Below the pieces are notes generated by a model. That model saw only the letters and a program-made list of their open reading frames with translations, made no database searches and was not told where the DNA came from. This document shows positions 1 through 64,000 of a stretch of 64,000 nt of DNA, piece by piece (positions within the stretch are counted from its first letter, which is position 1; every line of letters begins with the position of its first letter). Source of the stretch: Hymenobacter citatus (GTDB lineage: Bacteria; Bacteroidota; Bacteroidia; Cytophagales; Hymenobacteraceae); NCBI RefSeq assembly GCF_014333615.1, contig NZ_JACSCY010000006.1, positions 62,001-126,000 on the forward strand. The letters run 5' to 3'. The position numbers were made by a program, and so were the translations under genes.

Positions 1-1555
1 CGGTGAGGCGGTCTTTAGTGCCGGGGGGATAGGGCGCGGTGGCGTCGTAGTGGGGCAGCTTGGGCTTGGGCAGGTCGCGGGCCGGGTCCTGGGCGCCGTG
101 CACGTCGGGGTTGCCGTTCACGATGATGTCGCCCAGGAACGTGAGCAGCTTGGTACCGCGGTCTTGGCGCACCTCAAACTTAAACAGCTCGGGATGGTCT
201 TTGATGAAGTCAACCGTGGCGCTACCATTCTGAAAATCAGGGTGCGCCACAATGTTTTGCAGGAACTGAATATTGGTGCGCACGCCCCGAATCCGGAACT
301 CCGACAGGGTGCGCAGCATCCGCTCGGCGGCCTCCTTCAGGGTAGGCGCCTGGGCCGATACCTTCACCAGCAAGGAATCAAAAAACGGCAGAATCTTGGC
401 GCCTTGGTACACCGAGCCCTGGTCGAGGCGGATACCGAAACCGCCCGCCGAGCGGTAGGCCACGATGGTACCGTAGTCGGGCTTAAAGTCGTTTTCGGGC
501 GCCTCGGTGGTGAGGCGGCACTGCAAGGCAAAGCCTGTCACGCGTGGCTGTACTTGCGGATCGAGGTTGATTTCGGGGTCCTGCAAGTGGTAGCCCGAGG
601 CAATGTAGAGTTGGGTTTTGATAAGGTCGACGCCCGTCACCATCTCCGTCACGGTGTGCTCTACTTGAATGCGCGGGTTTACTTCAATGAAGTAAATCTC
701 GCCCAGTTCCGGCTTCACCAGAAATTCCACCGTGCCCACGTTGTTGTAGTTCACGGCGCGGGCTAGGCGCAGGGCGTAATCGTAGAGTTGCTCGCGCAGC
801 TCCTCGGCCAAGCCCAGGGCGGGCGCTACCTCCACTACCTTCTGGAAGCGGCGCTGTACCGAGCAGTCCCGCTCGTAAAGGTGCGTCACGCTGCCGTAGG
901 CGTCGGCCACCACCTGCACCTCAATGTGCTTGGGCTTTTCTACAAACTTTTCGAGGAATACCGTGTCGTCGCCGAAGGCTTTCAGGGCCTCGTTGCGGGC
1001 CTCGAAAAAGCCTTTTTCCAGCTGATCGTCGTCGCGGATGACGCGCATTCCCCTACCCCCGCCACCCGAAGCAGCCTTCAGCATCACGGGGTAGCCGATG
1101 CGGTTGGCCTCAGTGCGGGCCGTTTCGAAGTCGTTTAGCTCTTCCTCACTGCTCTGAATAATAGGCACTTGCTCGCGCAGGGCCACTTCCTTGGCGCGCA
1201 CTTTATCGCCGAGGGCTTCCATCACCTCGGGGCGCGGCCCCACGAAGATGATGCCTTCCTCGCCGCAGCGCCGGGCCAGGGTAGCATTTTCACTCAGGAA
1301 GCCGTAGCCGGGGTGAATGGCGTCCACGCCGTTGTCTTTGGCAATGCGCAGCAGTCCTTCAATATCGAGGTAAGGCTTGAGCGGGTCATCGTCCTCACCG
1401 ATCTGGTAGGCTTCGTCGGCCTTGTAGCGGTGCAGGGAGTAGCGGTCCTCGAAGGTGTATACGGCCACGGTGGTGATGCCCAGCTCAGTGGCAGCGCGCA
1501 TCACGCGGATGGCAATTTCGCCCCGGTTGGCAACGAGGAGTTTGCGAATGTTCAT
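1..1555 (-). CDS. pyc: Pyruvate carboxylase, N-terminal part (runs off the window)
   Basis: Cytoplasmic biotin enzyme that carboxylates pyruvate to oxaloacetate (anaplerosis). The visible 518 residues start MFIRKLLVANRGEIAIR, the standard biotin carboxylase opening. They hold the ATP-grasp glycine loop (GGGGRGMR, about residues 165-172), the EKFVEKPKHIEVQV segment and the FIEVNPRIQVEHTVTE active-site block. The frame continues past the about 450 residues of a stand-alone AccC into a linker with GDIIVNGNP. That linker is typical of full-length pyruvate carboxylase, which then carries carboxyltransferase and biotinyl domains outside this window. The start ATG (1553-1555) is the first in frame. 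The gene points away from the riboswitch region. Acetyl- or propionyl-CoA carboxylase subunit is the alternative, less likely because of the linker. Confidence 0.9.
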   Translation of the reverse strand, partial: MNIRKLLVANRGEIAIRVMRAATELGITTVAVYTFEDRYSLHRYKADEAYQIGEDDDPLKPYLDIEGLLRIAKDNGVDAIHPGYGFLSENATLARRCGEEGIIFVGPRPEVMEALGDKVRAKEVALREQVPIIQSSEEELNDFETARTEANRIGYPVMLKAASGGGGRGMRVIRDDDQLEKGFFEARNEALKAFGDDTVFLEKFVEKPKHIEVQVVADAYGSVTHLYERDCSVQRRFQKVVEVAPALGLAEELREQLYDYALRLARAVNYNNVGTVEFLVKPELGEIYFIEVNPRIQVEHTVTEMVTGVDLIKTQLYIASGYHLQDPEINLDPQVQPRVTGFALQCRLTTEAPENDFKPDYGTIVAYRSAGGFGIRLDQGSVYQGAKILPFFDSLLVKVSAQAPTLKEAAERMLRTLSEFRIRGVRTNIQFLQNIVAHPDFQNGSATVDFIKDHPELFKFEVRQDRGTKLLTFLGDIIVNGNPDVHGAQDPARDLPKPKLPHYDATAPYPPGTKDRLT

Positions 1556-1680
1556 AAGTAAGTTCGGGTGTTTTGGTCAGCGTGGGCTCAAACTAGGCAA
1601 TAATTTAACAGAAATGACAAAAAAGGATACTTTTTGCAATGAAAATGACAATTTATGGAGCACTTCTGTACAACTTCTCT

Positions 1681-1872
1681 GCACTCGCTCAGCTGTGTCG
1701 AGTGAGGACTACGCCCCCGCACTCGCTCGGCTGTGCCGAGTGAGTACTACGCCCAAGCAGCTCTGCTGCGCGCGCCTGCATCCCGTTGAGCCAGGTTCGG
1801 ACAAGCGGCGCGGCCGGATACGGGGCAGAGCCCCTCAGGCGTAGGCCTCACTCGGCACAGCCGAGCGAGTGC
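1681..1872. repeat. Palindromic repeat cluster with inverted copies
   Basis: Intergenic spacer between pyc and the riboswitch. A 26-bp unit at 1719-1744 (core CTCGGCTGTGCCGAG, itself a hairpin) recurs with a few changes at 1681-1706 and as an exact inverted copy at 1847-1872. The inner DNA (1745-1846) has no gene. This resembles a REP-type element. The remaining spacer (1556-1680 and 1873-1916) shows nothing else. Confidence 0.75.
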
Positions 1873-1916
1873 GGCGATGTGGAGAGGACAGAGAATGCGC
1901 AGTGCGAACCCAGCTA

Positions 1917-1947
1917 TTTGCCGTCAACCGCGGGCCTCGTATATTTG
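1917..1947 (+). promoter_or_regulatory. Promoter of the SAM riboswitch-hom transcript
   Basis: TTTG at 1917-1920, a 19-nt spacer and TATATTTG at 1940-1947 match the Bacteroidota primary sigma consensus (TTTG then TAnnTTTG) at both boxes. Transcription would start near 1953, about 18 nt before the first helix of the SAM aptamer. Confidence 0.7.
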
Positions 1948-1970
1948 CCCTACCGCTCCCGCAACGGAGC

Positions 1971-2076
1971 ACTTATCAAGAAAGGCGGAGGGACAGGCCC
2001 TGCGATGCCTTAGCAACCGGTAGCTATAGCTACGAGGTGCTACATCCTGAATCTGCGCGAGCAGATGAAGATAAGT
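1971..2076 (+). ncRNA. SAM-I (S-box) riboswitch aptamer
   Basis: Cis-acting RNA that binds S-adenosylmethionine. Visible hallmarks: helix P1 formed by ACTTATC (1971-1977) and GATAAGT (2070-2076); the core ATCAAGAAAGGCGGAGGGAC directly after the 5' strand; the GCCTTAGCAACCGG segment; and a P4-like hairpin before the closing strand. A terminator lies 35 nt downstream and homoserine dehydrogenase follows. This is the classical off-switch layout: SAM bound gives P1 and the terminator. Here it controls the branch-point step leading to methionine and threonine. Confidence 0.93.
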
Positions 2077-2110
2077 TACGAAAGGCTCGGCGCCCCGTTG
2101 TGGGGTTTGG

Positions 2111-2140
2111 CTCTTCTGACTTGTCGGAAGGGCTTTTTTT
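2111..2140 (+). terminator. Intrinsic terminator, expression platform of the SAM riboswitch
   Basis: Arms CTCTTCTGA (2111-2119) and TCGGAAGGG (2124-2132) pair (two G-U pairs) around a 4-nt loop and are followed by seven T residues (2134-2140). Its position between aptamer and hom fits transcriptional control by SAM. Confidence 0.75.
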
Positions 2141-2237
2141 GGGCCTTTTCGGGAAGAAATCTTGGTGAGATGCTTTGGGGTGAAGGCGGCTTTTCCCTCA
2201 CCTAGGGCAGTTCTGCTGCCTTGATTTCGTTTTCCGC

Positions 2238-3503
2238 ATGACCCGCACCGACATTCGCATTGGTTTATTTGGTTTTGGCGTGGTAGGCCAGGGCCTGCAC
2301 ACGGTTCTGGAACGCACGCCCGGCTTGCGCGCCCGCATTGGCCGCATTGGCGTGAAAGACCGCACCAAGCAGCGCAGCCTACCCGCCGAGCTGTTCACGT
2401 TCGACCGCGCCGCGTTGCTGGATGATGAGTCCCTGAACGTGATTGTGGAGCTGATTGACGACGCCGACGAAGCCTACCATATCGTGACCGAAGCCCTGCG
2501 CCGGGGCAAGGCCGTGGTGACGGCCAACAAGAAAATGCTGGCCGAGCACCTCCCCGAACTCATTGACCTACAGCGCCAAACCGGCACCCCGCTGCTCTAC
2601 GAGGCCGCCGCCTGCGCCAGCCTGCCCGTCATTCGGAACCTGGAAGAGTACTACGATACCGACCTGCTGGAGGCGGTAGAGGGCATCATCAATGGCTCTA
2701 CCAACTACATCCTCACGGCCATGCACCGCGACTCCATTTCCTTTGCCGAGGCGCTCAGCAAGGCCCAGGCGCTGGGCTTCGCCGAGAGCAACCCCGCCCT
2801 GGATGTAGAAGGCCTGGACGCCCGCAACAAGCTGGTGCTGCTGCTCACCCACGCCTTCGGGCTGGTGACCTCGCCCCAGCAAATCCTGGCCGTAGGCATC
2901 GACCGCCTCAGCGACCTGGCCGCCGACTACGCCCGCGAGAAAGGCCTGGCGCTCAAGCTCATTGCCGAAGCCCGCCGCCTACCCGACGGCAACGTGGCCG
3001 CCGCCGTGCTGCCTACCCTGGTGCGCCCCGAGCACGAGCTGGCGCGGGTGCAGGACGAATACAACGGCCTCATTACGCAGAGTGGTTTTGCCGATCGGCA
3101 GTTTTTCCTGGGCCGCGGCGCGGGGGCCGTACCTACCGCCTCGGCCGTGCTCAGCGACTTGTCGGCCCTCACCTACGGCTACCGCTACGAGTACAAGAAA
3201 ATCAGCCAGAACACCGACTCGGCCCTCACGCCTGATGCTGCTGAGGTAGACGTGCTGGTGACCTTTACGGACGAGCACGCCCCCCAGGAAGCCGACTTCA
3301 CGCGGGTACACGAAACCTTCCGCTCGGCTGTGCGCGGACATTATCTCACGGGCACCATCGGGCTGGCCCAGTTGGCCGAGGCCGAGTGGCTGCGGCTGCC
3401 CGGCATTTGCGTGGTGCGCCTGCCTACCCCATTACGCGCGGCGGCCCATGTTCAGCCCGCCGATACGCAAGTGGCTGGGGCCGCCGCGGCTTTTGCAGAT
3501 TAG
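2238..3503 (+). CDS. hom: Homoserine dehydrogenase
   Basis: Reduces aspartate semialdehyde to homoserine with NAD(P)H in the cytoplasm, the common step to Met and Thr. 421 residues. The N-terminal Rossmann motif is GLFGFGVVGQG (about residues 9-19); TANKKMLAEH follows the nucleotide-binding domain. The catalytic block NGSTNYIL and later DVEGLDARNKLVLL contains the family's Asp/Lys pair. It is a stand-alone enzyme, not fused to aspartokinase. The last about 90 residues form a small C-terminal domain where an ACT regulatory domain usually sits, but I cannot confirm an ACT fold by eye. A SAM-I riboswitch and terminator precede it, so expression should fall when SAM is plentiful. Start ATG 2238 lies about 100 nt after the terminator. 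Confidence 0.93.
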   Translation: MTRTDIRIGLFGFGVVGQGLHTVLERTPGLRARIGRIGVKDRTKQRSLPAELFTFDRAALLDDESLNVIVELIDDADEAYHIVTEALRRGKAVVTANKKMLAEHLPELIDLQRQTGTPLLYEAAACASLPVIRNLEEYYDTDLLEAVEGIINGSTNYILTAMHRDSISFAEALSKAQALGFAESNPALDVEGLDARNKLVLLLTHAFGLVTSPQQILAVGIDRLSDLAADYAREKGLALKLIAEARRLPDGNVAAAVLPTLVRPEHELARVQDEYNGLITQSGFADRQFFLGRGAGAVPTASAVLSDLSALTYGYRYEYKKISQNTDSALTPDAAEVDVLVTFTDEHAPQEADFTRVHETFRSAVRGHYLTGTIGLAQLAEAEWLRLPGICVVRLPTPLRAAAHVQPADTQVAGAAAAFAD

Positions 3504-3518
3504 CGCGTTCTGGTTTTT

Positions 3519-3586
3519 TCTCGCCGAGGTGCGCGGAGGTCGTCCACTGCGAACCTCGGCGCCTACCTCCGCGCATCTCGGCGAGA
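3519..3586. repeat. Long intergenic hairpin after hom
   Basis: Arms of 21 nt at 3519-3539 and 3566-3586 (TCTCGCCGAGGTGCGCGGAGG against its complement with one G-U pair) enclose 26 nt. It lies 15 nt after the hom stop and is flanked by T-rich and A-rich ends, so it could act as a terminator. It is much longer than a usual terminator stem. Confidence 0.7.
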
Positions 3587-3653
3587 AAACTCGGCAGCCA
3601 CTACCGCTTGTTTTGCGTAGCAGAAACTCAACCATTCACTTGCTTCGCATTTC

Positions 3654-4370
3654 ATGGAATTTGCAGATAAAAATATTCTCCTGGTAGGCGCTTCCTCCGG
3701 TATTGGCCTCGCCACGGCCCGCCTACTGCACGGCCTGAAGGCCAACCTATACACGGCCTCGCGGCACGAGTCGCCGGAACTGGCGGAACTGGGTACCACC
3801 TTCCTACCCCTCGACGTAACCGAGCCCTTCGCTTCCACCGCTTTCGATGCCCTACCCGACACGCTGCACGGCGTGGCGTATTGCCCCGGCAGCATCCGGC
3901 TGCGGCCGTTTGAGCGCATTGCGCCCACCGATTTTCGGCAGGATTTTGAGCTGAATGTGCTGGGCGCCGTGCACGTGCTGCAAGCCGTGGTGAAGCGGCT
4001 GAAAAAGTCCGGCGGCGCTTCTATCGTGCTTTTCAGCACAGTAGCTGCCGAAACGGGCATGAGTTTTCATACCAGTGTAGCCACCGTGAAAGCCGCCGTG
4101 GAAGGCCTCACTCGCGCCCTGGCCGCCGAGTATGCCGGCGCCAACATCCGCGTGAACTGCATTGCGCCTTCCCTCACGGATACGCCCCTGGCCGCTGCCT
4201 TGCTCAACACCCCCGAAAAGGCGGAGGCCAGCGCCAAGCGCCACCCCTTGCAGCGCGTGGGCCAACCCCAGGATATGGCCTACATGACGTCTTTTCTGCT
4301 TTCCGACCACAGCTCGTTTATCACCGGCCAGGTCCTACCCGTGGATGGTGGTATGGGGAGGTTGAAATAA
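3654..4370 (+). CDS. SDR-family oxidoreductase-like protein without the catalytic Tyr
   Basis: Classical short-chain dehydrogenase/reductase fold, 238 residues. The nucleotide motif is GASSGIG (about 12-18), NVLG near N101, Ser at 128 in VLFSTVAA, and a C-terminal GQVLPVDGG loop as in FabG-like reductases. In the active-site helix the expected YxxxK reads VATVK: Lys146 is present but position 142 is Val instead of Tyr (DNA reads GTA GCC ACC GTG AAA). The Tyr is the usual acid/base, so it may bind NAD(P) without standard dehydrogenase activity, or use another residue. Start ATG 3654 directly precedes the Rossmann strand. Substrate unknown. It is followed by a long palindrome and the photolyase gene. 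Confidence 0.82.
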   Translation: MEFADKNILLVGASSGIGLATARLLHGLKANLYTASRHESPELAELGTTFLPLDVTEPFASTAFDALPDTLHGVAYCPGSIRLRPFERIAPTDFRQDFELNVLGAVHVLQAVVKRLKKSGGASIVLFSTVAAETGMSFHTSVATVKAAVEGLTRALAAEYAGANIRVNCIAPSLTDTPLAAALLNTPEKAEASAKRHPLQRVGQPQDMAYMTSFLLSDHSSFITGQVLPVDGGMGRLK

Positions 4371-4386
4371 GAATGTGATGTTTTGT

Positions 4387-4496
4387 AATCTGTCATCCTG
4401 AGCGCTGCGAAGGACCTTCTCACGTGTGCACGAGTCGTTGGTAAACTTGTCGTGCACACGTGAGAAGGTCCTTCGCAGCGCTCAGGATGACAGATT
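4387..4496. repeat. Dispersed palindrome, family A copy 1
   Basis: Two arms of about 45 nt that begin AATCTGTCATCCTGAGCG and end with the reverse complement, with a short unpaired centre around 4437-4450. It shares the TGTCATCCTGAGC...GAAGGACCTTCTCACGTG layout with five other copies in the window. It is intergenic, between the SDR gene and the photolyase. Confidence 0.9.
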
Positions 4497-4522
4497 CTTC
4501 CAGTTACATAAGAATCAATCCT

Positions 4523-5833
4523 ATGAAACTCACGATATTCTGGCACCGGCGCGATTTGCGCATTACCGACAACACCGGCCTAGCGGCGGCGCTGCAAGAG
4601 GAAACGCCCGTCGTGCCGCTGTTCATTTTCGACCGCGACATTCTGGATAAGCTACCCAGCAAGCAGGACGCCCGCGTAACGTTCATCTACGACGCCGTGG
4701 AGCAGGTGGCGCAGGAAACCAAGGACAACGGCGGTACCATGCTCGTGTTTTATGGCAAGCCCGAGGAAGTCTTCAAACAGTTATTGAAGGACTACGACCT
4801 GGCCGCCGTGCACACCAACGAGGACTACGAGCCCTACGCCCGCCAGCGCGACGAGGCCATAGCCAAGCTGCTAGACAAGCACGACGTGCCCTTCACGGCG
4901 CACAAAGACCAAGTGATTTTTGCCAAAGACGAGGTGCTGACCAAGTCGGGCACACCGGCCAAGGTGTATGGCCCTTACAACAAGGCCTGGCGGGCCGCGT
5001 TGCAGGACGACAGCTTTCAGGAGCAACCCTCGCGGCGGTTGTTTACCAAGGAAAACCTGCACCACATTGCGCACGCTCCGGCCCGCCCTACCCTCCCGGA
5101 CATGGGCTTTGAGCGGTACGAGCAGCCGGTGCCCCCCGCTCGCCTACCCAACAAAAACTACGTAGAGGACTACGACAAAACCCGCAACCGCCTGTCCGAC
5201 GACCACGGCACTACGCACCGCTCGGTGCACCTGCGTCACGGCACTCTCAGCGTACGGCAGATGATGGGTAAGGCGCAGGAGCTGAACGACAAGCTGCTGG
5301 ACGAGCTAATCTGGCGCGACTACTTCATGATGCTGCTCTGGCACTTCCCCGATACCGCTGAGGAAAGCTATGATAAGCCTTTCCGGCGCATCAAGTGGCG
5401 TAACAACCAGGAGGAATTTGCGGCGTGGTGCGAGGGCCGCACGGGCTACCCGCTGGTGGACGCTGGTATGCGCCAGCTCAACCAAACCGGCTGGATGCAC
5501 AACCGCGCCCGCATTACTACGGCCAGCTTTCTGATCAAGGATCTGCTGATTGACTGGAAATGGGGCGAGCAGTATTTCGCCGACAAGCTCATCGACTACG
5601 ACATGAGCAACAACATCGGCAACTGGCAGTGGACGGCCGGCACGGGCGTGGTGTCGGCGCCGTGGTTTCGCATCTTCAGCCCCGAAAGTCAGCTCCAGAA
5701 ATACGACCCCAAGCTGGAGTACGTGAAGGCCTGGATACCCGAGTTCGGCACCGACGACTACCCCCAGCCGATAGTGGACCACAAGGAGGCCCGCCAGCGG
5801 GCCCTGGATGCCTACCGCGCCGCCCGTAAATAG
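4523..5833 (+). CDS. phrB: Deoxyribodipyrimidine photolyase (cryptochrome/photolyase family)
   Basis: Light-driven repair of cyclobutane pyrimidine dimers using FAD. 436 residues, normal for class I enzymes. The N-terminal antenna Rossmann domain starts MKLTIFWHRRDLRITDN; the C-terminal FAD domain contains ELIWRDYFMMLLW, GRTGYPLVDAGMRQL, GWMHNRARI and DMSNNIGNWQW, the FAD and electron-transfer signatures. The frame opens upstream within the palindrome (ATG 4460), but similarity begins at ATG 4523, 26 nt outside the palindrome, so I take 4523. It lies just upstream of a TetR regulator gene (44 nt gap). A cryptochrome role cannot be excluded from sequence alone. Confidence 0.93.
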   Translation: MKLTIFWHRRDLRITDNTGLAAALQEETPVVPLFIFDRDILDKLPSKQDARVTFIYDAVEQVAQETKDNGGTMLVFYGKPEEVFKQLLKDYDLAAVHTNEDYEPYARQRDEAIAKLLDKHDVPFTAHKDQVIFAKDEVLTKSGTPAKVYGPYNKAWRAALQDDSFQEQPSRRLFTKENLHHIAHAPARPTLPDMGFERYEQPVPPARLPNKNYVEDYDKTRNRLSDDHGTTHRSVHLRHGTLSVRQMMGKAQELNDKLLDELIWRDYFMMLLWHFPDTAEESYDKPFRRIKWRNNQEEFAAWCEGRTGYPLVDAGMRQLNQTGWMHNRARITTASFLIKDLLIDWKWGEQYFADKLIDYDMSNNIGNWQWTAGTGVVSAPWFRIFSPESQLQKYDPKLEYVKAWIPEFGTDDYPQPIVDHKEARQRALDAYRAARK

Positions 5834-5877
5834 GCCTTTCCCGGCAACTTAAACCCCTGTTCAACGGTTATACCACT

Positions 5878-6510
5878 ATGGAAAAGGAAGCTATCAAACT
5901 CGCTTATCTCGACTACGTGCTGCGCAAAGGCCAGCCGCCGGTTTCGGTCTACAAGCTCATGCATAAGCTGGGCGCTACCGAGGCCGAATTCTACCAGCAC
6001 TACGCCACCTTCGCGGCCATCGACCGCGAGATTTGGGCTGATTTTGGGCGCCAGGCCCGCGCCCGCGCCGCCGAGGAGCCCGTGTGGGAGCAGTACGGCG
6101 CCCGCGAAAAGCTGCTGGGTTTCTACTATACCCTGCTGGAAATTCTGAAGCAGAATCGCAGCTACGCGCTGTGGTCGTTGCGCTACTCGCTCACCAAAAT
6201 GCCCGGCATGACCCCGCGTATTCTGGACGATTTCCGCCAGGGTTTCGAGCAGTTCGTAGCCGATATCCTGCGCGACGGCCGCCGCACTGAGGAAGTTGCT
6301 TCCCGCCCCATGATTCAGGAGAAATACCCGCGCGCCTTTTGGCAGCAGATGCTGTTTGTATTGGGCTTCTTCGCCAAAGACGATTCCCTGGGCTTCGAGC
6401 GCACCGACGCCGCCATCGAAAAAGCCGTGACGCTCAGCTTCGACCTGGTAGGTCGCAACACCCTGGACTCCGCCGTGGACTTTGTGCGGTTTCTGGTGCA
6501 GAGCCGGTAG
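5878..6510 (+). CDS. TetR-family transcriptional regulator
   Basis: 210 residues. The N-terminal about 55 residues form a short helix-turn-helix region (…PVSVYKLMHKLGATEAEFYQHYATF…) of the TetR type. The first helix is divergent and the usual TxxxIA motif is weak. The remainder is a helical ligand-binding domain of the kind found in Bacteroidota TetR proteins that neighbour ABC1 kinases. The next gene, on the same strand about 200 nt on, is such a kinase, so the pair probably works together. A long GC-rich palindrome fills the gap. Ligand unknown. Confidence 0.75.
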   Translation: MEKEAIKLAYLDYVLRKGQPPVSVYKLMHKLGATEAEFYQHYATFAAIDREIWADFGRQARARAAEEPVWEQYGAREKLLGFYYTLLEILKQNRSYALWSLRYSLTKMPGMTPRILDDFRQGFEQFVADILRDGRRTEEVASRPMIQEKYPRAFWQQMLFVLGFFAKDDSLGFERTDAAIEKAVTLSFDLVGRNTLDSAVDFVRFLVQSR

Positions 6511-6524
6511 GAATAGGCGATTTA

Positions 6525-6677
6525 CCCCACCCCCCGACCCCCTCCCCTCCGGGAGAGGGGGAGCCTGACGATTGGGCTGTTAACTTTTAGCTTCTATTGA
6601 ACGAGGCTAAAAGCATCAGGTAATAGCTTAGGTAACGTCTCCCCCTCTCCCGGAGGGGAGGGGGCCGGGGGGTGGGG
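6525..6677. repeat. Inverted repeat of pyrimidine-rich arms (family C)
   Basis: Left arm 6525-6563 (CCCCACCCCCCGACCCCCTC...) and right arm 6639-6677 are near-perfect complements around a 75-nt centre. The sequence from 6551 to 6573, ending GGAGCCTGACGATT, recurs exactly at 53391-53413, where the right arm is missing. A degenerate relative lies at about 34300-34365. It looks like a dispersed element with a hairpin end. Confidence 0.8.
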
Positions 6678-6707
6678 TCCACGTTAGTACAGTATTCAAC
6701 AGCCACA

Positions 6708-8015
6708 ATGCCAGAACACACCAAGCCGCTCGTTTCCCTACCCACCACCAAAGTGGCACGCGCCGCCCGTTTCGCCAAAACGGGCTTAAACGTGGGGGCC
6801 AACTACGTGAAGCACTACGCCAAACGGGCCGTGGGCGCAGAAAGTGCTACGGCTGACTTGCACCAGGCCAACGCCGAGGAGCTGTACAGCGCGTTGAGCG
6901 AGATGAAAGGCTCGGTGCTAAAAGTGGCGCAGATGCTGGCGATGGAGAAGAATATTCTGCCCACGGCCTACGCCGAGCAGTTTGCGCAGGCACAGTACCA
7001 AACGCCGCCGTTGTCGGGGCCGCTGATTGTGAAGGCCTTCCGGGATGCGTTTGGTAAGTCGCCTTTTGAGCTGTTTAATACGTTTGACTTAAACGCCCGG
7101 CAGGCGGCCAGTATTGGGCAGGTGCACTTTGCCGAGAAGGATGGTAAAGCGTTGGCTGTGAAGGTGCAGTACCCCGGCGTGGCCGACAGTATTCGGTCGG
7201 ATTTGCGGATGGTGATGCCCGTGGCCTTGCGTGTGTTGGGGCTGGATGAGGCCACAATGCGGCCCTACTTGGAAGAGGTGGAAACCCGATTGCTGGAGGA
7301 AACGGACTATCAACTGGAACTACGCCGCGGGCAGGAAATTGCGGCCCAGTGCGGACACATTCCGCACTTGCGCTTTGCAGCGTATTACCCTACCCTGTCT
7401 GCTGCCCGCATCCTCACGATGGACTGGCTGCCAGGCCAGCACCTCAAGGAGTTCCTGGCAACTAATCCTACCCAGGCGGTACGCAACCAGCTCGGGCAGG
7501 CGCTCTGGGATTTCTACGCCTACCAGATGCACACGCTGCGCCAGGTGCACGCCGACCCGCACCCCGGTAATTTCCTGCTCGATGCCACGGACGGCGGTAC
7601 GCTGGGCGTGTTGGATTTTGGCTGCGTGAAGAACATTCCAGCCGATTTTTATCAACTCTTTTTCGCCCTGCTCGACCCCGCTGTGCTGGCCGACGACACC
7701 CGCCTCACCGACTTGCTCACCCAACTGGAAGTGCTCCGCCCCGACGACGCCCCTACCCTACGCGACCTGTACCTGCGCACCCTGCGCGTGTCGCTGGAGC
7801 TAGTGGCACGGCCGTTTCACGAGTCACCGTTCAACTTTGGCGACCCCGCGTACATGCAGGCCGTGTACGCCCTCGGCGACGACCTGATGCAGGAACCCGA
7901 GCTGCGCAAACAGCGCGAGCCGCGCGGTTCCCGGCACTTCATTTACGTCAACCGCACCTATGTGGGCCTCTACGCGCTGCTAGCCGAGTTGGGTGCCGAA
8001 GTGCGGACGGCGTAG
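6708..8015 (+). CDS. ABC1/AarF/UbiB-family atypical kinase
   Basis: 435 residues of the UbiB/ADCK atypical kinase family, linked elsewhere to quinone or isoprenoid lipid homeostasis through ATPase/kinase activity. Visible motifs: the family-specific N-terminal block KGSVLKVAQML, where the KxGQ motif reads KVAQ (Gly to Ala); the ATP-lysine strand LAVKVQYPGV; the ETDYQLEL block; the catalytic loop VHADPHPGNFLL; and VLDFGCVK as the DFG-like metal site. An upstream in-frame ATG (6672) lies inside the palindrome arm. I use ATG 6708, where the protein reads MPEHTKPLVS. It is probably co-expressed with the preceding TetR gene. A ubiquinone role is unlikely because Bacteroidota use menaquinone. Confidence 0.87.
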   Translation: MPEHTKPLVSLPTTKVARAARFAKTGLNVGANYVKHYAKRAVGAESATADLHQANAEELYSALSEMKGSVLKVAQMLAMEKNILPTAYAEQFAQAQYQTPPLSGPLIVKAFRDAFGKSPFELFNTFDLNARQAASIGQVHFAEKDGKALAVKVQYPGVADSIRSDLRMVMPVALRVLGLDEATMRPYLEEVETRLLEETDYQLELRRGQEIAAQCGHIPHLRFAAYYPTLSAARILTMDWLPGQHLKEFLATNPTQAVRNQLGQALWDFYAYQMHTLRQVHADPHPGNFLLDATDGGTLGVLDFGCVKNIPADFYQLFFALLDPAVLADDTRLTDLLTQLEVLRPDDAPTLRDLYLRTLRVSLELVARPFHESPFNFGDPAYMQAVYALGDDLMQEPELRKQREPRGSRHFIYVNRTYVGLYALLAELGAEVRTA

Positions 8016-8016
8016 G

Positions 8017-8197
8017 GGCGCGTTGCACGCGCCCATCGCTGACAGATACGACAGATCCGCGGGCAAAATAGCGTGACTATCTGGCTCGCCAGCGCCCACA
8101 AAATACAGGTTCAGTATCGACTTCTACCTTCTAGAATTCGTTTTTCATTCAATCTGCGCGCCCGTTGTTGTTCTACGATGGGCGCGTGCAACGCGCC
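8017..8197. repeat. Inverted repeat pair (22-bp arms)
   Basis: GGCGCGTTGCACGCGCCCATCG at 8017-8038 and its exact complement at 8176-8197 bracket 137 nt without a gene, directly between the kinase stop and the next start (the right arm ends 5 nt before ATG 8203). Each arm contains a smaller palindrome (GGCGCG...CGCGCC). Confidence 0.75.
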
Positions 8198-8202
8198 GCT
8201 AC

Positions 8203-9060
8203 ATGAAAAAACTCCTAACTCTTTGCCTGCTGTTGTTCAGCACCATTTCGTTGGTTTCGGCTCAAAACACCATGATGAGTTGCTGCGTGAAGCCCACCGT
8301 CGCCACCGAAGCCTTTGCGATGCTCGCCAACGATGACGCTTTTGTGGGTGGCCACGATGCTCCCCTACCCTACACCTATCAGGGTGCCGGCGACATGATT
8401 TCCTACCCTACCCCCGATGGCAAAACGGCCAAGGCGTTTATGCTCAAAAGCGCCACGCCTTCCACCAAATATCTGTTCGTAATTCATGAATGGTGGGGGC
8501 TGAACGACTATATCAAGCGCGAGGCGGCGGGCTTTGCGCGGGAGCTACCCGGCGTCAACATCATCGCCCTCGACCTTTACGATGGGCAGGTAGCCACAGC
8601 GCCCGCCGAAGCCAGCAAAATCATGCAAAGCGTGCAAACCAGCCGGGCAGAGGCCATTATCAAAGGTGCTATTCAATACGCAGGTCCCAAGGCGCAGATT
8701 GCCAGCATTGGCTGGTGTTTCGGGGGCGGTTGGTCGTTGCAAACAGCGCTGTTGGCTGGCAAGCAGGCGGTAGGCTGCGTAATGTACTACGGTATGCCGG
8801 AGAAGGATGTAGCGCGCTTGAAAACGCTGAACACCGACGTACTCGGCATTTTTGCCTTGCAGGACAAGGGTATTTCGCCCGAAGTAGTGGCGCAGTTTCA
8901 GAAGGATATGGCCGCCGCTGGCAAAAAGCTGACGGTGAAAAACTACGATGCTGTGCATGCCTTCGCCAACCCTAGCAACCCCAACTACAACAAAGCCTAC
9001 GCCGACGAGGCACATGAACTGGCAGTAGCGTATTTGAAGAGGAGCTTCAAGTTGAAGTAA
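8203..9060 (+). CDS. Secreted dienelactone hydrolase-family protein
   Basis: 285 residues with a clear signal peptide (MKKLLTLCLLLFSTISLVSAQ, cleavage near residue 21) and an alpha/beta hydrolase domain of the dienelactone hydrolase type. Motifs: EWWGLNDYIKREA, then GWCFGGGW with Cys as nucleophile (family hallmark GxCxGG), Asp in LQDKG, and His in DAVHAFANP as the third triad member. It probably acts in the periplasm on an ester or lactone; the substrate is not predictable. The start is fixed by the signal peptide and sits 5 nt after the inverted repeat, leaving little room for a ribosome binding site. Confidence 0.85.
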   Translation: MKKLLTLCLLLFSTISLVSAQNTMMSCCVKPTVATEAFAMLANDDAFVGGHDAPLPYTYQGAGDMISYPTPDGKTAKAFMLKSATPSTKYLFVIHEWWGLNDYIKREAAGFARELPGVNIIALDLYDGQVATAPAEASKIMQSVQTSRAEAIIKGAIQYAGPKAQIASIGWCFGGGWSLQTALLAGKQAVGCVMYYGMPEKDVARLKTLNTDVLGIFALQDKGISPEVVAQFQKDMAAAGKKLTVKNYDAVHAFANPSNPNYNKAYADEAHELAVAYLKRSFKLK

Positions 9061-9071
9061 GGGTAGGTATT

Positions 9072-9185
9072 AAGTCCTGTCATCCTGAGTGGAGCGAAGG
9101 ACCTTCTCACGTGAGAACAGGACGTTGCTACGTCAATCGTTCAGTCGTGAGAAGGTCCTTCGCTCCACTCAGGATGACAGGACTT
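9072..9185. repeat. Dispersed palindrome, family A copy 2
   Basis: Arms start AAGTCCTGTCATCCTGAGTG and are perfectly mirrored over about 40 nt around a central loop (about 9113-9146). The inner spacer between CTGAG and GAAGGACC is TGGAGC here and is changed in both arms, unlike copy 1. It lies between the convergent DLH and phhA genes and may terminate both. Confidence 0.9.
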
Positions 9186-9204
9186 TCTCTTTTTACCCCT
9201 CCGC

Positions 9205-9948
9205 CTACCGCACCGCCAGTTGCCAGTTGCTGGCGAGTAGCGCTGCCAGATCAGCTACGCTTTCGGTGAGTTGGTCCCACGAGTTGAGTACGAAGTACTG
9301 GTCCTGGTAATGCGCTTCGGAGTAGGGCGTATGCAGCACCGTAGCCAGATCGAAGGGGTGGCGCACGTCGGTGCTGTTCAGCCAGTGATGAATCTCGCCC
9401 GCCGACGACAGCAGCCCCGCCCCATAGATGCGCGTGCTGCCGCCTTCCGTTACGAGGCCGAACTGCACCGTGAAGCCGTAGAGCCGCGCCAGTTTTTGCA
9501 GCGCTACCGAGTCGTGCAGATGCTGGCCGGCTACTCTACCCAAAAAGTGCAGGAAATCGGCGAAGGCATGGTCCATCAACAAGGGCAAATGACCAAAAGC
9601 GCAGTGGAACAGATCGGGCTGCTCAATGAAATCGAACTGCTGCATGGACCGAATCCAGGTGGTAACCGGGAATTTGCGGTCGGCCAGCAGCCCAAAGAAG
9701 GTAACGGCATCTAACTCCCCCTCTACGGGCGCAATTTCCCACCCCGTACGCCGCCGCAGCCGCTCGCTCACTTCCTCAAAGCGAGGAATAGCCGTGCGCT
9801 GAAAGCCAACCTGTTGCAAACCCTGCTCGAAGGCCACGGCCGCGCGTTTGTGCAGCAGCGCCGTTTGACGGTCAAACAATACCTTCCAGACCAGTTGGTC
9901 CTGGGTGGTGTAGTGATGGTAGTGTTGCGTATCCATAGCGTTTGGCAT
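9205..9948 (-). CDS. phhA: Phenylalanine 4-monooxygenase-like protein
   Basis: Aromatic amino acid hydroxylase: converts Phe to Tyr using O2, iron and a pterin. Counting from the inner ATG at 9936 the protein has 243 residues, the size of bacterial catalytic-domain-only enzymes. The iron-ligand block is QPDLFHCAFGHLPLL (His111, His116), followed by AGLLSSAGE near the C-terminus. The third ligand, Glu in the family motif FTVEFGL, is Gln158 here (FTVQFGL; codon CAG) and the preceding aromatic is Gly. Two starts are possible, 9948 and 9936; the T-tract of a terminator ends at 9949. An attenuator-like leader precedes the gene. Activity is uncertain because of the ligand change. Confidence 0.85.
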   Translation of the reverse strand: MPNAMDTQHYHHYTTQDQLVWKVLFDRQTALLHKRAAVAFEQGLQQVGFQRTAIPRFEEVSERLRRRTGWEIAPVEGELDAVTFFGLLADRKFPVTTWIRSMQQFDFIEQPDLFHCAFGHLPLLMDHAFADFLHFLGRVAGQHLHDSVALQKLARLYGFTVQFGLVTEGGSTRIYGAGLLSSAGEIHHWLNSTDVRHPFDLATVLHTPYSEAHYQDQYFVLNSWDQLTESVADLAALLASNWQLAVR

Positions 9949-9984
9949 AAAAAAAGCCCGGCCTCCGGGTGGAGTCGGGCTTTT
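9949..9984 (-). terminator. Terminator hairpin in the phhA leader
   Basis: On the minus strand AAAAGCCCG and CGGGCTTTT pair (outer stem, 9 bp) with an inner CTCC/GGAG stem, then seven T residues end directly at the phhA ATG (9948). The sequence at 9971-9980 inside its 5' arm is fully complementary to 10035-10044 in the upstream leader ORF, giving a mutually exclusive antiterminator of 10 bp. Confidence 0.75.
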
Positions 9985-10011
9985 GTGGTTTTCAGCTTCG
10001 TACGTCATGGT

Positions 10012-10101
10012 TTAACTTACGTACTGGCAATACCGCCCGACTCCGTCCTCCATGGGACGAATATTCATCAGGGTAAAGCGCTTGACAGATTGTTGTTGCA
10101 T
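10012..10101 (-). CDS. Candidate 29-residue leader ORF upstream of phhA
   Basis: ATG 10101 to TAA 10012, encoding a peptide that begins MQQQSVKRFTLMN and ends RYCQYVS. It contains one Phe and two Tyr codons. Codons 20-23 include GGAGTCGGGC, the strand that can pair with the terminator arm. It begins 7 nt after a TATATTTG -7 box, so the transcript could be nearly leaderless. The architecture fits a translated attenuator leader, but regulatory codons are not clustered as in the trp leader. It could instead be an untranslated ligand-sensing RNA. Confidence 0.45.
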   Translation of the reverse strand: MQQQSVKRFTLMNIRPMEDGVGRYCQYVS

Positions 10102-10108
10102 GACAGAA

Positions 10109-10116
10109 CAAATATA
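10109..10116 (-). promoter_or_regulatory. Candidate -7 box of the phhA leader transcript
   Basis: TATATTTG on the minus strand matches TAnnTTTG. No TTTG is seen at the expected 19-nt spacing. The region 10102-10312 is strongly AT-rich and holds no other recognisable feature. Confidence 0.45.
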
Positions 10117-10312
10117 GAAAATATTTTGAATTTGATACTTCTTATCGAAGAATTTTATCAAAAAAAGTCGATTAAATATATCAATTCACTACATAATATC
10201 AATTAATAATAGTATTATCATAAATAACAGACTACTATATTACCAATTACGCAATACTTCATTCAGGTTTGTGCTTTCATTACCCCTTGGTTAAGTCCAA
10301 GCTCGACAGACA

Positions 10313-11326
10313 CTATTCCAGATCTTGCCGCAGGGCGTATACCCGGCGCAAGTTGCGAATCAGGCGTGCCGATTCGGCGAAATTCAAGGTTTGGGCACCG
10401 TCGGAAGCAGCTTGCTCGGGCCGTTCGTGAGCTTCGTAGATGATGCCGTCGGCGCCGGCCATCACCCCGGCTAGGGCCATATCGGCCACGTAGTCGCGGA
10501 TACCGATACCGTGCGAAGGGTCGACGATGACGGGCAGGTGGGTTTTCTCTTTCAGAATTGGTACAGCATTCAGGTCCAGCGTGTTGCGCGAGGCGGTTTC
10601 GAATGTGCGAATGCCCCGCTCGCAGAGAATCAGCTTTTCGTTGCCGCCGGAGAAAACGTACTCAGCCGACGACAGTAGTTCCTCGATAGAACCCGAGATG
10701 CCCCGCTTGATCATCACGGGCTTGTCCACGCCGCCCAGCGCATCCAGCAGGTTGAAGTTCTGCGTGTTGCGGGCACCTACCTGAAACACATCCACGTAGT
10801 CGTGCATCTCCTCTACCTGCGACACCTGCATCACCTCCGTAATGATTTTGATGCCGTGCTGCCGGGCTAGCTGGTGAAACAGCTTCAGCCCATCCATACC
10901 CAGGCCCCGGAAGGAGTAGGGCGAGGAGCGCGGCTTGAACACGCCGCCGCGCATGATGCGCACGTCATTCTCAACCAAGTGCTGCATGATGCTTTCCATC
11001 TGGGCCTCGCTCTCGATGCTGCACGGACCAGCCGCCAGCGTGAGCGTGCCCTCGCCAATGCGCACACCGTCGCCGAGGTCGAGGACGGTTGGGCGCACGC
11101 GCCACTTCCGGCTCACCAGCTTGTAGTCGTCCGACACGCGGTGGATGTCTACAATGCCCGGTAGCTGCCCAACGGTACGAATGTCGAAATCGGCCTTACC
11201 GATGCCGATGAGGTAATGCGCGCGCTGCGTGGTCACCTCCGTGACTTTGTAGTTTACCGCCTTGATGCGGCTGATAATGGCTTCCCGGTTTTCGGGAGAA
11301 ATGGCGGGTTCTAGTTGAATGAGCAT
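10313..11326 (-). CDS. aroF: 3-deoxy-7-phosphoheptulonate synthase (DAHP synthase, type I-beta)
   Basis: First step of the shikimate pathway: phosphoenolpyruvate plus erythrose-4-phosphate gives DAHP. 337 residues. An N-terminal about 70-residue ferredoxin-like regulatory domain precedes the catalytic barrel beginning LTLAAGPCSIESEAQ. Further signatures are RGGVFKPRSSPYSFRG, QVGARNTQNF, KPVMIKRG and the late DPSHGIG. This domain order is that of the I-beta subclass of Firmicutes, Thermotoga and Bacteroidota. It is the last gene of the trp transcription unit, 144 nt after trpA. The gap is occupied by a decayed family A palindrome, so its co-transcription may be modulated. No chorismate mutase fusion is present. 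Confidence 0.94.
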   Translation of the reverse strand: MLIQLEPAISPENREAIISRIKAVNYKVTEVTTQRAHYLIGIGKADFDIRTVGQLPGIVDIHRVSDDYKLVSRKWRVRPTVLDLGDGVRIGEGTLTLAAGPCSIESEAQMESIMQHLVENDVRIMRGGVFKPRSSPYSFRGLGMDGLKLFHQLARQHGIKIITEVMQVSQVEEMHDYVDVFQVGARNTQNFNLLDALGGVDKPVMIKRGISGSIEELLSSAEYVFSGGNEKLILCERGIRTFETASRNTLDLNAVPILKEKTHLPVIVDPSHGIGIRDYVADMALAGVMAGADGIIYEAHERPEQAASDGAQTLNFAESARLIRNLRRVYALRQDLE

Positions 11327-11337
11327 AGAAAAATTGG

Positions 11338-11462
11338 TTTGTCATCCTGAGCTTGCGAAGGACCTTATCAGGTGAAAACGACAAGCATACCAACGACTCG
11401 TTCTGCCGTGATAAGGTAGGTCCTTCGTCGCCGCTTGATGCGCGGAATCCTTAGGATAACAG
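11338..11462. repeat. Dispersed palindrome, family A copy 3 (decayed right arm)
   Basis: The left arm reads TTTGTCATCCTGAGCTTGCG...GAAGGACCTTATCA. The right arm keeps GATAAGGT and GGTCCTTCG but then carries insertions and substitutions (11424-11462), so pairing is broken in its outer half. It lies inside the trp operon between trpA and aroF. Confidence 0.8.
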
Positions 11463-11470
11463 AAAAACGG

Positions 11471-12253
11471 TTAGTTCAGTACCGATTGCACAAACTGGCG
11501 GGCGGCGGCTGGGGCGTCGTCTACCCCATCCATTGCCTTAATCAGAGCCGAGCCGATGATGGCGCCTTCGGCATACTGACAAGCGCGGTCGAAGGACTGC
11601 TTGTCGCCGATACCGAAGCCGATGAGGCGCGGGTTGCGCAGATTCATGGCTTCAATACGCTGGAAATAGGCTTCCTGCGCGGTGCTGTCCTGGCCGGTTT
11701 GGCTGCCCGTGGTGCCAGGGCCCGACACGAGGTAGAGGAAAGAATCCGTCAGCTCGTCGATGCGGCGGATGCGCTCGGGGGCGGTTTGGGGCGTGATGAG
11801 GAACACCGGCCGCAGGTTGTAGCGGCGGAAAATCTCCTGGTACTCCTCCACGTAATCATCAAGGGGTAGGTCGGGTAGGATAACGCCATCAACACCGGCT
11901 TCGGCGGCTTCGCGGCAGAAATTTTCTACCCCGAATTGCATCACCGGATTCAGATAGCCCATCAGCAGAATGGGCGCATCGGGCACGCGCTGGCGCACGC
12001 CTTGCAGCTGGCGGAACAGCACGCGCATGTTCATGCCGTTTTGCAGGGCCACGGTGCCGCTGTGCTGAATCACCGGCCCGTCGGCCAGCGGGTCAGAAAA
12101 CGGCATCCCGATTTCCACCAGGTCGGCGCCGGCCTCGGTTACGGCTTCAATGAGGGGCACGGTAGCCTCCAGCGTAGGATAGCCGGCCGTGAAGTAGACG
12201 TTGAGCAGCTTTTTGCCCTTCTGCTCGAAGGTGGTTTTGATGCGGTCTTTCAT
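11471..12253 (-). CDS. trpA: Tryptophan synthase alpha chain
   Basis: Cleaves indole-3-glycerol phosphate to indole and glyceraldehyde-3-phosphate; works with TrpB. 260 residues from ATG 12253 (MKDRIKTTFEQ), which lines up with family starts. An earlier ATG (12271) would place the start inside the adjacent palindrome. The catalytic Glu and Asp lie in LVEIGMPFSDPLADGP (Glu47, Asp58). LVSGPGTTGSQTG holds the phosphate loop and IGFGIGDKQ the later barrel strand. It is separated from trpB by 169 nt containing a long palindrome, whereas most trp operons have trpB and trpA adjacent or overlapping. Confidence 0.95.
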   Translation of the reverse strand: MKDRIKTTFEQKGKKLLNVYFTAGYPTLEATVPLIEAVTEAGADLVEIGMPFSDPLADGPVIQHSGTVALQNGMNMRVLFRQLQGVRQRVPDAPILLMGYLNPVMQFGVENFCREAAEAGVDGVILPDLPLDDYVEEYQEIFRRYNLRPVFLITPQTAPERIRRIDELTDSFLYLVSGPGTTGSQTGQDSTAQEAYFQRIEAMNLRNPRLIGFGIGDKQSFDRACQYAEGAIIGSALIKAMDGVDDAPAAARQFVQSVLN

Positions 12254-12269
12254 GAGGTACTTCTTTGTC

Positions 12270-12411
12270 ATCGTTCCGTCTGTCATCCTCCATCTGGCGT
12301 CCGCTTGCAAAGGACCTTCTCACAGCAGAACGACAATCGTTCAGTGAGTAACCAAACGTGAGAAGGTCCTTTGCAAGCGGACGCCAGATGGAGGATGACA
12401 GACGGAACGAT
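12270..12411. repeat. Dispersed palindrome, family A copy 4 (inside trpB-trpA gap)
   Basis: Long mirrored arms of about 53 nt, starting ATCGTTCCGTCTGTCATCC at 12270 and ending with the complement at 12411. Between CATCC and AAAGGACC it has a longer, different spacer than other copies, and that spacer is exactly mirrored in the other arm. The central loop is about 12322-12355. Confidence 0.9.
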
Positions 12412-12422
12412 ACCAGCCCTTT

Positions 12423-13628
<1,206 letters not shown>

Positions 13629-13696
13629 AGTGAGAACCAAAAGGCACGCCGGGCGCGCAGGGTAGTGGTTGGGAATTCGTAAAGGGGAAATAGCCG

Positions 13697-14362
13697 TTAG
13701 GCATTCGAAATATTGCTGCCGGGCCGGAGGCGCTGAAACAGCTGCCGCAGCTTGCCCACGTCTTTTTCGCCGGGCGCCAGCTCAAAGCGGCTATTCAGGT
13801 CGATGCCGAAGAGGCCGGGTAGGCGCAGCGTTTGCAGTTCCTGGGCGTGGGCCAAGTCGAGCCCGCCGGCCAGAAAGTAGGGTACCGACAGCGGGTAGCG
13901 CTCCAGCAACTGCCAATCGAAGGTAGTACCGTTGCCGCCCAGCGCCGGGCCTTTGGTGTCAAACAGGAAGTAGTTGCAGCAGTCGGCATAGGGCGCGACT
14001 TGCGCAAAATCAAACGCCTCGCCCACCGAGAAAGCCTTGATAATCAAAAGGCCCACCGCACGCAGCTCAGCGCACTGCTCAGGCGACTCGTGCCCATGCA
14101 ATTGCACCAGGTCCAGGCCGTATTCTACCACGCGCTGCCGAATGACTGCCGTTGTCTCATCTACAAACACGCCTACCTTTAGAACAGATGGGGGCAGCTT
14201 GTCGAGGGTTTGCACGTTGAGCGTGGGGGCGGCGTAGCGCGGCGACTTCGCGTAGAAAATGAACCCCATGAAATCTACCCCCAACTTTGCTACTTCCCGA
14301 ATGTTTTCGTCGGAGCGCATGCCGCATACTTTGATGCGCAAGCCGGGGGTAGACGATGACAT
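13697..14362 (-). CDS. trpF: Phosphoribosylanthranilate isomerase
   Basis: Third step of the Trp branch: Amadori rearrangement of phosphoribosylanthranilate. 221 residues from ATG 14362, just before [14 protein letters not shown], where the catalytic Cys sits. The catalytic Asp is in VGVFVDET and the phosphate loops are [11 protein letters not shown] and [10 protein letters not shown]. An upstream ATG (14392) in frame would add ten residues unlike the family. It is a separate protein here, not fused to trpC. The gap to trpC is 50 nt. Confidence 0.93.
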
Positions 14363-14412
14363 CGGGTAGGTAACGGGTAGGGTGGGAAACATCAGAGAGT
14401 CAGGGTAAATAA

Positions 14413-15234
14413 TTAGAGAACAACGGCCGGCTCGGTGGCGCGCAGCTCCTGCACCAGCGCCGCACAGGCTTTTTCGGGGCGGCTGTGGCGCATAAAGGCC
14501 TCGCCCATCAAAAAGCCCCGGTAGCCCACACCGCGCAGGTAGGTGATGTCGGCCGCCGAGGTAAGGCCGCTTTCGGTCACTTTTACGAACTCAGCCGGAA
14601 TCTGCTCGGCCAGGGCCACGGAGGTTTCCAAGCTTACGGAGAAGTCGTGCAGGTTGCGGTTGTTGACGCCCACCAGGCTTACGGCTTCGGGGTGCAGGGT
14701 GCGGGCGAGTTCCTCGGCGTTGTGCACTTCCAGCAGCACTTCCAAGCCCAGCGAGCGGGCAAACTTGCCCAGGCGGGCCACTTCTTCAGCCGACAATACA
14801 GCGGCAATCAACAGCACCACATCGGCGCCCATGCTTTTGGCTTCGATGATCTGGTACTCGTCAATCACAAAATCCTTGCGCAGAATGGGGCAGAAATTGT
14901 AGCGGCGCGCAATGGTCAGGTCCTCGGTTTTGCCCCCGAAAAACTCCGTGTCTGTCAGCACCGACAGGGCCGAGGCGCCCGCCTGCATGTAGCCCAGGGT
15001 AGTGCGCTCCACGGGCGCATATTGGTTGATGAACCCCTTGCTGGGCGACTTACGCTTGAACTCGGCAATGATGCCGCTCAGGTCGTCACGGAGCAGGTAG
15101 CGGCGCAGGCTCAGGGGCTGCGCCTCCATATATAAGCTACGCTCCAGCAGTTTGGTGGGCACCAGCTCGCGGCGCTCGGCTACCTCGCGGCGCTTGTGGG
15201 TAATGATTTTATCGAGAATGGTTTCGGTCGACAT
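14413..15234 (-). CDS. trpC: Indole-3-glycerol phosphate synthase
   Basis: Ring closure forming indole-3-glycerol phosphate. 273 residues from ATG 15234 (MSTETILDKIITHKRREVAER), the usual helix opening. Motifs: AEFKRKSPSKG with catalytic Glu/Lys, VLTDTEFFGG, LRKDFVIDEYQI with catalytic Lys, LLEVHNAEEL, VGVNNRNL, and VTESGL for the phosphate. An in-frame ATG at 15300 would add 22 residues without similarity. The trpD stop lies 77 nt upstream. Confidence 0.95.
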   Translation of the reverse strand: MSTETILDKIITHKRREVAERRELVPTKLLERSLYMEAQPLSLRRYLLRDDLSGIIAEFKRKSPSKGFINQYAPVERTTLGYMQAGASALSVLTDTEFFGGKTEDLTIARRYNFCPILRKDFVIDEYQIIEAKSMGADVVLLIAAVLSAEEVARLGKFARSLGLEVLLEVHNAEELARTLHPEAVSLVGVNNRNLHDFSVSLETSVALAEQIPAEFVKVTESGLTSAADITYLRGVGYRGFLMGEAFMRHSRPEKACAALVQELRATEPAVVL

Positions 15235-15311
15235 CGTGCGGTTGCAATTTCCCACCATAGTGCGCCGTAGTAAACGCTCCGGCGCGTGGTAGGCGTTCAA
15301 ACAAAGTGAAA

Positions 15312-16301
15312 TTAAGCGGCCAGCAAGCGGCGTAGCGCCTCGCGGGCCCGCCCCGAATCAAGGGACTCCTGCGCCGCCGCCAGGGCCTGCGCAAAGGTAA
15401 ACTCTGTTTCGCGACACTGAATAGCCAAGGCTGCATTAGCCGTCACCACGTCGCGCTGGGCAGGCGTGGCCCTACCCTCCAGCACGTCCAGAAACAGCCG
15501 GGCCGATTCTTCTACGGTACGCCCGCCCGCCAGGCTAACAGGTGTGGTGGCCGTCAGGCCCAGATCACCCGCAGTCACTACCCGTTCGCCGGTGCTGGTG
15601 GCTACTTTGGCCGCCCCGGTCAGCGACAGTTCATCATACCCATCCAGGGCGTGCACCACGGTGTAGCGTGCCTGGGTTTGCTGGAAAAGGTACTGATACA
15701 GACGCAGCAACTCCAGGCTGAACGTGCCCGCCACCTGGTAACGCGGCCGCGCCGGATTCACCAACGGCCCCAGAATGTTGAAGAACGTGCGCACGCCCAG
15801 CTCCCGCCGGATAGGTCCGGCGTGGCGCATGGCCGGATGAAACGCCGCCGCGTGCAAAAAGCAGATATTGGCCCGCTCCAGCTGCCGCTTTAGCACGTCG
15901 TTGCCTACCCCAAAGTCTATTCCCAAGCTCCCCAACACATCGGCCGAGCCGCACACCGACGACACGCCAATGTTGCCGTGCTTGGCCACCGGGTAGCCCG
16001 CGCCCGCCACCACAAAGCAAGCCAGGGTGCTGATATTGAGCGTGTCCTTGCCGTCGCCGCCCGTGCCCACAATGTCTACTACGTCGTGCGTGCCCAATTC
16101 TGGGTCACGGGAGAGTTCGAGCAGCGCGTCGCGGAAGCCCGCCAACTCCGGCACCGTGATGGGCCGCATTCGGTACACGGTCATGAAGGCTGCCATTTCA
16201 GAAGCGTTGGCGCCGCCCTGCCCGATTTGCGTCATGGCCTCACGGGCCTCGGCATGGGTCAGGGGTTGTTGGTCAAATAAGGTATTGAGAAGGTGTTTCA
16301 C
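15312..16301 (-). CDS. trpD: Anthranilate phosphoribosyltransferase
   Basis: Transfers phosphoribosyl from PRPP to anthranilate. 329 residues, normal size. An N-terminal helical domain is followed by DIVGTGGDGKDTLNIST, the PRPP loop; KHGNIGVSSVCGSADVLG; the metal-binding region; and RRELGVRTFFNILGPLVNPA, a family signature. It is a stand-alone protein, separate from the glutaminase TrpG upstream (64-nt gap). Confidence 0.95.
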   Translation of the reverse strand: MKHLLNTLFDQQPLTHAEAREAMTQIGQGGANASEMAAFMTVYRMRPITVPELAGFRDALLELSRDPELGTHDVVDIVGTGGDGKDTLNISTLACFVVAGAGYPVAKHGNIGVSSVCGSADVLGSLGIDFGVGNDVLKRQLERANICFLHAAAFHPAMRHAGPIRRELGVRTFFNILGPLVNPARPRYQVAGTFSLELLRLYQYLFQQTQARYTVVHALDGYDELSLTGAAKVATSTGERVVTAGDLGLTATTPVSLAGGRTVEESARLFLDVLEGRATPAQRDVVTANAALAIQCRETEFTFAQALAAAQESLDSGRAREALRRLLAA

Positions 16302-16365
16302 GTGGGAGAATTTCGAGGGAGGGTCAGGGGCACTCCCCTCCTCAGCTAAGGAGGGGACTTTCGTT

Positions 16366-16950
16366 CTATTCGTCGTTTCCTTCCAGCCAGTTTTTCAGCA
16401 TTTCCTTACCGTACTCCGTCAGGATAGATTCGGGGTGAAACTGTACGCCGCGCACATCATACTCGCGGTGGCGGAAGGCCAGCACCTGCCCCTGGGCGTC
16501 AATGGCCGTCACTTCCAGCTCGGCCGGCATCGACTCGGGCTGTACTACCCAGGAGTGGTAGCGCCCTACCTTGAACTGCGTGGGTAGGCCGGCAAACAGC
16601 CGGTCGTTGCCAGTGATGATGTCGGCATCCGTCGCAATGCCGTGCAGCACAGCCGGCAGGTTGTAGAGCGTGCCGCCGAAGCTCTCGGCAATGCCCTGGT
16701 GCCCCAGGCACACACCCAGCATGCGCTTGGTGGGCGCATAGCGTTGGATTACCTGTGGCATCAGGCCCGCGTCGGCGGGCACGCCGGGACCGGGCGAGAG
16801 CATAATGGCATCGTACTGCTCTACCTCTTCCAGCGTCAGCTTATCGTTGCGGATGACGGTGGTTTGGTCGCCGTAGCCCAACTCGCGCAGCAGCTGCACC
16901 AGGTTGTAGGTAAAGGAATCGTAATTGTCGAGGACGAGAATCTTTTTCAT
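16366..16950 (-). CDS. trpG: Anthranilate synthase glutamine amidotransferase component
   Basis: Releases ammonia from glutamine for TrpE. 194 residues of class I amidotransferase: opening KKILVLDNYDSFTYNLVQ, oxyanion region LSPGPGVP, nucleophile Cys81 in GVCLGHQ, and His172/Glu174 in VQFHPES. It could also serve aminodeoxychorismate synthase (PabA), as in bacteria with one shared subunit, but its operon position between trpE and trpD makes the Trp role primary. Confidence 0.94.
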   Translation of the reverse strand: MKKILVLDNYDSFTYNLVQLLRELGYGDQTTVIRNDKLTLEEVEQYDAIMLSPGPGVPADAGLMPQVIQRYAPTKRMLGVCLGHQGIAESFGGTLYNLPAVLHGIATDADIITGNDRLFAGLPTQFKVGRYHSWVVQPESMPAELEVTAIDAQGQVLAFRHREYDVRGVQFHPESILTEYGKEMLKNWLEGNDE

Positions 16951-16956
16951 GGAGAT

Positions 16957-17139
16957 TAGGGTCTTGGGGTCTTGGGGTCTTGGGGTCTTGGGTTATTACC
17001 CTACACCCCAGCTCCCCACTCCCATCTCTATCTAGTATTCAAACTTGAGTTTATCAATCAGCTACACAACACACGGGCCGGCGGTAAAAGGCTCAACGTC
17101 ATCCAAGACCCTAAGCCCCCAAGACCTTAAGCCCCCATT
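16957..17139. repeat. Mirrored short-word repeats in the trpE-trpG gap
   Basis: Four tandem 8-bp units (GGTCTTGG) at about 16959-16992 face two looser copies in the opposite sense (CCAAGACC, CCCCCAAGACC) at 17102-17139. The 100 nt between hold no ORF. The tandem run is transcribed within the operon leader of trpG and could change length by slippage. Confidence 0.75.
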
Positions 17140-18555
17140 CTACACTTGCTCAGCCTCTTTCAGGGCTTTGCGCAGGGCGGCCAGCTTGTGGTGTACTTCG
17201 TTGAGTTCGGAGTTAATGTCGGAAGCGGCTACTACCCCGGCGCCGGCCTGGAAGTAGAGCTGGTTGTCGGTGCTGAGGAAGGAGCGAATCATGATAGCGT
17301 GGTTGAAGTCGCCGTTGAAGCCCAGGTGGCCCAAGCAGCCGCCGTAGTAGCCGCGGGCGGTGGGTTCCAGCTGATCAATGAGCTGCATGGCGCGGTGCTT
17401 GGGCGCCCCCGAGAGCGTGCCGGCCGGGAAGGTATCGGCCGCTACCTGCAAGGGGTTGGTGCCGGGTAGCAACTGGGCCGTCACCTCGCTCACCAGGTGA
17501 ATGACGTGGGAGTAAAACTGGATTTCGCGGAACACCTTCACCTCTACCTGGTCGCCGTGGCGGGCCAGGTCGTTGCGGGCCAGGTCCACCAGCATCACGT
17601 GCTCGGCGTTTTCCTTGGGGTCTTGAGCCAGGCGCTCGGCGGCGGCGGCGTCCTCGGCATCGTGGCCGGTGCGGCGGAAGGTGCCGGCAATGGGATAGAG
17701 ACTCGCCTTACTCCCCTTTATAAGGAGTTGTGTTTCGGGCGAGGAGCCAAAAATCTTGAAGTTACCGTAGTCGAAATAGAACAGGTAGGGCGAGGGGTTG
17801 ATAGAGCGCAACGCCCGGTACACGTTGAACTCATCACCCGTGAAGCCCTGCTGGAAACGCCGGCTCAATACAATCTGAAATACGTCGCCGCGCAGGCAAT
17901 GCTGTTGCCCCTGCGCCAGCACCCGCAAAAACTCCTCGTCGGTTTGGTTGGTTTCTACTTCGCCCTGAGTCTGAAACCGGAACTCCGGTAAAGATGGATT
18001 CCGAATCAGGTTTACCAGCCGTTTCAGGCCATCCTCATCCACGGCCTCACCTTCCAACGTGTGCTCAAACACGTACAGCTCGTTGCGGAAGTGGTTGAGG
18101 GCGATGACGTAGCGGTAGGTGCCGTACAGCATCTCCGGAATGTCGCCGGCCGCTTGCTTGGCCGCGTTCAGGTCGAGGTCCTCGAAATGCTGCACCGCCT
18201 CGTAGCCCAGGTAGCCAAACAGACCACCCGTGATGAAATCGAAGCCACTTTCTTCGGTCTGGAAGCTCTGCGCAAACTCTTGCAGGCGGGCCAGCGCTGC
18301 GCGGGGCTCGGTCAGCGTTTCCGTGGCCACAGTGCCATCGGGGAAGGTCTGCTTCACTACCCCGCGCCGCACCTCAAAGCGGGCTAGCGGGTCGCAGGCC
18401 AGGTAGCTGAAGGCGTTTTGCTGCCCGTGGTAGTCGGAGCTTTCCAGCAGCAGGCAGTTGTCGTACCGGTCGCGCAGGCGCAGGTAGAGGCCCACAGGGG
18501 TTACGGTATCGGCCAGCACCCGGAGGTGGCGAGACTTAAGCGTGAAATGCGGCAT
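17140..18555 (-). CDS. trpE: Anthranilate synthase component I
   Basis: Converts chorismate to anthranilate with TrpG. 471 residues. The N-terminal allosteric motif LLES lies at 36-39 in NCLLLESSDYHG, the site where Trp binds in feedback-sensitive enzymes. The chorismate-binding C-terminal half shows GDVFQIVLSRRF, INPSPYLFYFDYGNFKIFGSSPE, PIAGTFRRTG, AEHVMLVDLARNDL and FPAGTLSGAPKHRAMQLI. First structural gene of the trp operon, 99 nt after the leader peptide stop and 25 nt beyond the end of the attenuator T-tract. Expression is therefore probably set by Trp-tRNA supply, on top of feedback inhibition. Confidence 0.96.
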   Translation of the reverse strand: MPHFTLKSRHLRVLADTVTPVGLYLRLRDRYDNCLLLESSDYHGQQNAFSYLACDPLARFEVRRGVVKQTFPDGTVATETLTEPRAALARLQEFAQSFQTEESGFDFITGGLFGYLGYEAVQHFEDLDLNAAKQAAGDIPEMLYGTYRYVIALNHFRNELYVFEHTLEGEAVDEDGLKRLVNLIRNPSLPEFRFQTQGEVETNQTDEEFLRVLAQGQQHCLRGDVFQIVLSRRFQQGFTGDEFNVYRALRSINPSPYLFYFDYGNFKIFGSSPETQLLIKGSKASLYPIAGTFRRTGHDAEDAAAAERLAQDPKENAEHVMLVDLARNDLARHGDQVEVKVFREIQFYSHVIHLVSEVTAQLLPGTNPLQVAADTFPAGTLSGAPKHRAMQLIDQLEPTARGYYGGCLGHLGFNGDFNHAIMIRSFLSTDNQLYFQAGAGVVAASDINSELNEVHHKLAALRKALKEAEQV

Positions 18556-18593
18556 TGGGCAGAGCGTAGCGAGGTTGGAGGTAGAAAAGGGCT

Positions 18594-18631
18594 GAAAAAC
18601 AGAAAGCCCGGCGGTCGGCCGGGCTTTCTGT
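18594..18631 (-). terminator. trp attenuator terminator
   Basis: On the minus strand ACAGAAAGCCCGGC and GCCGGGCTTTCTGT pair perfectly over 14 bp around a 5-nt loop and are followed by TTTTT. It sits between the leader peptide and trpE. A leader segment (18675-18682) can pair with 18616-18623 in its 5' arm with one mismatch, a possible antiterminator. Confidence 0.88.
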
Positions 18632-18654
18632 TCACATATGCGGAGTATAGAACT

Positions 18655-18732
18655 TTACCGCACGCACAGGGTATCCCGTCCGGAGTTTCGGAGAGGCCAC
18701 CACCAGGCTTGCAGAGAAAGTTGCGATTTCAT
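18655..18732 (-). CDS. trpL: trp operon leader peptide
   Basis: ATG 18732 to TAA 18655, 25 residues, with Trp at positions 10, 11 and 12 in QAWWWPL. Three consecutive Trp codons in a tiny ORF ahead of an intrinsic terminator and trpE are the hallmark of ribosome-mediated attenuation. The codons lie upstream of the candidate antiterminator strand, so a ribosome stalled on them would leave that strand free and allow read-through when Trp-tRNA is scarce. Confidence 0.88.
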   Translation of the reverse strand: MKSQLSLQAWWWPLRNSGRDTLCVR

Positions 18733-18762
18733 GAGTTGGATTACCGTCTATTCGACGTGCCA

Positions 18763-18793
18763 CAAAGGTAAGCAGCCGAGTTTACGGCGCAAG
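18763..18793 (-). promoter_or_regulatory. trp operon promoter
   Basis: On the minus strand CTTG (-33, TTG at 18790-18792), a 19-nt spacer and TACCTTTG (18763-18770) match the Bacteroidota consensus. The start site would be about 25 nt before the leader peptide ATG. The -33 box overlaps the end of the esterase gene upstream. Confidence 0.7.
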
Positions 18794-19666
18794 TATTTTT
18801 TTGGTTTCCGCTGATTTTCCACCAAACAACCATTGATACGCCATCGGAAACTCCCGGCGCCAGAAACCTTCGTTGTGCTGGCCATCGGGGCGCACCACCA
18901 AGCGCAGATTGGCTGAACGCACGCCGGCCTGATGCAGCTGGTCGCGCAGTTGTGTGAGGTAGGGTACCATTGTTTCGCTTTCGCGCTGCCCAGCCACCAT
19001 ATAGAATCGGGTAGCACGCCCCGGCCGAGCATACTGCACGAAGTGGTCTAACGAATCTTTCGCAAACCAGAGCGCCGGCGAAAAGGCCCCTACCCTGCCG
19101 TATACCTGCGGGTAGCGCAGGGCAGCGTACAAAGCAATGAGTGCCCCCATGCTACTACCTCCAATACCCGTGTGGCGCCGCCTAGCGCGGGTGCGGTAGT
19201 GTTGGTCGACGTAGGGTTTGAGGGTTTCCGTGAGAAAAGCGGCGTACTCCCTACCCTCCCCGCCACCATACTGCGGGTTGCGCCAGGGCGAGTACTCGTC
19301 CAGACGCTTGTCGCCACCATTATCCACGGCTACCACAATGACGGCATGTTTCTCCCGGTCCAAGGTTTCATCAACGCCCCACTCGCCGCTGAAGCTGGTG
19401 GCCTCGTCGAACACGTTCTGGCCATCCTGTAAATATAGCACAGGGTAGCGGCGGTGGTTGGTGGCGTAGCTAGGCGGCAGGTACACCCACACCCGGCGTG
19501 TGCGATGCAATTGGGGTAGTGCTATTTCCAGCGTCGTCACGGTAGCAGAAGCGGTATGCAGCTTTTGCGCTTGCACCGGCTCTAACCCGCAGAGTGCTAG
19601 TAAGCAAACGCTACCTACCCGCCCCCACCCTACCTTACGCGCTACGCTTGGCCTGTTCTTACACAT
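18782..19666 (-). CDS. Secreted putative esterase (esterase D / enterochelin-esterase-like)
   Basis: 294 residues. The N-terminal signal sequence runs through LLALCGLEPVQAQ (about residue 34). The domain belongs to the alpha/beta hydrolase group of esterase D, feruloyl esterase and Fes-like proteins: YPVLYLQDGQNVFDE, VIVVAVDNGG, nucleophile Ser in GIGGSSMGAL (GxSxG), late Asp and the triad His in RPDGQHNEGFW. It is likely periplasmic or outer-membrane associated and acts on ester-linked sugars, siderophores or peptides; the substrate cannot be told. It precedes the trp promoter on the same strand but is separated from trpE by the leader region. Confidence 0.83.
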   Translation of the reverse strand: MCKNRPSVARKVGWGRVGSVCLLALCGLEPVQAQKLHTASATVTTLEIALPQLHRTRRVWVYLPPSYATNHRRYPVLYLQDGQNVFDEATSFSGEWGVDETLDREKHAVIVVAVDNGGDKRLDEYSPWRNPQYGGGEGREYAAFLTETLKPYVDQHYRTRARRRHTGIGGSSMGALIALYAALRYPQVYGRVGAFSPALWFAKDSLDHFVQYARPGRATRFYMVAGQRESETMVPYLTQLRDQLHQAGVRSANLRLVVRPDGQHNEGFWRREFPMAYQWLFGGKSAETKKILAP

Positions 19667-19728
19667 ATTTTCTCTGTCACGCTATCTCCTTTTAATTTCG
19701 GCGTGCTAGCAAATGAGCAGAATTTATA

Positions 19729-19781
19729 GATAGGGCACTGAAAAAAGATTGTGAACAACTATTTTTTTTCAGTGCCCTATC
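19729..19781. terminator. Bidirectional terminator-like hairpin
   Basis: GATAGGGCACTGAAAAAA (19729-19746) is mirrored at 19762-19781 with A and T runs on both sides. It lies upstream of the esterase start on one side and susC on the other, so it probably insulates the divergent units. The spacer 19667-20129 otherwise holds two operator-like sites and a weak promoter. Confidence 0.6.
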
Positions 19782-19881
19782 TTCATTTTATACAACTTGA
19801 ATTGCAGCCTTAATTTCTTCAGATAAGCGCAGCTTGCTACTCATAACCTATTCGTAATTAACATACTATCTTAAACCTACC

Positions 19882-19891
19882 CAAACGTTTG
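19882..19891. promoter_or_regulatory. LacI-type operator-like palindrome upstream of susC (distal)
   Basis: CAAACGTTTG, a perfect palindrome with the central CG typical of LacI-family sites. The same core occurs at 28768-28777, and related AATCGTTTGC sites at 20072 and 33074. Confidence 0.5.
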
Positions 19892-19968
19892 CGGTAGCAA
19901 ATATCCAGTGGCCTTGTGTGAATGTTCTGCCAACCGCTGAATATGACCTTGCAACACCTAAATCACAA

Positions 19969-20000
19969 TTGTTTTTATAGGTTTTATCATAGTATCTTCG
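19969..20000 (+). promoter_or_regulatory. Possible susC promoter
   Basis: TTG at 19969-19971 and TATCTTCG at 19993-20000 (one mismatch to TAnnTTTG), spaced 21 nt. It is weak evidence but the only candidate seen in the spacer. Confidence 0.3.
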
Positions 20001-20071
20001 TCTTTACATTCAATTTTGGGCGAAAAATAACCGCTTAAGTAGCCAAAGCGTGTAATTTCTCGTAAGCGCCG

Positions 20072-20082
20072 AAATCGTTTGC
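20072..20082. promoter_or_regulatory. LacI-type operator-like site upstream of susC (proximal)
   Basis: AAATCGTTTGC, 48 nt before the susC ATG. Same core as the site overlapping the amylase promoter (33074-33084). Confidence 0.5.
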
Positions 20083-20129
20083 AAATCGGCTTTGCCGACA
20101 GTTAAATTCCCAACCCTAATTATTTTTCA

Positions 20130-23100
20130 ATGAAACACCCTTACCTGGTGAAACTACTGTTTCTCCTGCTAATTGTGTGCGCTGGTTTCACTGGCGCATT
20201 CGCCCAAACCGGCTCCGTGAGTGGCCGCGTGGTGGACGAACAGAAACAGGGCTTGCCCGGCGTGACCGTTGTGATAGAAGGCACCTCGCTTGGCAACTCT
20301 ACCAATGCCGATGGCACCTATTCTATTCAGAACGTACCCACCGGCCCACAGACGCTGATTATTTCCTTTGTAGGCTATAATACGCAGCGTCAGCCGGTTA
20401 CGGTAAACAACGGCCAGAACACGGTGGTGCCTGTTGTTACTATTGGCGAAAACACCACCCTGCTGAATGAAGCGGTGGTAGTAGGCTACGGTACCCAGCG
20501 CAAGCAGGATGTAACGGGCGCTGTGACGCAGATTGACGAGAAGCAGTTTGTAAAGGGTCAGGTAACGAACCCCGAGCAGCTGATCCAGGGCAAGGTAGCC
20601 GGTGTGCAAATCACGACCGGCGGCGGTGCTCCCGGCGCGGCCACTACCATCCGCATTCGCGGGGGCTCGTCGCTGAACGCCAGCAACGACCCGCTGATTG
20701 TGATTGACGGCGTACCGGTAGACAACAGCGGCGTGAGCGGCGCAGCCAACGCGCTGAGCCTCATCAACCCCAACGATATTGAAACCTACACGGTGCTAAA
20801 AGACGCGTCGGCCACAGCTATTTACGGCTCGCGTGCGTCAAACGGTGTTATCCTGATTACCACCAAGCGCGGCGTGCAGGGCGAGAAAGTAACAGTGAAC
20901 GTTAGCTCGCTGGCTTCTGTCTCGAAGCGCTACAACTCAGTAGACGTGCTATCGGCCGATCAGCTACGCAATACCGTAGCCAGCGTGGCCCCTACCAAAA
21001 GCAACCTGCTGGGTTCCAGCAACACCAATTGGCAGGACGAGATTTTCCGCACGGCTTTCACCTCCGACAACAACGTGAGCGTGGCCGGCGCAGTAGGCAA
21101 ACTCCCTTTCCGGGTTTCATATGGCAACTTGGAGCAGCAGGGTATCCTGCGCACCAACCGCCTCATCCGTAACACGGGCTCCATCAGCCTGACCCCTGTG
21201 CTGTTCGACAACACCTTGAAGGTGAACATGAACGTGAAGGGGTCTATCATCGACAACAACTTTGCTGACGCTGGCGCCATTGGCGCAGCCCTGGCTTTCG
21301 ACCCTACCCAACCCGTGCGCAGCGGCGCTGAAGGCTACGGTGGCTACTTCGAGTACCTGCAAAGCGCCGGCGGTGTGCCCCAGCAGAACGTACCCCGTAA
21401 CCCGCTGGCCCTGCTGGAATTGCGCCGCGACCGGAGCACCGTGAAGCGGAGCATCGGTAACATTCAGCTGGACTACGCCCTACCCTTCTTCCGCGACCTG
21501 CACGCCAACGTGAACCTGGGTTACGATGTTACCCGCAGCAACGGTAGCAACCTGGTTGATGCAGCGGCCGCGGCTGCGTATTTCAACCGCCCCCTGGACG
21601 CTTCCATTACTGGCCGCCAGGGTGGTTCGTTCAACCGCTACGCCCAGAACCGCGACAACAAACTGCTAGAAGCCTACCTCAACTACACCAAGCAATTCGG
21701 CGAAACCCGCCTGGATCTGCTGGCTGGTTATTCCTACCAGGACTTTGTAACTACCTCGCCCAATCTGCCTACCTACTTGGCCGACGGTACCACCATCTTC
21801 CGGGCGGCAGCAGTTAATCCGTTCCGCACGCAATACACCATTCTCTCGTATTACGGCCGCGCTAATCTGAGCATCAACGACCGGTACGTACTTACGGGTA
21901 CGCTGCGTAACGATGCCTCGTCGCGCTTCCCCTCCTATAACCGCAACGCCCTGTTCCCCGCTGTTTCGGCCGCGTGGAACATCAAGAACGAGTCGATTCT
22001 GAAGGACAACAACACGTTCTCCGACCTGAAGCTGCGGGCTGGCTACGGCATCACTGGTCAGCAGGATATTGTAGGCGCAGCGGGTAGCGACTACCCATAC
22101 ATTCAGCGCTACACTGTCAACTCCCTGCAGGCGCAGTACGGTTTCTATAATCCTGCCACTGGCCAGTATGAGTACTACGTTCCTTACTCTCCGCAGGGCT
22201 TCAACCGCAACCTGAAGTGGGAGCAAACTACCACCTATAACGCCGGTATCGATTACGGCTTCCTGGATGGCCGCCTGAGCGGTTCGGTAGACGTGTACTA
22301 CCGCAAAACCAAAGACCTGCTGGCCGTTATTCCCATTCCGATCCTGACCAACTATACCAACCAACTGGTGTCGAACGTAGGCTCGTTGGAAAACAAGGGT
22401 GTCGAGCTGAACCTGAACGCGACGCCGGTACAGGGTGAGCACTTCACCTGGACGCTGAACGCCAACGGTACCTACAACGTGAACAAGATCCTGTCGCTCG
22501 GGCCACAGGTAGAAGGTTTTGCTGGTATTGAGAACAATGGCGTAGCGGGCGGTACCGGCACCAACATTGGCATCTACCGGGTAGGCGAGCCTTCCTCGTC
22601 CTTCTATGTGTACAAGCAAGTATACGGCGCCGATGGTAAGCCGCTGCAAGATGTATATGCCGACCTAAATGGTGACGGCATCATCAACAGCAACGACCGG
22701 TACGTGTACAAGCAGGCTGCCCCGCCCGTTATCCTGGGCTTCAGCTCCAACATGAGCTACGACCGCCTGAGCCTGGCCTTTACGCTGCGCAGCCAGCTGG
22801 GCAGCTATTTGTACAACAACGTAGACTCGCAGAATGGCACCTACAATGGCATCACCAGCCAGCCCACGGTAATCACCAACGCTACCCAAGATGCCCTCTA
22901 CACGGGTTTCACCAACCTGAAGCAAGAGCGCTACTCCTCGGATTACTATATCCAGAACGCTTCTTTCCTGCGGATGGAAAACATAACCCTGGGCTACGAC
23001 GCCGGCAAAATAATGGGCAACCGCGGGAATCTGCGCCTGACGGCTGCTGTTCAAAACGTGTTCCTGATTACAAAGTATTCGGGTCTTGATCCAGAGATTT

Positions 23101-23171
23101 TCAACGGGGTTGACAACAACGTGTATCCCCGCCCCCGCACCTACACGATTGGCCTGAACCTCAGCCTGTAA
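20130..23171 (+). CDS. SusC/RagA-family TonB-linked outer membrane transporter
   Basis: 1013 residues. Signal peptide to about residue 26 (GAFAQ), then a CarboxypepD_reg-like beta-sandwich (VSGRVVDEQKQGLPGVTV to about 110), the conserved VVVGYGTQRKQDVTGAV segment, and a plug domain with IRIRGGSSLNASNDPLIVIDGVP and KDASATAIYGSRASNGVILITTKRG. A 22-strand barrel follows, ending in NVYPRPRTYTIGLNLSL with an aromatic-rich last strand. It imports oligosaccharide handed over by the SusD partner, powered by TonB. It is first of three co-oriented genes (SusD starts 20 nt later). The neighbouring GH13 and GH5 enzymes suggest alpha- or beta-glucan oligosaccharides; the exact ligand is inference. Confidence 0.93.
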   Translation: MKHPYLVKLLFLLLIVCAGFTGAFAQTGSVSGRVVDEQKQGLPGVTVVIEGTSLGNSTNADGTYSIQNVPTGPQTLIISFVGYNTQRQPVTVNNGQNTVVPVVTIGENTTLLNEAVVVGYGTQRKQDVTGAVTQIDEKQFVKGQVTNPEQLIQGKVAGVQITTGGGAPGAATTIRIRGGSSLNASNDPLIVIDGVPVDNSGVSGAANALSLINPNDIETYTVLKDASATAIYGSRASNGVILITTKRGVQGEKVTVNVSSLASVSKRYNSVDVLSADQLRNTVASVAPTKSNLLGSSNTNWQDEIFRTAFTSDNNVSVAGAVGKLPFRVSYGNLEQQGILRTNRLIRNTGSISLTPVLFDNTLKVNMNVKGSIIDNNFADAGAIGAALAFDPTQPVRSGAEGYGGYFEYLQSAGGVPQQNVPRNPLALLELRRDRSTVKRSIGNIQLDYALPFFRDLHANVNLGYDVTRSNGSNLVDAAAAAAYFNRPLDASITGRQGGSFNRYAQNRDNKLLEAYLNYTKQFGETRLDLLAGYSYQDFVTTSPNLPTYLADGTTIFRAAAVNPFRTQYTILSYYGRANLSINDRYVLTGTLRNDASSRFPSYNRNALFPAVSAAWNIKNESILKDNNTFSDLKLRAGYGITGQQDIVGAAGSDYPYIQRYTVNSLQAQYGFYNPATGQYEYYVPYSPQGFNRNLKWEQTTTYNAGIDYGFLDGRLSGSVDVYYRKTKDLLAVIPIPILTNYTNQLVSNVGSLENKGVELNLNATPVQGEHFTWTLNANGTYNVNKILSLGPQVEGFAGIENNGVAGGTGTNIGIYRVGEPSSSFYVYKQVYGADGKPLQDVYADLNGDGIINSNDRYVYKQAAPPVILGFSSNMSYDRLSLAFTLRSQLGSYLYNNVDSQNGTYNGITSQPTVITNATQDALYTGFTNLKQERYSSDYYIQNASFLRMENITLGYDAGKIMGNRGNLRLTAAVQNVFLITKYSGLDPEIFNGVDNNVYPRPRTYTIGLNLSL

Positions 23172-23190
23172 TTGTCTCTCTGATTTTATA

Positions 23191-24801
23191 ATGAAAACAT
23201 CATATATCTTCCGCCGTACCCTGGGCCTGGGCCTCGTTGCCGGCTCCCTGCTGGCCACTACTTCGTGTAATGACGACCTGGACCGCGTACCCACCTACGA
23301 CCTGAACACGGAGAGCGTATACAAGGATGCGGAGGGCTACCAGCGCGTAGCTGCCAAAGTATACAGCGGTTTTGCCGTAACGGGCGGCCAGGGCCCAGAT
23401 GCCACTACCGGCGACATTCTGGGCATCGACCAAGGCACTTCCGACTACGTTCGCTCCCTGTGGAGTGCGCAGGAGCTGACCACCGATGAGGCCGTTATCC
23501 AGTGGGGTGACCCCGGCGTGCAGGACTGGCACAACATGAACTGGACGTCTAGCGGCGTGCTGATTCGGGGTTTATACAGCCGCATTCTGTACGAAGTAAC
23601 GCTCTGCAACGGCTTCCTGGCGCAGGCTACCGATGCCAACCTCAGCAGCCGCGGCATCACGGGGGCCGATTTGACCAACATCCAGCGCCTGCGGGCTGAG
23701 GTGCGTTTCCTGCGCGCCCTGGCCTACTATCACGCGTTGGATCTGTTTGGCAACCCGCCCTTCGCCACGGAAAACGATGAGATTGGGGGCACTACCCCAC
23801 CCCGCCAGACCACCCGGGCTGAGTTGTTCACTTACATCGAGTCGGAGCTGAAAGCTATTGACGCCGACCTGGCGGCTCCCGGCCAGAACCTCTATGGCCG
23901 CGCCGACAAAGCCGCCGCCTGGACGTTGCTGGCCAAGCTCTACCTCAATGCCAAGGTATATACTGGCACGGAGCGCAACGCTGACTGCGCCACTTACGCC
24001 AAACGCGTGATTGACAGCGGTGTGTACTCGCTGACACCACAATACAAAAACCTGTTCCGTACCGACAACAACACAAGCAAGGAAGTTATTTTCCCGATTG
24101 TGTATGATGGCAAGTTGACGCAGACCTACGGCGGCACTACCTTCCTGACGCACGCTGCCGTATCGGGCACGGCTAACTCCTTCTGGAATCCAGCCAGCTA
24201 CGGCATCAACGGGGGCTGGGGTGGCATCCGGACCACGCCACGCCTGTACCAGCAGTTCCCGGATACGGCGGCCGATTCTCGGGCCAAGTTTGTGACGGGT
24301 GGCCAGTCACTGGAAGTGACTTCGCAAACCACTTTCACGGACGGGTACGTGCCTATCAAATTCAAGAACATCTCCTCGGCTGGTAAACCCGGCTCCGACC
24401 TGGTGTTTGTGGACACCGACTTCCCCATGTTCCGCCTGGCCGATGTGTACCTGATGTATGCTGAAGCTGCCCTGCGCGGCGGTGGCGACCAAGCCCTGGC
24501 CCTTACCTATATGAACCGTGTGCGGGCGCGGGCATTCAACAACGCTCCCGCGGGCAACATCACGGCTTCGCAGCTCACGCTGGACTTCATCCTGAACGAG
24601 CGTTCCCGCGAACTGTACTGGGAAGCTACCCGTCGCACCGATCTGATTCGCTTTGAGCGCTTCACCACAGGCTCCTACCTGTGGGCCTGGAAAGGTGGCG
24701 TGGCCGGTGGCCGGGCCGTAGATGACTCTCGTCGACTGTTCCCAATTCCAGCTGCTGACTTGAGCGTGAACCCCAACCTGACGCAGAACCCAGGTTACTA
24801 A
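23191..24801 (+). CDS. RagB/SusD-family surface glycan-binding lipoprotein
   Basis: 536 residues. Lipoprotein signal with Cys26 (LLATTSCNDD). The helical TPR-type SusD core includes RAEVRFLRALAYYHALDLFGNPPF, KAAAWTLLAKLYLNAKVYTG and the C-terminal FPMFRLADVYLMYAEA plus FILNERSRELYWEATRRTDLIRF and LFPIPAADLSVNPNLTQNPGY, all standard family blocks. It forms the lid of the SusC channel and captures sugar at the cell surface. Only 19 nt separate it from susC, so they are translated from one mRNA. Confidence 0.94.
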   Translation: MKTSYIFRRTLGLGLVAGSLLATTSCNDDLDRVPTYDLNTESVYKDAEGYQRVAAKVYSGFAVTGGQGPDATTGDILGIDQGTSDYVRSLWSAQELTTDEAVIQWGDPGVQDWHNMNWTSSGVLIRGLYSRILYEVTLCNGFLAQATDANLSSRGITGADLTNIQRLRAEVRFLRALAYYHALDLFGNPPFATENDEIGGTTPPRQTTRAELFTYIESELKAIDADLAAPGQNLYGRADKAAAWTLLAKLYLNAKVYTGTERNADCATYAKRVIDSGVYSLTPQYKNLFRTDNNTSKEVIFPIVYDGKLTQTYGGTTFLTHAAVSGTANSFWNPASYGINGGWGGIRTTPRLYQQFPDTAADSRAKFVTGGQSLEVTSQTTFTDGYVPIKFKNISSAGKPGSDLVFVDTDFPMFRLADVYLMYAEAALRGGGDQALALTYMNRVRARAFNNAPAGNITASQLTLDFILNERSRELYWEATRRTDLIRFERFTTGSYLWAWKGGVAGGRAVDDSRRLFPIPAADLSVNPNLTQNPGY

Positions 24802-24878
24802 TAAGCAGGCTGCCAAGCGCCAGTTGGCGCTTGGCAGCCTGTGTAGTTCCTTTTTCCGACATTATAATTTCCCACACA

Positions 24879-25955
24879 ATGAAAACTTGGTTTACCAAAA
24901 TACTGGGAATAGGCGCAGTTGCCCTAGCCCTTACCGCGTGTGAAAAGGACGAAGATAGAGCGGTAATTAGCTCGAATGGCGGGCCGACGCTTACAGCTTC
25001 ATCTACAGCCCTTGGCGCACTTTCTGCCGATAATGCGGCTAAAGAAGCCGTAGTTTTCAATTGGACCAACGCCGATTATGGCTACCCTGCTGCTGTAACG
25101 TACACCTTGCAGCTTGACGTGAAGGGCAACAATTTTAAATCACCCAGCGAGTTCACTACTACTGCTACCAAGCGGGCATTCACGGTAGCAGAATTGAACA
25201 GCACGCTGCTAGCTTTGGGCATTGCGCCGGGCTCATCGGGTCAGCTAGATGCACGTGTGCTCTCCAATGTGAGCAGCAACACTACGTACGCGCAGCAATC
25301 GGGCGTTACTTCCGTAACGGCTATGCCCTACCTGTCCATCATTGCGTACCCCTCGTTGTACGTTCCGGGCAATTACCAAGGCTGGGCGCCTGACAAAGCA
25401 CCTAAGATAGCTTCGCCAGCCAACAACGGCACGTACGAAGGCTACGTGAATTTCACGGATCCCAACGGCTTCAAGTTTACAAGTGCACCTAACTGGGACA
25501 ATACCAACTATGGTATTTCGGGCACTACTACGACTGATCCTGCTACGAAGGAGGTTTCGGGAAAACTTTCTACGGCTGGTGGTGACATTTCATTGCCCGC
25601 TACAGGCTACTACCGCCTGGTAGTAAATGTTCCTAACCTGACGTGGACGGCGACGCCTACTACTTGGGCTGCTATTGGCTCAGCTACCCCCGGCGGGTGG
25701 GACAACCAAACGCCGCTAACGTACAATACGACCACTGGCACGTGGTCGGCTACGATGAACTTGAGTGCTGGTGGTGAGATTAAATTTAGAGCCAACAATG
25801 CTTGGGATATCAACTACGGCGACAATAAAGCAGACGGCGTGCTGGACGCTGGCGGCGACAACATCAAAGGTCCCACGGCAGCTGGTAGCTACCTGGTTAC
25901 GCTTGATTTAAGTCAGGGTGCTGGCAACTATTCTTATTCCCTCCGCAGGAATTAG
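24879..25955 (+). CDS. SusE/SusF-like outer membrane lipoprotein
   Basis: 358 residues from ATG 24879. Lipoprotein signal with Cys21 (LALTACEKDE). The first about 150 residues resemble the SusE N-terminal Ig-like domain (VFNWTNADYGYPAAVTYTLQLDVKGNNF). The rest has repeated beta modules with motifs such as YVPGNYQGWAP and AAIGSATPGGWDNQTPL, as in starch-binding modules of SusE and SusF. It is probably a surface glycan-binding accessory of the preceding SusCD pair, 77 nt downstream. The base composition is a little more AT-rich than the neighbours. A strong terminator follows. Confidence 0.82.
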   Translation: MKTWFTKILGIGAVALALTACEKDEDRAVISSNGGPTLTASSTALGALSADNAAKEAVVFNWTNADYGYPAAVTYTLQLDVKGNNFKSPSEFTTTATKRAFTVAELNSTLLALGIAPGSSGQLDARVLSNVSSNTTYAQQSGVTSVTAMPYLSIIAYPSLYVPGNYQGWAPDKAPKIASPANNGTYEGYVNFTDPNGFKFTSAPNWDNTNYGISGTTTTDPATKEVSGKLSTAGGDISLPATGYYRLVVNVPNLTWTATPTTWAAIGSATPGGWDNQTPLTYNTTTGTWSATMNLSAGGEIKFRANNAWDINYGDNKADGVLDAGGDNIKGPTAAGSYLVTLDLSQGAGNYSYSLRRN

Positions 25956-25961
25956 CGTTTT

Positions 25962-26021
25962 CCTCTCACCTATAAAAAAGGCTCCTGATAATAATCAGGA
26001 GCCTTTTTTATAGGTGAGAGG
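25962..26021. terminator. Terminator between susE-like gene and GH5 (convergent)
   Basis: 28-nt perfectly complementary arms (25962-25989 and 25994-26021) contain AAAAAAGGCTCCTGAT and its complement with T-runs on both strands, serving both converging genes. Confidence 0.9.
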
Positions 26022-26096
26022 CTACGGGGCATCTTCGTTTACTGTAGCACGAATACTGTGTTATCGTTTGGCTGGTAGGCCGTAGCAGCCCTCGTC

Positions 26097-28670
26097 TCAC
26101 CGCAACTGCACCGACTCAATATCTACGTGGCGGGCGGCAGGTGCGGCGGGTAGTACCACCTGAAGCACTTCAGCATCGGCTAGCCGTAGCACTGGGGGCT
26201 GCGTGGCGGGCTGAAACGTGAGGGGGAGGAAACTGGGGTAAGGCCGCGGGCTCAGTAGTAATGGCGCTGGGCGGAAGTCAGCCAGGGGCACGCGCATCGT
26301 CTGCCGGTTAGTGCCTAGCGTTATCGTAGTAGCATAGGCAGCTGCATCTTTGGTCACCAGCACCACTTGCACAGTGGTGCCCGCTTGGCTGGCGGCCCCG
26401 GTTAGTACCAGCTCTTTGACGTCGAGCATGTCTTGGCGACGTCCTTGCACTTTATCGCCAAAATACGTCCGCAGGCACATGGCCGGGGTATTGCTGGCGA
26501 CGTCGGTACCGGCTTGAGGCTTGCCAATCAGGCGTACGGCCAGCGCGCCGGTGGCAGGGCTGGTTACGTAGTCGGCATAGCTACCCTCCCCAATGCGCCC
26601 TAGCTCCACCTGGTCTTGGTCGGTAGCGGCGGTGAACAGGGGTAGGGGCGCAGCGGCCGGCACTATGGCGGTTTCCCAATGCTCTGGATGCGCATAGTCC
26701 CATTGGCGCGGCGAGCCCGCAAAACTACCCGGAAACGTGGTTGTCCTGCCTTTTTGCTTCACCACTATCCAATACCGTAGCAGGCCCGGATACAGCAGCT
26801 CGGCGGGCACGGTGGCCTCAAACGAGGGATAGGCTATGCGTTGCATGGGTAGGGTTTGGGTGCGGCCGTAGTAGTGCTGCGCCACTAGCAGCACACTATC
26901 AGTAGGAGCCAGCCCTACCACCTTGGCGGTGAGGCGCAACGGCTGCCCGGCCGCTACCTGGGGGTAGGGCTCGTGTAGTACCTGTAGGTCGGCAACGGTC
27001 GGTGCGGGCGCCACAAACTCGCCCAGCAGCAGCGCGCCTACCCGCGTTTGGGCAGTCCAGGCAGTCGTATTCCGTTGCGGAGCCGCCAGCAGGTATACGC
27101 CGGGCCGCACAACTGCTTCCCCGTTAGTAGCCTGCGCCTGGGCGGCATTGCCTTTGTTAAGACCACGCATGGTGAACTGCGGCCCCAGATCAGCCAACGA
27201 GATACGCAGGGGCTGCGGGTTCCACTCGATGCGCGTGACGGTGCGTTGCAGCGAGGTTTGCGCGAAAGGGTCCGCTACCTGCACGGCGTCGGGCATCACT
27301 TCCAGGCGCCACACACCGGGCGCCAGTTGGTCTAGGAAGTAGGCGCCAGTGCCCCCGTAACGCACCACCGGCGATGACCCTACCCCGGCCACGTGCCGGA
27401 GGGCAGCGGGCTTCTGGGGCTGCGTGCGGGTGTTGCTGGTGTAATAAAACGCTTCAGGGGTATTCATCTCACTGAGTTGCTCGCGGTAGCTGATGCGAAA
27501 CGCGCCGAACGTAGAATCGGCGGGGTAGGCGGCGGTTTGCTGTCCGCGCTTCACCTGCCGGAACACCTGCCCGGCAATCAATAGGCTCAGGGCTTTTGAG
27601 GGGGTGTAAGCTAGGTTGAGGTAGTGGGTCTGATACTCGGTGTTGGCGTAAGCAATGGCCAGGGGGTCGTAGGCAAACTGCGTGGCCCACTGAAAACCCG
27701 CGGCCCGAAAGCTGCGGGCCATGGCCGGGTACATGATGGGCTGCAAAATATCCGCCGACTCAAACTCGTACACCATCTTCGCCTTCGAGGCGAAACGCTT
27801 ATCCTGACGGTAGGGAATTGGGTATTGATCGACGTAAGGCAGGAAGTTACCATGCAGAGTATGGCCGCCCACCAGCCCTTCGGGGTACCATTGGTAGGTG
27901 ATGCCGTCTACCTTGGCATTCAGAATAGCCTCGTGCACCCGCGGGTTTTCGGCAATGTTGTAGAACACCGGCTTGCGGCAGCCGGTATTGCGAATGGCGG
28001 CGGCCATGCGGTTGGCAAAGGCCGTGACCTGCGCGGCTGGCTCGTGGTAGCGCGGCTCGTTGCACACCTCGAAGGCGATGATGTCGGGGTCTTGGCGGTT
28101 GAGCTGCTTGGTGTAGGTATTGCGGTGGTTGAGGAACTGCGTGAGGTAGCGCTCCTGCGCCGCCACCGCCCGCGGGTTGGTGTAGGCCTGGCCTTTGTCG
28201 TAGATGGACGAGAAGCCCGTCATGGCCGTATCGGGCTCGGGGTAGCCGTTGCCCCAGTAGGCTATGGGCGTCAGGATGATCTTGATACCGTGCTCCTTGA
28301 GGCGGCCCACCAAGAAATCGAGCAGGCGCAGGTGCTCGTTTTCCAGCAGATTACCCACCGTATCAGTGATTTCCACATCCCATACGTGCACCCGAAACGC
28401 ATCGACACCCAGCCGGGCCAGGTGGTACACGTCCTGCTCGATAGCCTGCTCCGGGGATACGCCCAAGCGCCGGTGCGCACGGTAGGAATAGGCAAACGGT
28501 GTGGTGTAGTTCACCCCAAACAATGCTACCTCCTGCCTGCCTTTCTGCCAGCGCAGTACGCCCTGCTTATCTACATACACGTCGCCCCGCGCGGCGCTAC
28601 TTTGTGCCTGGGCAACGGGTTCTTGCAGCAGAGAAAAGGAAAACAGAAGGAAAATGAAAACTTTCTGCAT
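26097..28670 (-). CDS. Secreted GH5-type glycoside hydrolase
   Basis: 857 residues from ATG 28670; the frame opens further upstream but the signal peptide MQKVFIFLLFSFSLLQ...AQA fixes this start. Residues about 30-400 form a TIM barrel of the cellulase/mannanase (GH5) type: FGVNYTTPFAYSYR, RVHVWDVEI, the acid/base Glu205 in AFEVCNEPRYHEP, and a nucleophile candidate Glu302 in KMVYEFES. The C-terminal half (about 420-857) consists of beta-sandwich modules without clear identity. It is probably an exported endo-acting beta-glycan hydrolase. It lies beside a SusCD locus and has a LacI-type operator-like site about 100 nt upstream. The precise GH5 subfamily and substrate cannot be assigned. Confidence 0.78.
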   Translation of the reverse strand: MQKVFIFLLFSFSLLQEPVAQAQSSAARGDVYVDKQGVLRWQKGRQEVALFGVNYTTPFAYSYRAHRRLGVSPEQAIEQDVYHLARLGVDAFRVHVWDVEITDTVGNLLENEHLRLLDFLVGRLKEHGIKIILTPIAYWGNGYPEPDTAMTGFSSIYDKGQAYTNPRAVAAQERYLTQFLNHRNTYTKQLNRQDPDIIAFEVCNEPRYHEPAAQVTAFANRMAAAIRNTGCRKPVFYNIAENPRVHEAILNAKVDGITYQWYPEGLVGGHTLHGNFLPYVDQYPIPYRQDKRFASKAKMVYEFESADILQPIMYPAMARSFRAAGFQWATQFAYDPLAIAYANTEYQTHYLNLAYTPSKALSLLIAGQVFRQVKRGQQTAAYPADSTFGAFRISYREQLSEMNTPEAFYYTSNTRTQPQKPAALRHVAGVGSSPVVRYGGTGAYFLDQLAPGVWRLEVMPDAVQVADPFAQTSLQRTVTRIEWNPQPLRISLADLGPQFTMRGLNKGNAAQAQATNGEAVVRPGVYLLAAPQRNTTAWTAQTRVGALLLGEFVAPAPTVADLQVLHEPYPQVAAGQPLRLTAKVVGLAPTDSVLLVAQHYYGRTQTLPMQRIAYPSFEATVPAELLYPGLLRYWIVVKQKGRTTTFPGSFAGSPRQWDYAHPEHWETAIVPAAAPLPLFTAATDQDQVELGRIGEGSYADYVTSPATGALAVRLIGKPQAGTDVASNTPAMCLRTYFGDKVQGRRQDMLDVKELVLTGAASQAGTTVQVVLVTKDAAAYATTITLGTNRQTMRVPLADFRPAPLLLSPRPYPSFLPLTFQPATQPPVLRLADAEVLQVVLPAAPAARHVDIESVQLR

Positions 28671-28767
28671 GAAGAGAAAAGAAGAAAAAGAGTGCCCAGC
28701 TTCCGGCGCTTCCACTTCGGGAATAGGCTGGTGCTTGCCCATGTTTGAAAAGTTCGGCAAGTTAGCG

Positions 28768-28777
28768 CAAACGTTTG
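28768..28777. promoter_or_regulatory. LacI-type operator-like palindrome upstream of GH5
   Basis: CAAACGTTTG, identical over ten bases to the site at 19882-19891, about 98 nt before the GH5 start codon on the minus strand. It also lies upstream of the divergent kinase gene. Confidence 0.5.
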
Positions 28778-29052
28778 TCTAGCTCCAGGCTGAATTTGTC
28801 GCTTCCCAGCTTGGTGTAACAATCCGTTTTGATTTTATCCACTTTTGCCTTCGCAAACTTTCGAATACTATCTTTTTAGCTATACGCTTGTTTTCTAATT
28901 ACTCCATATCCTTGCCTTTCAGCAATATCCCAATAAACGACTTTCAACTACCGAAAACTTTTCCGTGCTTCGCTATTCTGCACTACGCGGTAAGTACACA
29001 CCCTATTCTGGGACGCTGCGTATTTCTTTTTTTACTTTCTTCTACCCTTCCC

Positions 29053-29904
29053 ATGATCATCATCGCTGACGGCGGCTCTACCAAAACCAACTGGTGCCTA
29101 ATCGACAACGCGGGCACGCGCATTTATTTCAATACCGAAGGCTACAATCCCTACTTCATCAGTACCCAGGGAATCATTGAGTCGCTCGAAAAAAGCCTGC
29201 CCGATAACCTGGACCTGCCGGCCATCAGTGAGGTGTATTACTATGGGGCCGGATGCTCTACCCCGGAGAAGGTGGAAACAGTAGCCGCCGCCATGCGCCA
29301 CGTGTTCAAGCAGTCGGAAGTATATGTAGGCCACGATTTGCTTGCCGCCGCCCGCGCTCTGCTGGGCCTGGAAAAGGGCTTTGCGGCCATTCTGGGCACG
29401 GGCACTAACACGGCCCTCTACGATGGCAAAGACGTAACCCTGAACATCGACTCGCTGGGCTATTTCCTGGGCGACGAGGGCTCGGGCTCGTTCATCGGCA
29501 AGCGCCTGCTGCGCGACTACATGCGCGGCTACCTCCCCGATGGCTTGCAGGAGGCTTTCCAGAAGCAATATGAGTTGGACAACGAAGAAATATTCGACCG
29601 CCTCTACAACCAGCCCCTACCCAACCGGTTCCTGGCCAGCTTCGCCAAGTTTGCCTACGACCACAACAACGTAAGCTACTGCCGCGACATCGTGCTGGAA
29701 GGTTTCAATACGTTCTTCGACAACTTGGTGGTGCATTACCCCAACTACCAGGAATACAGCTTCAACTGCATCGGCTCGGTGGGCTACAACTTCCGCGATG
29801 CTCTCACGCAAGCCGCCAAAACCCACAATATGGAAGTCGGCAAAATCATCCGCTCCCCTATTGATGACCTGGTGACCTACCACACCGTACTCGCCAAGAA
29901 ATAG
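29053..29904 (+). CDS. BadF/BadG/BcrA/BcrD-type ATPase, probable N-acetylglucosamine/sugar kinase
   Basis: 283 residues from ATG 29053, where the ATPase opening MIIIADGGSTKTNW begins; the longer upstream frame is not conserved. ASKHA-fold motifs: phosphate 1 DGGSTKT, LGTGTNTALYDG, and GDEGSGSFIGKRLL in the lid region. The length and motifs are those of the short Bacteroidota proteins annotated as N-acetylglucosamine kinase-like. It would phosphorylate an imported sugar in the cytoplasm, which fits its position between GH5 and the amylase. Operator-like site 28768 lies upstream, so it may belong to the same regulon. Confidence 0.75.
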   Translation: MIIIADGGSTKTNWCLIDNAGTRIYFNTEGYNPYFISTQGIIESLEKSLPDNLDLPAISEVYYYGAGCSTPEKVETVAAAMRHVFKQSEVYVGHDLLAAARALLGLEKGFAAILGTGTNTALYDGKDVTLNIDSLGYFLGDEGSGSFIGKRLLRDYMRGYLPDGLQEAFQKQYELDNEEIFDRLYNQPLPNRFLASFAKFAYDHNNVSYCRDIVLEGFNTFFDNLVVHYPNYQEYSFNCIGSVGYNFRDALTQAAKTHNMEVGKIIRSPIDDLVTYHTVLAKK

Positions 29905-29910
29905 AGTTTC

Positions 29911-30125
29911 TAATGTGCTGATTTTTGATGTGTTGATTTGTTGATACTAGACCGTCATGCTGAGCGGAGCCGAAGCATCTCTACTGATAGTAATTCATTT
30001 ACTCACCGTAGAGATGCTTCGGCTCCGCTCAGCATGACGGTCTATCAAACAAAGAAGGCGGCTCCAAACGGAGCCGCCTTCTTTGTTAAAAATCAACACA
30101 TCAAAAATCAACGCATCAACACATC
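29911..30125. repeat. Nested intergenic element: mirrored TGTTGATTT words around a family B palindrome
   Basis: The outer flank 29911-29945 (words TGTTGATTT, TTGATG) is mirrored at 30088-30125 (AATCAACACATC). Inside lie the family B palindrome 29949-30043 (arms AGACCGTCATGCTGAGCGGA... about 35 nt, perfect) and a terminator at 30048-30087. The kinase and amylase genes converge here. Confidence 0.88.
30048..30087. terminator. Bidirectional terminator, kinase / amylase
   Basis: AACAAAGAAGGCGGCTCC (30048-30065) pairs with 30070-30087 around AAAC; purine- and T-rich ends on both strands. Confidence 0.85.
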
Positions 30126-30128
30126 CAC

Positions 30129-32996
30129 CTAGTGCTGCACTACCAGGCGCGTGGTTTGCTGCTGTGCGCCGGCTTGCAGGCGTACGAAGTAGACGCCGTT
30201 GGCCAGGTTGGCTACGGGCAGCGTCAGCTCGTGGGTGCCGCTGGTCTGGCGGCCCGCTACGGGCACTGTCCGCACGGTGGCGCCCAGCATGTTTTGCACC
30301 GTCACGGTAACGGTGGGCGCGGCGGCGCTTAGCTCGTAGTAGAGCGTGGCCGTGCCGCCTGTGGGGTTGGGCGAGGCCAGCAGCTTGAGGCCGCTCACGG
30401 CCTGCGCGTTCTTCACGGGCAGCACCGAGTTGGCGGGCTTGGTAATGGGCTTGTTCGTATAGACGAAATACTCACCGGGTTGCAGCGTGATGGTGGCGTT
30501 GGCATCGACCACGTTTATGGGCGTGCTGGTGAGGTAGTTATACCACGTACCGGTTTGCTGAAACTGGGGATTGACGGTGGTAGCCGTCACGCCGAAGTTG
30601 CCGAGCACCGTCACGCTCAGGTCGCTATTGGAGAGGTGAATGGCTTTGGCCTGGCCGGTTAGCTCCTGCGAGAAGGCAGTAGGCGCGGCAAACACCGGCT
30701 GCATTTTCAGCGCAATCAGGGCGCGGTAGGTGTCGTAGAGGTGACGACGGTTGGCCTGGCGGTAGTAGTCCCAGCGGATGGGCTTGTTGCTGAGGCGGCA
30801 GTCGTTGCTGATGGTAGTGCCATCGGCGCACACGTTGATGCTGTAATCGTAGCCTACCTCCCCAAACTGCCAGATCAGGCGCGGGCCGGGCACGGTGAAG
30901 AAAAACGCTGCGGCCATTTCGTCGCGCTTCAGGCCGGTAGCCAGATCCTTCACGTTGTAGCTTCCGCTGCTGTTGCCGAAGGCCGCGTTTTTGAATTGCA
31001 GGCGCTCCTCGTCGTGGCTTTCCATGTAGGTAATCAGGTTGGGCTGATTCCAGTCGCGCTGCCGATAATAGCCCCAGCTGAAGTCCCACCCATCGCTGTA
31101 GCCCATGGTGGCTTGGTTGTAGGCATGGTTCAGATTACCCCACAGCATCATCCCGTAATCGGCCAGCTCCTTGCCCTCCTGATTGGCGGCAAACGACTCC
31201 AGAATAGGGTAAGAGTTATTGTCTACGCTCATCTGGTAGTCGTAGTATTCTTTCCAGATAGCTACGCGGGTAGGATCATACACAGCATCGTAGGTAGCTT
31301 CCGTTTTCTGCACTTGGCTGAAACCGCCCGCCAAGTCAAAACGGTAGCCGTCGATGTGGTACTCTTGCAGCCAGAACTGCATCACGCGCTTCGTGAAATA
31401 CTTGGTGTAGGCGCTTTCGTGGTTGAAATCGTACCCCACGTTGTAGGGGTGTTTGGCATCCTGGTTGAACCACGGGCTGTTAGCGGCGGGCTTGTTCCCA
31501 TCAAAATACAGCTGCACCATGGGCGACTGGCCGAAGGAATGGTTCAGCACCATGTCCAGTACCACGGCAATGCCGCGGCGGTGGCACTCGTCGACGAGCT
31601 TTTTGAGGTCGTTTTTGGTGCCGTAGTATTTGTCGGGTGCGAAGTAGAACGAGGGGTTGTAGCCCCAGCTTTCGTTGCCCTCAAACTCATTTACAGGCAT
31701 CAGCTCCAGCACGTTCACGCCCAGGCGCTGGAGGTAGGCCAGCGAGTCGGTTACGGTTTTGTAATCGTGGCGGGCCACAAAGTCGCGCACCAGCAGCTCG
31801 TATATCACCATGTTGGTGCGGGCCGGACGCTGGAAGTTGGTGGTAGTCCAGGTGTACTCGGCGGCGCCCGGCGACAATACCGACACAATGCCCGTGGTCT
31901 TACCTGTGGGGTAGGCTTTCAGATTGGGGTAGGTAACGGCCGGAATGTACTGGTCGTTATTGGGGTCCAGCACCTTCTCGGTGTAGGGGTCGGCGATGCG
32001 CAGGCTGCCATCTACCAGATACTGATAGGCATATTCCTGGCCGGGCGTGAGGCCGTCAATCTGCACCCACCAGCGGCCGTTTTCGGCGTCGTTGGCATCG
32101 GTGCGCTTCATCAGCGTAGCGGCGGTAGGCTGCCAGTTGTTGAACTCGCCAATCACGTACACGCTCTGCTTGCCGGGGGCCGTGAGGCTCAGAATAACCG
32201 AAGTGCCGCCGCTCAGGTAGGTCACGCCGTCCTTCTTGGCGCCGGCGGGTAGGGCAGCCGTCGTGATGGTGGGCTGCACCAGCAGGAGGCGCTGATCTGT
32301 AACCGTAGTAGTGCCGTTGGTGGCCGTGAGCATCAGTGTATTGATGCCGGGCTGCGTCACGGCCACCGTGGCCGAGAGCGAGGTAGTATTGGCCTGCTGC
32401 GCCACTTGCGTGCCGTTGAGGGTAAGGGTAAGCGTAGCCGCCGCCGAGGCAGTAGCCGTCACGGCTACCGAGCCGCCAGTTACCAGCACTGGGTTGTTGT
32501 TGCTGGTGGCCGGTGCCGTGATGCTGGCTTGCAAGGCCGTTGTTTGTGACACATCCACGAAAATATCGGTGTTGCCAGTGCCTTTGCCCTCGGGCGTACC
32601 ACCTGCGCCACGAAACACCATGGCCAGTTGTCGTACGGTTTCGCCGGAGCCCTTCAGGCCGGGGTAGTAGTCCTCGGGCACGAAGGTGATGCTGTAGCGA
32701 TGGTTGCCCAGCGCCGTCATCTTCTCGGCGGCAATGGGCGTACCAAAGCCGTTCGGATTTTTTACGTGCTTCCAGTCGCTGGGCGTAGTGCTCAGGTTGG
32801 TAATCACGCCGGTGTAGATGTATACGTCGCCGGTGTAGTTGGCCAGGCCGGCGTTGCCTTTGGTAGCGTCAAAGGTGAGTGTTACCTGATCCGTTGCGCG
32901 GAAGAAGGTAGGGGTAGCTGTCACCACCTGCGCCCAAGAAGCAGGCGCACTGCTTAGTACCATCAGCAATAAACAGATGAGTCGAAGTCTTTTCAT
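30129..32996 (-). CDS. Secreted GH13 alpha-amylase with type IX sorting domain
   Basis: 955 residues. Signal peptide to about residue 22. Residues 25-250 are beta modules; a CBM48-like module with VIGEFNNWQPT lies at 275-350. The GH13 barrel runs from about 395: DMVLNHSFG (region I, 481-489), GYRFDLAGGF with nucleophile Asp554, ILESFA with acid/base Glu600, and MESHDEER with Asp662. After a beta domain, residues 875-955 form a type A T9SS tail (SPNPTGG..., LANGVYFVRL, final TTRLVVQH). The enzyme is therefore exported by the type IX system and anchored or released at the surface, degrading starch or glycogen outside the cell for the SusCD system. Its promoter region carries an operator-like site. 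Confidence 0.92.
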   Translation of the reverse strand: MKRLRLICLLLMVLSSAPASWAQVVTATPTFFRATDQVTLTFDATKGNAGLANYTGDVYIYTGVITNLSTTPSDWKHVKNPNGFGTPIAAEKMTALGNHRYSITFVPEDYYPGLKGSGETVRQLAMVFRGAGGTPEGKGTGNTDIFVDVSQTTALQASITAPATSNNNPVLVTGGSVAVTATASAAATLTLTLNGTQVAQQANTTSLSATVAVTQPGINTLMLTATNGTTTVTDQRLLLVQPTITTAALPAGAKKDGVTYLSGGTSVILSLTAPGKQSVYVIGEFNNWQPTAATLMKRTDANDAENGRWWVQIDGLTPGQEYAYQYLVDGSLRIADPYTEKVLDPNNDQYIPAVTYPNLKAYPTGKTTGIVSVLSPGAAEYTWTTTNFQRPARTNMVIYELLVRDFVARHDYKTVTDSLAYLQRLGVNVLELMPVNEFEGNESWGYNPSFYFAPDKYYGTKNDLKKLVDECHRRGIAVVLDMVLNHSFGQSPMVQLYFDGNKPAANSPWFNQDAKHPYNVGYDFNHESAYTKYFTKRVMQFWLQEYHIDGYRFDLAGGFSQVQKTEATYDAVYDPTRVAIWKEYYDYQMSVDNNSYPILESFAANQEGKELADYGMMLWGNLNHAYNQATMGYSDGWDFSWGYYRQRDWNQPNLITYMESHDEERLQFKNAAFGNSSGSYNVKDLATGLKRDEMAAAFFFTVPGPRLIWQFGEVGYDYSINVCADGTTISNDCRLSNKPIRWDYYRQANRRHLYDTYRALIALKMQPVFAAPTAFSQELTGQAKAIHLSNSDLSVTVLGNFGVTATTVNPQFQQTGTWYNYLTSTPINVVDANATITLQPGEYFVYTNKPITKPANSVLPVKNAQAVSGLKLLASPNPTGGTATLYYELSAAAPTVTVTVQNMLGATVRTVPVAGRQTSGTHELTLPVANLANGVYFVRLQAGAQQQTTRLVVQH

Positions 32997-33072
32997 TCAG
33001 AACGGTAAGAAAGTGGGAATTTGGAAAAATGAACGATAGCAGATTCAGGCAAAAACGCTGTTTTTCGGCTTC

Positions 33073-33096
33073 GTAATCGTTTGCATAGCAAAGGTA
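33073..33096 (-). promoter_or_regulatory. Amylase promoter -7 box with overlapping LacI-type operator-like site
   Basis: On the minus strand TACCTTTG (33089-33096) is a -7 box. GCAAACGATTAC (33073-33084) follows immediately, so the site would cover the transcription start, as expected for a repressor. Confidence 0.5.
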
Positions 33097-33141
33097 CACA
33101 TTGTCTTTTCCCAGTATCTAATTGCACCCAGTTTTTGTATG

Positions 33142-33149
33142 TAGTTTTG
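33142..33149 (+). promoter_or_regulatory. Candidate promoter of the DUF2279 gene
   Basis: TAGTTTTG fits TAnnTTTG; TTG at 33122-33124 is 17 nt upstream. It lies 28 nt before the start codon and diverges from the amylase promoter. Confidence 0.4.
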
Positions 33150-33176
33150 TTGCTTGCTATTGCTTGCCCCGCTGTA

Positions 33177-34178
33177 ATGTCTTTTTTTCGCTCTTTTGGC
33201 TGCTGGTTTTCACCCTGGCTTTTGCTGCTATTCACATTAGGACTGCCCCAGCAACTTGCACAAGCGCAGGCATTGACCCAATTGCGCACGGCACCGCAGC
33301 TTCCCGACTTTCCCTATTCCGCCTCTACCCTAGCACCTCCGCTTACCCCACCCGATTCGTCGCGGCAAGCTCGCCTCAACCGCCGTCTGCCCCTGCTGGC
33401 CGGCGGCTTGGCAGTTACCTACACGGGCCTCACCTACGGCCTCAGCAAAGCCTGGTACACGGGCGAAAAAAGCCGTTTTCATTGGTTCAATGACTTTCCG
33501 GAGTGGAAACAGATGGACAAAGCCGGTCACTTCTGGGGGGCCTTTCACGAAAGTCGGGGGGCCGTGGATATGCTGCGCTGGGCGGGCCTCGACGACCGCA
33601 AGGCCATTTGGTACGGCGGCTTTGTGGGGTTTCTTCTACAAAGCCCCATCGAAATCCTCGACGGCCACGACCCCGACTACGGCGCCTCGGCCACCGATCT
33701 GGCGGCTAATTTTCTGGGCTCGGTTGGGCTGATTGGGCAGCAACTGGCATGGAACGAGGTGCGCATCATGCCCAAAGTATCATTCCATACCAGCCGCTAC
33801 GCCCCCATGCGCCCCAATGTGCTGGGCCGCTCGTTTGCCGAGCGCCTGCTGAAAGATTACAATGGCCAAACCTACTGGCTGGCCGTCGATGTGGGTGCAT
33901 TTATGCCCGCCACCTCGCGCTGGCCCCGCTGGCTACAGCCGGCAGTGGGTTACGGCGCCCAGCAGATGGTCTACAACGATGCCGACGCCAACGCCGCCCT
34001 GGGCCTGCGCGCCTACCGCCAGTACTACCTTTCGCTTGATGTGGATCTGCGCCGTATCCCTACCCGTAGCAAGCTCCTGCGCCGCGTGTTTTATGTAGCC
34101 AGCATCTTCCATTTGCCCGCGCCTGCTTTGGAATATAATAGTCGGCGCGGGTTGGTGCTGCATGGGTTGTATTATTAA
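33177..34178 (+). CDS. DUF2279 (YfiM-like) membrane-associated protein
   Basis: 333 residues from ATG 33177, where a signal or anchor segment begins (MSFFRSFGCWF then WLLLLFTLGL); longer upstream frames are not supported. The central block EWKQMDKAGHFWGAFHES, then RKAIWYGGFVGFLLQSPIEILDGHDPDYGASATDLAANFLGS, is the DUF2279 signature with conserved His, Asp and aromatic residues. Function is unknown in the family; it is predicted periplasmic or outer membrane. The C-terminal third is rich in Tyr and Arg and may form beta strands. It is the only gene in its transcription unit and diverges from the amylase. Confidence 0.75.
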   Translation: MSFFRSFGCWFSPWLLLLFTLGLPQQLAQAQALTQLRTAPQLPDFPYSASTLAPPLTPPDSSRQARLNRRLPLLAGGLAVTYTGLTYGLSKAWYTGEKSRFHWFNDFPEWKQMDKAGHFWGAFHESRGAVDMLRWAGLDDRKAIWYGGFVGFLLQSPIEILDGHDPDYGASATDLAANFLGSVGLIGQQLAWNEVRIMPKVSFHTSRYAPMRPNVLGRSFAERLLKDYNGQTYWLAVDVGAFMPATSRWPRWLQPAVGYGAQQMVYNDADANAALGLRAYRQYYLSLDVDLRRIPTRSKLLRRVFYVASIFHLPAPALEYNSRRGLVLHGLYY

Positions 34179-34479
34179 GTCTGAACCACGGATTCGCTCG
34201 AATTTTCCGGATTTCACGGATTTTATGGCTGTTCGCAACGTTGGCCGGTCTGGCGCCGCAGACGCAAAGGCTGCTATATTTTTCATTTCTCATCTGGCAC
34301 CCCCTCTCCTTCTTCATGTCGCGCATCAAGCGAGTGTAGGGGGCCGGGGGGTGAGGCGGACCGTTGAACGCATCAACCGACTCGCAAAACCCTCCCATGA
34401 CAACTAATAAGCAACGCTACCACCGTTTGGCCGTTACTTTTGTTGTATTCTGACATTGAACCACCCCCCCCATAGATAT
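34179..34479. other. Gene-free spacer with decayed repeats
   Basis: 34185-34225 contains partly mirrored CCACGGATT / CACGGATTT words. 34300-34365 contains a degenerate relative of the pyrimidine-rich family C element (CACCCCCTCTCC ... GGGGGCCGGGGGGTGAG). A TACTTTTG -7 box at 34435-34442 could serve the next gene. Confidence 0.5.
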
Positions 34480-35583
34480 ATGCAAGTAGGAGATAGAGTG
34501 CGGCTGCTGACTGGCCGCGAAGAAGGCATTGTTACCCGCCTGCTCGATAATGAGCTGGTGGAAGTTGCCATTGATAATGACTTCACGATTCCGGTACTGC
34601 GCCGGGAGGTGGTGGTAGTAGCTGCCGAGGAGCAGAAAGCCTTCGGCAAAACGGCCGCTGCCGTGGCCAACGAGCGCAAGGCTGCCAGCACCGGCGCCGC
34701 CCGCGCCGCGCAGGCCGCTGGCGAAAAGCCCGCGCCCGCATCGTCGTCAGCATCAGCTAAAAAAGGAAGCAGCCCTACCCCACCGCCCGTCAAGATTGCG
34801 AAGGGGCTGTACTTGGGATTGGTGCACCAATCGCCGGAGCTGCTGGCCGTGCACGTCATCAACAACACCGATGCTGACGTGCTCTACACCTACGGCGAGG
34901 AGCGCCCCGACGGTACCTACCGCGGATTGGCTTCCGACAAGCTTGAACCCAAAGCTGCCAGCAAGCCCTTGGGCCACTGGCACCTCAAGGATTTCGATAA
35001 GTGGCCCGCCGTGCTGGTGCAGCTCCTCCCCCACCAGCTCAATGGCACCACGGCCTACGATCTGCTCAGCAAGCGCACCCAGTTCAAGGCCGCTACGTTT
35101 TATAAGAGCCGCCAGCAGGCACCCATTATTCAGAAGGAGGCCTACCTGTTCCAACTCGACGAGAAACCTGCTGCGCCCCTCGCGCCGCCTACCCCCGAGA
35201 AGCTGGCCGAAACCCTAAAGGCCCAGCTCACCGGCGACGCGCCCGCCAAACCCGACACCGTGGCGCCTACCCCCGAGCCCGCAAAGGCCATTGTGGCCCC
35301 GCCCCACGAGCTGGACCTCCACATCGAGGCCCTACGCCCCGAGGGCGCCGAGGGCCTCAGCAACACCGCCATGCTCAAGCTCCAGATGGATACGTTCGAA
35401 GATGCATTGTCGCGGGCGCTGGCTACCAACATGCACGAAATCGTCTTTATTCACGGGGCCGGCAATGGCACGTTGCGCAAGGAAATTCACAAGCAACTGA
35501 GCCGGAACAAAGACATTAAGTTCTTCGAGGATGCCCGCAAGGAGAAGTTTGGCTACGGCGCTACCCTGGTGCGGCTGAAGTAG
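34480..35583 (+). CDS. DUF2027 protein with C-terminal Smr domain
   Basis: 367 residues from ATG 34480 (MQVGDRVRLLTGREEGIVTRLLDN). The N-terminal KOW/SH3-like segment is followed by an Ala/Lys-rich linker (about 60-105) and the DUF2027 core (LYLGLVHQSPELLAVHVINNTDADVLYTY). A Pro-rich linker leads to the Smr domain (about 285-367: ELDLHIEAL as the DxH motif, then EIVFIHGAGNGTLRKEI with GxGxG, and FGYGATLVRL). Smr domains are nicking nucleases or RNA-cleavage domains in MutS2 and related ribosome-rescue factors. In Bacteroidota this DUF2027-Smr protein is conserved and uncharacterised. The cellular role is therefore unknown; nucleic acid binding is likely. Confidence 0.87.
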   Translation: MQVGDRVRLLTGREEGIVTRLLDNELVEVAIDNDFTIPVLRREVVVVAAEEQKAFGKTAAAVANERKAASTGAARAAQAAGEKPAPASSSASAKKGSSPTPPPVKIAKGLYLGLVHQSPELLAVHVINNTDADVLYTYGEERPDGTYRGLASDKLEPKAASKPLGHWHLKDFDKWPAVLVQLLPHQLNGTTAYDLLSKRTQFKAATFYKSRQQAPIIQKEAYLFQLDEKPAAPLAPPTPEKLAETLKAQLTGDAPAKPDTVAPTPEPAKAIVAPPHELDLHIEALRPEGAEGLSNTAMLKLQMDTFEDALSRALATNMHEIVFIHGAGNGTLRKEIHKQLSRNKDIKFFEDARKEKFGYGATLVRLK

Positions 35584-35607
35584 GTAGTGTAAAAACCCGC
35601 AACTGTG

Positions 35608-35711
35608 CTGTCATCCTGAGCAGAGCGAAGGACCTTATCACGTGAGAACGAGTCGTTGCTACGATTATCGTTCTGGCGCGATAAGGTCCTTCGCTCTGCT
35701 CAGGATGACAG
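35608..35711. repeat. Dispersed palindrome, family A copy 5
   Basis: CTGTCATCCTGAGCAGAGCG...GGACCTTATCACG, mirrored from 35672 to 35711. Outside it, AAAACCCGCA (35592) and TGCGGGCTTTT (35713) also pair, so the element can double as a terminator for the Smr gene. Confidence 0.9.
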
Positions 35712-35767
35712 CTGCGGGCTTTTCTCTATTATAGAAAGCCAGGCGCGCTTATTGCGTACTTTGCGCC

Positions 35768-37639
35768 ATGTTTCGCATCCTTTCTCTCGCCTCTTTGCTG
35801 GCGCTTGGCTCCTTGGCGGTACAGGCCCAGCAGCCCCTACCCATCCCGCGCAACCTGGCTGCTACCTACGCCGCTGGCACCCGCGCCGAAAACGGCCTGC
35901 CGGGTCCCAATTATTGGCAAAACGCGGCCGATTATACCATTAAGGTCAATTTCAATCCGGCTACCCGCCTGCTCCAAGGTACGGTGGATATTGCCTACCA
36001 GAACAACAGCCCCGACTCGCTGCGGCAGCTGGTGTTCAAGCTCTACCCCAACATCTACCAGAAAGGTGCCCCGCGCGACACGCGCTTCTCCCCCGCCGAC
36101 CTCACCGACGGCGTGCAAATCGAGCAGCTGACCATCAACGGCCAGGCCACCGACGACGCCCAGCGCCGCATCGACGCTACCAACATGACGGTTTCAGTGC
36201 CCAAAGCCATTGGCCCCAGGCAAACGGCCCGCGTAACGGTGGCCTACTCTTACACCCTCAACAAAGGCTCGCACCAACGCACCGGCGAGGTAGAGCCGGG
36301 CGCCGATTTCGTGGCCTACTTCTTCCCGCGCATTGCCGTGTACGACGACATCGACGGTTGGAACCGCATTCCCTACACCGGCTCGGCGGAGCTGTACAAC
36401 GACTTCTGCAACTTCAAGGCGGATATTACGGTACCTAAGGATTTTGTGGTGTGGGCCACCGGCACGCTCACCAACGCCCCACAGGTGTTGCAGAAAAAGT
36501 ACGTGCAGCGCCTGCAAGATGCGGAGAAGAAGGACGACGTTGTCACGATTATTAGCGCCGCGGATGCAAAGCGCAAGAACATCACCACAAACAACGCGCA
36601 GAACACTTGGCACTTCGAGGCCGACGATGTGGTGGATTTCGTGTTTGCTACTTCCGACCACTACGCCTGGCAGGCCAGCAGCCTGGTGGTAGACCCCGCC
36701 ACCAAGCGCCGCACCCGCGTAGATGCCGCGTATAACCCCAAGCACAAGGATTTTGAGGAGGTCGTGCACTTTGCCCGCCGCACGGTGGAGGCCATGAGCT
36801 ACACGTTTCCGAAGTGGCCCTTTCCCTACTCCCACGAAACCGTATTCGACGGCCTCGACCAGATGGAGTACCCGATGATGGTGAACGACAACCCCACCAA
36901 GACTCGCGAAGATGCCATCACGCTCACCGACCACGAGATTTTCCACACGATGTTTCCGTTCTACATGGGCATCAACGAAACCAAGTACGGGTGGATGGAC
37001 GAGGGCTGGGCCACCATCGGCGAGTGGATCATCTCGCCCCTCATCGACCCTAAGGTGGTAGACGAGTACGGCGTGGCGCCCTACGCCCGCGCTGCCCACA
37101 CCGAGCACGACATGCCCATCGTTACGCTCACCACGCAGCAATCAGGCACGCCCTTTTACCTCAACTCCTACCCCAAGCCGGCGCTGGGCTACCTCTATGT
37201 GAAGGACATGCTCGGCGACGAGTTATTCACGAAAGCCCTGCACACCTACATCCGCAACTGGCACGGCAAACACCCTATGCCCTACGACTTCTTCAACTCG
37301 ATGAACGCCGGTGCGGGCCAGAACATGAACTGGTTCTGGCAGCGCTGGTTCTTCGACCTGGGCTACCCCGACCTAGCCATCCAAACCGTGACCAAGCAAG
37401 CCACCGGCTACCAGGTAACCGTAGCCGCTAAAGGCACTAAGCCCGTCCCGGTAGACCTCACCGTAACCTTCACGGACGGCACTACCACCAAACTGCACCG
37501 CTCCGTGGCCGCGTGGCAGTCCGGCAACACCTCCGTCACGCTGGATATCCCAACTACCAAAACGGCTAAGCGCATGGTGCTGGGTAGCACCTATGTGCCG
37601 GATAGCTTCCCGAAGGATAATGTATGGGAGGGTAAGTAG
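35768..37639 (+). CDS. M1-family zinc aminopeptidase-like metallopeptidase
   Basis: 623 residues. Signal peptide to about residue 20 (LGSLAVQAQ). An N-terminal beta-saddle (about 50-270, YTIKVNFNPATRLLQGTVDIAYQN) precedes the catalytic domain, where the substrate-recognition GxMEN motif appears as GLDQMEYPMM. Zinc site: DHEIFHTMFP (HExxH) followed 18 residues later by Glu in GWMDEGWATIGEW. The last about 100 residues are a beta domain. Probably periplasmic or surface-bound and cleaves N-terminal residues or processes peptides. The Asn to Tyr change in GxMEN is seen in the M1 subgroup of Bacteroidota; full aminopeptidase activity is likely but not certain. Confidence 0.88.
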   Translation: MFRILSLASLLALGSLAVQAQQPLPIPRNLAATYAAGTRAENGLPGPNYWQNAADYTIKVNFNPATRLLQGTVDIAYQNNSPDSLRQLVFKLYPNIYQKGAPRDTRFSPADLTDGVQIEQLTINGQATDDAQRRIDATNMTVSVPKAIGPRQTARVTVAYSYTLNKGSHQRTGEVEPGADFVAYFFPRIAVYDDIDGWNRIPYTGSAELYNDFCNFKADITVPKDFVVWATGTLTNAPQVLQKKYVQRLQDAEKKDDVVTIISAADAKRKNITTNNAQNTWHFEADDVVDFVFATSDHYAWQASSLVVDPATKRRTRVDAAYNPKHKDFEEVVHFARRTVEAMSYTFPKWPFPYSHETVFDGLDQMEYPMMVNDNPTKTREDAITLTDHEIFHTMFPFYMGINETKYGWMDEGWATIGEWIISPLIDPKVVDEYGVAPYARAAHTEHDMPIVTLTTQQSGTPFYLNSYPKPALGYLYVKDMLGDELFTKALHTYIRNWHGKHPMPYDFFNSMNAGAGQNMNWFWQRWFFDLGYPDLAIQTVTKQATGYQVTVAAKGTKPVPVDLTVTFTDGTTTKLHRSVAAWQSGNTSVTLDIPTTKTAKRMVLGSTYVPDSFPKDNVWEGK

Positions 37640-37652
37640 GTAGGGAATAAGA

Positions 37653-37738
37653 AAACCAGATAACAGTGATTTTTTGGAGGTAATACGAGAAAGCAATCTG
37701 TATTATACTGCTCCAAAAATCATTGCTATCTGGTTTTA
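37653..37738. repeat. Imperfect hairpin after the M1 peptidase
   Basis: AAAACCAGATAACAGTGATT at 37653 is mirrored with a few mismatches up to 37738 (CTATCTGGTTTT), around a 32-nt centre. Likely a terminator. From here to 38630 the DNA is notably AT-rich. Confidence 0.65.
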
Positions 37739-37878
37739 GCCAACCCTTGCTTTAAGGAATCCTGTCTATGGTTTTTACTCGGCAGACAATTAAAATCACC
37801 CACATATAATTCCCATTACGAATAGGATTTGGCTTAGTTTATGAATGCGCACGATGCATTATAAACCATTTTCATATC

Positions 37879-38619
37879 ATGAATCTAACAAAATGTTCAG
37901 GCATATTTACATGCCTGATAGTAATTACTTTAAGCACTCACGGACAAACTATTGGCAATACAACAGAGCCAAACAATTCTACCTCCTTTGAAACGCAAAC
38001 CTATTTCGGGTTTAGAACTGGATATAGTAACTACCATATGACAGGGAGTGAAGCCGATTTTCGAACTACTCCCTACAGAGTTCAATTTTCAGACGGGTCC
38101 GTGGATTTTCAGGACAAAAACAAGCCAATCCAATGGTTTACAGTGGGAGCGATTTATCGACAAAAAATTTACAAACGTTTAGCCTTCCAATTAGAAATAA
38201 ACTACCTACGTGAAGGAGGTAGTTTTGAAGCTCCTCCATTTGGCGGCTATACACTTGACCGCACTAACTTTGTTATCGACAATCTGCATATTCCTATACT
38301 GCTCAATCTACAGGCCTTCGCTATTGGTCCTTTGACAATGCACTTGGAGGGTGGTATAGCAGCGAACATAGTAGTAAATGGAGTTGAATTGGATAGACCC
38401 AACTTGCATCCTAGTAATATATTCAACAACCCTAGCGTAATCCCAGCAAGTGTGTGCGGAGCAGAAATTGCTTGGCGGCATCAGAAGTCCCATTACTTGC
38501 TTAATTTCCGGTATACTAACGATTTAACTGATTTCTACCAAAGAGAATATATAGGCACTCACTATAATTTAAAAAGTAAAGGCTTCTCGGTTTCCACTGG
38601 TGTATTGTTTGGGCAATAA
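37879..38619 (+). CDS. AT-rich outer membrane beta-barrel-like protein
   Basis: 246 residues. Signal peptide to about residue 23 (IVITLSTHGQ). The rest has alternating beta strands (FGFRTGYSNYHM, QWFTVGAIYRQKIYKRLAFQLEINYLREGGSFE, IPILLNLQAFAIGPLTMHLEGGIAANIVVNG, HYLLNFRYTNDLTDFYQ) ending GFSVSTGVLFGQ, typical of the outer membrane beta-barrel / PorT-like group of Bacteroidota. Base composition is far lower in GC than every neighbour and codons end mostly in A or T, so recent acquisition is likely. No partner genes. Function unknown. Confidence 0.75.
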   Translation: MNLTKCSGIFTCLIVITLSTHGQTIGNTTEPNNSTSFETQTYFGFRTGYSNYHMTGSEADFRTTPYRVQFSDGSVDFQDKNKPIQWFTVGAIYRQKIYKRLAFQLEINYLREGGSFEAPPFGGYTLDRTNFVIDNLHIPILLNLQAFAIGPLTMHLEGGIAANIVVNGVELDRPNLHPSNIFNNPSVIPASVCGAEIAWRHQKSHYLLNFRYTNDLTDFYQREYIGTHYNLKSKGFSVSTGVLFGQ

Positions 38620-38652
38620 ACTGATTAACTGATTAAATAATCGGTTTTGCTC

Positions 38653-38699
38653 TTGAACAAGAAAGGCCAGCCTACAATAGGCTGGCCTTTCTTGTTCAA
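38653..38699. terminator. Bidirectional terminator, beta-barrel gene / subtilase
   Basis: TTGAACAAGAAAGGCCAGCCT (38653-38673) is exactly mirrored at 38679-38699 around ACAAT, with T-rich ends on both strands. Confidence 0.9.
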
Positions 38700-38713
38700 T
38701 GTGTATACTCCTT

Positions 38714-39943
38714 TTACAAATGCGCAATCGGATCAGCGTTGCCGTCAGGGTCATTCTTTACAGCGCCACTGGTCGTAAAGCCCTTACCCTTCATGAGTAG
38801 CACGCCGGCCATGTGCGGGGTAGCCATAGAGGTGCCGCTGATGGTGTTGTAGCCGCCACCCATCCAGGTCGACTGGATGTTAACGCCGGGCATGCAATAG
38901 TCTACCGGTGGGTTGCCGTAGTTGGAGAAAGAAGCCCAACTATCGGAGCTGTTCATGGCGGAGATGGTGAAGATGTTGTCCCCATTCACGCGGGCGGGTG
39001 AGTGGTTGTTAGCGTTGTCAGTTTCGTTGCCGGCAGCCAGGGCAAACAGCACGCCGCCTTGCGATGCGGCTAATACGGCATCATCGAGGGCCTGTGATAC
39101 GCCGCCGCCCAGGCTCATGTTAGCCACGTCGCCGGCTCTACCTTCGGCCCCTACGTAGTCAACGCCGGCAATAACGCCGGAGTTAGAGCCGCTACCGCGC
39201 GAGTCGAGCACGCGTACTGCCACTACGGAGGCGCCCGCAGCTACTCCTACCACGCCAATGCTGTTGTTGAGGGCCGCAATGGTACCTGCTACGTGTGTGC
39301 CGTGGCCGTTGCCATCGTCGGGCGATGTGTAGCCTTTGCCGCTGGTCAGGAATGAGCGGCTGCGCGATGCATCCACGTTCAGGTCGGGGTGGTCCAGGTC
39401 GATTCCGGTATCAATTACCCAGGCCGTTTTGCCGGTGCCGTCGCCGTAGCCTACCCGCGCAATGCCGTAGGGGATGGTCTGAGAAGGAGCAGTAGTACCA
39501 CCGCCGCCACTTGGCTTGCCCAACGAAATAACTTTATCCTGCTCTATATAGGCTACACTGGCATCCATGCGCAATTTTGCAGCTTCAGCAGCCGACAGCT
39601 TAGCCGAGAAGCCTTTCAGCACGTGCCCATAAGCATGGCCCACAGCTTGTTCGCTCAGCCCGTGCGCTTTCAGCAGGCCATACGCCTTGGCCTTCACTTT
39701 TTTCACTTTGCCCTCATAGTTATCGGCCGAGGTAGTGGCAACGGCACCGTCTTTCAGCACCACAATGTATTGACCAGCTATTACCTCATCGGCTGATTTA
39801 GCGTCGTTTGTTACAGTGGCTACAACCGGTTCCGATGGCATCGCCATTTCGTCGGAGCAGGCAGTGAGGGTAGCGGCACCCGCGGCTGCGGCCGCTACTA
39901 ATGCCCAGGAAGAAAAACGCAGGTGATGTACTTTTTTCTGCAT
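38714..39943 (-). CDS. S8-family (subtilisin-like) serine protease lipoprotein
   Basis: 409 residues. The lipoprotein-type signal ends TLTAC (Cys29). Residues about 55-140 form an inhibitor I9 propeptide (IAGQYIVVLKDG ... VAYIEQDKVISL). Catalytic domain: Asp178 in WVIDTGIDLDHPDL, His214 in GNGHGTHVAGTIAA, oxyanion Asn306 in ALAAGNET, nucleophile Ser372 in SGTSMATPHMAG. All catalytic residues are present, so the enzyme should be active after propeptide removal. The mature enzyme is likely exported and lipid-anchored. The domain layout resembles aqualysin or proteinase K types. Confidence 0.93.
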   Translation of the reverse strand: MQKKVHHLRFSSWALVAAAAAGAATLTACSDEMAMPSEPVVATVTNDAKSADEVIAGQYIVVLKDGAVATTSADNYEGKVKKVKAKAYGLLKAHGLSEQAVGHAYGHVLKGFSAKLSAAEAAKLRMDASVAYIEQDKVISLGKPSGGGGTTAPSQTIPYGIARVGYGDGTGKTAWVIDTGIDLDHPDLNVDASRSRSFLTSGKGYTSPDDGNGHGTHVAGTIAALNNSIGVVGVAAGASVVAVRVLDSRGSGSNSGVIAGVDYVGAEGRAGDVANMSLGGGVSQALDDAVLAASQGGVLFALAAGNETDNANNHSPARVNGDNIFTISAMNSSDSWASFSNYGNPPVDYCMPGVNIQSTWMGGGYNTISGTSMATPHMAGVLLMKGKGFTTSGAVKNDPDGNADPIAHL

Positions 39944-40165
39944 ACTGCTGAAATTTGGAAGGAAGAAAAGGGTAGTTAAAAAGAGCTAAGTACCAATTAT
40001 TCAATAATCAGAAATCGATTACGGATATAATCGGCTCATCAAACTACCCCTTTTATTGTTATTTCCATATAATATGACAAAAAATAATTTAGGTTATATA
40101 TTAGAGAATACCTGTATTCAACATGGATTTTCGCAGAGTTAATGCACTGCTATTTTTCATTGCAC

Positions 40166-40173
40166 TACCTTTG
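40166..40173 (+). promoter_or_regulatory. rnpB promoter -7 box
   Basis: TACCTTTG lies 8 nt before the first paired base of RNase P RNA, matching the TAnnTTTG consensus at the right distance for the mature 5' end. Confidence 0.6.
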
Positions 40174-40180
40174 TTTCTGT

Positions 40181-40648
40181 AATGAGTCGCTCCACCGCGG
40201 CGCCTTCAGGCGACGAGGAAAGTCCGGGCAACACAGAGCACCCTGCTTCCTAACGGGAAGGACGGAGAAGCGTAAAGTAACTTCGGACAGCCAGTGCCAC
40301 AGAAAATTACCGCCAGGCGGTGAAATGGTGAGTGGTGAGATGGTGAGTCATGTTCAACCTGCGCAAGCAGAACAACAAACTCATCCTTTCACCATTTCAC
40401 CATCTCACCATTTGGTAAGGGTGAAAAGGTGCGGTAAGAGCGCACCAGCGGCTGGGCAACCATGCCGGCTGGGTAAACCTCAGGGGTTGAAAGACCAAAT
40501 AAGCGGATACGCTTCGGCCTTCGGGCCGGGGCACCGGGCGGCTCGTCCGGCGTCCGTGGGTAGGTTGATGGAGCCTTTCCGCGAGGACTGGCCTAGATAA
40601 ATGGTGGAGGCGCGGCAACGCGTACAAAACCCGGCTTACAGACTCATT
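40181..40648 (+). ncRNA. rnpB: RNase P RNA (bacterial type A)
   Basis: Catalytic RNA that matures tRNA 5' ends. The terminal helix P1 is formed by AATGAGTC (40181) and GACTCATT (to 40648). Universal cores are visible: GAGGAAAGTCCGGGC near 40218, CAGTGCCACAGAAAATTACCGCC near 40292, GGTAAGGGTGAAAAGGTGCGG (40414-40434) with AAGAGCGCACCAGC, GTAGGTTGATGGAGC near 40560, and ACAAAACCCGGCTTACAG close to the 3' end. About 468 nt, longer than usual, because helix P12 is expanded by mirrored repeats (40322-40413) that still end in a CTGC-GCAA-GCAG tetraloop tip. A promoter box lies 8 nt upstream and a terminator 10 nt downstream. Confidence 0.95.
40322..40413. repeat. Mirrored GGTGAG / TCACCAT repeats expanding RNase P helix P12
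   Basis: Left strand 40322-40348 holds three ATGGTGAG-like words. The right strand 40379-40413 holds TTTCACCAT-type words in the opposite sense. They pair imperfectly over about 24 bp and lead to the tip hairpin CTGCGCAAGCAG (40359-40370). Comparable mirrored words occur in spacer 49325-49445. Confidence 0.8.
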
Positions 40649-40657
40649 ACCAGCAAC

Positions 40658-40695
40658 AAAAAGGCCGCCGCAACTTCTGTTGCGGCGGCCTTTTT
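40658..40695 (+). terminator. rnpB terminator (also serves the converging cytochrome gene)
   Basis: AAAAAGGCCGCCGCAAC and GTTGCGGCGGCCTTTTT are perfect complements around TTCT. Confidence 0.93.
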
Positions 40696-40732
40696 ATGTG
40701 CCTTCTACCTATATATAAGGTTTGGGTAGAGG

Positions 40733-41176
40733 CTATTTCTTTTTTGCGGCGCGGGCGGTTTTCACCTCCCCTACCTGCACGGCGCTGGCTTTGTTGCCGA
40801 AACTGTTGCGTACGTACGTGAGCACGTCGGCTATTTGCTGGTCGGTTAGGAAATCGTGGGCGGGCATCACGTTCTGGTACGATTCGCCATCGATTTCCTG
40901 ATCTTCCATGCCATTGAGCAGCACATTAATCAGGCGGGTTTTATCGCCCAGCACGTAGCTCGTCTTACTAAGCGGCGGGTTCATGTTCTGCACACCGCCC
41001 CCGTCGGCCATGTGGCAGGTCAGGCAGTTTTGCGTATAGACTTTCTTGCCCGAAGTCAGTGCCGTTGCTGAAACGGCTGACGCGACGGGCTTTTTGGCAG
41101 TTGTTGCTGGCTTCTTCTGCGCCAGGGTAGGTAGGGAAAGCAGCACAAGGCTGGCAATCAACAAAGTATGCTTCAT
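40733..41176 (-). CDS. Small secreted cytochrome c
   Basis: 147 residues with signal peptide (cleavage near residue 19, LPTLAQ). One heme site CLTCH (Cys51, Cys54, His55) in QNCLTCHMADGGG and the Met104 axial ligand in YQNVMPAHDFL, plus ADVLTYVRNSFGN, make a class I c-type domain. The Lys/Ala-rich ends are low complexity. The start codon shares its A with the stop of the upstream dehydrogenase gene (TAATG), so the two are translationally coupled. The cytochrome is probably the electron acceptor of that dehydrogenase in the periplasm. Confidence 0.92.
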   Translation of the reverse strand: MKHTLLIASLVLLSLPTLAQKKPATTAKKPVASAVSATALTSGKKVYTQNCLTCHMADGGGVQNMNPPLSKTSYVLGDKTRLINVLLNGMEDQEIDGESYQNVMPAHDFLTDQQIADVLTYVRNSFGNKASAVQVGEVKTARAAKKK

Positions 41177-42456
41177 TATTTTTTGTTGTAGACGATACGG
41201 TAGATGGTGCCCTTCACGTCGTCGGAGACGTAGAGCGAGCCGTCGGGACCCTGGGCCAGGCCGCAGGGGCGGTGGTCGGCGCGGCCAGAGGCGGCTTTCT
41301 CAGGTGAGCCGGCAAAGTTGTCGGCAAATACTTCCCAGTTGCCGCTGGGCTTACCGTTTTTGAAGGGCTGGAATACTACGAAATAGCCTTTTTGAGGCTC
41401 AGGAGCCCGGTTCCAGGAGCCGTGAAAGGCAATGAACGCACCGTTCTTGTACTTCTCCGGAAACATGGAACCCGTGTAGAACAGCAGGCCATTGGGCGCC
41501 ATGTGGGCAGGGTAGGCCGCCGCCGGGTCGATGTACTTATCGTCCACGGTTTTCTTGCCGTCGCCGCCGTACTCGGGCGCCATCATCTTCTTGTTTACCT
41601 CTTGGTTGTAGTAGATGTAGGGCCAGCCTGCGTTATCGCCCTTGTCGAGAGCATACATACACTCCGCCGGGAACTGCGCCGATTCTTTCTCTGTGTACTT
41701 ATCGGGGAACAGCGTGTGCAGCTGGTCGCGGCCGTGCTGCATCACAAACAGCTTATTGTCTTGCTGGTTCCAGTCCAGCCCTACCACGTTGCGCAGGCCG
41801 GTGGCGTAGCGCAGGCCGTCGCCGTATTTCTGGTTCAGTTTGTTGGCTTTGAACTGCCAAATGCCGCCGGCCGAGTCCAGCACGGGGCAATTGGGCATGC
41901 CCATGGAGCCAGGGCGCCGGTCGCGCTCCTGGCAGGAGTTGGAGTAGGCGCCCACGTTCACGTAGATGTTGCCGCTATTATCAAGCACCACCGATTTACT
42001 TTCGTGCTGCTTGCGGTTAATCAGGCCTGTTATAATCTTCTCTGGCTGGGTAGGATTCGTTACTTCGCCTTTGTTGTCGAGCTTGTAGCGGTATACGTCC
42101 TCATCGGATGAGGCATAGAGGTAGCCATCTTTGTTGTACATGCCCGTGCCGCCATAGCCGCCAAAACCGCCCGCAATGGTGGCTTTGCCAGTACTGGTTG
42201 GGTGTAATGTCAGGATGCCTTTACCATCTTTCACCCGACTCAGCTTCACGTATACCACGCCCTGAGGCGTCACGGTGAGGTGGCGGGCGCGCGCGCCGGT
42301 TTCGGCGGCTACCAGCGCGCCGAAGCCAGCGGGCAGCTTCAGGCCGGCGTTGTCGGCATCGGGCACTACCCGCGCTGGGGGGGTTAGCGCATACAGCGCG
42401 AGGCTACCTGCTACGGCGGCGGTGGGTAGCAAAAGGCGAGTCAGGGTGTTTTTCAT
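41176..42456 (-). CDS. PQQ-dependent sugar (sorbosone-type) dehydrogenase
   Basis: 426 residues from ATG 42456, where the signal/anchor MKNTLTRLLLPTAAVAGSLALYA begins; an in-frame earlier start lacks support. Six-bladed beta-propeller of the glucose/sorbosone dehydrogenase type: VYVKLSRVKDGKG, DGLRYATGLRNVVGLDWNQQ, LFVMQHGRDQL, PNGLLFYTGSMFP, GAFIAFHGSWNRAP, and RPCGLAQGPDGSLYVSDDVKGTIYRIVY. These are standard positions for the catalytic His, Arg and PQQ contacts. It likely oxidises a sugar or aldose in the periplasm and passes electrons to the coupled cytochrome c. The real substrate is unknown, and many family members in Bacteroidota are uncharacterised. Confidence 0.87.
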   Translation of the reverse strand: MKNTLTRLLLPTAAVAGSLALYALTPPARVVPDADNAGLKLPAGFGALVAAETGARARHLTVTPQGVVYVKLSRVKDGKGILTLHPTSTGKATIAGGFGGYGGTGMYNKDGYLYASSDEDVYRYKLDNKGEVTNPTQPEKIITGLINRKQHESKSVVLDNSGNIYVNVGAYSNSCQERDRRPGSMGMPNCPVLDSAGGIWQFKANKLNQKYGDGLRYATGLRNVVGLDWNQQDNKLFVMQHGRDQLHTLFPDKYTEKESAQFPAECMYALDKGDNAGWPYIYYNQEVNKKMMAPEYGGDGKKTVDDKYIDPAAAYPAHMAPNGLLFYTGSMFPEKYKNGAFIAFHGSWNRAPEPQKGYFVVFQPFKNGKPSGNWEVFADNFAGSPEKAASGRADHRPCGLAQGPDGSLYVSDDVKGTIYRIVYNKK

Positions 42457-42767
42457 GGAGGAAAGCGTGGTGATGTTGGCAAATAACGTGGGCAGCGGCT
42501 GGTAGTTGCTTTTGCCTGCTCTGTGTACGGATTGCACAGCTACAAACACACCTTGACAGGCTGCTGTTTTGAAGGTGCAAGCTGTTCATTATTTCAGCCC
42601 GTATCATGCAAACTATGTCTGCTCCAACGTTCGTATATAATCCAGCAGTTCCAGCCAACAGCTACTCCCCTGCTTAGGTTGCCGGTGGGCGGAGCAACTA
42701 TGTGGCTCCCCGTTGCTTTTTGCTACCTTCGCTCTATTACGCACCTCTCGCTTTCTCTATTTATTTC
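42457..42767. other. Divergent gene-free spacer
   Basis: 311 nt between the dehydrogenase and the NtrC-like gene. TACCTTCG at 42723-42730 (one mismatch to the -7 consensus) may serve the NtrC-like gene. No strong hairpin or ORF was seen. Confidence 0.4.
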
Positions 42768-43925
42768 ATGCCCCGTATTCTCATCATCGACGACGAAAAA
42801 GCTATTCGGAATACTCTGAAAGAGATTTTGGAGTATGAAAGCTACAAAGTCGACCAGGCCGAGGACGGCCCCACCGGCCTCGATATGCTTATTAAAGATA
42901 AGTACGACGTGGTGCTCTGCGACATCAAAATGCCCAAAATGGATGGCATTGAGGTGCTGGAGCGCGCCCAAATCGTAGCGCCCGACGCGGCTTTCATCAT
43001 GATTTCAGCCCACGGCAACATCGATACGGCCGTGGATGCCACCAAGAAAGGCGCCTACGATTTCCTGCAAAAGCCGCCAGACCTCAACCGGCTGCTCATC
43101 ACCGTGCGCAACGCCCTGGACCGCACCAAATTGGTAGCCGAAACCAAGACGCTGAAGAAGAAAGTCGCCAAGAATTCGCAGATGGTAGGCGCCTCGCCGG
43201 CCCTGGAGGTGGTGCGCAAGGCCATCGAAAAGGTAGCTCCTACCGATGCCCGCGTGCTCATCACTGGTCCCAACGGCGCCGGCAAGGAGATGGTAGCGCG
43301 CCAGCTGCACGAGCTAAGCGGCCGCAACAGCGGCCCCATGATTGAAGTGAACTGCGCCGCCATTCCGTCAGAACTCATTGAAAGTGAGCTGTTCGGCCAC
43401 GAAAAAGGCTCGTTTACGTCAGCCGTAAAGCAGCGCATCGGCAAGTTTGAGCAAGCCGACGGCGGCACGCTGTTTTTGGACGAAATCGGGGACATGAGCC
43501 TGTCGGCGCAGGCCAAAGTATTGCGGGCCTTGCAGGAAAACAAGATTACCAGGGTAGGCGGCGAAAAGGAAATTTCGGTAAACGTGCGCGTGCTGGCGGC
43601 TACCAACAAGAACCTATTGCAGGAAATTGCCGACCGCAACTTCCGCGAGGACTTGTACCACCGCCTCTCGGTTATCCTCATCCAGGTGCCGCCGCTCAAC
43701 GACCGGCGCGAGGACATTCCGGCCCTCATCACCAAGTTCCTGGCCGACATTGCCGGCGATTACGGCAATAAGCCCAAAAAGGTAGACCCCGCCGCCATGA
43801 AGTACCTGCAAAACCTCGACTGGCGCGGCAACATCCGCGAGCTGCGCAACGTGGTAGAACGCCTCGTCATTATGAGCGACGATACTATTTCCGAAAGCGA
43901 CGCTAAAGCGTTTGCGGGAAAGTAG
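42768..43925 (+). CDS. NtrC-like response regulator: receiver plus AAA+ domain, no DNA-binding domain
   Basis: 385 residues from ATG 42768 (MPRILIIDDEKAIRNTL). Receiver domain 1-120 with Asp8/Asp9, phosphoacceptor Asp52 in VLCDIKMPKMDG, and Lys102. The AAA+ domain spans about 140-365: Walker A reads TGPNGAGKEMVA (usual GESGTGKE), Walker B TLFLDEIGD, and the R-finger region REDLYHRLSVI. The sigma-54-contacting loop GAFTGA is changed to GSFTSA (214-219). The protein ends at SDAKAFAGK with no Fis-type helix-turn-helix. It may still act on sigma-54 RNA polymerase from solution, or work with another partner. Regulated by phosphorylation, partner kinase not in the window. Confidence 0.9.
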   Translation: MPRILIIDDEKAIRNTLKEILEYESYKVDQAEDGPTGLDMLIKDKYDVVLCDIKMPKMDGIEVLERAQIVAPDAAFIMISAHGNIDTAVDATKKGAYDFLQKPPDLNRLLITVRNALDRTKLVAETKTLKKKVAKNSQMVGASPALEVVRKAIEKVAPTDARVLITGPNGAGKEMVARQLHELSGRNSGPMIEVNCAAIPSELIESELFGHEKGSFTSAVKQRIGKFEQADGGTLFLDEIGDMSLSAQAKVLRALQENKITRVGGEKEISVNVRVLAATNKNLLQEIADRNFREDLYHRLSVILIQVPPLNDRREDIPALITKFLADIAGDYGNKPKKVDPAAMKYLQNLDWRGNIRELRNVVERLVIMSDDTISESDAKAFAGK

Positions 43926-43943
43926 GGTTTGCTGATTAGCTAA

Positions 43944-44054
43944 CTAAAAAGCCACCTGTCATCCTGAGCTTGCGAAGGACCTTATCACGTGAGAACAAGT
44001 CGTTTTTACGTGATAAGGTCCTTCGCAAGCTCAGGATGACAGGTGGCTTTTTAG
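43944..44054. repeat. Dispersed palindrome, family A copy 6
   Basis: CTAAAAAGCCACCTGTCATCC... (43944 on) with perfect complement ending at 44054. The inner spacer GCTTGCG is mirrored. Outer T-runs make it a plausible terminator between the convergent genes. Confidence 0.9.
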
Positions 44055-44075
44055 CTCTGGCAACTTGCACCCAAG

Positions 44076-45077
44076 CTACGCCATCTGATTACACCCACGC
44101 ACGTCGGAGTTATCCATCCTACCCAGCACTTCAAACGAGCCATCGGGGTGCATGCGGGCCAGGTCTTTGGTTTCGATGAAGGCACAACTGTCCACGTTGG
44201 CTAGGTCGATGACGTTGAGGGCGCCGTCGGGACGGTCGTTGCTGACGGCGAATGGGTCGCTGGGGTCGCGCAGGAGCACGCGCAGCTGGGCAGGCACATG
44301 GAAGCGGCCGTCGCCGAAGCTATAGGCTTGGCTCAGCAATTCCGTCATGCCATACTCGGAGTGGATGCCGAGCGGACCGAATGCCTGTTGCAGCTCCTGA
44401 TGCAGCTCCTCCCGAATCATCTCGCGGCGCCTACCCTTCATGCCGCCGGTTTCCAGCACGGTAAGATCTTGCAGCTCGGGCACCGGGCCGTATTCGGCCG
44501 CCAGATCCAGCAGGGCGTAGCTCACGCCGAAAAGCATGATGCGGCGACTCGGGTCACGTTTCGCCTCCGCCAAGGTAGTGAGCAGAGCAGCGTGGTCGCG
44601 TAGAAAAAACGCCTCTTGCGACTGCCCCGAGCGACGGGCAAAATCGTCAATCATCGCCACTAATGATGAATTGCCCTGCTCCAGGTAAGATGGCAGCAGG
44701 GCCAGAAACGTCCAGCTGGTAAGCGGGCCATAGTACTGCTCGAAGATGCGGGCGGCGTTGTCGCGGTAGAGCTGCGGGTCGCGGAGCTGGTGGCGACTGC
44801 GCTGTTGCAGGGTAGTGCCGCTGCTCAGAAACAGCTCCTGGCCTTCCCAGGCCTGCGGCTCGGTGCGCACGTCGTGGGTTTTAAAGAACTCGATGGGTAG
44901 GAAGGGAATATCCGTGAGGCGGTGCACAGCCTGCGGGTCGCGGCCCAGCTGGGCGAGGTAGGCGGCGTAGGGCGGGCAGTGCGCGGCCTGGTAACGAAAG
45001 AGCGCAAGAGCGGTTTCTTCTGCCTGCTCCACCGTTAACTGGGGTAGGGCACGCAGGTAGGTTTGCCGGAAACTCAT
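44076..45077 (-). CDS. LuxE/PaaK-like acyl-protein synthetase family protein
   Basis: 333 residues. Similar to the acyl-protein synthetase (LuxE) family within the adenylate-forming superfamily: FLPIEFFKTHDV, FLSSGTTLQQRS (P-loop-like), LLPSYLEQGNSSLVAMIDDFARRS, LETGGMKGRR, and HSEYGMTELLSQAYS (A8-like core). The C-terminal lid ends in the FEVLGRMDNSDVRGCNQMA block. It would activate a fatty acid or other acyl group with ATP and transfer it to a partner. No luciferase or reductase partner is nearby; in Bacteroidota such genes often neighbour surface polysaccharide or lipid genes. Role unknown. Confidence 0.85.
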   Translation of the reverse strand: MSFRQTYLRALPQLTVEQAEETALALFRYQAAHCPPYAAYLAQLGRDPQAVHRLTDIPFLPIEFFKTHDVRTEPQAWEGQELFLSSGTTLQQRSRHQLRDPQLYRDNAARIFEQYYGPLTSWTFLALLPSYLEQGNSSLVAMIDDFARRSGQSQEAFFLRDHAALLTTLAEAKRDPSRRIMLFGVSYALLDLAAEYGPVPELQDLTVLETGGMKGRRREMIREELHQELQQAFGPLGIHSEYGMTELLSQAYSFGDGRFHVPAQLRVLLRDPSDPFAVSNDRPDGALNVIDLANVDSCAFIETKDLARMHPDGSFEVLGRMDNSDVRGCNQMA

Positions 45078-45188
45078 TGGGGTCAGTTGAGGTTAGAAGC
45101 GTACAACAAACAAGCGCCCGCTTCGTTGGGAAATTTGTACCTTGTTGCCATCTGAAACGCCTTTTTCGGATTTTCTTAGCCGCCTCTT

Positions 45189-45725
45189 ATGCTCACTATT
45201 CGTACGCTTGCACTGGGTGCTTCCTTTCTGCTGGCTGGGGCCGGCGTGTCGTCGTGCCTCACCCCCCCCGACTACCCCGATACGCCTAGCATCGAGTTTA
45301 AAAGCATTCGATCGGAACGTGTTGTGGCGGATATTGGCACCTATGATACGGTGACGGTAACGGTATCTTTCCGGGATGGCGACGGCGACTTGGGTCTGGA
45401 CAATTCGGAAACCAACGCGCCGTATAATCTCACGAATAGCAACGGGCAGCCAAACAAGTTTTACAACAATTACTTCTTTCAGCCGCAGATTCTGCGTGGT
45501 AATACATTTGTTGATTACGACCTGTCGTTTCCGTACGACAGCCGCTTTCCCCGCATCCCTCCTATCGACCGCAACGAGCCAAAACGCGGTAACCTGAGCT
45601 TCGGTCTTCAAGTTTTCCAGGGCACCTTCCCGGCCGGCTCCCAGATTCGTTTCAAGGTTTCCATTGCCGACCGTGCCCTGAACGTGAGCAACGAAGTGAC
45701 TACGGATCCGATTACGATTCAGTAA
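45189..45725 (+). CDS. Small exported lipoprotein, function unknown
   Basis: 178 residues. N-terminal hydrophobic segment followed by AGAGVSSCLTPPDYP with Cys23 as possible lipid attachment. The mature part begins with a beta-rich Asp-rich motif VTVSFRDGDGDLGLDN (metal-binding-like). It is conserved in general look with Bacteroidota hypothetical lipoproteins but I do not recognise a family with certainty. It diverges from the LuxE-like gene. A family B palindrome follows. Confidence 0.7.
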   Translation: MLTIRTLALGASFLLAGAGVSSCLTPPDYPDTPSIEFKSIRSERVVADIGTYDTVTVTVSFRDGDGDLGLDNSETNAPYNLTNSNGQPNKFYNNYFFQPQILRGNTFVDYDLSFPYDSRFPRIPPIDRNEPKRGNLSFGLQVFQGTFPAGSQIRFKVSIADRALNVSNEVTTDPITIQ

Positions 45726-45733
45726 AGAACAAA

Positions 45734-45864
45734 AGAACGTCATGCTGAGCGAAGGCGTAGCCGCAGTCGAAGCATCTCGCGTGCAACGGTAATCCCAATC
45801 GATAGGAGTTACTCACGAGCGAGATGCTTCGACTGCGGCTGCGCTACGCTCAGCATGACGTTCT
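45734..45864. repeat. Dispersed palindrome, family B copy 2
   Basis: AGAACGTCATGCTGAGCG... to the mirrored end at 45864, arms about 45 nt with a mutated stretch near 45840 (right arm reads GGCTGCGCTACGC against the left GCGTAGCC). It lies between the lipoprotein and the converging E1 gene. Confidence 0.88.
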
Positions 45865-45882
45865 CTTTTTCACTTACTAAGC

Positions 45883-48303
45883 TCAATAAATAGCCGGAAA
45901 CTGCTTCGGGTTTGCTTCGTGCAGCAGTTCGTATACCGTATCAAATACATCCTCGGCGTTGGGCTTGCTGAAGTAGTCGCCATCGGAGCCGTAGGGCGGG
46001 CGGTGTGCCTGGGCCGAGAGGCAGCGCGGTTGGGCATCGAGGTAGCGGTAGGCTTGCTGCTGATCCAGCACTTGCTGCATCATATACGACGTAGCACCGC
46101 CAGGCACGTCCTCGTCGGCAAACACCACGCGGCTGGTCTTGCGCACGCTATCGGCAATGCTGTGCTGGGTGTCGAAAGGTAGCAGCGTCTGCACATCAAT
46201 TACCTCCACCGAAATCCCTACTTCGGCAAGCTGCTGAGCCGCGTCCAGCACGATGCGGCACATGGAGCCGTAGGTTACCACCGTCACGTCGGAGCCTTCG
46301 CGCAGCACCTCGGGCACGCCCAGGGGTAGGGTAAACTCGCCCACGTTAGTCGGAATCTGCTCTTTGAGGCGGTAGCCGTTCAGGCATTCAATCACGAGGG
46401 CCGGCTCGTCGGAGCGCAGCAGGGTGTTGTAGAAACCAGCCGCCTGTGTCATGTTGCGAGGCACCAGCAACTGCATTCCACGAATAGAGCCTAGAATCAT
46501 CTGAATAGGCGAACCGGAGTGCCAGATACCTTCCAAGCGGTGCCCACGCGTACGCACAATCAATGGGGCTTTTTGCCCGCCTTTGGTGCGGTATTGCAGG
46601 CTGGCGAGGTCGTCGGAGAGAATCTGGATGGCGTAGAGCAGATAGTCGAGGTACTGTACCTCGGCAATGGGTCGCAGCCCGCGCAGGGCTGCGCCAATGC
46701 CCTGCCCTACAATGGTGCATTCCCGAATGCCCGTGTCCGTCACGCGCAACTCACCAAACTTGGCTTGCAACCCCGCAAAGGCCTGATTCACGTCGCCGAT
46801 GCGGCCCACATCCTCCCCGATAGCGAAGATGGTCGGGTCACGGCGGAAATTGGCGTCGAAGCATGCTTGTAGTACTTCGCGGCCGTCGACAGGCGGGGCG
46901 TTGCGGGCAAATTCAGCGGAAATTTCTTCAATATTGGTGGTGGCGTGCTCGCTCTGGCTGTGCAGATAGGAGTTGTAGCGGTCGGCGTTGTCGGCCTCGG
47001 CTTGCTCCAGCCAGTTGAGCAGGTCGCGGCGGGCTGCGCTGCGCTGGCCGCGCACCTGGCGCAGTACCCGGCGCACCGTCCGCACCATATCGGCCCGAAT
47101 GGGCGCGGGGTTGAATTGCAGCCCCGACACCATTTCGCGCAGCTCGTTTTCGGTGTTGGTTTCGAGCAGCAGCGCGTCCAATAGCTTCACGACCTCGTCG
47201 CGCTCCTGCTTAATGGGGTTAAAGAAGGCGTTCCAGGAAGCGGTGCGCGCCTGCTTCACAGTTTCTTTAGCTTCGTTTTCCAGCTGGTCCAGCTCGGCTT
47301 TGGTGGCGTGGCCTTCTACCAGCAGCCACTCGCGCATTTTGCGTAGGCAGTCGTGCTCTTCTTCCCAACCCAGGCGTTCCTGGCTCTTGTATCGCTCGTG
47401 CGAGCCGCTGGTGCTGTGGCCCTGCGGCTGCGTCACCTCGGTCACGTGGATGAGCACGGGCACGTGCTGGGTGCGGCACACCTCGGCGGCGCGCTGGTAG
47501 GTATCAATGAGGGCGGGGTAGTCCCAGCCTTTCACCACGAAAATCTCGAAGCCGTCCTGGCCTTCGCCTTCGCGCTGAAAGCCAGCCAGAATAGCCGAAA
47601 TACTCTGCTTGGTAGTCTGATATTCAGCGGGCACCGAAATACCGTAATGGTCGTCCCACACGGATACCAGCATGGGAATCTGCAACACGCCCGCCGCATT
47701 AATGGCCTCGAAGAATACCCCTTCCGAGGTGCTGGCATTGCCGATGGTACCGAAAGCTACTTCATTGCCCTTATCGGAAAACTGCGTGAACTGGTGCAGC
47801 TCTGGGTTTTGCCGAAACAGCTTGGAGGCATAGGCCAGTCCCACCAGGCGCGGCATTTGGCCGGCCGTGGGCGAAATATCAGCCGAGGAATTTTTACTGT
47901 TGGCCAGGTCCCGGAACTGTCCATCCTCATCGAGCAGACGGGTGCCAAAGTGCCCGCCCATGCTGCGGCCGGCCGAAGCCGGGTCGGCCTCGGCGTCAGG
48001 GTTGGCATAGAGCTGGGCAAAATACTGCGTCAGCGTCAGCTCGCCGATAGCCAGCATAAAGGTTTGGTCGCGGTAGTAGCCGGCACGCCAGTCGCCGGGC
48101 CGGAAAGCGCGGGCCATGGCCAGTTGCGGCAACTCCTTGCCATCCCCGAAAATGCCAAACTTGGCCTTTCCCATGAATACTTCCTTGCGCCCGGCCAACG
48201 AGGCATGCCGACTTTCCCACCCCAGGCGGTAATCGTGCAGCAAGTCTTCCCGGCGCAAAGCAGTAGCGGTGAGCAGGTCGGCGGTTTCAGGGGTAGTAGA
48301 CAT
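45883..48303 (-). CDS. Fused 2-oxoacid dehydrogenase E1 alpha/beta (branched-chain type)
   Basis: 806 residues. The alpha-like half (about 1-440) carries the TPP-site region with GTIGNASTSEGVFFEAINAAG and VWDDHYGISVP. The beta-like half (about 470-806) contains FAIGEDVGRIGDVNQAFAGL, ECTIVGQGIGAALRGLRPIAEVQYLDYLLYA, and VEVIDVQTLLPFD. Such fused E1 enzymes of Bacteroidota decarboxylate branched-chain 2-oxoacids or pyruvate and feed a separate lipoyl E2. No E2 or E3 gene is in this window. The Mg/TPP motif GDG reads GNA here, a change to note. The promoter -7 box TACTTTTG is at 48359-48366 on this strand. Confidence 0.9.
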   Translation of the reverse strand: MSTTPETADLLTATALRREDLLHDYRLGWESRHASLAGRKEVFMGKAKFGIFGDGKELPQLAMARAFRPGDWRAGYYRDQTFMLAIGELTLTQYFAQLYANPDAEADPASAGRSMGGHFGTRLLDEDGQFRDLANSKNSSADISPTAGQMPRLVGLAYASKLFRQNPELHQFTQFSDKGNEVAFGTIGNASTSEGVFFEAINAAGVLQIPMLVSVWDDHYGISVPAEYQTTKQSISAILAGFQREGEGQDGFEIFVVKGWDYPALIDTYQRAAEVCRTQHVPVLIHVTEVTQPQGHSTSGSHERYKSQERLGWEEEHDCLRKMREWLLVEGHATKAELDQLENEAKETVKQARTASWNAFFNPIKQERDEVVKLLDALLLETNTENELREMVSGLQFNPAPIRADMVRTVRRVLRQVRGQRSAARRDLLNWLEQAEADNADRYNSYLHSQSEHATTNIEEISAEFARNAPPVDGREVLQACFDANFRRDPTIFAIGEDVGRIGDVNQAFAGLQAKFGELRVTDTGIRECTIVGQGIGAALRGLRPIAEVQYLDYLLYAIQILSDDLASLQYRTKGGQKAPLIVRTRGHRLEGIWHSGSPIQMILGSIRGMQLLVPRNMTQAAGFYNTLLRSDEPALVIECLNGYRLKEQIPTNVGEFTLPLGVPEVLREGSDVTVVTYGSMCRIVLDAAQQLAEVGISVEVIDVQTLLPFDTQHSIADSVRKTSRVVFADEDVPGGATSYMMQQVLDQQQAYRYLDAQPRCLSAQAHRPPYGSDGDYFSKPNAEDVFDTVYELLHEANPKQFPAIY

Positions 48304-48358
48304 AAAGAACAGAGAAAAGAAAGACGGGTAGGAATCGGGAGGAAGAACGTGTGCGACG

Positions 48359-48446
48359 CAAAAGTACGGAAAATGCTGGGGCAGGGACGCGCCGCAGTTG
48401 GCAGCCTGCCCTCGTGCGGGGGTAGGGCGGGCAATGCGTATCTTTG
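48359..48446. promoter_or_regulatory. Divergent -7 boxes for the E1 and DUF1573 genes
   Basis: TACTTTTG on the minus strand at 48359-48366 (E1) and TATCTTTG on the plus strand at 48439-48446 (DUF1573). Both fit TAnnTTTG; no TTTG at 19 nt is evident for either. Confidence 0.4.
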
Positions 48447-48540
48447 CCGGAACTGATGGCCTGCCGTTTAAGTTACGACCTCTGAGAGAATTTCGGGCTG
48501 TTGACTTCTTCCTGTTTTCCTACCTTTTTGCTACGCACGT

Positions 48541-49326
48541 ATGACGATTTCCTTACGCTTAGCGGCCAGTCTGCTGCTGTGCCTTGTGGGCCTCACAGGT
48601 GCCCATGCCCAGGGCGTGATGACATTTCAGGAAGAATTGCACGATTTCGGTAAGGTACCCGAGGGCACGGTGGCTACCCACGAGTTCAAATTCAAGAACA
48701 CCGGTAACCAACCGCTGGTGATTGGCAACGTGCAGGCCAGCTGCGGCTGCACCACCCCCGAGTGGACGCGCACGCCCATCTTACCCGGCAAAATGGGCGT
48801 GGTGAAGGCCATGTATAGCAGTGCCGGCCGGCCGGGTGTGTTCAACAAAACCATCAGCGTCACTGCCAATACCACCGCCCCCACAACGGTGCTCACCATT
48901 AAAGGCACGGTGCTGAACAAGGAGGAAATCCGCAAGTCGCTGACGCCGGCCGAGCTGGCGGCCGCGCCGCGGGCCGTAGCGGCCCAGCCGGTACACAACT
49001 TCGGGCGCATGGAGGCTGGTCAGCAGCCAGTGGCGCGCTTTGTGGTGCAGAACACAGGCAAGCAGGATCTGGTGTTCAGCGGCATCACATCGGGCTGCTA
49101 TTGCATTGGGTTCAAAACGCCCCCTACCCTCATCAAACCCGGCCAGAGCGGCACCCTGGAAATCATCTACACCCAGCGCAAGCTTGGCGCGATGGTTGAC
49201 GAGGCCACCCTCACCAGCAACGACCCACGCGGCGACCTGAAACTGACCCTAAAAGCTGAGGTGGTAAAAAGCCTGAACGCCGCCAGCCTAGTGAAAGAAA
49301 GCGACGTAAGCGTCCCATTTAAGTAG
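48541..49326 (+). CDS. DUF1573 secreted protein (two tandem domains)
   Basis: 261 residues with signal peptide (cleavage near 24, AHAQ). Two DUF1573 Ig-like domains: residues about 28-120 (LHDFGKVPEGTVATHEFKFKN, VQASCGCTTPEW) and about 150-245 (HNFGRMEAGQQPVARFVVQN, ITSGCYCIGFKTPP). Each has a cysteine pair (CGC, CYC) of the kind conserved in the family. The function is unknown; such proteins are exported in Bacteroidota. It diverges from the E1 gene, with an alanine dehydrogenase gene following. Confidence 0.88.
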   Translation: MTISLRLAASLLLCLVGLTGAHAQGVMTFQEELHDFGKVPEGTVATHEFKFKNTGNQPLVIGNVQASCGCTTPEWTRTPILPGKMGVVKAMYSSAGRPGVFNKTISVTANTTAPTTVLTIKGTVLNKEEIRKSLTPAELAAAPRAVAAQPVHNFGRMEAGQQPVARFVVQNTGKQDLVFSGITSGCYCIGFKTPPTLIKPGQSGTLEIIYTQRKLGAMVDEATLTSNDPRGDLKLTLKAEVVKSLNAASLVKESDVSVPFK

Positions 49327-49445
49327 TGAAGTTGTGAAGGGTGAAATTGTGAATTTGACGTTTTGACTGCGCTTTTGTGCTATGCGCTTAGGTAACCCAT
49401 CCAAAATGTCAAACTCACAACTTCACCCTTCACAACTTCACCACT
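49325..49445. repeat. Mirrored GTGAAG words between DUF1573 and ald
   Basis: Left 49325-49364 (AGTGAAGTTGTGAAGGGTG...) pairs with 49403-49445 (...CACAACTTCACCACT) around 38 nt. The words repeat within each flank. A TATATTTG -7 box for ald follows at 49450-49457. Confidence 0.75.
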
Positions 49446-49497
49446 GCTGTATATTTGCATTTCCTTTTTCAACTTCTCTACTTTTTCCTTCTCAGCC

Positions 49498-50628
49498 ATG
49501 TTAATCGGCGTTCCGAAAGAGATTAAAAACAACGAAAACCGTGTAGGTCTGACGCCCGCCGGCGTTGCCGAACTGCGTAAGCACGGCCATACGGTATATG
49601 TGCAGAACACGGCCGGTCTGGGCAGCGGCTTTCAGGATGCCGAGTACCAGCAGGCCGGCGCCGAAATGCTGCCAACCATTGAGGACGTGTACGCCACGGC
49701 CGATATGATTATCAAGGTGAAGGAGCCTATTCAGCAGGAATACCCCCTGATCAAGGAAAACCAGCTGCTGTTCACGTATTTCCACTTTGCCAGCAGCGAG
49801 GAGCTGACTCACGCCATGCTGGAGCGCAAGGCTGTGTGCCTGGCCTACGAAACCGTGGAACTGCCCTCGCGCGCCCTACCCCTGCTGATTCCGATGAGCG
49901 AGGTGGCCGGCCGCATGGCCCCGCAGGAAGGCGCCAAGTACCTGGAGAAGCCCCTGAAAGGCCGCGGCATTCTGCTGGGCGGCGTGCCCGGCGTGAAACC
50001 CGCGCACGTGCTGGTGCTGGGTGGCGGCATTGTGGGCACGCAGGCCGCGAAAATCGCCGCCGGCCTGGGCGCACAGGTGACCCTCATGGATATCAGCCTG
50101 AACCGCCTACGCGAGCTGGACGACATCATGCCCAAAAACGTGTCGACGGTATACTCCAACGAATACAACATCCGCGAGGCCATCAAAACTGCCGACCTCA
50201 TTGTAGGCGCCGTGCTGATTCCGGGTGCTAAGGCGCCCCACCTCATCACCCGCGACATGCTGAAGGACATGAAGCCCGGCACTGTGCTCGTGGACGTGGC
50301 TGTGGACCAGGGTGGCTGCATCGAAACTTGCCGCCCCACCACGCACGAAGACCCTACCTTCATCATTGACGACGTGGTGCACTACTGCGTAGCCAACATG
50401 CCCGGCGCGGTGCCCTACACCTCTACCCTGGCCCTCACCAACGCTACCCTACCCTACGCCGTGAAACTGGCCAACCAGGGCTGGCGCGTGGCCTGCCTGC
50501 TCAACGAAGACCTGCAAAAAGGCCTGAACGTGGTGAACGGCGAGGTAGTCTACAAAGGCGTAGCCGATGCCTGGGGCCTACCCCTGGCCAGCGTGGAATC
50601 GGTGCTGAAGCCCATGCCGGTTATGTAG
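49498..50628 (+). CDS. ald: Alanine dehydrogenase
   Basis: Reversible NAD-dependent deamination of L-alanine to pyruvate and ammonia, cytoplasmic. 376 residues, standard length. Opening MLIGVPKEIKNNENRVGLTP, substrate Arg15, catalytic Lys in MIIKVKEP, His in FTYFHFASS, the Rossmann motif HVLVLGGGIVGTQAA (about 168-182), catalytic Asp in DVAVDQGGC, and NMPGAVPYTST. The gene has its own -7 box and follows mirrored-word repeats. A long terminator follows. Confidence 0.95.
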   Translation: MLIGVPKEIKNNENRVGLTPAGVAELRKHGHTVYVQNTAGLGSGFQDAEYQQAGAEMLPTIEDVYATADMIIKVKEPIQQEYPLIKENQLLFTYFHFASSEELTHAMLERKAVCLAYETVELPSRALPLLIPMSEVAGRMAPQEGAKYLEKPLKGRGILLGGVPGVKPAHVLVLGGGIVGTQAAKIAAGLGAQVTLMDISLNRLRELDDIMPKNVSTVYSNEYNIREAIKTADLIVGAVLIPGAKAPHLITRDMLKDMKPGTVLVDVAVDQGGCIETCRPTTHEDPTFIIDDVVHYCVANMPGAVPYTSTLALTNATLPYAVKLANQGWRVACLLNEDLQKGLNVVNGEVVYKGVADAWGLPLASVESVLKPMPVM

Positions 50629-50805
50629 CTGTTAGCTGATAGCTGTTGGCTATTAGCTCTTTTGTAAGAAGCAGCGCCGACTGATACTGGACGAATCGTT
50701 GACAGACGCGACTTGGCCGCCTGTCAGCAATTTGTCCAGTATCAGTCGGCGCTATTTTTAAATAATTTACTCGTGTGCCGAAGCTATTAGCTAACAGCTC
50801 AAAAG
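50626..50805. repeat. Mirrored TAGCT words around the ald terminator
   Basis: 50626-50663 (TAGCTGTTAGCTGATAGC...) and 50781-50805 (AGCTATTAGCTAACAGCTC) flank the terminator 50673-50753. Same word-flank pattern as at 29911-30125. Confidence 0.7.
50673..50753 (+). terminator. Terminator after ald
   Basis: AGCGCCGACTGATACTGGAC (50673-50692) is exactly mirrored at 50734-50753 and followed by ATTTTTA; a smaller hairpin sits in the 41-nt loop. Confidence 0.75.
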
Positions 50806-50808
50806 AAT

Positions 50809-51414
50809 ATGAAGGGAGTTATTTACCAGGGCGAGTCGGTGTCGGACGCCGCTACGTTTGCTCGCCTACCTCTGGCGATGCAGAATTACCTGTTGCAGTG
50901 CAACGGCCTACTGGCCTACCAAGGTGGCCTGCACCTGCGCGGCTGCTGCCAGGCCCCGGAGTGGCACTCGCTACGCCACGCCTGGGAAGGTGAGGCGGCC
51001 TTATCGGCTCGCTATCAGAAAGTACGCCCCACCGACATTCCGTTTGCCGAGGACTACGCCGGCAACCAGTTTTTGCTGCGCGGCGAAGAAGTAGTGTTCC
51101 TAGACGCCGAAACCGGCGAAATTGCCTACCTCCAGGTCGATTTTGAGAAGTTTATTGCAGGGGTAGAGAAGTTTCCGCAGCAGGCGTTGGGGCTGGAAAT
51201 TCTAATTTCCTACCTGAAAGGCGGCGGCCACCTGCGGCCCGGTGAGCTGCTGAGTATTCAGCCGCCGCAGTGCGTGGAGGCGCCCAACCAGCAGCGCACA
51301 CTGCGCCCTCAGCCCACGGCCGAGCGCCTGGCTTTTCTGGCCGATTTCTACCGCCAGATTCGCAACCTCCCTGATGGGCAGGCCCTGCGCATCTCGCCTT
51401 CTTCCGACCACTAG
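50809..51414 (+). CDS. SMI1/KNR4-family protein
   Basis: 201 residues. Features of the SMI1/KNR4 (SUKH-like) fold: a hydrophobic first helix (LPLAMQNYLLQCNGL), GGLHLRGCCQAPEWHSLRHAWEG, DIPFAEDYAGNQFLLRGEEVVFLDAETGEIAYLQVDFEKFI. SUKH proteins often act as immunity proteins for toxins or as scaffolds; no toxin gene is adjacent. The gene ends 10 nt before the LTA-synthase-like gene, so the two are co-transcribed. Confidence 0.8.
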   Translation: MKGVIYQGESVSDAATFARLPLAMQNYLLQCNGLLAYQGGLHLRGCCQAPEWHSLRHAWEGEAALSARYQKVRPTDIPFAEDYAGNQFLLRGEEVVFLDAETGEIAYLQVDFEKFIAGVEKFPQQALGLEILISYLKGGGHLRPGELLSIQPPQCVEAPNQQRTLRPQPTAERLAFLADFYRQIRNLPDGQALRISPSSDH

Positions 51415-51423
51415 CCGCTGCCT

Positions 51424-53334
51424 ATGCCTACGCTCGCGCTTCGGCTGCTGCTGCGTCGTTTTTCGCTGCTGCTGGCGGTGTACTTGCTGCTGCGCCTCGG
51501 CTTTTACTGGGCCAACCACGCCACGTTTCAGGAGGCTAGCACCGGGCAGGTGCTGCTGGCCTTTTGGCACGGCTTCCGGTTTGATGTGGCGGCGCTGCTG
51601 CTGCTGAACCTGCCGTGGCTGGTGCTGTCGGTGGTGCCGGCGTATGGGCGCGGGTGGCAACGGCTGCTGCGCGTGTTGCACGTGGTGCTGAACACGCTAG
51701 GCATTGCGCTTAACATTATTGATACTGAGTATTTTAAGTTTATTGGCCGACGCACTTCCAATGAACTGACGACCATCGGCGACGACGTGCGCCGGCAGGC
51801 AGGGCAGCTGGTGGGGCAATACTGGTATCTGCTGCTGCCGCTGCTGGCGTTGCTCGCCTTTCTGTGGTGGTTGTATCCCATGCCTACCCAGCGCAGCGTG
51901 CAGGACGAACAGCGCCAGTGGCGCACCCGTCGTCCCGCCGCGCGCTACGGCCGCTGGGCGGCGCAGCTGGTGGTGCTAGTTGGGCTGATGGTGTTGGGCA
52001 TCCGAGGTGGGTTGCAGTTGAAGCCCTTGCGCACCGGCGCGGCCTTTGTGCAGCAACCGGCCGTGCTGGGTCACCTGGCGCTCAATAGCACCTTCACCTT
52101 CATCAAGAGCTTGGGCTACCAGAGCATCGACCACCGGCAGTATTTCGCTTCGGATACCGCTTTGCGGCAGGCGCTGGCAGCTCGCCCGTTGCCAGCCCAT
52201 ACCCTACCCCCACGCCCGGACAACGTGGTAGTGCTGTTGCTGGAAAGCTTTGCTTCGGAGTATGTAGGGGTCGAAAATAATGGCCGCGGCTACACGCCAT
52301 TTTTCGATTCGCTGGCTACGCAGGGTCTGTTTTTTCGGGAGCATTATGCCAACGGGCGGCGCTCTATTGAGGCGCTTCCGGCTACGCTGGCGGGGCTGCC
52401 GTCGCTGCTGGAAAGCCCGTTTATTACCTCTAATTTCCAGACCGATGAGCTGCACGGTCTGGGCGAAATTCTGGCGCACGAGGGCTACAGTACCAGCATA
52501 TACCACGGTGCGCAAAACGGCACCATGGGCTTTAACACCTTCGCCGGGGCTGCCGGTATGCAGCGCTATCTTGGTCTGGAAGAATATCCCGGCGCCACCC
52601 AAAGCCCCGATTTCGACGGTCATTGGGGTATCTTTGACGAGCCCTACCTCCGGTATTTCGCTCGGCAGCTTGGGCAGCAGCGGCAGCCGTTTTTCAGCTT
52701 GCTGTTCACGCTCAGCTCGCATGAGCCGTTTGGACTGCCGGCCGGTTATGAGAAGCGTTTTCCGAAAGGCACCCTGCCCATTCATCGCACCATCGCCTAC
52801 ACCGATTTTGCCCTGCGGCAATTCTTTGAAACGGCCGCCCGGCAGCCGTGGTACCGCAACACGCTGTTTGTACTGCTGGCTGACCACACGTCTCAATCGG
52901 ACCGGCCGGGCTACCAGAACACGCTGGGGGCCTACAAAACGCCGCTATTGCTCTTCCACCCCGGCCACGCCCTACCCCCGGCCGACACGCACCGCATCAC
53001 GCAGCAAGCCGACGTGCCTGCCACCGTGCTCGACTACCTGCACCGCGGCGCCAGCGCCCCGCTCCTACCCTTCGGGTACTCCGTATTCGACCAGGGCACC
53101 ACCGGCCGCGCCATGTTCCTGAGCGGCGGCAGCTACTTTTTGGTCCATGCTGATTTCGTGACGGAGCTAACGGCCGACAACCAGGTACGTCTCTACCCCT
53201 ACCGCACGCACTTCATCCCGGCCGCGCCCCTCGCTAATCCCGACCCGCAGAAGTTGCGGCAGTATGGGAATGAGTTGAAAGCGTGCGTACAGTTTTACGT
53301 GAATGGGTTGGTGGATAATACGTTGTATAAGTAG
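51424..53334 (+). CDS. LTA synthase-like sulfatase-family membrane protein
   Basis: 636 residues. The first about 200 residues hold five hydrophobic segments (LLLAVYLLLRLGFYW, VAALLLLNLPWLVLSVVPAY, LLPLLALLAFLWWLY and others). The extracytoplasmic sulfatase-fold domain follows from about 250: LLLESFASEYVG with metal Glu, NGRRSIEALPATLAGLPSL with the predicted Ser nucleophile, YHGAQNGTMGFN, HWGIFDEPYL, FTLSSHEPFGLPAGY, and LFVLLADHTSQSD with metal Asp/His. The family includes phosphoglycerol transferases; in a Gram-negative Bacteroidota it probably moves a phospholipid head group to a glycan or lipid. Classical lipoteichoic acid synthesis is not implied. The preceding SMI1-like gene suggests regulation or scaffolding. 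Confidence 0.88.
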   Translation: MPTLALRLLLRRFSLLLAVYLLLRLGFYWANHATFQEASTGQVLLAFWHGFRFDVAALLLLNLPWLVLSVVPAYGRGWQRLLRVLHVVLNTLGIALNIIDTEYFKFIGRRTSNELTTIGDDVRRQAGQLVGQYWYLLLPLLALLAFLWWLYPMPTQRSVQDEQRQWRTRRPAARYGRWAAQLVVLVGLMVLGIRGGLQLKPLRTGAAFVQQPAVLGHLALNSTFTFIKSLGYQSIDHRQYFASDTALRQALAARPLPAHTLPPRPDNVVVLLLESFASEYVGVENNGRGYTPFFDSLATQGLFFREHYANGRRSIEALPATLAGLPSLLESPFITSNFQTDELHGLGEILAHEGYSTSIYHGAQNGTMGFNTFAGAAGMQRYLGLEEYPGATQSPDFDGHWGIFDEPYLRYFARQLGQQRQPFFSLLFTLSSHEPFGLPAGYEKRFPKGTLPIHRTIAYTDFALRQFFETAARQPWYRNTLFVLLADHTSQSDRPGYQNTLGAYKTPLLLFHPGHALPPADTHRITQQADVPATVLDYLHRGASAPLLPFGYSVFDQGTTGRAMFLSGGSYFLVHADFVTELTADNQVRLYPYRTHFIPAAPLANPDPQKLRQYGNELKACVQFYVNGLVDNTLYK

Positions 53335-53367
53335 CGGTGCTTATTCGGTCGTTCTGTCGGTTGACCT

Positions 53368-53413
53368 CACCCCCCAGCCCCCTCTCCTCGGGGAGAGGGG
53401 GAGCCTGACGATT
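53368..53413. repeat. Half copy of the family C pyrimidine-rich element
   Basis: CTCACCCCCCAGCCCCCTC... then 23 nt (53391-53413) identical to 6551-6573; the right arm present at 6639-6677 is absent here. Confidence 0.75.
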
Positions 53414-53445
53414 TTGTTCTTTTTGCTAGAAGTATTCTGTCGTGT

Positions 53446-53584
53446 GCCGGTCTGACGCCGTAGGCGTCCGACCAGTTACCGCGTGCTGAGGTTGCCCGAG
53501 CTTCGTGCTGATGCCTGCCCTACCCCTGGCGGCGCGGACGTCAGCAGGCGGCAACCGGTCGGACGCATACGGCGTCGGACCGGC
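53446..53584. repeat. Inverted repeat after the LTA synthase-like gene
   Basis: Arms at 53446-53473 (GCCGGTCTGACGCCGTAGGC...) and 53557-53584, 28 nt with two mismatches; 83-nt centre without ORF. Confidence 0.75.
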
Positions 53585-53614
53585 AGGCGACTCTATCATC
53601 AGTTTATACCCAAC

Positions 53615-53662
53615 ACAAACAAGAGCCCCCACCTGCTTGCGCGGGTGGGGGCTCTTGTTTGT
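53615..53662. terminator. Bidirectional terminator, sulfatase-like gene / T9SS protein
   Basis: ACAAACAAGAGCCCCCACC (53615-53633) mirrored at 53644-53662; A- and T-runs on both sides. Confidence 0.88.
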
Positions 53663-53685
53663 AGCTGACAGCAGCTACACGAAGC

Positions 53686-56600
53686 TTAGCGAAGCACCAG
53701 CTTCACTTGCTGCACGCCGCTGGCGGTGGTCAGGCGGGCCAGGTACACGCCGGCGGGTAGGCCGGTGGGCTGCCAGGTCAGTTGCACCAGTTGTCCGGCG
53801 GCGGCAGTGCCGGTGGGCAGCTGCTGCACCAGGCGGCCGCTGGCGTCATAGATAGTCAGCGTGTAGGCTTGCTCCTGCTCCAGCACGAAGGACAGCGTGG
53901 TGCGGTCAGAGAAGGGGTTGGGGTAGCTGCGTAGCGCAACGGCGGCGCTTGTGCTGGCCTCGTCATTCAACGTCAGCGCGGTGCTGGTGGCCGCTGCCGA
54001 CAGCGTACCAGCCGGCTCGGTGCCGTACACTAGTTGGCCTTGCAGGTATACCGTTACGCGGGCATTCTCCAACAGGTCTTTGCCCTTCGCTTGGTAGGAG
54101 TAGTCGTTGGTCTGCTGGAAAGCCGACCAATCCTGCTTGTAGAGACGGTACTGGATGTTGCCCGTGCTGCTGAGCGGCCCGAGCGTACCCAGCGCCGCGC
54201 TGAAGCGCACCTCGGCGTAGGTTTGCGTGCCCGAGCGGCCCGTTACAATCCGAACGTTGTTGTTGCCCAGTTGGGCATAGTCTACGGCCGAGAGCAGGGC
54301 GGCCGCGCCCTCGGGGCTCAGCCAGTAGCGCACCGTTAAGTCCTGATAGGCGGCGGGGGTATTGCCCTCGTTGCGCAGTTGCAGGGTAGTGCTGATGGTA
54401 TTCGACGTGGTAGAGGAAGACGTGTTCTGCACGTACACGCGCAGGCTGCGAACGGCGGCTACCAGAGCCGGCTCCACGCCCCCTACCAGCTGCCCGTTGC
54501 GGTACACCGTGATGCGGGCATTCTCGGTGTAAGTGTTATTGCTGGCGTAGGAATAGTCGTCGGCTTCATTGAAGCTAGTCCAGTCCTGCTTGTAGAAACG
54601 AGCCTGGATAGGGCCGGAGCTGGCACCAGCGGCCAGGTTGCCCGCCGCAGCCGAGAAGCTGTACTCCATGTAGCCAAACGCGCCCTGACGCGGCTCCGCG
54701 AGCGGCACGTAGCGCAGCTGCACATTATTCGTTCCCAGCTGCGCATAGTCTACGGCACCTTGCATGATAGCGTAGTCTTCCGCCGTCAGCCAGTAGCGCA
54801 CCGTCAATTGCTGGTAGGGAATGGCTGCGCTGCTCTCGTTGCGCAACTGCAGGTAGGGCTTGATGGTGTTGTTGGTGAGCTGGCGGTCAGCATCCTGGTG
54901 CAGCACGCTCAGGCTGGCGGCAGTACCTTGCACCGTTACCGCAAATGTCTGGCTTACCGTGGCGCAGCCGTTGGTGGCCGTGGCCGTTACGGTGGTAGTA
55001 CCTACGGGGAAGGTGTAGGGTGAGGTGATGGGCGTTGCGGTACCGTTGCGTACGATACTATAAGTAAGCGTCGGAGCCGGGCTACCCGTGGCCATAGCCT
55101 CAAATGCTACCGAAGCGCCAGTCTGCCCATATGCGGCCGTGACCGGTGCTAGGGTAGGCACGGTTACTACGGGCGGAGCATTCACCGTTACAGCCTGCGT
55201 GTAGGTGTTGGTGCATGTGCCCTGCGTAATCGTCAGGGTGGCCTGGTAGGTGCCGGCTGCGGCGTAGGTGTGCGTGAAATTGCCTCTGGTGGTATAGTCA
55301 GTTTTGCCGTCGCCATCCACATCCCAGGCAAAGGTGGCGTTGGCCTCTACTACCGTAGAGTTGTTGGTGAAAGCCGTGGCCGTGCCAGCACAAGCGGTGG
55401 TAGCCGTGAAGGTTGGCTGGGGCGTTTCGCAGGTGAGGCCGGTTTGCACGGTGCGGTAGGTGGTGCCTATCCGGATGCCATCGAGTACCAACGCCGGGGA
55501 GCTGGAGCCCTGGCGAATAGCCAGCGTCCCAATATCAGACGGCGACGTGGTGCCGGCTTCGCTCACGCTCACGTTGGCCGTAGCAGGCTCGGCAGCAGCG
55601 GCCGGGTTGATGAACAGCTGGCTCACGTTGCCGCTTTCGTCGAACACGTATTTCACTACCAATTGATAGGTGGTGTTCAACTCATACTCGGTAGCGGTAT
55701 AGGTAGCCGCACCACTGCCGCTGATGCCGAATTGCAGCTTGCCCGTACCCGTCCGGCGCACAAACACCCGTGGCCGGAAGGTAGAGCCCAGGTTAGAGGG
55801 GCCCAGGTGCAGGAAGTAGTCGCCGGTGGTAGTGGCGCTGCTCACGTTCACCAAAAACGACGCGTACACCGGCGTGCGGGCATATACCGGCGCAAACGGC
55901 CGGTTCACATCCTCGCCGCTGCCGGTTAGGGCCGTGGCGTTGCCGATGTTGCTGGCGTCGTAGCCGGGGTAGCTCAGGCTGGGCGTTACCACGGTGAGGG
56001 CGCGGGAGCCCGCGCCGCTGTGGGCCGTCCAGTTGTTGGTGGCAGTCAGCAGCGTATCGGCGGGATATTCGAAGTTTTCTACCAGCAGCAGCTGCGCCGG
56101 AGCGGCCAGCGTGGCCTGCTCCAGGGTAGCGGGGGCGGTGGTGAGGTAGTTTTCAGCGAAGCGCGTGTTGTCATCGTTGAACGCTACGGCGGCAAACGAG
56201 TACGACGTAGCCGGACGCAGGCCCGTTACCAGCACGCTGTCGGCACTGCCGCTGTACACTACGTAGTTGCGGGTGCCTACCTGGCTACCCTGCCCAAAGG
56301 CTGCGTTGGCGGTGTAGGTGGTGGCATCGACGGGCAGCGCATCCACAGCGCCACCCTGACGCACCAGCACTAGGCGCTTGGCCCCGTCGCCACCCGTCAG
56401 GCGCAGCACCACCGAGGTGCTGGTTATTTGCGTAGCCGCGAGGGTAGGCTGGGTGGTGGGCTCGGCAGCAAGCGCCACGGCGGCGGTGGTGAAGGCGAAT
56501 TCCTGCCCATAGGCCGTGCTCACAGCCGTGGTGGCGTAGGCGCGCACGTAGTACGTGGTACCGGGCAGCAGGTCGCGCAGCACGCTGGCGAAGGTGCTGG

Positions 56601-58482
56601 CCTCGGTGCTGTCTACCGTGCGGTTGGTGCCCAGGGTAGGATTTGTTTCCGTACCCCACACCACGCCGCGGGCCGTTACAGGGCTGCCGCCATCGGTGGC
56701 GATGGTGCCGCCGGTGGTGGCGCTGGTGGTGGCAATGGCCGATACGGCCGTGGTGCTCAGCGTGGCCGGATACACGGGCGCCGTGCCAGTGCCGCTCACG
56801 GCTACGGCCTGGGCTGGCTGGCCGTTGCTGGTAACGGGAATGGAGACCTGATACGCTTGTGCAGCCCCAGGCGCAAAGCGTACATCCACCGTAGTGCTAC
56901 CCACGGTGCCGCCCGTGGGCGCCAGCGAAATGGTGCAGCAGGCAAATGGATTGCTACCCGTGCGAATCTCCACGCCCGCCGGGGGCGTGAGCAGAATGGG
57001 ATTCGTGAGGCCACTGCCGCTCACCGTAAACGACTGGCCTGCCGAAGCGCCACCCGCTACCACGCTGCCGAAGTCAGCGAGGGTAGTAGTTGAAACAGTG
57101 AGCTGTGGCTGCGGAGCCGTCAGAGTGATGGTGATGGGGGCGCTGGTGCCGGTTACGTCGCCGCAGTCGGTGGTGGCCTGGGCCACTACGTAGTAGGTGC
57201 CCGCGCCGGGGAAATCAGCACCACTCACACGGTAGGTGTTCGTGGTGACATCGCCCAGGAGCGTGAACGGGCCGGCCGTGCTGGTGCCATACAACCAGTT
57301 GAAGGTAGAGGGCGCGGCGGCCGTGGCCGTCAGCAAGTTACCCGTGCCATTAGTCGACAGCGTCTGGCTGCCCGCGGGCGTCACGGTCACGGCGTTGGTA
57401 GCCGGGGCCAGGGTTACGGTCAGGTTGGTGCCGTTGTCGGTGCCGAGGGTAGCGGGCGCGTCGCTCACCACCCGGATACGGTAGCCGGTGCCGCTGGGCG
57501 TGCCAGCCGGCAGCGTTGCCGAAATAGGCGAGCTGGTGCCCGTGCCGATGATGTTAGCGGTGGTATTCGTGGGGAATACGCCGCTGGCATTCGACAGCTG
57601 CGCCTTAAACGGACCGCTAAACGTACCCGTGGCCGTAAAGTCCACCGCAAACGCGGCGCTGCCGGTGTTGGCAGTCAGGCAATAAGACCCGTCGTAGGCC
57701 GAAGGCGTGGTGCTGATGCTGGCCATGGGCGTCGGGGTAGGCGTGGTGCCGCCGGCCAGGGTAGGCGTCAGCACCAGGTCATCCAGCCCAATGCCTTGGG
57801 CGTTGGAGCTGCCCCCTACCCCCAGGTAAGTCCAGCGCAGGTAGTAAGTGGCATCAGCGGGCAGGTTGAGGCCCGTGAGCGTCAGCTGCTTGGTTTCCGA
57901 AACAGGTGGGTAGTGATAGGCGTTGGTGCCGGCCGGCAGGCTCACCGTGGCGGCGGGTTGCGCTTGCCAGTTCACGCCGTCGGTACTCACAAAAAACTGC
58001 CACTCAAAGGCACGGGTGTTGGTGCGGTATTTTTCCACCGCAAACTCTACCCCCAGATCTTGCATGGTGGCGCCAGACGTGTTTTGCACAGCCAGCAGCA
58101 CGTGCCGGGGCACCGTGTAGGTACCGCTGGCCAGAAAACCAATGGCGCGGTCGGGCGAGGAGGCCGCCGCCCCGAAGTTGTAGGTACCGCCCGTGGTAAA
58201 GTTGTTGCCGTTGGCGGCCTGCGAGAAAGCAGTGTAATTGTTGACGCTGGTGTAGGTAGGCGCAGCTTCGGCCGAGAATGTGAAGCCAGCCGGCAGCACC
58301 CCGGCCGCCGTGGTGCCCAGGTTGTTGAAATCGACCGTGGTAGCGGTGTTGCTGAGGGGCAGCTGGGCCTGTGCCGGCAGGGCCAGACCGCCCAGCGCCG
58401 TAGCGGCCACCAGCGTGCGGAGGCGCCCCAGCAGGTGCTGCGCAGGTCGCCGGAAAGTGGAAAAAGTAAAACGTGTATCCAT
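53686..58482 (-). CDS. Giant T9SS-exported protein with tandem CBM3 domains
   Basis: 1598 residues from ATG 58482, which starts the signal peptide (MDTRFTFSTF ... LALPAQA). The N-terminal half has several beta modules: an anchor-type domain (about 60-235), Ig-like repeats, fibronectin-like and lectin-like segments. A PKD module around 1090 (FAWDVDGDGKTDY) follows. Two tandem CBM3-like domains lie at about 1191-1346 (TVRYWLTAED, FYKQDWTSFNEADDYSY, ITVYRNGQLVGGVEP) and 1347-1492 (YKQDWSAFQQTNDYSY, VTVYLQGQLVYGTEP). Residues 1505-1598 are a type A T9SS tail (SYPNPFSDRTTLSF ... LPAGVYLARL). It is a surface-exposed, predicted cellulose- or chitin-binding adhesin. The nuclease gene lies 42 nt upstream on the same strand. 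Confidence 0.87.
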   Translation of the reverse strand: MDTRFTFSTFRRPAQHLLGRLRTLVAATALGGLALPAQAQLPLSNTATTVDFNNLGTTAAGVLPAGFTFSAEAAPTYTSVNNYTAFSQAANGNNFTTGGTYNFGAAASSPDRAIGFLASGTYTVPRHVLLAVQNTSGATMQDLGVEFAVEKYRTNTRAFEWQFFVSTDGVNWQAQPAATVSLPAGTNAYHYPPVSETKQLTLTGLNLPADATYYLRWTYLGVGGSSNAQGIGLDDLVLTPTLAGGTTPTPTPMASISTTPSAYDGSYCLTANTGSAAFAVDFTATGTFSGPFKAQLSNASGVFPTNTTANIIGTGTSSPISATLPAGTPSGTGYRIRVVSDAPATLGTDNGTNLTVTLAPATNAVTVTPAGSQTLSTNGTGNLLTATAAAPSTFNWLYGTSTAGPFTLLGDVTTNTYRVSGADFPGAGTYYVVAQATTDCGDVTGTSAPITITLTAPQPQLTVSTTTLADFGSVVAGGASAGQSFTVSGSGLTNPILLTPPAGVEIRTGSNPFACCTISLAPTGGTVGSTTVDVRFAPGAAQAYQVSIPVTSNGQPAQAVAVSGTGTAPVYPATLSTTAVSAIATTSATTGGTIATDGGSPVTARGVVWGTETNPTLGTNRTVDSTEASTFASVLRDLLPGTTYYVRAYATTAVSTAYGQEFAFTTAAVALAAEPTTQPTLAATQITSTSVVLRLTGGDGAKRLVLVRQGGAVDALPVDATTYTANAAFGQGSQVGTRNYVVYSGSADSVLVTGLRPATSYSFAAVAFNDDNTRFAENYLTTAPATLEQATLAAPAQLLLVENFEYPADTLLTATNNWTAHSGAGSRALTVVTPSLSYPGYDASNIGNATALTGSGEDVNRPFAPVYARTPVYASFLVNVSSATTTGDYFLHLGPSNLGSTFRPRVFVRRTGTGKLQFGISGSGAATYTATEYELNTTYQLVVKYVFDESGNVSQLFINPAAAAEPATANVSVSEAGTTSPSDIGTLAIRQGSSSPALVLDGIRIGTTYRTVQTGLTCETPQPTFTATTACAGTATAFTNNSTVVEANATFAWDVDGDGKTDYTTRGNFTHTYAAAGTYQATLTITQGTCTNTYTQAVTVNAPPVVTVPTLAPVTAAYGQTGASVAFEAMATGSPAPTLTYSIVRNGTATPITSPYTFPVGTTTVTATATNGCATVSQTFAVTVQGTAASLSVLHQDADRQLTNNTIKPYLQLRNESSAAIPYQQLTVRYWLTAEDYAIMQGAVDYAQLGTNNVQLRYVPLAEPRQGAFGYMEYSFSAAAGNLAAGASSGPIQARFYKQDWTSFNEADDYSYASNNTYTENARITVYRNGQLVGGVEPALVAAVRSLRVYVQNTSSSTTSNTISTTLQLRNEGNTPAAYQDLTVRYWLSPEGAAALLSAVDYAQLGNNNVRIVTGRSGTQTYAEVRFSAALGTLGPLSSTGNIQYRLYKQDWSAFQQTNDYSYQAKGKDLLENARVTVYLQGQLVYGTEPAGTLSAAATSTALTLNDEASTSAAVALRSYPNPFSDRTTLSFVLEQEQAYTLTIYDASGRLVQQLPTGTAAAGQLVQLTWQPTGLPAGVYLARLTTASGVQQVKLVLR

Positions 58483-58524
58483 AGAAAAGCGGCCGTGCCG
58501 CGACAAACCGTGAGAAATCAGGGA

Positions 58525-59853
58525 TTAGTTGGTGGGGCCGTTGTCTACTTTCGCTTCCACCACGGCCTGCACTTCCAGGGGTAGGGCCGAAAGCAGATCC
58601 AGCCCCGTAGCGGCCTCAATGGCATCCACGGAGGTGCGGTAGTCGCCCCACTGCTCGCTGATGGAGTTGGTATTGGGCGTATCGATGGCAATGATGCGGG
58701 TGCCGGCCGTGATGCGGGCCACGTCGTTGTTGCCTACCGGCAAAATCACAATCACCTTCCACACGCGGTTGGGCACCGTCACGCGGCCCTGGTCGATGGT
58801 GGTGGTCACGCCGCCGTTGCTGCCCGTACCGCCTACCCCATAGCTACCGCAGATGATATACACCTCGTTATCAGGCAAAAACGTGCGCGTGTAGTTTTCC
58901 AGGTTGGCCCAGGTTTTCTGGTTGTTGTTGGGCGCCTGCGGAATCATATTCGTCATCAGGAACGTAGCCGAGTTGTTCTCGCGGGTGGAGGTGCGGTCGG
59001 CCGAGGGGCAGTTGTGGCCCCGGTCGAAGCCCGAGCCGGTGTAGCTGGTTGACTGCACCTGGTACCAACCGTCGGGCAGGCTGGTGTCGTTGCGAAAATT
59101 GTCTTGGCGGCCCACGCTACCCCGGTCTGAGGCGTCGAGGTGCCAGCTCACCCAGTTGGGCGTACCCCGGTCGCGGCTGTACGACACGGCGTACTGCGGC
59201 TTGTCGAGCAGATAGTTGTTGGGGTAGCTGGGGTCGGCGGTGGCGCCGCTGGGGTTGCCCAGCGCCAGGTGCGCATTGTCTTCCGACGGCGCCGCAACGC
59301 CAAACGGCGTCACCGCGAAATCGTCGATGTTCAGCCGCGCCGCCCCGCCCGAGGTCTTGCGAATCTCAAACTTCACCGCGCCCGGAATATTCACCGTGAA
59401 AGCCGCCGCCTGCAAGGTGCTGCTGGTAGTGAATACCGTGGCGCCTACCTTGGTCCACTTATCGCAGTTGCAGGCGGTTTGGGGCTGCGCCCACAGTTCC
59501 CAGCTGCTGCTGGCATCGGTGCCGTAGAGGGCGTGCTGCACCGTGACGGTGGCGGCCCCGTTGGGCAGGAAGAACTCCATGGTGAGGCGCCCCGCCTGTT
59601 GCAAGCGCACGGCCTGCGCACCGTTTTTGTGGTCGGCTTCGGAGGTGCCCGTTACGGCATCGGTGAGCAGCCAGGTGCCCGAGGGGAAGGTGACTTCGCC
59701 GGCCGGGTAGGTGGGTTTCGTGCCCGTATCGAAGGTTTCCTGCGTGCCGCCCGTGGGCGCAGTTTGCCCCAGCACGCGCGGTACCGAAAGGGCAAAGTAG
59801 GACAGGCAAAGCAGCCATGCGGTGCGGCTACCCAAGCGTAAAGGTGTTAGCAT
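58525..59853 (-). CDS. Secreted DNA/RNA non-specific endonuclease
   Basis: 442 residues from ATG 59853 (an upstream TTG frame is unlikely). Signal segment to about residue 30 (SVPRVLGQ). An N-terminal beta-sandwich module (about 40-185) resembles the exported-nuclease partner domains seen in Bacteroidota. The NUC1-type nuclease domain (about 195-440) has the ββα-metal signature FDRGHNCPSADR with catalytic His279, then TNMIPQAPNNNQKTWANLENYTR with the metal Asn and the Glu. Likely active as an extracellular, non-specific nuclease. It and the CBM3 protein form a co-oriented pair with a 42-nt gap, suggesting joint surface function. Confidence 0.9.
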   Translation of the reverse strand: MLTPLRLGSRTAWLLCLSYFALSVPRVLGQTAPTGGTQETFDTGTKPTYPAGEVTFPSGTWLLTDAVTGTSEADHKNGAQAVRLQQAGRLTMEFFLPNGAATVTVQHALYGTDASSSWELWAQPQTACNCDKWTKVGATVFTTSSTLQAAAFTVNIPGAVKFEIRKTSGGAARLNIDDFAVTPFGVAAPSEDNAHLALGNPSGATADPSYPNNYLLDKPQYAVSYSRDRGTPNWVSWHLDASDRGSVGRQDNFRNDTSLPDGWYQVQSTSYTGSGFDRGHNCPSADRTSTRENNSATFLMTNMIPQAPNNNQKTWANLENYTRTFLPDNEVYIICGSYGVGGTGSNGGVTTTIDQGRVTVPNRVWKVIVILPVGNNDVARITAGTRIIAIDTPNTNSISEQWGDYRTSVDAIEAATGLDLLSALPLEVQAVVEAKVDNGPTN

Positions 59854-59910
59854 GAAGTAGATAAAAGGGTCCAAAACAGCCCCCTACCAGCAGGGGCGCA
59901 AAACAACGCA

Positions 59911-59940
59911 CAAAGCTACGACGCTGAATAGGATCCTATT
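59911..59940 (-). promoter_or_regulatory. Candidate promoter and operator of the nuclease-CBM3 pair
   Basis: TAGCTTTG on the minus strand (59911-59918) fits the -7 consensus. A perfect 14-bp palindrome AATAGGATCCTATT lies just upstream (59927-59940), in the -18 to -32 region where a regulator could bind. Confidence 0.45.
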
Positions 59941-60110
59941 ATCACTAAATTGTTAAATCTTGAAATTATATACAAACCGTTATTAATATAATAATATTTA
60001 TACAGCTTATTAATTAGCAGCTCATCATCAGTAGTCCGCTAACGTGCATGCATTGGGTAGCACACTACTAAATTTCATATTGTGCATTACGTTAATATAA
60101 TAAGGAGTAA
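59941..60110. other. AT-rich gene-free stretch
   Basis: Strongly AT-rich (runs such as TTAATATAATAATATTTATA) with no ORF, hairpin or repeat that I can support. Together with 60369-60444 it makes a 590-nt spacer containing only the ORF remnant noted next. Confidence 0.5.
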
Positions 60111-60368
60111 CTATGTACTCTTTTTATTACCACGCAACTGAATTATCATTCTCTCCCATGCCTCGGCCTTGGTTTGAGAAGCGAAATTGCATTCTTCATT
60201 ATCCTGGTCTACCCGACGCAGATATTCCTGCTCTATTTTCTCGTTCTCCCAGAAAAAGCTGCTAGCCTGCGAGTTCCATCCTCTTTGCGTCGCCCACCAA
60301 CTTTTTGATACAGGAGTTACTTCCGGCGTTTGCGCCGCCCGGCTGTGCGGACACGCTGGCTGGGCTAA
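60111..60368 (-). pseudogene. Possible ORF remnant with no start codon
   Basis: 85 in-frame codons end in TAG at 60111 and read like a real protein tail: SKSWWATQRGW, then SSFFWENEKIEQEYLRRVDQ, and EAWERMIIQLRGNKK. The frame is closed upstream by TAG (60369-60371) and contains no plausible ATG, GTG or TTG start. No family is recognised. It may be the decayed 3' end of a gene, or chance. Confidence 0.35.
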
Positions 60369-60444
60369 CTATTTGCTACAGAGGCTGTATTAATCAGAGC
60401 AATACAATATCTTAGAATACAGTCTAACGTAGCTTTTATACGCC

Positions 60445-60936
60445 ATGATGGAGTTCAACGAAACGCAGAAAATGACCCAGTGGTGGCTGTGGCTCTTACT
60501 GGCTGGGGTGGTAGGAATTTGGGTGTGGGGTATTACGCAGCAAATTATTTTGGACCACCCTTTCGGCAACCATCCTATGTCGGATACCGGGCTGCTGATT
60601 TCCGCCATTTTCCCCCTGGCCATCGTGTTTTTTTTCCGCTCCCTTACCCTCTCTACAACCATTAATGCACAAGGCGTTTATTTACGCTATGCTCCACTCA
60701 TGAGCACGCAAATAACCTGGGCCGACGTTCGGGAGGCGGAAATCATCCGCTACGGATTTGTAGGCTACGGCATCAAAGCTTCCCCTACCTACGGCACAGT
60801 ATACAACGCGAAAGGCAATACCGGCTTGCTACTGCACAAAAAGAACGGCGAAAAAATCTTAATTGGCACGCAACAGCCTGAGCATCTTGCGCAAGCGGTT
60901 GGGCAGTTTATTCCCCTGCATTCCGTTGCTGGCTGA
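60445..60936 (+). CDS. Small membrane protein, PH-domain-like
   Basis: 163 residues with two hydrophobic helices at about 13-30 (WWLWLLLAGVVGIWVWGI) and 49-66 (LLISAIFPLAIVFFFRS). A C-terminal beta-rich domain (TINAQGVYLRYAPLMSTQITWADVREAEIIRYGF) resembles bacterial PH-like domains on membrane proteins. Function unknown. It stands alone between the nuclease and the HsdR_N-like gene. Confidence 0.65.
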   Translation: MMEFNETQKMTQWWLWLLLAGVVGIWVWGITQQIILDHPFGNHPMSDTGLLISAIFPLAIVFFFRSLTLSTTINAQGVYLRYAPLMSTQITWADVREAEIIRYGFVGYGIKASPTYGTVYNAKGNTGLLLHKKNGEKILIGTQQPEHLAQAVGQFIPLHSVAG

Positions 60937-60995
60937 AGTCACTCCACGTTTTTCCGGAAGCTGCTTCGCTCCACTATATCTGCCAAGCGCTGGCC

Positions 60996-61448
60996 CTACC
61001 CCGCCGCCACGTAGGGGGGCACCTCGCTCAGCCGCTCGTTGGTGCGCTGCTCAAAATCGACGCGCCAGCAGTAGTGCTCCAGGCCGTTGGTGAGCAGCAG
61101 CAGCGGCGCCCCGATGGTTTGGTTGTAGGTGGCCGCCTGCATGGCCACGGCCGCCGTGATGGGCACCGTGGGCGCTTTGCACTCTACTAATAACAGCGGC
61201 CGGCCGTGGGCGTCGTAGGCGCAGAGGTCGGTGCGCTTGCGGCGCTGGTTGTAGGCGTGGCCGCGCTCCAGGGACAGCAGCCCCAGCGGGTAGCCCAGGT
61301 GGCCGGTGAGGTAGTGCACCACGTGCTGGCGCACCCACTCCTCGGGCGTGAGCACGACGTGCTTGCGGCGTAGCACGTCCCAGATTAGGATATTTCCGCC
61401 CGAATTTGTAACTTTGTAGTCGAAAGGCGGCAGGTTTAAGGCTTGCAT
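60996..61448 (-). CDS. HsdR N-terminal-type PD-(D/E)XK domain protein
   Basis: 150 residues from ATG 61448. The domain is the type I restriction endonuclease HsdR N-terminal family (HsdR_N_2): RKHVVLTPEEWVRQHVVHYL, then KRTDLCAYDAHGRPLLLVECKAP with the nuclease Asp and Glu-x-Lys. The motor and rest of HsdR are absent. Such solitary small proteins are common in Bacteroidota; their role is unknown and they are not a complete restriction system. A TACCTTTG sequence lies 6 nt before the start, so the transcript may be leaderless. Confidence 0.83.
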   Translation of the reverse strand: MQALNLPPFDYKVTNSGGNILIWDVLRRKHVVLTPEEWVRQHVVHYLTGHLGYPLGLLSLERGHAYNQRRKRTDLCAYDAHGRPLLLVECKAPTVPITAAVAMQAATYNQTIGAPLLLLTNGLEHYCWRVDFEQRTNERLSEVPPYVAAG

Positions 61449-61630
61449 CACCTCCAAAGGTACGGCCCAGAACTTCGGTTCCCGCTTTTTCGCTCCGTGC
61501 CGTCGTATCCTGACTTTTCAGGGACCGACGGTTTTTTTGTACCCGGATACATGGTTGTATGGCTATATGGATGAATGGTTGTTTTCACAGCCAATGACTT
61601 TGCCACACCTAAAATTTGAGGCTACAAGAA

Positions 61631-61723
61631 CGTCATGCTGAGCTTGTCGAAGCATCTCGCGTGCTGATGAAAGATAGTACTCAACATCAGCACGCGAGAT
61701 GCTTCGACAAGCTCAGCATGACG
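61631..61723. repeat. Dispersed palindrome, family B copy 3
   Basis: 39-nt perfect arms (CGTCATGCTGAGCTTGTCGA...) at 61631-61669 and 61685-61723 around a 15-nt loop. It lies between the HsdR_N gene and amn. Confidence 0.92.
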
Positions 61724-61773
61724 AACCAGAAAATCAACCATTTGACAATCAACAATCTAACCATATAAACTAC

Positions 61774-62547
61774 ATGAAAACAAAAGCTGACATTGTAGAA
61801 AACTGGCTACCCCGCTACACGGGCGTACTCCTGAAAGATTTTGGCCAGTACATCCTGCTCACCAACTTCCTGAACTACGTGCACATGTTTGCCGAGCAGT
61901 TTGGGGTAGAAGTACAGGGCCTCGACAAACCCATGCAAACGGCCACTGCCGACGGCATCACCATCATCAACTTCGGGATGGGCTCGCCCATGGCAGCTAC
62001 TGTGATGGATCTACTCTCGGCCGTGAAGCCCAAGGCGGCGCTCTTTCTGGGCAAGTGCGGCGGCCTGAAAAGCAAGACCAAGCTCGGCGACCTGATCTTA
62101 CCTATCGCGGCTATCCGCGGCGAAGGTACCTCCGATGATTACCTGCCCGCCGAGATTCCCGCCCTACCCTCCTTCCGGTTGCAGCGCGCGGTGTCGTCGA
62201 TGATCAAGAAGTACGAGAAAGACTACTGGACCGGCACCGTATATACCACCAACCGCCGTGTGTGGGAGCACGACACGGCCTTTAAGGACTATCTGCGCCA
62301 GATCCGGGCCATGGCCGTGGATATGGAAACGGCTACCATCTTCACGGTGGGCTTCGTGAACGAGATTCCGCACGGCGCGCTGCTGCTGGTGAGCGACAAC
62401 CCCATGACGCCCGACGGCGTGAAAACCTCGGAAAGCGACAAGAAAGTAACCGCCGACTTCGTGACCACGCACCTACAAATCGGTATCGAGTCGCTGCTGG
62501 AGCTGCGCAACTCCGGCGAATCGGTGAAGCACATGCGCTTCGAGTAG
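61774..62547 (+). CDS. amn: AMP nucleosidase
   Basis: 257 residues from ATG 61774, outside the palindrome. Member of the nucleoside phosphorylase/nucleosidase (MTAP/PNP) superfamily: TIINFGMGSPMAATVMDLLSA, FLGKCGGLKSKTKLGDLILP, and AVDMETATIF near the C-terminus with the catalytic purine-ring Asp in LLLVSDNPMTPDG. The size equals the short AMP nucleosidase type of Bacteroidota. It hydrolyses AMP to adenine and ribose-5-phosphate. A terminator follows at 62570-62597. Confidence 0.87.
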   Translation: MKTKADIVENWLPRYTGVLLKDFGQYILLTNFLNYVHMFAEQFGVEVQGLDKPMQTATADGITIINFGMGSPMAATVMDLLSAVKPKAALFLGKCGGLKSKTKLGDLILPIAAIRGEGTSDDYLPAEIPALPSFRLQRAVSSMIKKYEKDYWTGTVYTTNRRVWEHDTAFKDYLRQIRAMAVDMETATIFTVGFVNEIPHGALLLVSDNPMTPDGVKTSESDKKVTADFVTTHLQIGIESLLELRNSGESVKHMRFE

Positions 62548-62569
62548 CCCCCCGCTGATGGCGTTTTCG

Positions 62570-62597
62570 GCCCTGCCCTACCCGGCAGGGCTTTTTT
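62570..62597 (+). terminator. Terminator after amn
   Basis: GCCCTGCC (62570-62577) pairs with GGCAGGGC (62584-62591) around a 6-nt loop, followed by six T residues. Confidence 0.85.
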
Positions 62598-62618
62598 GTT
62601 GGCTGGTATTTTCAGCTA

Positions 62619-62710
62619 CCCAGCGCCCCAGGGCTGAAGCCCTGGGCTACGGAGTGGCTAGGTACGGCTTTTCGCTGCATAGCCCAGGGCTTCAGCCCTG
62701 GGATGCTGGG
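62619..62710. repeat. Inverted repeat with self-palindromic arms
   Basis: CCCAGCGCCCCAGGGCTGAAG... at 62619-62649 and the complement at 62680-62710. Each arm holds a near-palindrome (CCCAGGGCTGAAGCCCTGGG). Confidence 0.85.
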
Positions 62711-62761
62711 GCAAATCTACCATAGCGTTGTACCTTTCGGCTCCATTTGTCCCCACTACCG

Positions 62762-64000
62762 ATGATCCGACGCCTACTACCGCTTCTGTTCCTGCTGCCG
62801 TTTCTGGGCTGCCATTCTACCAACCGCCAACAGGCCGATTTACTGGTGTACAATGCCACGGTGTATACCGTAGATTCGGCATTCAGCAAAGCGCAGGCGT
62901 TTGTGGTGCGTAACGGCAAATTTGTGGCGGTGGGCCAAGCCGATGCACTACGGGCGAAGTATCAGGCCAAAGAGGAAATGGATGCCGACGGCCAGTTCGT
63001 CTACCCCGGTTTTTACGATGCGCACTGCCACTTCTACCGCTACGCCCTGGGCCTGCGCTCGGCCGATCTGGTAGGCACCGAGTCGTGGCCCGCGGTGGTG
63101 GAGCGCCTCACCGAGCACCACCAGCAGCAGCCCGATGCCACCTGGCTGGTGGGCCGCGGCTGGGACCAGAACGACTGGCCCCGCCAGCAATTCCCGACCA
63201 AAGACACCCTGGACGCGCTGTTTCCCAGCACGCCCGTGTTCATCACCCGCGTAGATGGGCACGCCGCCCTGGCCAACCAGGCGGCGCTGGACCTGGCCGG
63301 CATCACGCCCAACACGCCCATCAGCGGCGGCGTGATTGGGCGCGACCGGCAGGGCAAGCTCACGGGCCTGCTGGTAGATAATGCCGTGAAGCTGGTGTCG
63401 GCCAGAGTGCCAGAGCCGACTTCAACCGAAGCCGAAAAAGCACTCTTGCAGGCCCAGGAAAACTGCGTGGCCGTGGGCCTTACCAGCCTCGCCGACGCTG
63501 GCCTGGACCGCGCCGACATTGAGCGCATGACCATCCTGCAACGCGTGGGCAAGCTGAAGCTGCGCCTCTACGCCATGCTCAACCCTACCCCCGAAAACAA
63601 GGCCTACTACCTTCCCAAAGGCCCCATTTTCAAGGATCGGATGACCATTTGTTCCTTTAAGGTGTATGCTGATGGGGCGCTGGGCTCGCGCGGGGCCAGT
63701 CTGCTGGCGCCCTACACCGACCATCCCGAGGAAACCGGCTTCCTCCTCCAGCACCCCGAGTACTACCGCGACCTAGCCAACGAGCTGGCGGCCACCAAGT
63801 TTCAGATGAACACCCACGCCATCGGCGACTCCAGCAACCGCTTGCTGCTGGACATCTATGGCGCCGCCTTGCAAGGCCAAACCGACCGGCGCTGGCGCAT
63901 CGAGCACGCGCAAGTGGTGAGCCAGGCTGATATTCCGAAGTTTGGGCAGTACCACATTGTGCCATCCATTCAGCCTACCCACGCCACCTCCGATATGTAC
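62762..64000 (+). CDS. Lipoprotein amidohydrolase (YtcJ-like), 3' end outside window
   Basis: 413 residues are visible from ATG 62762. Lipoprotein signal with LPFLGC (Cys17). Amidohydrolase-superfamily features: DLLVYNATVYTVD strand, YPGFYDAHCHFYRYALG (metal HxH motif), GRGWDQNDW, FITRVDGHAALAN, FKVYADGALGSRGA, NTHAIGDSSNR, and IEHAQVV. These match the YtcJ-like amidohydrolase group; substrates of such proteins are diverse amides or urea-like compounds. The 3' end is beyond the window. A possible -7 box TACCTTTC lies at 62731-62738. Confidence 0.87.
   Translation, partial: MIRRLLPLLFLLPFLGCHSTNRQQADLLVYNATVYTVDSAFSKAQAFVVRNGKFVAVGQADALRAKYQAKEEMDADGQFVYPGFYDAHCHFYRYALGLRSADLVGTESWPAVVERLTEHHQQQPDATWLVGRGWDQNDWPRQQFPTKDTLDALFPSTPVFITRVDGHAALANQAALDLAGITPNTPISGGVIGRDRQGKLTGLLVDNAVKLVSARVPEPTSTEAEKALLQAQENCVAVGLTSLADAGLDRADIERMTILQRVGKLKLRLYAMLNPTPENKAYYLPKGPIFKDRMTICSFKVYADGALGSRGASLLAPYTDHPEETGFLLQHPEYYRDLANELAATKFQMNTHAIGDSSNRLLLDIYGAALQGQTDRRWRIEHAQVVSQADIPKFGQYHIVPSIQPTHATSDMY

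Follow-up and report, generated by a model that had tools for sequence, protein, structure and literature searches.

The short leader in front of a phhA-like gene of Hymenobacter citatus probably works as a ribosome-mediated transcription attenuator that controls a paralog derived from phhA. The gene and its leader lie on the minus strand of the window, which is the whole 64,000-nucleotide stretch of DNA that was analyzed and whose numbering is used throughout. The in silico evidence comprises the promoter-ORF-terminator layout, covariation of the antiterminator, in-frame translation of the leader ORF, and a likely kinship with leaders that carry runs of Tyr codons; from these we infer what the ribosome does, which way the system responds, and what it senses. 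Attenuators based on leader peptides are a familiar class of element, to which the Tyr-run leaders of phhA seem to belong as undescribed members. The window leader appears to be a variant of this class in which control codons have been lost or changed and the downstream gene is a diverged paralog.

Architecture of the leader and its relatives

In the order of transcription, a -7 promoter box of the Bacteroidota type (TATATTTG, 10109 to 10116) precedes a leader ORF of 29 codons plus stop (MQQQSVKRFTLMNIRPMEDGVGRYCQYVS*, 10012 to 10101), which runs from an ATG at 10101 to a TAA at 10014-10012. This ORF had been singled out in the original prediction as holding the antiterminator strand, and it does so: segment 2 (GGAGTCGGGC, 10035 to 10044), the 5′ strand of the antiterminator, occupies codons 20 to 23. 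It shares only one base with hairpin 1 (CGTCC...GGACG, 10044 to 10059), which also lies within the ORF. A likely hairpin 2 (CAGTACGT...ACGTACGAAGCTG, 9993 to 10026), known from the predicted fold, surrounds the leader stop codon. Segment 3 (GCCCGACTCC, 9971 to 9980) is both the 5′ arm of the terminator and the 3′ strand of the antiterminator. The intrinsic terminator hairpin (9949 to 9983; −18.5 kcal/mol) has its 3′ arm at 9966-9956 and ends in a seven-T tract at 9955-9949, and its helix is conserved. The predicted fold of the window leader thus contains hairpin 1, hairpin 2 at the stop codon, and the terminator. The T-tract, once described as running up to the start of phhA, does abut an ATG in frame with the gene (9948). 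Homologues, however, conserve the ATG at 9936 as the start (MDTQHYHH), and from there the gene extends to 9205.

A PF00351 gene is present in 119 of 120 Hymenobacter genomes. A covariance model of the leader found matches before the phhA-like gene across the genus, from which 107 leaders that keep the ORF were extracted, representing 107 Hymenobacter genomes. The same kind of leader occurs at a further 16 loci in two other genera of the family, g4 and g6, for a total of 123; a single scan of genome contigs had returned only 4 relatives. The protein of H. profundi M2 is 97% identical to that of the window. Weaker matches to the model elsewhere (under ∼37 bits) are probably terminators. In one genome (G004, locus L113, about 1970 to 2180), a second match lies ∼2.6 kb before an intact tandem phhA pair; it was considered as the leader of another regulated gene and rejected, being what is left of a leader duplication that included a truncated start of phhA.

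Of the 107 automatically extracted leaders, 104 have a box of the form TAnnTT[TC]G 4 to 8 nt ahead of their ATG. Because the Flavobacterium −7 box covers positions −12 to −5 (PMC9723704), the 5′ untranslated regions (UTRs) of the homologous leaders would be ∼0 to 4 nt long. In the window, transcription is predicted to start at about 10104, leaving a 5′ UTR of ∼3 nt. In Bacteroidota, 5′ UTRs of this length are rare and account for ∼4 to 6% of mRNAs.

Several other features were observed in the neighborhood. A DAHP synthase gene and several trp-like genes occupy 10313 to 15300 on the minus strand, just upstream of phhA, and a DAHP synthase homologue likewise precedes the phhA pair of G004. On the plus strand, ordinary Rfam matches mark a SAM riboswitch (1970 to 2077) and RNase P RNA (40179 to 40654). 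A palindromic repeat with arms TGTCATCCTGAGNNNAGCGAAGGACCTT is found at 9077 to 9190 and at about 11340 to 11470. Genome-wide, it has 139 forward and 137 reverse copies, often as inverted pairs ∼74 bp apart, and it resembles a dispersed MITE or REP element.

Alternative pairing, translation, and proposed mechanism

The original prediction described a leader with mutually exclusive pairings, based on a perfect 10-nt complement between 10035-10044 and the terminator 5′ arm at 9971-9980. The coordinates and the exact match were confirmed, and the wider claim now has the backing of homologous leaders (123 in all), of covariation, and of evidence for coding. The complementarity exceeds chance, as only 3 of 5,000 dinucleotide shuffles of the window ORF reach a match to the arm of the same length. 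As long as the terminator 3′ arm is missing from the transcript, the window leader has its energy minimum in the antiterminator fold (−37.6 kcal/mol); in the full leader, the terminator state (−49.6 kcal/mol) and the forced antiterminator (−46.8 kcal/mol) are close, 2.8 kcal/mol apart.

Segments 2 and 3 change together among the homologues, for example, GGAGTCGGGC/GCCCGACTCC, GGAATCGGGC/GCCCGATTCC, and GGAGCCAGG/CCTGGCTCC. Their covariation score is 0.244, compared with at most 0.166 for shuffles (0 of 500 as high) and 0.111 for the best slid version, and cognate duplexes are stronger than 5,000 of 5,000 permutations. Among 43 distinct pairs, 85% of the cells are paired, with 23 double-change cells across 4 base pairs; because the sequences are related, neither these counts nor the codon counts below represent independent events. 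Pairing is weaker (5 to 9 of 10 bp) in a large clade of leaders beginning MRHQ. In hairpin 1, 99.4% of the cells are paired and a U-A pair is replaced by C-G in a compensatory change, while the G001 clade has exchanged the hairpin for an unrelated stem, CTGCA/TGCAG. Hairpin 1 is possibly an RNA polymerase pause hairpin. A covariance search in homologous leaders had been proposed as a check, with the pairing to be abandoned if compensatory changes were missing; since the homologues do carry such changes, the pairing is not refuted on that count.

The leader ORF is very likely translated. Among single-difference codons of nearest pairs, 149 synonymous changes were counted in the ORF frame against 98 expected; the alternative frames gave 83 (93.5 expected) and 92 (92.3 expected). 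Upstream of hairpin 1, indels come in multiples of three and so keep the frame. The dN/dS of the leader peptide is ∼0.5, and its sequence is not conserved across clades, with whole segments differing.

According to the proposed mechanism, the leader AUG would lie only a few bases into the transcript, and a ribosome would therefore load almost immediately. A ribosome that stalled early (codons 8 to 15) would leave segment 2 free to pair with segment 3 as soon as the latter is made, and the terminator would be blocked and the gene read. If translation were on time, ordinary spacing between RNA polymerase and ribosome would put the ribosome on codons ∼18 to 26 as segments 3 and 4 emerge; there it would mask segment 2 and the terminator would form, yielding transcripts that end at 9955-9949. 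We infer the codon positions at which segment 2 would be masked from usual footprint sizes. The leader stop codon is located ∼20 nt downstream of segment 2, too far for a ribosome waiting there to mask that segment; termination in the fed state would hence need timing rather than parking. In this position of the stop codon past the antiterminator strand, and in its nearly leaderless start, the window leader differs from the textbook trp leader.

With attenuators of the trp, his, and phe types, the window leader shares a short ORF after the promoter with a coding signal, an antiterminator strand within that ORF, a terminator before the gene, and mutually exclusive hairpins that compete for one strand. 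Unlike them, it has no run of control codons for a product amino acid, a feature that is present in the sister Tyr-run leaders. No Rfam family matched the leader at the gathering score; the best weak match, to Thr_leader, scored 19.7 bits (E = 0.12), where 55 bits would be needed. The earlier statement that no RNA element of this kind is known before phhA agrees with our search of Rfam and the open literature, which yielded none. In Flavobacterium psychrophilum, also a member of Bacteroidota with this promoter type, putative attenuation by leader peptides before amino-acid genes has been proposed; the available part of that report (PMC9723704) treats attenuation in general terms and gives no phhA element.

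Tyr-run leaders of canonical phhA and the signal sensed

Leaders with runs of Tyr codons, such as YYYYY, were identified before canonical phhA in three other genera of the family (g4, g5, and g6) and in other Cytophagales families; together these are loci L146-L175, L213, L215, L221, L224, L225, and L228. Many Hymenobacter genomes have a second phhA in tandem, and it likewise has such a leader. Examples are MNLMNNAYYYYYYHQSRRFGVGCVCS, MHLFSQSYYYYYPTCQPTGFGNGRVCTTASEQTQ, MLLFTSRYYYAATYYAPLRSGAAAAYARN, and MNFTHNTYYYYYQAPKGIGNGSVMHMM. Their logic is the classical sensing of a product amino acid, and our search of the open literature found no description of Tyr-run phhA leaders.

The Tyr-run leaders and the window-type leaders (type II) precede homologous genes and have the same order of parts: a promoter at the same spacing with a start close to it, an antiterminator strand inside the ORF, and a terminator. 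The distance from control codon to antiterminator is also similar: the Tyr runs lie 8 to 36 nt before segment 2 in most of the sister leaders examined and the type II Cys codons lie 14 to 39 nt before it. The two kinds differ in that Tyr-run leaders have 4 to 11 Tyr codons and precede proteins with a His-His-Glu iron site (43/43), whereas the window leader lacks the run and precedes a His-His-Gln protein. A protein tree fits two paralog lineages, one for each leader type: it requires 2 label changes, and 72% of bootstrap trees require 1. These comparisons suggest that the window-type leader and the Tyr-run attenuators before canonical phhA are likely homologous, and that the paralog lineage of the window has lost the Tyr run, with a Cys codon apparently occupying the lost-Tyr slots in most relatives.

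The original prediction noted that the leader ORF is not rich in any one amino acid, and indeed the window leader contains no repeated control codon. Cys is the residue that stands out among its relatives, at 8.6 times the background. We therefore weighed the possibility that low levels of charged tRNA-Cys stall the ribosome 14 to 39 nt before segment 2 and turn the gene on, a refinement of the attenuator explanation that could hold for the lineage even though it is lost in the window. At least one Cys is present in 107 of 107 leaders, where proteome composition predicts 18, and in 46 of 46 representatives, where shuffles give a mean of 28.8 and a maximum of 36; the shuffle values indicate that the enrichment is partly compositional, and UGC is also common in another frame of the leader RNA. 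A Cys codon lies upstream of segment 2 in 100 of the 107 leaders. It occupies one of two slots, codons 7 to 11 or 12 to 16 (27 early, 14 mid, 3 both, and 2 neither among the 46 representatives), and on the protein tree the slot switched at least 6 times. The codon was also lost without replacement ∼5 times. The window leader is one of these losses and among the 7 leaders without an upstream Cys: its codon 8 (10078 to 10080), the usual position of Cys (UGC) in relatives, is now CGC (Arg), and its sole Cys is codon 25, after segment 2. The late Cys (codons 24 to 26) was rejected as a sensor because a stall there would cover segment 2; moreover, in one clade the UGC persists in the RNA out of frame.

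A precedent for control by so few codons is the proposed tRNA-Cys attenuator uORFC-8-2 before cysS in Rhodobacterales (PMC8632094), an upstream ORF with single or paired Cys codons (very few conserved Cys, at positions 14 and 15) followed by a terminator; it belongs to another taxon and gene, and the window leader lacks the upstream Cys. The leader peptides of actinobacterial cys operons (PMC1262725) are also encoded by short upstream ORFs with Cys codons, but theirs are Cys runs near the stop codon and have no terminator hairpin. Against Cys control in the present family stand the use of one codon rather than a run and the lack of a known link between the phhA-like protein and cysteine. We regard Cys sensing as a serious possibility that falls somewhat short of an even chance and, because the window leader is one of the Cys losses, as plausible for the lineage only.

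That the signal is instead Tyr or Phe, read through the remaining aromatic codons (Phe9, Tyr24, and Tyr27 in the window), would fit descent from Tyr-run leaders and the fact that codons 7 to 16 of each representative include one or more of C, Y, F, and W. Aromatic residues in the 107 type II leaders are nevertheless at or under background (F, 0.85×; Y, 0.77×; W, 0.26×), two representatives (G067 and G010) have none, and some leaders have no aromatic codon upstream of segment 2. The Tyr/Phe codon signal originally suggested for the window gene was therefore rejected for want of enrichment, and its residual form is improbable; its Tyr part does hold for the sister leaders of canonical phhA.

Sensing by the nascent peptide, in which the peptide would stall the ribosome together with a free metabolite as in TnaC, is more doubtful still. 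Moderate purifying selection, at the dN/dS given above, and the recurrence across genera of [VA][KNQ]C near codon 8 are consistent with it, but the only invariant residues are those fixed by RNA pairing, and the peptide is not conserved between clades. A candidate sensor motif, NIRP..DGVG..C, was rejected: its apparent invariance is confined to close relatives and dissolves in other clades, and it is largely a by-product of hairpin 1 and segment 2.

Direct binding of Phe, Tyr, or a pterin by a riboswitch, with the ORF incidental, would account for a leader in which hairpins are conserved and an antiterminator and terminator are present but no run of control codons is obvious. It is contradicted by the frame-specific synonymous excess and the frame-keeping indels, by the replacement of hairpin 1 with an unrelated stem in one clade and the absence of an invariant aptamer-like core, by Rfam matches that are at chance level below the gathering score, and by sister leaders that are plainly Tyr-codon attenuators. 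Nothing in the evidence points to the directly sensed ligand once suggested, and we consider a riboswitch very unlikely. Least probable of all is a plain terminator with a chance complement and no regulation, since intrinsic terminators are common but this reading is already largely refuted by the covariation and conservation in 123 leaders, together with the conserved promoter-ORF arrangement.

Divergence of the phhA-like protein

The attenuator proposed here would control a gene whose name needs a caveat. The original prediction called it phhA; it is a member of the PF00351 family (158.6 bits), but the iron-ligand Glu is replaced by Gln in the window protein. Its score of 248.3 bits for NF008877 is barely above the cutoff of 247, and it falls below the cutoff of TIGR01267. 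The positions of the two-His-one-Glu iron triad are His111, His116, and Gln158, of which Gln158 aligns with the iron-ligand Glu of solved bacterial phenylalanine hydroxylases, and a Cys (Cys112) follows the first His.

Iron sites were compared among 104 family proteins, with the window gene (9205 to 9936) and homologues L193-L209 and L001-L065 representing the eroded sites. All 43 proteins behind Tyr-run leaders keep His-His-Glu. Behind type II leaders, 49 of 59 proteins lack the triad (40 have His-His-Gln and 9 are missing at least one His) and 10 retain it. The eroded sites are mostly HHQ, with A/S-R-E in one Hymenobacter clade and Q/L-Q/H-G in genus g4. In the window genome, a gene for prephenate dehydrogenase is present and homogentisate dioxygenase was not detected; the phhA-like gene is therefore not evidently needed either for Tyr supply or for complete Phe breakdown.

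These results add a Tyr-run attenuator that is widespread in Cytophagales and precedes phhA. Because control codons can be compared between two paralogs in the same genomes, a change of signal can be observed in evolution and tested with single-codon mutants. Where a gene annotated as phhA follows a type II leader, the canonical iron site is often missing, and tyrosine production should not be assumed. A tentative reading, to which we give a lesser chance than to Cys sensing in the lineage, is that after a duplication in Hymenobacteraceae one phhA copy kept the Tyr-run attenuator and the enzyme site, while the other exchanged Tyr for Cys codons as its protein lost the iron site. If so, the second copy would be a cysteine-status switch over a repurposed hydroxylase fold, and the leader would record the change of role.
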